A stretch of DNA of 7,474 nucleotides from Methanosarcina sp. (lineage in GTDB: Archaea > Halobacteriota > Methanosarcinia > Methanosarcinales > Methanosarcinaceae), in the NCBI GenBank assembly GCA_017883485.1, contig JADGNM010000118.1, positions 1-7,474 on the forward strand, written 5' to 3'. The translations under genes were made by a program, and so were the position numbers. The notes under the pieces are model-generated. The model did no database searches. It had not been told where the DNA came from and saw only the letters and a list, made by a program, of their open reading frames with translations. Shown here one piece after another: positions 1-7,474 of the stretch; the first letter of the stretch is position 1, and each line of letters starts with the position of its first letter.

Positions 1-37
1 GTCTTGTCATAGAACACTAAACAATTCCAAGATAACG

Positions 38-86
38 GCGGGCGGCCCTTGCATACCCCATCCTTTAGGTTGGGGTGGCCGCCCGC
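38..86. repeat. GC-rich inverted repeat / two-part stem-loop
   Basis: A perfect 10-base inverted repeat (GCGGGCGGCC at 38-47, GGCCGCCCGC at 77-86) encloses a second stem (ACCCCA at 55-60, TGGGGT at 71-76) with further CC/GG pairing and a TTTA loop. A 7-base bulge (48-54) lies on the left side only. The following sequence has short T runs (88-98), so a transcript from the left could end here. The inner CCCCATCCTTTAGG...GGGG motif also resembles hairpins at the right ends of IS200/IS605-type (TnpB) elements. No transposase is present, so an element remnant is only a possibility. The structure itself is certain; its role is not. Confidence 0.6.
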
Positions 87-198
87 AATTTGATTTTGTA
101 AAATAAAGTTTAATGGATTCCGAAAGCAAGAGTTTTCGCAATCAAACAATCATAAAGCAAATAAAGGCAAGTTAGGACTGAATAATATAATAAGCAAC

Positions 199-206
199 TT
201 AATATA
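199..206 (+). promoter_or_regulatory. TATA-like box upstream of cobD
   Basis: TTAATATA lies in an AT-rich stretch; a second AT-rich run occupies 181-193. At the usual archaeal spacing of about 26 bases, transcription would start near 228-233, only a few bases before the GTG at 236. With no Shine-Dalgarno sequence before that GTG, this suggests a leaderless or nearly leaderless mRNA. No B12-box-like riboswitch motif was seen in 1-235. Confidence 0.4.
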
Positions 207-235
207 CATGATTTACACTAATATTTCCGATTATC

Positions 236-1726
236 GTGTCAGAAAAAAGAAGTGTACCTTTGAAGGAACACCTGCTAGCCTTAAAGCCCTGCAGGCATGG
301 AGGGCTAATTCAGGAAACATCTGAGACTTACGGAATTCCTGAAAGCGAAATCCTTGATTTCAGTGCTAACTTCAATCCTCTGGGAAGTCCTTTTGAGTAT
401 CCCGAAAGCGGATTAGACTTTGATGGTATACTAAAAAGGAGTATGAAAAAACTTTCGGAATACCCTGACAACAGGTACCTGGAGTTTCGGGAGACCGCTG
501 CAAGGTTTGTAGGGCTCGGAGCAGCTCCGCAAAATATTATTCCAGGGAACGGTTCAACCGAAATCATCCGGCTTGTGGTCGAATGTGTGGTTGAAAAGGG
601 GGATACGGTCCTTCTTCCGTCGCCTACCTTCGGAGAATATGAGATGCAGTGCCGGATAATGGGAGCAAAACTCGAATATCCCGGGCAGGAGGAGGTAGAA
701 ACACTTCCGGACGAAACTCTGGAAAAGGCAAAAATCCTTTTTATTTGCAATCCTAACAACCCTACAGGCAAGCTCCGTACAAGAGGAGAAATCATAACTC
801 TTGCAGAGCGCTGCAAAAAGCATAAAACTCTTCTTTTTGTGGATGAAGCATTTATTGAACTCTCTGATCCTGCACAGAGCGTTGCCGATCTCCCAGCAAA
901 CAACAACTACTTTTTTGTCATGCGCTCCCTTACAAAAGCTTTCGCGATGCCAGGAATCAGGATGGGCTTCGGGATAGCTTCCCCTGAAACGGCTGAGATC
1001 CTGAATACAGCCAGGCTCTCCTGGAATCTCGGAGTTATAGCAAATGCTACAGGAACTGCACTTCTTAACATTGAAGGCGGAATGGACAGCCCATATTTGA
1101 AAAAGGCAAGGACTGTAATCAGGGAAGAAGGAGAAAAGTTCAAAGCGAAACTCGATAAAATAAGGGGATTTAAAGCAGGGGAAGTGAATGTAAACTTTAT
1201 TTTTGTCAATATCAGCAAATTCATGCTTGACTCAAGTGAATTAAGCGCTCGGCTGGCAGCCCGCGGAATCCTTGTTCGGGACTGTGCCTCTTTCCGCGGC
1301 ATTGGGAAAGACTATATTAGAGTTACAGTCAGGACTGCAGAGGAAAACGACAGGCTCATTGCTGCAATCGGGGATATTATTACCGAGTGGGGCAAAGAGC
1401 AGGCAAAAAGTGAACTGCAGCACGTGATCGAAAAGGCATCTGAAGAGGGCATAGGAGGCAGGAAGACCTGCGAATACTATCCCTGTCATTTTGAAGGCCA
1501 GAACTGTACCTTCTGCTTCTGCCCGTTCTATCCCTGTGAAAACGAAAAAACAGGCGGTAAATGGATCCAGAGCTCAAGAGGCGGCAAGGTATGGAGCTGC
1601 GTTGACTGCCATAGTGTCCATAAAAAGGAAATTGCCCGGAAAATCCTAGACTGCCTTATGCAGGAAGGTGACACTGACGAACTTGTGAAGGTAGCCTGGA
1701 AAAAAGTGATGGAGCCCACGTTATGA
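236..1726 (+). CDS. cobD: L-threonine-O-3-phosphate decarboxylase with Cys-rich C-terminal extension (likely also L-threonine kinase)
   Basis: PLP-dependent fold-type I aminotransferase-like enzyme (496 aa) that forms (R)-1-aminopropan-2-ol O-phosphate, the cobamide linker, in the cytoplasm. Visible motifs are HGG (21-23), DFSANFNPLG (41-50), the NPNNPTG loop (172-178), VDEAF (202-206), SLTKAFAMPG with the probable PLP lysine K234, and an arginine motif RVTVR (362-366). Residues from about 386 to 496 form an extension with cysteines at 412, 417, 424, 427, 429, 434, 455 and 458, plus nearby histidines, suited to metal or Fe-S binding. This matches M. mazei MM2060, reported as a bifunctional threonine kinase/threonine-phosphate decarboxylase with a 111-residue C-terminal extension; kinase activity here is inferred from that likeness. 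The GTG start has no Shine-Dalgarno sequence, so leaderless translation is plausible. The stop overlaps the cbiB start by 4 bases (ATGA). Confidence 0.93.
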   Translation: MSEKRSVPLKEHLLALKPCRHGGLIQETSETYGIPESEILDFSANFNPLGSPFEYPESGLDFDGILKRSMKKLSEYPDNRYLEFRETAARFVGLGAAPQNIIPGNGSTEIIRLVVECVVEKGDTVLLPSPTFGEYEMQCRIMGAKLEYPGQEEVETLPDETLEKAKILFICNPNNPTGKLRTRGEIITLAERCKKHKTLLFVDEAFIELSDPAQSVADLPANNNYFFVMRSLTKAFAMPGIRMGFGIASPETAEILNTARLSWNLGVIANATGTALLNIEGGMDSPYLKKARTVIREEGEKFKAKLDKIRGFKAGEVNVNFIFVNISKFMLDSSELSARLAARGILVRDCASFRGIGKDYIRVTVRTAEENDRLIAAIGDIITEWGKEQAKSELQHVIEKASEEGIGGRKTCEYYPCHFEGQNCTFCFCPFYPCENEKTGGKWIQSSRGGKVWSCVDCHSVHKKEIARKILDCLMQEGDTDELVKVAWKKVMEPTL

Positions 1727-2730
1727 TTGTACCGGACATTAGGATTATGCCGGCCGGCCGGCATCTTGCTCTGGTGCTCCTGCTTGCAGCAGCCATAGAC
1801 GTAATTTTCGGGGAGCCTCCGGCTGCCGTGCATCCTGTCGTCTGGATAGGAAAATTAATCACCTTTTTGAAAAATGCAGCCCCAAAAACCCACCGGAAGT
1901 TATACGGATTTTTAATGGCTCTCTGCTGTGTTTTTTTTGCAGCTTTGCTGGGTTATTCCGTTCTCTACATTACAGCGCTTCCTGGCATTCCAAAGGTCCT
2001 TGGACTCCTAATTGAAGCTTATTTCCTGAAAGCGACCTTTGCTATTAACTGCTTGCTGAGCCCGGCCAGGGAAATTTACAGGCATCTTGAAGAAAACAGA
2101 CTTGAGAAAGTTAGGGAACTGCTCCCGATATATGTAAGCCGGAATACTTCCAAACTGACCAGGACCCAGATGTCTTCTGCAGTTATCGAATCCGTATCCG
2201 AGAATTACGTAGACGGCATCCTGAGCCCCATATTCTATTACGCCCTTTTCGGGGGATTCGGGCTTGTCGCTGCATACATCTTTAAAGCCGTAAGTACCCT
2301 GGATTCCATGGTTGGATATAAAACCGAACCTTATAAGGAACTGGGATATTTCTCAGCGAAATCCGATGACGTACTGAACTGGATTCCTGCAAGGATATCC
2401 GTCATATTTATTCTTGCTGCAGCTCTCGTAGTGGCTTTGCTTCCGAAAAAACAGGAGAAAATAAGCCCGCTTAATATTATAAAGAGCGTGCTGGAAGACG
2501 GCATGAAAACTCCATCTCCCAATTCCGGCTATCCAATGGCTGCGACTGCAGGGGCTTTGGGAGTCAAACTCGAAAAACCCGATTTTTATGTACTTGGAGC
2601 ATCATACCCTCCCACGGAAATAAACGATATAAAAAGGGTATCCCAATTAATAGCAATTGCTTCAGGATTCTCGCTTGCCACTTTTGCGGCAGTTATCCAG
2701 ATTGCAGGGATTTACCTTTATCCTTTATAA
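1723..2730 (+). CDS. cbiB: Adenosylcobinamide-phosphate synthase
   Basis: Integral membrane enzyme of the CbiB/CobD family (335 aa). It joins adenosylcobyric acid to the aminopropanol phosphate made by the upstream gene product, giving adenosylcobinamide phosphate. Recognisable family motifs are D26-xxFGEPPxxxHPVVWIG (26-43), SENYVDGILSP (159-169), STLDSMVGYKTEPY (191-204), DDVLNWIPAR (215-224) and SPNSGYPMAATAGALG (265-280). Hydrophobic stretches near 14-30, 61-83, 89-108, 168-190, 225-241 and 305-333 are probable membrane segments. The ATG at 1723 overlaps the cobD stop (ATGA) and has GGAG about 8 bases upstream inside cobD, indicating translational coupling. An ATG at 1747 is a weaker alternative. 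In some bacteria this protein is confusingly named CobD; the upstream gene is the PLP enzyme. Confidence 0.95.
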   Translation: MIVPDIRIMPAGRHLALVLLLAAAIDVIFGEPPAAVHPVVWIGKLITFLKNAAPKTHRKLYGFLMALCCVFFAALLGYSVLYITALPGIPKVLGLLIEAYFLKATFAINCLLSPAREIYRHLEENRLEKVRELLPIYVSRNTSKLTRTQMSSAVIESVSENYVDGILSPIFYYALFGGFGLVAAYIFKAVSTLDSMVGYKTEPYKELGYFSAKSDDVLNWIPARISVIFILAAALVVALLPKKQEKISPLNIIKSVLEDGMKTPSPNSGYPMAATAGALGVKLEKPDFYVLGASYPPTEINDIKRVSQLIAIASGFSLATFAAVIQIAGIYLYPL

Positions 2731-2779
2731 TCCCGATTTTAACATTTGATCGAATCCAATTTAAGAGTTAATGATGCTC

Positions 2780-2817
2780 GAAAGCTAATAAGAGATAATA
2801 TATTTTGAAAGCTAATA
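2780..2817. repeat. 11-base direct repeat flanking the cobZ TATA box
   Basis: GAAAGCTAATA occurs exactly at 2780-2790 and 2807-2817, 27 bases apart start to start. The copies sit on either side of the TATA-like sequence at 2796-2803, where a regulator could help or block TBP/TFB binding. This is visible in sequence; the operator role is inference. Confidence 0.5.
2796..2803 (+). promoter_or_regulatory. TATA box for the cobZ-cobS-cobY unit
   Basis: TAATATAT, followed by TTT, in the gap after cbiB. Transcription is expected near 2824-2829. That lies downstream of the TTG at 2805 and about 20 bases before the ATG at 2847, so this box supports both a separate cobZ transcription unit and the downstream start. 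Confidence 0.5.
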
Positions 2818-2836
2818 CAACCGTTTTGACAATCCC

Positions 2837-2844
2837 GAGTGATC
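2837..2844 (+). promoter_or_regulatory. Shine-Dalgarno sequence deciding the cobZ start
   Basis: GAGTGATC contains GTGATC, six bases of the archaeal consensus GGAGGTGATC, and ends two bases before the ATG at 2847. Nothing comparable lies before the TTG at 2805, whose upstream bases are the TATA-like run. Confidence 0.55.
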
Positions 2845-2846
2845 TT

Positions 2847-3389
2847 ATGAAGTTATCCGATATTGAGGAAAGGGACCTGAAAAAAGGGCAGCCCGAAAAA
2901 ACAGATGGAAAAGCGACCGTTGACATCCTCGATGTCCTTGCTGAAGAAGGCATCACTGTCCAGGACCTTGCAGATACGGCTCTTGAAATGTATGTCCCGC
3001 ATCCCGGGCTTGAGACAAGGGAAAAAGCAGAAGCTTTATTTAAACGGGAACTCAAATACGCTCTTTCGGACCCAAACCTCTGCCTTCTGATTTACTCCGG
3101 GATTTTGCTCGAGAGGGAGGGCAGGGCAGGAAAGCTTCCGAACCTCAGCAAAAGTTCCTATGAAAAAGACCTGAGTTTCATAATTGCAGATGAGGTGCTT
3201 GGCACAAGCATTGCAACCTATATCAGCGGCTCCAAAGGCGCATTTGAGTTTGTCAGGTTTGACAAACGAAAGCCAGGCATCCTTGCAAAGCTGGGACCGT
3301 TCATGGATGACGTGATAGGGGGCCTTATCGGAGGGGTGTCCTCGAATGTGTATTCAAGAGGCATGGCAGAATTCCAGGAAAAAGATTGA
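2847..3389 (+). CDS. cobZ: Alpha-ribazole-5'-phosphate phosphatase (CobZ, PgpA-like)
   Basis: Phosphatase that removes the phosphate from alpha-ribazole phosphate or the matching cobamide phosphate; it is the archaeal non-orthologous replacement of CobC, first shown for M. mazei MM2058. From the ATG it has 180 residues. Family-like features are an acidic motif ADEVLGTSIA (114-123), RFDKRKPG (137-144) and the C-terminal PFMDDVIGGLIGG (151-163). The last two resemble the phosphatidylglycerophosphatase A (PgpA) fold, whose conserved acids bind metal. The open frame reaches back to a TTG at 2805, which would add 14 residues (MKANTTVLTIPSDL). I prefer the ATG because it has a Shine-Dalgarno match and the TTG abuts the TATA box. 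cobS follows after 17 bases, so the two are probably cotranscribed. Confidence 0.88.
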   Translation: MKLSDIEERDLKKGQPEKTDGKATVDILDVLAEEGITVQDLADTALEMYVPHPGLETREKAEALFKRELKYALSDPNLCLLIYSGILLEREGRAGKLPNLSKSSYEKDLSFIIADEVLGTSIATYISGSKGAFEFVRFDKRKPGILAKLGPFMDDVIGGLIGGVSSNVYSRGMAEFQEKD

Positions 3390-3406
3390 AAAACAGGCGA
3401 TGAACC

Positions 3407-4216
3407 ATGAATTCATTCTTACTTGCTTTTAAATCGGGCTTCGGCTTCCTGTCCACGATCCCTGTGGGAATCAGCATGGAAGGGATCGATGAGCTTATGA
3501 AAAAGATATATTTTTACCCTATTGTGGGAGCCGTACTCGGACTTCTCATAGGAGCGGTTGCATACATTGGGCAGATGATATTTCCGGACCCTATCCTTGC
3601 AACCCTTATCATAGGATTTGTCTATTATATTACGGGTTTTAATCATCTAGATGGGGTCACTGATATGGGTGACGGTTTTATGGCTCACGGGTCACTTGAA
3701 AAGAAGCTCAGAGCTCTGAAAGACACGAACCTCGGGACAGGAGGGGTGTCCTTTTGCATTCTGTTGCTACTCGCCCTGTACGGTTCGATAAGGTCAGTCC
3801 AGGAAGAAGGTCTGGGTGCCGGATCTAACCTTCCATTACTGATGTTTTTATCAATGTTTATTGCAGAGGTTAGTGCAAAGCAGTCTATGCTGACCATTGC
3901 TGCTTTTGGAAAGCCCATACCTCCCCAGAAAGATCAGGCTTATCCGGGCCTGGGAGCGATGACTATAAACGGAGCAACCTGGAAGAATTTCCTTATAGGA
4001 TTTTTATTCGGGGCTGTTGTATGTTCTCTGCCTTTCGGGTTGATAGGGCTGCTGCCGTATCTCGGAGCCTGCACCTCGTCTCTTGTGCTTCTTAACCGAA
4101 GCTATGCCCATTTTGGAGGCTTGAATGGCGACGGAATAGGTACTGCTAACGAAATCGGCAGGGTGACTGCCCTTATAATCATTGCAGTTATCCTGAAACT
4201 TTCATTATTTCATTAA
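3407..4216 (+). CDS. cobS: Adenosylcobinamide-GDP ribazoletransferase (cobalamin synthase)
   Basis: Polytopic membrane enzyme (269 aa) that joins adenosylcobinamide-GDP to alpha-ribazole or its 5'-phosphate, the last joining step of cobamide synthesis. The acidic signature [16 protein letters not shown] (80-95; D82, D86, D89), the following [15 protein letters not shown] (100-114), the N-terminal GFLSTIPVG (13-21) with [10 protein letters not shown] (36-45), and the C-terminal [13 protein letters not shown] (240-252) are all typical of CobS. Hydrophobic stretches near 37-58, 62-78, 113-127, 142-156, 195-218 and 254-266 are probable membrane segments. The length is usual for the family. An AGGCGAT sequence (3395-3401), one mismatch from AGGTGAT, precedes the ATG by 5 bases. 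Being in the same membrane system as CbiB fits the idea of a membrane-located late cobamide complex. Confidence 0.96.
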
Positions 4217-4237
4217 ACGAATACATAAGAGGTTATA

Positions 4238-4849
4238 ATGGACGCTATTGTAATGGCAGGAGGGTTCGGACAAAGGCTTGGAATGGGGGAAAAGCCGTGT
4301 GTTGAACTGCTCGGAAAGCCGCTCATAAGTTATGTAATAGATACTCTCAGAGCTTCAAAGGAAACTGATAGAGTCTTTGTAGCAGTCTCACCCGTAACAC
4401 CTAAGACCGAAATCATGCTTCAGGAGCGGTATAAAGGAGAGGTCAGGGTAATCAGGACTTTCGGAGGAAACTACGTCGGGGATATGATCTATGCGGTAGA
4501 GACTGCGCAGACTATTGGCCCTGTAATGATCATTATGTCAGATCTTCCCCTGATAAACTCAGAGCTTATAGATTTTGTAATCGAGAAATACAGGAAAGCA
4601 GGAACACCGGCACTCTCGGTATATGTCCCTATAGATATCTGTAAAGGGATCGGAATCAGGCCGGATACGGTTTTCAATAAGGATGGGAAACTTATCGTGC
4701 CGGTTGGAATCAATATACTTGACAGTTCTCAGATCAGAAACGAACAGGAAGACTTTAACCTGATACTTGAGAATCCAAAGCTAGCAATTAACGTAAATAC
4801 CGTAGAAGATTTGCAGCGCTGCAAAGATCAGATGCAGTGTACGAATTAA
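4238..4849 (+). CDS. cobY: GTP:adenosylcobinamide-phosphate guanylyltransferase
   Basis: Cytoplasmic nucleotidyltransferase (203 aa) that transfers GMP from GTP to adenosylcobinamide phosphate, giving adenosylcobinamide-GDP for CobS. Archaea use this enzyme in place of the bifunctional bacterial CobU; the characterised example is from Methanocaldococcus jannaschii. The N-terminal MAGGFGQRLGMGEKP (6-20) is the nucleotide-binding loop of the MobA/GlmU-like fold, followed by LLGKPLISYVID (24-35) and a metal-site motif SDLPLI (101-106). PVGINIL (155-161) and INVNTVEDL (184-192) close the fold. GAGGTT (4229-4234) serves as ribosome binding site three bases before the ATG. The alternative, a molybdopterin guanylyltransferase, is unlikely because of the cob neighbours. 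It lies 21 bases after cobS and 20 bases before the proposed sufC start. Confidence 0.93.
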   Translation: MDAIVMAGGFGQRLGMGEKPCVELLGKPLISYVIDTLRASKETDRVFVAVSPVTPKTEIMLQERYKGEVRVIRTFGGNYVGDMIYAVETAQTIGPVMIIMSDLPLINSELIDFVIEKYRKAGTPALSVYVPIDICKGIGIRPDTVFNKDGKLIVPVGINILDSSQIRNEQEDFNLILENPKLAINVNTVEDLQRCKDQMQCTN

Positions 4850-4857
4850 AATTACTA

Positions 4858-4863
4858 GAGGTG
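4858..4863 (+). promoter_or_regulatory. Strong Shine-Dalgarno sequence pointing to the ATT start of sufC
   Basis: GAGGTG ends six bases before the ATT at 4870, ideal archaeal spacing. The first conventional candidate, TTG at 4894, is 30 bases away, and the bases directly before it show no purine-rich site. Confidence 0.75.
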
Positions 4864-4869
4864 TCATAG

Positions 4870-5601
4870 ATTCTATCTTTAAAAAACCTGGTATTGAGCC
4901 GTGATGGGAAAAAAATTCTGCGTGGAATTAACCTTGAAGTCGGGGACCAGGAAATCCACAGCATCATCGGTTCAAACGGCGCAGGAAAAAGTACACTTGC
5001 ATACACCCTGATGGGACTTCAGGGCTATGAACATGAAGAAGGAAGCCTCACTTTTAATGGGGAAGACATTACAAAGCTAACGATCACCGAGCGTGCAAGA
5101 AGAGGTATAACTCTTGCCTGGCAGGAGCCTGCCCGCTTTGAGGGGCTGAAGGTCAGGGATTTTCTGGCAATCGGGGCAAAAGCCCGTGGAGGCATTACGG
5201 AAGAAGAGCTAAGAGAAGCCCTGATAAAAGTTGACCTCAAACCCGACAAATACCTGGATAGGGAAGTTGGAGAGACACTTAGCGGAGGCGAAAGGAAGCG
5301 TATAGAGCTTGCCTCCATAATTACAATGAAACCGAAGCTTGCAATCCTTGACGAACCTGATTCCGGAATTGATGTTGTCTCATTAAAGGAGATCATTAAT
5401 TTTATCCAGGCTCTCAAGGAAAACGGGTCTTCCGTACTCGTAATTACCCACAGAGAGGAAATTGCAGCAAGCTCGGATAAAGCATCTTTAATGTGCGAAG
5501 GGGCTATTCTCAAGAGCGGAGACCCCCTCGAAATTAGCGAATTCTTTAAAAACAGGTGCATACCCTGTGACAGCAGGGCATCTCCCCCTAAGGTGGTCTA
5601 A
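4870..5601 (+). CDS. sufC: Fe-S cluster assembly ABC ATPase SufC (SmsC), apparent ATT start
   Basis: Soluble ABC-type ATPase (243 aa from the ATT) that works with SufB in Fe-S cluster assembly. It has Walker A GSNGAGKST (34-42), Q-loop WQEP (Q85), signature LSGGERKR (137-144), Walker B LAILDEPDSGID (157-168, catalytic E162) and H-loop H194. From the ATT the protein begins (M)LSLKNLVLSRDGKKIL, the first beta strand and A-loop region expected of SufC. Starting at the TTG at 4894 would delete eight residues of that strand. No ATG, GTG or TTG lies between the in-frame stop at 4867 and 4894. The tail ends with NRCIPCDSRASPPKVV, a CxxC pair (C230, C233) I do not regard as usual. The minimal SufBC pair, also called SMS, is typical of methanogens. 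No promoter was found in the 20-base gap after cobY. Confidence 0.93.
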   Translation: MLSLKNLVLSRDGKKILRGINLEVGDQEIHSIIGSNGAGKSTLAYTLMGLQGYEHEEGSLTFNGEDITKLTITERARRGITLAWQEPARFEGLKVRDFLAIGAKARGGITEEELREALIKVDLKPDKYLDREVGETLSGGERKRIELASIITMKPKLAILDEPDSGIDVVSLKEIINFIQALKENGSSVLVITHREEIAASSDKASLMCEGAILKSGDPLEISEFFKNRCIPCDSRASPPKVV

Positions 5602-5603
5602 CA

Positions 5604-6566
5604 ATGAGCCAGGTTACTTTAAAAACGCTATCTGCGGAAATGGCAGAAATATCCTCAGCCTATACGGCAGCAGGGGGGGATGCTACAGTCCTCCATAAGC
5701 ATGAACTTGCAAGCCTTGTAGTAAGCGGAAATAGAGTGCTCAATGCAAACGGGACAGAAGGCATCGTGCTTGAAAAACATGAGACGGAACATGGAGTGGA
5801 CATTAAAATGACCATCAAGAAAGGGTACAAAATTCCGCTTCCTGTCCACCTCTGCTTCGGATTGGTCCCGAAAGACGGACTCCAGGAAATTAAGATGGAT
5901 TTCGTTGCCGAAGAAGACTCGGCTGTCGAACTCATAGCCCACTGTACTTTCCCTAATGCGGTAAACGTAATCCATAAAATGGATGCTCGAATACTTATCG
6001 GGAAGAACGCCTCGCTAAAATACACGGAAACCCACTTCCACGGCCCTCACGGAGGAATCCGGGTTATTCCGAAGGCCCTTATAAAAATCGAGGAGGGAGG
6101 CAGCTACTGCACTAATTTTTCACTTATTTCAGGCAGGGTAGGCTATCTGGAATTTGATTACAGCGTTGATGCCGAAAAAGATTCTATCTGTGAGATGGTT
6201 ACGAAGGTATACGGAAAGAAAAATGACAAAATAAAAATACTGGAAAAAATATCCCTTAATGGGGAAAATGCCCGAAGCGTAATTAAAAGTAGATTAGCCA
6301 TTACCGATAATGCGGAGTCGGAGTTCAGGGGGATTACCGAGGGTCGCGCTCCCAGAGCCAGGGGACACGTGGACTGCATGGAAGTTATTCAGGGAAACGC
6401 AAAAGCCGAGGCTATTCCCATTGTTCGTGTTGATAACCCTCTGGCAAAAGTAACCCATGAAGCTGCAATCGGCTGTGTGGATAAAAAAGAAGTCGAAACC
6501 CTCATGGCCAGCGGCCTTGAAGAAGACGATGCAATTGACATTATTGTAAAGGGAATGCTGGCCTGA
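5604..6566 (+). CDS. sufB: Fe-S cluster scaffold protein SufB (SmsB)
   Basis: Member of the SufB/SufD family (320 aa), the scaffold partner of SufC in the minimal two-gene system of methanogens. It is shorter than bacterial SufB, lacking most of the N-terminal region. Repetitive beta-strand sequence from about 60 to 270 fits the beta-helix core. The C-terminal part carries RARGHVDCMEVIQG (251-264), IPIVRVDNPLAKVTHEA (271-287) and the helix EEDDAIDIIVKGML (306-319). By order and spacing, C258 and H285 probably correspond to the E. coli SufB cluster-forming residues Cys405 and His433. The gene starts two bases after the sufC stop with AAGGTGG (5590-5596) as ribosome binding site inside the sufC end, so the two are translated together. 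No sufD, sufS, sufE or sufU is present in the window. Confidence 0.94.
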   Translation: MSQVTLKTLSAEMAEISSAYTAAGGDATVLHKHELASLVVSGNRVLNANGTEGIVLEKHETEHGVDIKMTIKKGYKIPLPVHLCFGLVPKDGLQEIKMDFVAEEDSAVELIAHCTFPNAVNVIHKMDARILIGKNASLKYTETHFHGPHGGIRVIPKALIKIEEGGSYCTNFSLISGRVGYLEFDYSVDAEKDSICEMVTKVYGKKNDKIKILEKISLNGENARSVIKSRLAITDNAESEFRGITEGRAPRARGHVDCMEVIQGNAKAEAIPIVRVDNPLAKVTHEAAIGCVDKKEVETLMASGLEEDDAIDIIVKGMLA

Positions 6567-6612
6567 AGCCTTTAATTTCCCTCTTATCCGGATCAGCTGT
6601 CACTCCAGGCGA

Positions 6613-6645
6613 CTCGCCCGAGAATACGAATAAGCTCGTCCGAGA
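6613..6645. repeat. Paired palindromic motif CTCG-YC-CGAG upstream of the small gene
   Basis: CTCGCCCGAGA (6613-6623) and CTCGTCCGAGA (6635-6645) match at 10 of 11 bases, 22 bases apart start to start, about two helical turns. Each is itself a dyad. The copies can also pair with each other in RNA as two 4-base stems around a 2x2 internal loop with a 12-base hairpin loop. They could be a pair of operator half-sites or a leader hairpin. Confidence 0.5.
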
Positions 6646-6676
6646 TATGGAATTTAATTTGTTTTGAGGTGGAAGC

Positions 6677-7042
6677 ATGGTTGGCGAGATTACTATACTT
6701 GAAAGAAAACATTCTGAAAAAAACCTGCAACTTATAACAGGAAAGAAGGACATTTATGCTCATCGTCACGATATACCCGAAGAGATGTTGCTTTTAAGTG
6801 AAGTCATAGAAGATCCACTTAAACTCCCTTACCTGCTGGATACCTTCTATACCACTAATATAAGAAATGAAAAAGCCTTTCATTTTGCTCTCCTGCGAGT
6901 CCAGGTAGATTCCGACCTCAGGATGCACGAAGATCTCCAGAAATATCAGCAAAGGAAATATGTAGCCGAAACTCTGGAAAAACTGCTCTACGGGGAACTT
7001 ATGCTTTCGGTAGGGGAAACCTTAAGCATGGAAGCGGATTGA
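6677..7042 (+). CDS. Small protein of unknown function
   Basis: I do not recognise this 121-residue protein. It is very likely real: GAGGTGG (6666-6672) sits four bases before the ATG, the frame is clean, and a hairpin follows the stop. It is soluble, with no signal peptide, membrane segment or cysteine. The first 25 residues (ITILERKHSEKNLQLITGKK in 5-24) may form short strands. Residues 33-55 and 64-110 look helical and charged. Histidines at 12, 29, 31, 69 and 84 are scattered, with HRH at 29-31. Its link to the Suf pair upstream is only positional: a 110-base gap with repeats separates them, so it probably has its own regulation. Confidence 0.75.
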   Translation: MVGEITILERKHSEKNLQLITGKKDIYAHRHDIPEEMLLLSEVIEDPLKLPYLLDTFYTTNIRNEKAFHFALLRVQVDSDLRMHEDLQKYQQRKYVAETLEKLLYGELMLSVGETLSMEAD

Positions 7043-7045
7043 TTC

Positions 7046-7066
7046 GCCTGTTTTCTTACTACAGGC
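7046..7066 (+). terminator. Possible terminator after the small gene
   Basis: A 6-base stem (GCCTGT 7046-7051, ACAGGC 7061-7066) with a 9-base loop lies three bases after the stop at 7042 and is followed by a pyrimidine run, TCTTCTTCC. The position suits a terminator, but the stem is short and there is no long T run. Confidence 0.4.
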
Positions 7067-7375
7067 TCTTCTTCCAATACTTACTGATGTTTAAATGACA
7101 CTTATTTAGAAAGATGCTTGAAAATCTGCCGGCCATCATTACGTGGAAGATATTACTACCTGGAAAACAGACATCGCCTATCAGCCTTTGTTTTGCACTT
7201 TGGTAGGCTAGAGCAGCTTTCATTGATAAATGAAAATGCAATCGTCTGTTACATTTAAAACTGAACAGAGAAACATCAACTATATGGTGAGGGACTACCA
7301 TTTTTCTTTCGGTACACTTTTCGGGGCTTAAAATAGTCAGCGATCGACACTAAAAATTTATTATGTGTTTCTTAG
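7067..7375. other. AT-rich non-coding stretch
   Basis: No convincing gene is seen on either strand. It contains two small hairpins: TTTCAT/ATGAAA (7218-7223 and 7230-7235) and ATGGT/ACCAT (7284-7288 and 7297-7301). The second is followed by TTTT and more pyrimidines and could be a weak terminator. I saw no tRNA, CRISPR or insertion sequence end. Confidence 0.45.
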
Positions 7376-7459
7376 CTTGACATTGTCAAATTAACTTTTA
7401 TTTGGAGCTGTTACTACCTTGACATTGTAACATTAGCTTTTATTTAGAGCTGTTACTGC
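7376..7459 (+). repeat. 42-base tandem duplication with promoter-like content
   Basis: Two adjacent copies (7376-7417 and 7418-7459) agree at 37 of 42 positions. Each begins CTTGACATTGT, contains TTTTATTT (7396-7403 and 7438-7445), which could be a TATA box, and ends near GAGCTGTTACT. In copy 1 the start is an odd-length palindrome, TTGACA-T-TGTCAA (7377-7389); in copy 2 the right arm has changed. The repeats probably lie upstream of a gene beyond the window. Confidence 0.65.
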
Positions 7460-7474
7460 ATATTTCTTCCAAAT

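Follow-up and report, generated by a model that had tools for sequence, protein, structure and literature searches.

Translation of sufC in the window (the whole 7,474-nucleotide stretch of Methanosarcina sp. DNA analysed here) almost certainly starts at the AUU codon at positions 4870–4872. A preliminary description of this DNA had proposed the AUU start in place of a downstream TTG, and the proposal is very likely correct, given the conservation of the codon in the family and the lack of a Shine-Dalgarno (SD) sequence at the TTG. As judged from sequence, the odd start is a trait of the Methanosarcina family and not a quirk of one species.

The start site of sufC is arranged on the plus strand as GAGGTG (4858–4863), TCATAG (4864–4869) and ATT (4870–4872). 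The sufC frame opens at ATT because an in-frame TAG stop (4867–4869) adjoins its 5′ side. From position 4870, the frame reads ILSLKNLVLSRDGKKILRG... and extends over 243 codons to a stop at 5599–5601. The 3′ end of the 16S rRNA, which was read in two same-genus genomes, is ...GGATCACCTCCT, and GAGGTG is therefore a six-base SD match with six bases to ATT. The sequence thus bears out the earlier account of a GAGGTG that ends six bases before ATT and of a TAG directly 5′ to it. One detail was missing from that account: a GTG inside the SD (4861–4863) is also in the sufC frame and is separated from ATT by the TAG. The next canonical codon after ATT is TTG 4894, and the claim that it lacks a ribosome-binding site also holds, as no anti-SD complement match of at least three bases is found 4–10 bases upstream of it. 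An mRNA hairpin over the sufC start was considered and rejected for the window, where a single-sequence fold of the RNA is weaker than the folds of shuffled sequences (z +1.09; 175 of 200 shuffles fold as well). The features of the region are as follows.

4238..4849, plus strand: cobY-like gene, with its stop 20 bases upstream of ATT
4858..4863, plus strand: Shine-Dalgarno GAGGTG of sufC (sequence; 16S 3′ end pairing; GAG GTG in 28 of 28 same-genus loci)
4861..4863, plus strand: in-frame GTG inside the Shine-Dalgarno, rejected as a start (stop before ATT in the window; stop directly before ATT in 17 of 41 loci)
4867..4869, plus strand: in-frame stop TAG directly before the start (sequence; codon −1 varied in 28 same-genus loci)
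4870..4872, plus strand: very probable ATT start codon of sufC (41 family loci; ATG in five of six outgroup rows and in two paralogs as read)
4870..5601, plus strand: sufC1/smsC, SufC-type ABC ATPase, 243 codons (family, sequence and fold comparison)
4873..4902, plus strand: predicted β-strand 1 codons (residues 2–11), seven lost with a TTG start (AlphaFold2 model, block 1–10 pLDDT 93)
4894..4896, plus strand: TTG chosen by gene callers, rejected as a start (Shine-Dalgarno lacking; 26 of 41 loci with a canonical codon at codon 8 or 9)
5591..5595, plus strand: Shine-Dalgarno AGGTG of sufB, within the end of sufC (sequence)
5604..6566, plus strand: sufB/smsB, partner scaffold, with ATG two bases after the sufC stop (frame and family search)

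The window contains cobalamin genes followed by sufC and sufB. The window SufC is closest to SmsC of M. jannaschii (MJ0035, PDB 9h78), with an E value of 6e-86 by sequence, an E value of 3.4e-30 and 59% identity by fold, and a TM score of 0.85 against 9h78 chain C. Against the TIGR01978 equivalog for bacterial-type SufC, the protein scores 189.1 bits and stays below the curated cut-off of 212.8. Consistent with an SmsC, sufC adjoins an SmsB/SufB-type gene at 5604–6566, for which the best family is SmsB NF052511 (E 1.7e-25), at 89.9 bits and thus far below the family cut-off of 650. The sufB start is used for the window only; a comparison of 40 loci, in which the first long frame close to the stop was chosen, gave some doubtful positions. 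The AlphaFold2 model of SufC, built with 21 sequences, has a mean pLDDT of 86.6 and places strand 1 at residues 2–11. In this model, a TTG start would remove residues 1–8 and with them seven residues of strand 1, or most of it, which supports the earlier statement that such a start cuts the N-terminal strand. A small gene after sufB (window 6677–7042), to which no Pfam or NCBIfam family is assigned, has ATG in the window and in the relative G024 and ATA in the relative G015.

A sufC-type match is present in 26 of 29 same-genus relatives (85–90% identity) and in other genera, and in 41 of the 111 genomes of a family search. Three genomes of the same-genus search (G010, G017 and G019) have no sufC match of the window type. 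In total, 80 sufC loci were located, of which L035–L063 belong to Methanosarcinaceae or close relatives. The family set used here comprises 41 loci (the window, L035–L063 and 11 non-duplicate loci from the same-genus search), 40 of which are distinct over the compared stretch, and its loci are not matched one-to-one with the 41 genomes of the family search. L001, L006, L007, L009–L012, L016–L018, L020–L022, L025, L026 and L031–L033 were dropped as duplicates, and L034 is an outgroup outside the set. L235–L238 also have ATT and are left out of the counts; some of them are probably repeats.

Codon 1 of sufC is ATT in 36, ATC in four and ATG in one of the 41 loci. By comparison only, a non-canonical and kept start codon of the infC/sigR kind is thus found in 40 of them. 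ATT and GAG GTG are both present in 28 of 28 same-genus loci. The preliminary description had suggested a species-specific G-to-T change at position 4872. A comparison with the other Methanosarcina sufC genes finds no G there but a T in every one of the 28 same-genus loci; this result, together with ATT or ATC family-wide, refutes the suggestion. A sequencing error in the window assembly is likewise rejected, since 39 other loci carry ATT or ATC at this place.

In the 28 same-genus loci, the codons on the two sides of the start behave differently. Codon −1 is TAG in 13 loci, TAT in nine, AAG in two, and CAG, TAC, GAG and TAA in one each; because stops and unrelated residues are found there, it behaves as non-coding. 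From codon 2 onward, changes are mostly synonymous or conservative. Among the 18 isoleucine columns (isoleucine in at least 90% of the 28 loci, first 200 codons), codon 1 alone is invariant, and the other 17 mix codons. The stops and the codon fixity exclude an internal isoleucine of a longer protein. Across the 41 loci, a stop lies directly before codon 1 in 17, and 20 have no in-frame ATG, GTG or TTG within 25 codons upstream; the canonical in-frame codon found there in the other 21 is mostly the GTG inside the SD. Seven loci (L047, L055, L056, L058, L059, L061 and L063) combine the lack of a canonical codon over these 25 codons with none at codons 8 and 9. In two of the four ATC loci (L057 and L060), an in-frame ATG stands five codons upstream, just before the SD and with no SD of its own, and this ATG could serve as the start instead.

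The SD of sufC matches over six or seven bases in 39 of the 41 loci, and its spacing is six in 37. For a rough comparison, a canonical candidate start with an SD of at least six bases in both genomes is found in 23 of 343 ortholog pairs (spacing limits 3–11 with the best site per gene, compared with 4–10 for the sufC loci). By this rough yardstick, the sufC SD is stronger than usual.

The start codon of sufC has likely changed from ATG to ATT, as read from a midpoint-rooted tree of 47 SufC proteins. ATG stands at the aligned place in five of the six outgroup rows and one codon earlier in the sixth (L066, Methanocaldococcus). In many of the remoter loci, most of which are bacterial, ATG lies at other offsets. 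Two SufC-like paralogs of the same genome also have ATG at the matching place by our reading, directly after a stop in one (L002) and inside a longer open frame in the other (L003). ATT and ATC alternate in an ANME-3-like clade. The only family locus with ATG, L054, is nested in the family and looks like a return to ATG because it is sister to an ATT locus (support 100/97). Its contig coverage is 3.1; the database entry P0024 (15 contigs), whose first residues fit L054, suggests that the ATG is real. AUU is therefore not indispensable.

Three other positions or modes of initiation were weighed against methionine initiation at AUU. The downstream TTG 4894, or a GTG one codon earlier, would make the preceding conserved codons a leader. 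Gene callers choose this region: the database cluster identical to the window protein, P0001, has 235 residues and starts at TTG, as had been predicted for the annotation, and P0003 and P0009 also start at the TTG or its neighbour. A canonical codon is found at codon 8 or 9 in 26 of the 41 loci, but the remaining 15 have none at either codon (L055 and L058 have TTG at codon 7). Moreover, none of the first three canonical codons downstream has an SD of at least five bases (best match 0 in 32 loci, three in seven and four in two), and codons 2–8, which encode most of strand 1, evolve as coding sequence. The TTG start, which is neither conserved nor equipped with an SD, is rejected and very improbable. 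Similarly improbable is initiation at GTG 4861 with read-through of the UAG, for example as pyrrolysine, which would give M-S-O-I-L-S-L. Methanosarcina decodes UAG as pyrrolysine, GTG TCA TAG ATT is in frame, the GTG is present in 28 of 28 same-genus loci, and some database entries, such as P0011, start at GTG where no stop intervenes. However, the stop is TAA in L028, L055, L058 and L061, codon −1 elsewhere encodes Y, K, Q, E, N, V or P, and the GTG is absent from six ANME-3-like loci; where present, it belongs to the SD and has none of its own. With TAG in only 13 of the 28 same-genus loci and TAA or sense codons in the rest, pyrrolysine read-through is refuted as a general mechanism. The least probable reading is a protein that begins with isoleucine, carried by an isoleucine tRNA that reads AUU and AUC. 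The 40 non-ATG loci do have ATT and ATC but no ATA; against this, ATG occupies this place in one relative, ATA or CTG is found in other genes, and initiation at AUU in bacteria is a known case that uses methionine.

If AUU is the start, many database entries would begin SufC at the wrong place and lack residues of the first strand of the ATPase, and a class of archaeal proteins would be given false starts by gene callers. Among the 56 nearest database entries read, starts are placed at GTG, at TTG or its neighbour, or at an internal methionine. For some relatives, the choice of the odd codon is already present in databases: P0019 and P0033, which are taken to match L051 and L061, start at the odd codon itself.

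Fixed odd starts are also found in other genes. In a screen of 1.2 Mb from each of two genomes, 553 reciprocal best ORF pairs were obtained, 343 of which remained after overlap removal, and gene families were assigned by Pfam and NCBIfam. Thirty pairs have a non-canonical codon with an SD of at least five bases in both genomes and no equally good canonical start. The screen is not a census because it requires a strong SD in both genomes. Thirteen of the 30 hits were read as DNA and four were accepted by eye; the remaining 17 were assessed only from their position. The accepted hits are sufC, aIF1A (CTG), CbiG (ATA) and a NifS/IscS-type gene (ATA). Nine of the hits read were not accepted. An ordinary start is visible in five of them (A1946, A1550, A1659, A48 and A1736), and A810 lies antisense to the end of the 16S rRNA. 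Conservation is poor in A1288, and A1656 and A853 alternate between ATG and ATA; these two were also taken from the six mixed-type pairs of the screen. The accepted genes other than sufC are located as follows.

L153:5803-6126, plus strand: aIF1A (loci L239–L258, L260, L261, L265, L259, L262–L264, L266–L268)
L133:868-1437, minus strand: CbiG N-terminal protein (loci L269–L291)
L116:11858-13024, plus strand: NifS/IscS-type cysteine desulfurase (loci L299–L318)

All 20 same-genus orthologs of aIF1A that were read have CTG and lack an in-frame canonical codon upstream; four of the 24 same-genus genomes searched gave only paralog-type best matches. Three paralogs have CTG at the same place, one of them (L260) with an in-frame ATG eight codons upstream. 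Within the order, two other families (f2 and f5) contribute seven further loci with CTG, of which L268 has an upstream in-frame ATG. In four of these seven loci, ATA precedes CTG by one codon, and database entries appear to start there (P0198 and P0200). Of the 24 same-genus genomes (G000–G023), 22 have two to five aIF1A matches and two have one; a few of the matches are fragments. Such numbers are high for an initiation factor. In cbiG, ATA follows CAGGAGGTC in all 23 same-genus loci, including that of the window's own genome (L289); these loci have no upstream in-frame canonical codon, and the first downstream is at codon 26 or later. The cbiG match of one incomplete genome (G009, L273) contains one TGA. 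In the NifS/IscS-type gene, ATA stands behind a GGAGG-like site in 19 of 19 loci found by one motif, the window's own genome included (L310), and in L300, found by another. The case is weaker here because five of the 19 loci have an upstream canonical codon and 10 have one at codon 5, farther from the GGAGG-like site. An aspartate dehydrogenase gene (L118:18812-19624, minus strand) has ATG in G015 and ATA in G024 behind the same SD.

The AUU start may act as a control on SufC. The initiator tRNA would pair with AUU through two of three bases, and the SD duplex would compensate for the poor codon pairing. The archaeal proofreading factors aIF1 and aIF1A would limit the yield, so the rates of synthesis of SufC (from AUU) and SufB (from AUG) may differ. 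Putatively, SufC is rate-limiting, and cells shift start-codon stringency to adjust it. On balance, we favour the combined reading of a family-wide AUU start, low SufC output and a response to stringency. Taken singly, low SufC output due to AUU is somewhat probable, and a role of sufC in sensing stringency is rather unlikely. In Sulfolobus, aIF1 is reported to help to discriminate against non-canonical starts (PMC6237735). A review lists the archaeal start codons as AUG, GUG and UUG, and the terms CUG and non-AUG were looked for in its available part and not found (PMC7531240). A wider loop is a speculative extension to which we give little probability: the aIF1A CUG would sense aIF1A's own activity, with the sufC AUU and the nifS/iscS and cbiG AUA as targets, as an archaeal infC/IF3-like loop in Methanosarcinales. 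If true, this loop would couple the supply of iron-sulfur clusters and of cobalamin to the stringency of start-codon selection.

Harmless drift competes seriously with control and has a substantial, although minority, probability. The AUU start would be real, and Methanosarcinales would simply accept AUU, AUC, AUA and CUG after a strong SD with no regulatory role. Several unrelated genes do have non-canonical starts, L054 has ATG inside the family, and ATG in one species corresponds to ATA in another both in the aspartate dehydrogenase gene and in the small gene downstream of sufB; such switching without clear reason in other genes of the genus fits mere tolerance. However, the codons of sufC (28 of 28), aIF1A (20 of 20) and cbiG (23 of 23) are unchanged in the same-genus loci, and they stay fixed even though one base change turns ATT or ATA into ATG.

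Published work on suf genes bears on the control reading from two methanogens. The sufC locus L028, from a genome that we take to be M. acetivorans C2A (G014), has ATT directly after TAA. Its position and strand indicate that it is probably sufC1 (ma0937) of PMC10500019, the available portion of which mentions a sufC1 start codon without giving its identity. According to the same portion, loss of sufC1B1 alone delays growth and the added loss of sufC2B2 restores it. Because sufC1B1 is deletable and the double deletion grows normally (PMC10500019), tight SufC control is not obviously needed. In M. barkeri, excerpts of PMC10846266 report that protein and transcript levels disagree for SufB and IscS and that SufC protein does not change significantly, with the suf paralog unstated there. 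The mismatch is circumstantial support for SufC control.

Selection is known to keep starts other than ATG, GTG and TTG in a few bacterial genes, in which such starts have a regulatory role. Among the matches listed from open-licence PubMed Central papers, no archaeal case of a selection-kept non-canonical start was found. With a gene set of this kind, which includes an initiation factor and belongs to methanogens that are amenable to genetics, the proofreading of start codons in archaea could be tested in vivo.

Three known systems resemble sufC in different respects. The minimal Fe-S system SmsC/SmsB of M. jannaschii (MJ0035) shares the protein family and the sufC-sufB pair but differs at the start, as the Methanocaldococcus-type loci (L066–L069) have ATG one codon earlier. 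In E. coli, infC has an AUU start that is sensed by IF3. As in infC, the AUU of sufC is kept in relatives, and an initiation factor gene with a fixed odd start is found in Methanosarcina's order. The preliminary description had drawn the infC comparison, which gains weight from the likewise fixed non-canonical start of that factor gene, aIF1A. Unlike infC, sufC does not encode an initiation factor, and the factor gene of the order is aIF1A with CTG, which is not an IF3 homolog. The partial text of PMC5472188 mentions the non-canonical start of infC and describes sigR of Streptomyces, with a GTC start that is IF3-repressed and a GTG inside the ribosome-binding site. The likeness of sufC to sigR extends to a genus-wide non-canonical start, a strong ribosome-binding site, annotators misled by a GTG within that site, and an adjacent downstream partner gene that has a ribosome-binding site of its own. 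The sigR case is bacterial, depends on IF3 and has been shown experimentally, whereas that of sufC is an AUU or AUC start of an Fe-S gene in an archaeon, traced by comparison (PMC5472188).
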